A stretch of 6,849 bases of DNA, taken from assembly GCA_945979635.1 (NCBI GenBank), contig CAMFPZ010000047.1, positions 1-6,849 on the forward strand. Direction: 5' to 3'. The translations under genes were made by a program, and so were the position numbers. This document shows positions 1 through 6,849 of the stretch, one piece after another. The notes beneath the pieces were generated by a model. That model saw nothing but the letters and a program-made list of their open reading frames with translations, was not told the DNA's origin and made no database searches. The stretch comes from an uncultured Eubacterium sp. Lineage in GTDB: Bacteria > Bacillota > Clostridia > Oscillospirales > Acutalibacteraceae. Every line of letters begins with the position of its first letter. The first letter of the stretch is position 1.

Positions 1-47
1 GAGATTCCTCTACGTCTCGTGGGCTCGGAGATGTGTATAAGAGACAG
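1..47 (+). other. Illumina Nextera i7 adapter (sequencing artefact)
   Basis: This stretch is synthetic. Positions 14-47 equal the Nextera read-2 transposase adapter base for base: the GTCTCGTGGGCTCGG arm followed by the Tn5 mosaic end AGATGTGTATAAGAGACAG. Positions 1-5 (GAGAT) are the tail of the P7 primer. Positions 6-13 (TCCTCTAC) sit exactly in the 8-base i7 slot and, from memory, correspond to index N712 read as GTAGAGGA. Translated in the frame of the next gene it gives the artefact peptide EMCIRDS, which is well known from metagenomic protein sets. The window's left boundary is therefore an untrimmed read end fused to genomic DNA at position 48. Confidence 0.98.
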
Positions 48-48
48 T

Positions 49-507
49 GGGTACGATGTACATAAATTAGTAGAGAATAGAAAGCTCATTATCGGCGGAG
101 TTGAAATTGAGCATACTAAAGGACTTTTAGGACATAGTGATGCCGATGTTCTTCTTCACGCAATAAGCGATGCTCTGTTAGGTGCTGCTGCACTCGGTGA
201 TATTGGCGGAATGTTTCCCGATACCGATGAAAAATGGAGGGGAGCAGATTCGCTGAAGCTTCTTGAGGCTGTTGTCGATAGAATTTATGAAGAGGGATAT
301 TATATAGAAAATATTGACTCAACTCTTATTGCTCAACGGCCGAAGCTCAAGGGCTATATTCCGAAAATGCGAGAGAATATTGCACACTCGTGCCGTCTTA
401 ATACATCTGATGTGAGTGTTAAGGCAACCACAGAGGAATGGCTCGGCTTTACGGGAAGAGAAGAGGGAATATCCGCACACGCTGTTGTGCTTATTGAAAA
501 AAGATAA
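49..507 (+). CDS. ispF: 2-C-methyl-D-erythritol 2,4-cyclodiphosphate synthase, 5'-truncated
   Basis: IspF converts CDP-methylerythritol 2-phosphate to methylerythritol cyclodiphosphate plus CMP in the cytoplasmic MEP route to isoprenoids. The surviving 152 residues align without gaps to E. coli IspF from residue 6. The metal ligands fall at the same numbers: Asp8 and His10 (GYDVH, codons at 55-63) and His42 (DADVLLH, codon at 157). Other hallmarks are [27 protein letters not shown] and the C-terminal nucleotide-binding [16 protein letters not shown]. The start codon and about five residues (probably M-R-I-G-H) are missing because adapter sequence replaces them. A GTG at 19 that extends the frame lies inside the adapter and is not a start. 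The end is intact, with TAA at 505-507. The peptidase gene follows after 9 nt, so this is the first visible gene of the operon. Confidence 0.96.
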
Positions 508-516
508 GGAATAGTT

Positions 517-975
517 ATGCAGGAATTTACATCAATAAGAGAATGTCTTGATAAAACAGGAAAATATACAGGCTTGACTATGGGTACCTCAATGCGTCCG
601 ATTATTCATCAGCAAAGAGATAATATCATAGTAGTTAAGAATACCGAACGCTTAAAGAAATATGATGTTGCCGTTTATCAGCTAAAGAGCGGAAAATATG
701 TTATGCATCGTGTTGTTGAGGTATATGATGACCATTACATAATTATCGGCGATAACCTTAAGGAGCGAGAGTATGTGACCGATGATATGGTGTGCGGAAG
801 ACTTATAGGCTACTACCGTAAGGGCAAGAAGTATATTGATTGCGATAATAATAAGCTTTATAAGTTGTATTCCAGAGTATGGGTTGCGTTGCTTCCTATT
901 AGACCACTGTTTATTTTTATGAATAGATGTATTATTTGGTTTGAAAATCATATATTGAAGAGGATAAAAAAGTGA
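517..975 (+). CDS. S24/S26-type serine peptidase (signal-peptidase-like)
   Basis: A 152-residue protein with the core of the S24/S26 peptidase fold. T-M-G-T-S25-M-R-P matches the nucleophile box of S26 signal peptidases (Ser-Met). RDNIIVV (34-40) matches the following strand. MHRVVEV (63-69) supplies His64, the likely general base as in SipW/archaeal-type (Ser-His) enzymes rather than the Ser-Lys type. GDN (78-80) matches the conserved turn after it. There is no N-terminal membrane anchor; the only hydrophobic stretch is near the C-terminus (about 121-142, with prolines and arginines inside) and could attach it peripherally. The site TAAGGA (505-510) lies 6 nt before the ATG, overlapping the ispF stop. 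The gene overlaps the ABC exporter by 4 nt (GTGA), which suggests that it matures or processes what the exporter moves. This role is inferred, and a LexA-like repressor is unlikely because no DNA-binding domain is present. Confidence 0.8.
   Translation: MQEFTSIRECLDKTGKYTGLTMGTSMRPIIHQQRDNIIVVKNTERLKKYDVAVYQLKSGKYVMHRVVEVYDDHYIIIGDNLKEREYVTDDMVCGRLIGYYRKGKKYIDCDNNKLYKLYSRVWVALLPIRPLFIFMNRCIIWFENHILKRIKK
957..963 (+). promoter_or_regulatory. Ribosome-binding site of the ABC exporter, inside the peptidase gene
   Basis: GAAGAGG lies 8 nt before a GTG at 972. Because this GTG shares bases with the peptidase stop (GTGA), the site supports GTG as the start and indicates translational coupling of the two genes. 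Confidence 0.7.
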
Positions 976-2690
976 GCGAAGCTATAGAAAAAAGAAAGAT
1001 TTCAAAATCCGATTTGAAAACAATAAAATGGATGCTTAGCACCTTTAATAAGGAAAATTGGCAGGTAGTCGTTTTGATTTTCGCAAATGCGATTAACGCT
1101 GTCCTCACTGTGCTTTATGCAAATTTTTCAGAGAGAATAATTAACGCTGCAACTGAATACCATTCCTTCGAAAAGGTTATTCATAATACAATATCATTTT
1201 TGATTTTAATTATGGTTCAGCTTATTCTTCATCTTATTTCGCGAAGCTTTTCCGAGCGTTGTAAGGCGAGAATAGAGGTTACACTTCGTGCACATATTCT
1301 TAATTCCGTTATGCATAAGGATTATTCCGGAGTGACGAAATATCATACCGGTGAAATCCAAAATCGAATGACAAGTGATGTTACGGCTATTTCCGAAGGC
1401 TTTACCACTATTGTGCCAAATGTTGTGTATTTTATAGTTAAGCTGACAAGTGCATTCATATATTTAATAATTATGGATAAGCTTTTTGCAGTTGTATTTC
1501 TTGTTGGCGGAATAGCTGTTTTCTTTATTACGATACTGTTTAGAGGAGTTTTGAAGCGTTTACACAAAAGCGTTCAATCAACCGAAGGCAGTGTACGCTC
1601 ATTTATTCAGGAAATTCTTACATCTCTGCTTGTAATTAAATCATTTGTAAGTGAAGAAAAGGTTTCTGCACAAGCAAATGAACTTATGGAGGATAATTAT
1701 AAAGCAAAAATGAGGCGTAGATTTTTCGGTATTTGTGCTAATGCCGGAATCTCAACCGTGTTTAATTTGGGATATGTTTTCGCTTTGGCATTTGGTTCAT
1801 ATCGCTTAATTAACGGAATATCCTTCGGTGAGGTTGTTGCTATGCTTCAGCTTGTAAACCAAATTCAACAACCATTTTCCGCTCTTTCGGGAATGCTTTC
1901 AAAGTATTTTGCCGTTCTTGCTTCGGCAGAGAGAATAATCGAGCTTGATAATATTCCTGACGAAATAGAAGAAAATCCTTATGATATTGATGTTGAATAC
2001 TTTTACGATAAGCTCCAAAATATTCAATTTGATAATATTACATTCGGCTACGACAGAGATATAATTCTCGACCACACCTCGCTTACCATAAACAAAGGGG
2101 ATTTCGTTGCCATTATGGGTATTTCCGGAATCGGTAAATCAACCTTGCTTAAGCTACTGTTAGGAGTTTTTCATGTCGAAAGCGGCGAGCTTTGGCTCAA
2201 TACCAGCGAGGGAGATGTTAAGGTTGATTGCCATACCAGGAAATTGTTTACTTTCGTTCCTCAAGGTAATTTCCTGTTGTCCGGTACCATTAGGGATAAT
2301 CTGACATTCATTAATTCCGATGCATCCGAGGAGGAAATTGCACAGGCGATTCGTATTTCCTGTTCCGATAAGTTTATTAACGAGCTTCCGGACGGAATAG
2401 AAACTGTTATCGGCGAAAGAGGAATCGGACTTTCCGAAGGCCAGCTTCAGCGTCTTGCGATTGCCCGTTCAATTCTTTCGAATTCGCCTGTTATGCTTCT
2501 TGATGAAGCCACCTCTGCTCTTGATGAAGAAACAGAGCTCGAGTTCTTGAAGAATCTTCGAGAAATGAAGAATAAAACCTGTATTATTGTATCGCACAAA
2601 AAAGCCGCTCTTGAGATATGTAATAAACATATCCAAATAGTTGATGGAAAAATCATTATGGAGGAAAATAATGCTTACAACTTGGGGTGA
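972..2690 (+). CDS. ABC exporter, fused membrane and ATPase domains
   Basis: A 572-residue half-transporter of the type IV (MsbA/LmrA-like) exporter class, expected to work as a homodimer in the cytoplasmic membrane. The membrane domain covers roughly residues 30-320, with hydrophobic segments near 31-50, 73-90, 150-168, 171-190, 262-280 and a weaker one near 285-305. In the ATPase domain, Tyr360 is the likely A-loop aromatic. Walker A is G383-I-S-G-I-G-K389-S-T, the Q-loop is Gln431 (FVPQGN), and the signature is LSEGQ (487-491), a common exporter variant of LSGGQ. Walker B is VMLLDE (507-512) with catalytic Glu512, the D-loop is SALD (515-518), and His542 is the switch His. All catalytic residues are intact. 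No C39 peptidase domain is fused at the N-terminus; the separate S26-like peptidase directly upstream may fill that role. The substrate cannot be read from sequence. The start is GTG, and the 3' end overlaps the glycosidase gene by 20 nt. Confidence 0.93.
   Translation: MSEAIEKRKISKSDLKTIKWMLSTFNKENWQVVVLIFANAINAVLTVLYANFSERIINAATEYHSFEKVIHNTISFLILIMVQLILHLISRSFSERCKARIEVTLRAHILNSVMHKDYSGVTKYHTGEIQNRMTSDVTAISEGFTTIVPNVVYFIVKLTSAFIYLIIMDKLFAVVFLVGGIAVFFITILFRGVLKRLHKSVQSTEGSVRSFIQEILTSLLVIKSFVSEEKVSAQANELMEDNYKAKMRRRFFGICANAGISTVFNLGYVFALAFGSYRLINGISFGEVVAMLQLVNQIQQPFSALSGMLSKYFAVLASAERIIELDNIPDEIEENPYDIDVEYFYDKLQNIQFDNITFGYDRDIILDHTSLTINKGDFVAIMGISGIGKSTLLKLLLGVFHVESGELWLNTSEGDVKVDCHTRKLFTFVPQGNFLLSGTIRDNLTFINSDASEEEIAQAIRISCSDKFINELPDGIETVIGERGIGLSEGQLQRLAIARSILSNSPVMLLDEATSALDEETELEFLKNLREMKNKTCIIVSHKKAALEICNKHIQIVDGKIIMEENNAYNLG
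2660..2664 (+). promoter_or_regulatory. Ribosome-binding site fixing the glycosidase start at 2671
   Basis: GGAGG is followed by 6 nt and then ATG at 2671. It lies inside the last codons of the ABC exporter gene. It favours this ATG over an in-frame TTG at 2641, which would only add ten unconserved residues. Confidence 0.8.
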
Positions 2691-4362
2691 AACTCTAAAC
2701 AAAGATTGTCCCTTGAGCGAATATCCACGACCTCAATTCAAAAGGGATAGCTACCTAAATCTAAATGGTATTTGGAAATGCGATTTTTGCGAGAGCGAGG
2801 AGCTTTTGAGTGAGTATAAGTATGAGATTGTTGTGCCGTTTTCACCCGAAACGCCTCTTTCCGGTATAAATCGCACTTTGGGCAGCGAGGAATATCTGGT
2901 TTACGAAAAGGAATTTGATCTACCCGACGGATTTAATAAGGGTAGGGTATTTATCAATTTTGGTGCCGTTGACCAAATTGCCAAGGTCTATATCAATGGA
3001 AAAATTGTCGGTTCACATCATGGTGGCTATACTCCGTTTTCCTTCGAAATCACAGATTATATAAGTGAGCATAACATTCTTAATGTGACAGTTCGCGACC
3101 TGAATGAAAAAAATTCCTATTCCCGAGGAAAGCAAAATACAAATCGGGGTGGAATTTGGTATACAGCACAAAGTGGAATTTGGCAAACGGTTTGGATTGA
3201 AAGTACACCCTATGAATATATACCATTTGTCCGCATTACACCGGATTTCGATAGGGAATGTGTAGTTTTCAGTGCCCCGAATGGGATTAGGGTGCAAAAA
3301 CAAATATATGACGGCGATTTTCTGATTGCTGATACTACGGATGATACTGTCATAATTGAAAATATGAAGCCGTGGTCTCCGGAAAATCCGTTTTTGTATA
3401 AAGTTGTGTTTACATACGGTAAGGATAGAGTAAACTCGTATTTTGGTATGAGAAAATTCTCTGTTGGGGTTGATGATAATAATATCCCTCGTCTTATGCT
3501 CAATAATAAGCCGTATTTCTTTAATGGCCTGCTTGACCAAGGCTATTATCCCGATGGATATTTGACACCTCCGTCAAACGAAGCAATGAAATTTGATGTG
3601 GAATCCGTAAAAAGCCTTGGCTTTAATATGCTTCGTAAACATATAAAGATTGAGCCTATGCTTTGGTATCATTATTGTGATTTGAATGGCATTGTAGTGT
3701 GGCAGGATATGATAAACGGCGGAGGTAAATACGGAATGGAAACAAGTGTTGTACCTTTTGTCGGTGTAAATCTTGATGATACCGATTATAAGATGTTCAA
3801 GCGTACTGACGAAAGAGCCCGTGCTTTGTATTATAATGAGCTTCAGGAAATGCTCGATGCTTTGTATAATTGTCCCTGTATTGCCGTATGGGTACCCTTT
3901 AATGAAGGATGGGGACAGTTTGATAGTGATTATGCCTATAACTATATTAAAAGCTTTGATAAAACCCGTTTGGTTGATTCTGCCTCCGGCTGGCATCCTC
4001 AAAATGAAACTGATATTATTTCAAAGCACATTTATTTTACTCCTATTCGCGTAAAGGTAGGGGATAAGCCTTGGTGCTTAACTGAATTTGGCGGACTCGG
4101 AATTAAGGTTAAGGGGCATACATTTAATGAACGCATTTTTGGTTATAAGATTTATAAGTCAAAGCAGGGAATAACCTCTGCCTATAAAAGATTGTTTGAA
4201 AAAACCATTATTCCTCAAATAAAGAAAGGTCTGTGTGCAACCGTTTATACTCAAGTTACTGATGTTGAGGATGAACTAAATGGATTATTTACCTATGACA
4301 GACGGGTGCAAAAGATTGATACAGAAGTATTTAAAGTTATTAACGAAAGGATGAAAATATAA
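2671..4362 (+). CDS. Glycoside hydrolase family 2 protein, cytoplasmic
   Basis: A 563-residue retaining glycosidase of family GH2. Residues about 18-178 form the jelly-roll sugar-binding domain, with [38 protein letters not shown] and the [20 protein letters not shown] region typical of the family. About 180-265 is a compact immunoglobulin-like domain. From about 275 comes the TIM barrel, which starts [16 protein letters not shown] and continues with LRKHIKIEP and VVWQDM. The acid/base is Glu412 ([10 protein letters not shown]) and the nucleophile is Glu472 (CLT-E-FGG). There is no signal peptide, so it should act on sugars already taken up or on an internal glycoconjugate. The FNEGWGQFD group is neither classical LacZ (GNES) nor GusA (NEP), so I do not assign a substrate. 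Its 5' end overlaps the exporter gene by 20 nt and its TAA shares one base with the isomerase ATG, so it is embedded in the operon. Confidence 0.92.
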
Positions 4363-4922
4363 TGAAAGCAATTATTAAAACGAATATGGGGGATATGAGC
4401 TTTGAGCTTAATGATACTGCCGCACCAAAGGCGGTAGAGAATTTTACAACCCATGCAAAAAACGGCTACTATAACGGCTTGATTTTTCATAGAGTTATTA
4501 AGGATTTTATGATTCAGGGCGGAGATCCAACCGGAACCGGTATGGGCGGTGAATCAATTTGGGGTAGAAGCTTTGAGGATGAATTTTCACTGGATGCCCG
4601 TAATTATTACGGTGCTTTATCTATGGCAAATTCAGGACCTAATACAAACGGCTCACAATTCTTTATTGTTCAGGCAAAGGATGTTCCTTCCAATCTTCTT
4701 TCGCAAATGAAGCAAATTGGTGCACAGGGTGGCTTTCCGGAGGATGTTGTAGCTGCCTATGAGGAAAAGGGCGGCACTCCATGGCTTGATTTCCATCATA
4801 CAGTATTCGGTACGCTTATTGATGGCGGAGATGTTCTTGATAATATAGCAAATGTCAGAACAGGTATGAACGATAAGCCTATGTACGATGTTGTGATTGA
4901 AGCCATTGAAATTGTAGATTGA
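4362..4922 (+). CDS. Cyclophilin-type peptidyl-prolyl cis-trans isomerase
   Basis: A 186-residue single-domain cyclophilin that catalyses cis-trans isomerisation of Xaa-Pro bonds, assisting protein folding. With no signal peptide or lipobox it should be cytoplasmic. Active-site residues line up with human cyclophilin A: F42-H-R44 (catalytic Arg), F49-M-I-Q52-G-G, the [16 protein letters not shown] strand (87-102), Trp141 ([10 protein letters not shown]) and His146. Between SQFFI and WLD there is an insertion of about 30 residues (106-140) relative to human cyclophilin A. It makes a longer loop next to the proline pocket and has little similarity to the core. The ATG overlaps the glycosidase stop (TAATG). 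AAAGG at 4346-4350 is 11 nt upstream, somewhat far, so coupling with the upstream gene probably helps initiation. It is the last gene of the operon, and a hairpin terminator follows 20 nt after its stop. Confidence 0.95.
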
Positions 4923-4929
4923 TATTATA

Positions 4930-4964
4930 TTGCGACAAAATATACTCCCTTTATGCTTTATAAT
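4930..4964 (+). promoter_or_regulatory. Candidate Spo0A-dependent spoIIG promoter with 0A box
   Basis: A perfect sigma-A -10 hexamer TATAAT lies at 4959-4964, predicting a start near 4971. There is no good -35 at 17 bp. Instead TTGCGA (4930-4935, 4 of 6 to TTGACA) is 23 bp away, and TTGCGACAAA (4930-4939) read on the minus strand is TTTGTCGCAA, one base off the core TGTCGAA of the Spo0A box. In B. subtilis the spoIIG promoter also has an overlong -35/-10 spacing and Spo0A boxes at the -35 region, so position and content agree with known regulation. The assignment is by pattern and position only. Confidence 0.6.
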
Positions 4965-4990
4965 GAAGCTGTAAAGGGGGTATTTTTATT
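4942..4990 (+). terminator. Terminator-like hairpin at the end of the ispF operon
   Basis: ATACTCCCTTTA (4942-4953) pairs with TAAAGGGGGTAT (4972-4983) over 12 bp with one G-U pair. An inner GCTT/AAGC stem (4955-4958 with 4966-4969) closes a 7-nt loop, and five Ts follow (4983-4987) before the tract is broken by A and G. It starts 20 nt after the isomerase stop, so it can terminate the upstream operon. The TATAAT of the next promoter lies in its loop and the ribosome site of spoIIGA in its 3' arm. The A-run before the 5' arm (4937-4940) would allow some function on the minus strand too. Confidence 0.75.
4973..4980 (+). promoter_or_regulatory. Ribosome-binding site of spoIIGA within the hairpin 3' arm
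   Basis: AAAGGGGG is a strong anti-16S match, 7 nt before the ATT at 4988. It fits no ATG, GTG or TTG in the spoIIGA frame. It is base-paired in the terminator hairpin when transcription comes from upstream, but free in a transcript starting near 4971. Confidence 0.7.
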
Positions 4991-5785
4991 GTTGTTTATG
5001 TAGATGTTTTGCTTATGCTTAATTTTTTTTTGAATTTTCTCCTGCTGGAGCTGACCTCGAAGCTTTGTAAAAAGGATGGTCGAATGGGTCGCTTGATTTT
5101 TGCTTCCTGTCTGGGTGCGGCTTATTCTATGATTATTTTTTTGGATGGTTTGCCGCAGATTGTATCAGTTTTGTTGAAGCTTGTATGCAGTCTGATTATG
5201 GTAGCAGTTGCTTTTAGCTTTCATCGAGTATTGCAGTATATTAAGGCAGTTTTTGTCTTTTATTTTTCGAGCTTGATTTTTCTTGGACTAATAATCGCAA
5301 TCTGCTTTGGAATGAAGTTGAGCTTTATTGCCGTGAATAATTCGGTTGTATATTTTGACATTTCTGCCGGAACGATTATCGCCTGTGCATTTGCCGCTTA
5401 TCTCATATCTTGCCTCGTTATTCGTATATATGACCGAGTGCTCTCAAGGAGGGAAATATATACGCTCTTTGTTACATATGGTGATAATACTGTGTCATTG
5501 CTTGCTTTTTTGGACACAGGAAATAATCTCTATGAGCCGTTTTCTCATTCACCGGTTATTGTAGTTGATAAATCAAAAATTGATTATTCGCCAAAATCAA
5601 TTAGGTATGTTCCTGTTGCAACCGTAAACGGCCCGTCCGTACTTCCTGCATTTAAACCTGATAAGCTTGTGTTGAAATCATCTCTCGGTGAGGAAATAAT
5701 CGAAAATGCCTATATTGCAATGTCCGATAATATGCCGAATAACGGCGTTTCTGCCTTGCTTAATTATAATATTCTCTCTGTTTGA
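4988..5785 (+). CDS. spoIIGA: Sporulation sigma-E factor processing peptidase SpoIIGA
   Basis: SpoIIGA is a membrane-embedded aspartic protease of the sporulation septum that removes the pro-sequence of pro-sigma-E. The N-terminal half holds five hydrophobic segments (about 2-22, 36-54, 57-78, 84-107 and 124-147). The C-terminal half has the protease motif FLD176-T-G-N-N-L-Y-E-P followed by SPVIVVD, matching the Asp-Ser/Thr-Gly site of B. subtilis SpoIIGA. RYVPVATVNG and FKPDKLVL match its later strands. The protein is 265 residues against about 309 in B. subtilis; the lost stretch lies between SPVIVVD and RYVPV. An ATT start is chosen because the in-frame residues from 4991 (VVYVDVLLMLNF) match the conserved family N-terminus and a strong ribosome site sits 7 nt upstream. 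The first conventional start is TTG at 5009, which has no such site and would cut the first helix. The gene sits 12 nt before sigE. Confidence 0.9.
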   Translation: MVVYVDVLLMLNFFLNFLLLELTSKLCKKDGRMGRLIFASCLGAAYSMIIFLDGLPQIVSVLLKLVCSLIMVAVAFSFHRVLQYIKAVFVFYFSSLIFLGLIIAICFGMKLSFIAVNNSVVYFDISAGTIIACAFAAYLISCLVIRIYDRVLSRREIYTLFVTYGDNTVSLLAFLDTGNNLYEPFSHSPVIVVDKSKIDYSPKSIRYVPVATVNGPSVLPAFKPDKLVLKSSLGEEIIENAYIAMSDNMPNNGVSALLNYNILSV

Positions 5786-5797
5786 AAGGTTGTAAAT

Positions 5798-6499
5798 ATG
5801 AAAAAGTTGATTGATTTTATTCTAAGATTATTTGAAAATAATACCTGTCACTATATAAATGGTCCGGATACTCTGCCGCCACCTTTAACGAAGGAGCAGG
5901 AGAATAGAATTATATCGGAGCTTGCGATCGGTGATGAAACTCATAAGGAACTGCTAATAATTCATAATCTACGACTTGTTGTATATATTGCACGAAAATT
6001 TGAGTGTCCTACCGTAACGACCGAGGATTTGGTATCTATCGGAACAATCGGACTTATGAAGGCTGTGAACACCTTTGATTATACGAAAAACATAAAACTT
6101 GCTACCTATGCATCAAGGTGTATTGAAAATGAAATACTGATGTTCCTGCGTAAAGCATCAAATTCGAAGATTGAGCTTTCCTTCGATGAACCCTTGAGCA
6201 CGGATTGGGATGGTAATGAGCTTACTCTGCGTGATGTTCTGGGTACAGAGCCTGATGAAATAAGCGAGAATATTGAATTTGAGGATGAACGACTGTTACT
6301 GCGTAGAGTAGTTATGTCTCTACCCGAAAAGGAACGCAATATAATGTATCGTCGCTTTGGCCTAAATGGTTGTACCCCACGCACTCAAAAGCAGCTTGCA
6401 GATGAACTCGGCATCTCCCAGTCCTACATTTCACGCCTAGAAAAGCGTATTTTGAATAAAATAAAAAAAGAAATGGAAAATAGCTTCAAACTTTTTTAA
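5798..6499 (+). CDS. sigE: RNA polymerase sporulation sigma factor SigE (pro-sigma-E)
   Basis: A 233-residue sigma-70 family protein that directs early mother-cell transcription after SpoIIGA cleavage. Order: pro-sequence (1 to about 18, with an amphipathic LIDFILRLFE helix), the cleavage-site region CHYINGPDTLPPPL matching YYIGGSEALPPPL of B. subtilis, region 2 (about 55-120: NLRLVVYIARKFE, EDLVSIGTIGLMKAVNTFD, LATYASRCIENEILMFLR), the SigE-typical SFDEPLSTDWDGNEL linker (128-141), and region 4 with a helix-turn-helix at 196-219 (TQKQLADELGISQSYISRLEKR). Identity to B. subtilis SigE in regions 2 and 4 is high by eye. It is told from SigG/SigF by the pro-sequence, the linker and the spoIIGA neighbour. 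AAAGG (5785-5789) is 8 nt before the ATG. It should be cotranscribed with spoIIGA. No convincing terminator follows before the tRNA. Confidence 0.97.
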   Translation: MKKLIDFILRLFENNTCHYINGPDTLPPPLTKEQENRIISELAIGDETHKELLIIHNLRLVVYIARKFECPTVTTEDLVSIGTIGLMKAVNTFDYTKNIKLATYASRCIENEILMFLRKASNSKIELSFDEPLSTDWDGNELTLRDVLGTEPDEISENIEFEDERLLLRRVVMSLPEKERNIMYRRFGLNGCTPRTQKQLADELGISQSYISRLEKRILNKIKKEMENSFKLF

Positions 6500-6506
6500 T
6501 TTCCTA

Positions 6507-6535
6507 TTGCATTTTCTGCCCCTATGTGCTAATAT
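6507..6535 (+). promoter_or_regulatory. Sigma-A promoter of tRNA-Leu
   Basis: TTGCAT (6507-6512) and TAATAT (6530-6535) are separated by exactly 17 bp, with a TGn extended -10 (6527-6529). The predicted start near 6542 leaves a leader of about 7 nt before the mature tRNA 5' end, typical of single tRNA genes. Confidence 0.75.
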
Positions 6536-6548
6536 AACATAGTCATTC

Positions 6549-6633
6549 GCAGGTATGGTGGAATTGGCAGACACGCTAGATTTAGGATCTAGTGGAGCGA
6601 TCCTTGCAGGTTCAAGTCCTGTTACCTGCACCA
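6549..6633 (+). tRNA. tRNA-Leu (anticodon UAG)
   Basis: An 85-nt class II tRNA. The acceptor strands GCAGGTA (6549-6555) and TACCTGC (6623-6629) pair fully, with A discriminator and encoded CCA (6631-6633). The anticodon stem CTAGA/TCTAG (6576-6580 with 6588-6592) encloses the loop TTTAGGA with anticodon TAG at 6583-6585, reading CUA and, by wobble, other CUN codons. A long variable arm (6593-6605, with GGA/TCC pairing) is as expected for leucine. T-arm GCAGG-TTCAAGT-CCTGT closes with one G-U. The D-arm carries the AATTGGCAGACACGC typical of bacterial tRNA-Leu. It has its own promoter and terminator, so it is a monocistronic unit that may also receive readthrough from sigE. Confidence 0.98.
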
Positions 6634-6634
6634 C

Positions 6635-6668
6635 AAAAAGCAGATACCCATTCGGGCATCTGCTTTTT
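6635..6668 (+). terminator. Rho-independent terminator of tRNA-Leu
   Basis: AAAAAGCAGAT then CCC pair with GGG then ATCTGCTTTTT across one A/C mismatch, with loop ATTC. It begins 2 nt after the CCA end and ends in five Ts. As no other terminator is visible behind sigE, it probably also ends spoIIGA-sigE readthrough. The mirrored A-run makes it potentially bidirectional, which suits the convergent tRNA on the other strand. Confidence 0.9.
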
Positions 6669-6670
6669 AA

Positions 6671-6712
6671 TATTAATGCAGGACTTGAACCTGAGAAGGT
6701 CAAGCATTAATA
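6671..6712. repeat. Inverted repeat holding an inverted copy of the tRNA T-arm
   Basis: TATTAATGC (6671-6679) and GCATTAATA (6704-6712) are perfect 9-bp inverted repeats. Inside, TTGA-A-CCT pairs with AGGTCAA around a GAGA loop, giving a long bulged hairpin. The 15 bases at 6679-6693 (CAGGACTTGAACCTG) are the exact reverse complement of the tRNA-Leu T-arm at 6607-6621. It could be a relic of a minus-strand tRNA or of an integration event. No gene is present here. Confidence 0.6.
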
Positions 6713-6725
6713 AAACAATACATTC

Positions 6726-6757
6726 AAAAACTGTCGTACAGTAGTGTGTCAGTTTTT
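6726..6757 (-). terminator. Terminator-like hairpin
   Basis: AAAAACTG (6726-6733) and CAGTTTTT (6750-6757) form an 8-bp stem around a 16-nt loop; beyond a 4-base bulge, TAC/GTA pairs can extend it. Runs of five As and five Ts on the two arms make it usable in either direction. On the minus strand it follows the tRNA 3'-end-like remnant at 6766-6786 by 8 nt, the usual place for a tRNA terminator. Confidence 0.5.
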
Positions 6758-6765
6758 GTATTTCT

Positions 6766-6786
6766 TGGTGCGAGGGCTCAAGTACT
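6766..6786 (-). pseudogene. Possible tRNA 3'-end remnant
   Basis: Read on the minus strand, this segment ends in GCACCA, preceded by a 7-nt acceptor-like CCCTCGC and a TTGAG that could be a T-stem strand. The expected TTC-purine-A T-loop is not well formed, and nothing further upstream on that strand completes a tRNA: the 5' part is replaced by another hairpin. It may be a decayed tRNA end left behind by rearrangement, or chance; the terminator-like hairpin behind it favours a relic. Confidence 0.35.
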
Positions 6787-6795
6787 GAAAATATT

Positions 6796-6832
6796 AAAAA
6801 TACCACAGCACACTATGGTGCTGTGGTATTTT
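6796..6832 (-). terminator. Terminator of the minus-strand tRNA at the right edge
   Basis: AAAAATACCACAGCAC (6796-6811) pairs with GTGCTGTGGTATTTTT (6818-6833) over 16 bp with a 6-nt loop. The right arm's last base is shared with the CCA complement of the tRNA. On the minus strand it begins directly after the tRNA 3' end and ends in five Us. The symmetric A/T runs also let it act on the + strand. Confidence 0.85.
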
Positions 6833-6849
6833 TGGTGCAGGAGAAGGGA
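6833..6849 (-). tRNA. tRNA 3' end, cut by the window edge
   Basis: On the minus strand the sequence reads CCCTT (T-stem 3' strand), CTCCTGC (acceptor 3' strand), A (discriminator), CCA. The next base inward also fits a T-loop. Only 17 nt are present, so the amino acid cannot be assigned; its 5' acceptor strand should read GCAGGAG. A strong hairpin terminator follows immediately. It is convergent with tRNA-Leu. Confidence 0.7.

Follow-up and report, generated by a model that had tools for sequence, protein, structure and literature searches.

Positions 4942-4987 of the 6,849-nt stretch of DNA analysed here (the window), which comes from an uncultured Eubacterium sp., are best read, with a probability of about 0.8, as the predicted terminator of an isomerase transcription unit built round the predicted -10 element of a likely Spo0A-type promoter. 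This element would stop read-through towards the sporulation gene spoIIGA, hide the Shine-Dalgarno (SD) sequence of spoIIGA in any message that passed, and spare the transcript made from the gene's own promoter. On this model, transcription that enters from upstream would produce both arms of a hairpin and mostly stop at the T-run that follows, and in any message that got past the T-run the ribosome site would stay paired. Transcription begun at the internal promoter, probably at about position 4971, would yield the 3' arm only; as such a transcript lacks the 5' arm it could not form the hairpin, and it would therefore neither stop nor hide its ribosome site.

All genes of the window lie on the plus strand, in the order partial ispF, a small ORF for which no Pfam match was found, an ABC transporter, a GH2-like protein, a cyclophilin-type peptidyl-prolyl isomerase, spoIIGA and sigE (Table 1), and 65 nt lie between the end of the isomerase stop codon and the spoIIGA start. 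Positions 15-48, fused to the start of ispF, resemble what we take to be the Nextera read-2 transposase adapter; they are likely a library artefact at the contig end, with the truncation of ispF as its result. Directly 3' of sigE we noted a tRNA-Leu gene (6549-6633) and, after it, a terminator-like repeat recognised by eye at about 6635-6668; in B. subtilis the place directly downstream of sigE is occupied by sigG.

Table 1. Features of the spoIIGA region, in coordinates of the window
Feature	Position	Strand	Basis
Cyclophilin-type peptidyl-prolyl isomerase, co-directional neighbour of spoIIGA	4362..4922	+	PF00160, E 3.4e-46
Likely 0A box at the -35 position	4930..4940	-	TTTTGTCGCAA, agreeing with the core TGTCGAA in 6 of 7 bases
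Outer 5' arm of the hairpin	4942..4954	+	fold, covariation
Inner stem of 6 bp (4955-4960 with 4964-4969) and its loop	4955..4969	+	fold
TATAAT, the predicted -10 element, at the apex of the hairpin	4959..4964	+	sequence; conservation
17-nt leader of the own transcript, probable start at about 4971 judged from the -10 position, without the 5' arm	4971..4987	+	inference; folding of 4971-5010
3' arm, including the likely Shine-Dalgarno GGGGG at 4976-4980	4971..4983	+	sequence, fold; G-rich SD kept in three stem-less loci
TTTTT, the terminator's T-run, which leads directly up to the start codon	4983..4987	+	sequence; eroded along with the stem in three divergent relatives
Likely AUU start codon of spoIIGA	4988..4990	+	no canonical start codon from the in-frame stop up to codon 8; ATT in 25/27 of the clade
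spoIIGA, pro-sigma-E protease	4988..5785	+	PF03419 from residue 2, E 2.8e-48
sigE, sporulation sigma factor	5798..6499	+	Sigma70 r2 and r4; position after spoIIGA

The outer stem of the hairpin has 13 base pairs (4942-4954 with 4971-4983), with a one-base bulge at 4970, and a perfect TATAAT forms the apex. The minimum free energy of positions 4942-4990 is -21.4 kcal/mol against a mean of -7.5 for shuffled sequences (z -6.1), and none of the 200 shuffles was as low. Folded alone, positions 4971-5010 reach -1.6 kcal/mol (z -0.25), that is, there is no stable fold from 4971 onward. The hairpin with TATAAT in its loop and the SD in its 3' arm, which an original prediction had read from the letters alone, is thus confirmed by sequence and fold, and the contrast it anticipated between the folding of the whole element and that of the 3' part was also found. 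The stable hairpin is followed directly by the T-run, the arrangement of an intrinsic terminator, and the -10 element lies inside the hairpin, so that the terminator overlaps the next promoter. A simple terminator scan reported no terminator at 4942-4987, likely because of its loop limit of 3-8 and the bulge. A search of window positions 4800-5100 against Rfam gave no family above its gathering score, the best match being SpR14_sRNA with 34.9 bits against a cut-off of 50.

The promoter in the hairpin appears to be of a particular kind. In B. subtilis, spoIIG is transcribed from a sigma-A promoter with Spo0A binding and a 22-bp spacer, and a long spacer with a consensus -10 upstream of spoIIGA-sigE fits this type. 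Here the original prediction needs a correction: the upstream element does not stand at the usual -35 distance but is GACAAA at 4934-4939, and the end of its GACA lies 21 nt from TATAAT. On the reverse strand it reads TTTGTC, close to the core motif of the 0A box, TGTCGAA (PMC3485338). The gap from GACA to the -10 is 21 nt in 149, 22 nt in 20 and 19 nt in two of the 171 loci accepted in a search of the genus loci and 120 outside loci that was limited to 19-23 nt and whose scoring favoured 21. In the 48 aligned loci that carry the merged element described below, five of the six TATAAT columns are invariant and the sixth is conserved in more than 90%. Spo0A_C is encoded in 71 of the 80 genomes of the genus, including the window's own. 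We infer from these features a spoIIGA promoter of the Spo0A/spoIIG type, with its long spacer of 21-22 bp, that would be activated by Spo0A. The pattern GACAAA-N19-TATAAT occurs 11 times in six genomes, five times at spoIIGA and six times elsewhere; when 75 nt were folded at each of the latter (-6 to -13 kcal/mol), inspection by eye found no strong hairpin closely round the -10.

To follow the element through the genus we used SpoIIGA matches at 69 places in 68 of the 80 genomes of the genus, the window's own genome among them. One sequence with its N-terminus missing (G021) and a second copy in G068 with 31% identity were not used, and G037, with 7 nt upstream, entered only the trees; 67 starts were extracted, 66 of them with upstream DNA. 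A tree of SpoIIGA and SigE, made by a quick search with SH-aLRT support only, separates groups that we call ATT (27 members), TTG (24) and ATG (16, of which 15 have upstream DNA). We call a hairpin with the -10 inside it and a T-rich tail behind it the merged element; it is present in 24/27, 24/24 and 0/15 of these, respectively. This amounts to 48 of the 66 loci with upstream DNA, the window's own and 47 others, and to 48 of 51 in the two clades that hold the hairpin; the 18 exceptions are three species of a single clade with an inverted upstream gene and the 15 of the ATG clade. A co-directional neighbour was established, by homology or by an open frame, in 46 of the 48 merged loci. Of the other two, G035 reaches the edge of its contig, and the cyclophilin match of G062 stops at a distance of 262 nt upstream. 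The neighbours are a cyclophilin in 31 loci, an RlmL-like protein in 11 (further away in G019), another co-directional protein in three and a sigma factor in one, and two have no assignment by homology. The hairpin was kept while the upstream neighbour changed over time (isomerase, RlmL-like, sigma factor, other). One genome, G014, has a strong separate hairpin in addition to the merged one. The sigma factor, in locus L028 of G018, is a sigma-70 factor with regions 2, 3 and 4, and its place upstream of spoIIGA is an unusual order for a spoIIG cluster.

The arms of the hairpin covary among these 48 species, and the test on relatives that the original prediction called for thus came out positive. 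RNAalifold found ten pairs in the 48 aligned elements, nine of them with changes on both sides, in a plain MAFFT alignment with indels near the loop from which the structure itself was derived. Paired cells make up 89.8% (10.2% are unpaired), compared with 77.2% in shuffled and 54-65% in slid controls, and 72 cells have changed on both sides against 22.9 in the shuffles. Because shuffles ignore relatedness, changes were also counted on the tree, where each of the five inner pairs requires between 6 and 11 changes per side.

The original prediction had missed one component of the element: the frame of spoIIGA opens at 4988 with ATT and not with a canonical codon. In the ATT group, own sequence included, the first codon is ATT in 25 of 27 members, TTG in G062 and ACG in G013, and in the TTG group it is TTG in 23 of 24 and ATG in one. 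The window and 11 further ATT members have no canonical start from the in-frame stop to the ATT, and in the other 13 a canonical codon stands at -6 or further up, which places it level with or upstream of the putative transcript start, or upstream of the SD. As upstream canonical codons are absent or too far up and downstream ones share no common position in the group, AUU is likely the start of spoIIGA in these 25 species. Elsewhere in the available spoIIGA stretches isoleucine is encoded by ATT 328 times, ATA 219 times and ATC 124 times; 25 of 25 ATT by chance would have a probability of 1.7e-8 on the assumption of independent species, which they are not. The likely AUU start is also present in Eubacterium coprostanoligenes ATCC 51222. 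T-rich start codons also lengthen the T-run, and this is a possible reason for the choice of codon. Out-of-frame mini-ORFs overlap the start in the window (4989-5003, TTG TTG TTT ATG TAG), ending in ATG TAG.

By the same -10 rule as in the window, leaders of 11-20 nt are expected in the 48 merged loci, and one of 15 nt in Eubacterium coprostanoligenes ATCC 51222, which has the complete element. The predicted probability that the SD is unpaired has a median of 0.001 in read-through RNA of the two hairpin groups and of 0.29 and 0.26 in their own transcripts, and in read-through RNA it is at most 0.03 in all 48 loci. The corresponding predictions are 0.39 (read-through) and 0.40 (own) for the three species with the inverted gene and, as medians, 0.06 and 0.49 for the ATG group, in which 13 of 15 loci were folded (G026 and G075 were left out). 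The hairpin is thus predicted to hide the SD nearly completely in read-through RNA, with own transcripts incompletely open, and the ATG group would also show some hiding, though it has no merged terminator.

What happens to the element when there is no transcription to be stopped? The three members of the ATT group that lack it (0/3 carry a merged terminator), G066, G069 and G048, form one nested clade with 99% SH-aLRT support, and the hairpin is present in their sister, G017. In these three the upstream gene is on the opposite strand and encodes a LamG/GH43 protein in G069 and G048 and a homologue in G066. Stem and T-run have both decayed in this clade: the stems are weak (-3.9, -7.7 and -5.1 kcal/mol in G066, G069 and G048, a partial stem being kept in G069), and the six bases before the start read ATAGAG, ATTATT and ATAACT, compared with ATTTTT in 19 of the 24 hairpin members of the group. 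Even in the hairpin clades the T-runs are short, with means of 4.8 and 4.6 T in these six positions; the three losers have 2.3 on average, and for the ATG clade the mean is 2.0. TTGACA-21-TATAAT, the G-rich SD and the ATT are all retained in the three species. By itself this loss is only suggestive, because it is a single event in the genus.

The ATG group has the same type of promoter, with the start one codon earlier (ATG in seven, TTG in five and GTG in three loci). Mechanical calls give a co-directional neighbour in 12 of its 15 loci, and ten of these twelve (G032, G050, G051, G052, G002, G042, G026, G079, G036 and G005) have a separate terminator-like hairpin between neighbour and promoter. 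No such hairpin was found in G072 and G078, where the neighbour is more than 400 nt away. The divergent loci of the group have none (G030) or weak ones far upstream (G074 and G075). With a looser cut that requires no T-tail, a hairpin round the -10 appears in four of the 15 loci (G052, G051, G002 and G050). Merged and separate terminators thus replace each other, in a complementary distribution.

A single-protein scan of genome contigs confirmed no relative; an alignment query gave 382 matches, of which the best 80 were kept, and a further search gave matches in at least 221 of 250 genomes, four of them of the genus. The sample from outside the genus, 120 loci, consists of 106 from the top of the matches listed and 14 of the best-80 set; 108 were counted, and 12 were dropped for having no acceptable promoter, less than 70 nt upstream or identical last 60 nt. 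Merged terminators are present in 12 of the 108, with arms of different sequence. In all 12 the neighbour was called co-directional, the gaps are 58-82 nt and a second terminator is absent. Among unmerged co-directional loci without a hairpin, 38 of 49 have a separate terminator and 11 have none by the same scan, while 14 of 41 called-divergent loci without a hairpin show one; no divergent outside locus is merged (these 41 and one hairpin locus). Orientation is associated with the merged state (Fisher p = 0.0015, with G107, G112 and G257 counted as unmerged, species that are not independent, and orientation taken from a mechanical ORF call, one of which, G033, was wrong in the genus). These three loci have hairpins without a T-run, G107 and G112 beside a co-directional and G257 beside a divergent gene. 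With the looser cut that ignores the T-tail, 36 outside loci pass, 26 called co-directional and 10 called divergent; as such hairpins include divergent loci, it is the terminator-like form and not just any hairpin that tracks gene direction. In locus L186 of G257, a hairpin round the -10 contains the ribosome-binding site (RBS) and has no T-run, and the divergent upstream gene encodes a TRAM domain; this may be a case in which the RBS is controlled and transcription is not ended. In a tree built from 74 SpoIIGA proteins, many of whose deep forks are unsupported, the merged state needs at least seven changes, which we read as about five gains and two losses. The idea that the element insulates spoIIGA is supported by this pattern: it implies, beyond what the original prediction spelled out, that the element should decay where there is no co-directional upstream gene, as is seen in the genus and, by mechanical gene calls, outside it.

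Is the element selected for stopping transcription, for hiding the ribosome site, or for both? The original prediction held that it insulates at two levels. Covariation and the gene-direction pattern uphold termination, and we regard this as the best-supported selected function: stopping the neighbour's transcription looks like the primary job, as all 12 outside merged loci are co-directional with gaps of 58-82 nt. The second level fared less well as a selected function, because in seven of these 12 terminators (L141, L142, L143, L150, L151, G260 and G323, by eye) the RBS stands after the T-run, so that its hiding is not the common factor; it would be an additional consequence in gaps as short as this one. 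One could go further and see only an ordinary terminator in a short gap, with the SD in its arm because about 60 bases are shared and with no selected role for hiding. The seven loci, the occurrence of merged elements at short gaps and the erosion of the T-run along with the stem agree with this, but the low SD access in read-through RNA throughout the 48 genus loci speaks against it, with cause and by-product not separated there, as do the SD-like G-rich bases in the arm of the remaining five outside terminators (L146, L147, G252, G154 and G141, by eye). We hold this view to be a serious though tentative alternative. An even bet, in our judgement, is the fuller proposal that the 57 bases at 4934-4990 combine 0A box, -10, stem, SD, T-run and a weak AUU into a lock on protease synthesis that would shut out growth-phase transcription through termination, through ribosome access and through the start codon, and that such elements have repeatedly arisen at spoIIGA where the neighbour is co-directional and the gap short.

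The opposite simplification, a hairpin that blocks translation of read-through messages without ending them, could point to the predicted pairing of the SD in read-through RNA, to the precedent of read-through from spoIIG to sigG in B. subtilis (PMC5942855) and to the hairpins without T-run in G257, G107 and G112. It is nevertheless unlikely, given that the T-run tracks the stem through the four sets of genus loci and that merged and separate terminators substitute for each other. Could the real promoter be another one? A simple promoter scan favours TTGATA-16-TATACT at 4919-4946, ordinarily spaced and matching 10 of 12 consensus bases, and a spoIIGA message starting from it would include the greater part of the 5' arm. 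In the TTG clade this -10 has not been conserved, its place being taken by AATTAAACCCC or similar, and GACA-21/22-TATAAT is kept in 169 of the 171 accepted loci in a search that favoured that spacing; we consider this promoter very unlikely. Finally, the palindrome overlaps a promoter and might act as DNA, binding a repressor or activator, and not as an RNA structure. We reject this as highly improbable: arm sequences vary among species while the pairing is kept, and other genera have different arms.

Each part of the proposed element has a precedent. In Salmonella tufB-secE and other ancient operons, an operon's terminator overlaps with the promoter of the operon that follows, and interrupting this arrangement lowers fitness (PMC7055797). 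The spoIIGA element shares the overlap and differs from tufB-secE in having the -10 at the apex, a 3' arm that is the likely SD and a sporulation gene downstream, and in that its gain and loss can be traced against gene order. Long transcripts of the T4 lysozyme gene e hide the RBS in a hairpin, and late promoters start inside it, giving transcripts without the 5' part that are well translated (PMC3014915). This resembles the RBS in the hairpin and the internal start predicted at spoIIGA, but the promoter there is a phage late promoter and not of the Spo0A type, and no terminator is described in the part of the paper available. The large hairpin of B. subtilis sigG is proposed to block translation of spoIIG read-through, and transcripts that start at the sigG promoter itself are unable to form it (PMC5942855). 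This hairpin acts downstream of the spoIIG operon, and a promoter-in-loop terminator is not described in the same portion of that source. The Streptomyces sigR start GTC, like ATT in E. coli infC, is non-canonical and repressed by IF3 (PMC5472188); spoIIGA would be a comparable case of a non-canonical start on a regulatory gene, with a likely ATT on the gene of the sigma-E protease. C. difficile Spo0A binds the DNA upstream of spoIIGA weakly (PMC3485338), and the gene has a SigA promoter there (PMC7438776). The spoIIG promoters of B. subtilis and C. difficile are the known counterparts of the likely sigma-A/Spo0A promoter in the window, with no overlapping terminator described in the excerpts available. 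Titles and abstract openings of the open-licence PMC literature gave no description of a merged terminator or an ATT start at spoIIGA, nor did we find in this literature, to the extent searched, an account of these parts joined at spoIIGA and traced as they were gained and lost.

What does this mean for the bacteria? SpoIIGA starts a cell-fate step, so that a leak from a growth operon should be costly, and the hairpin would likely stop messages leaking from the neighbour while leaving those of spoIIGA itself untouched. The AUU start would mean that ordinary annotation misplaces the start of SpoIIGA, and IF3 may bear on sporulation. Since gene order, terminator placement and start codon can be compared across 66 genus loci and 108 outside, the spoIIGA loci make it testable how adjacent, oppositely regulated operons are insulated in almost no space.
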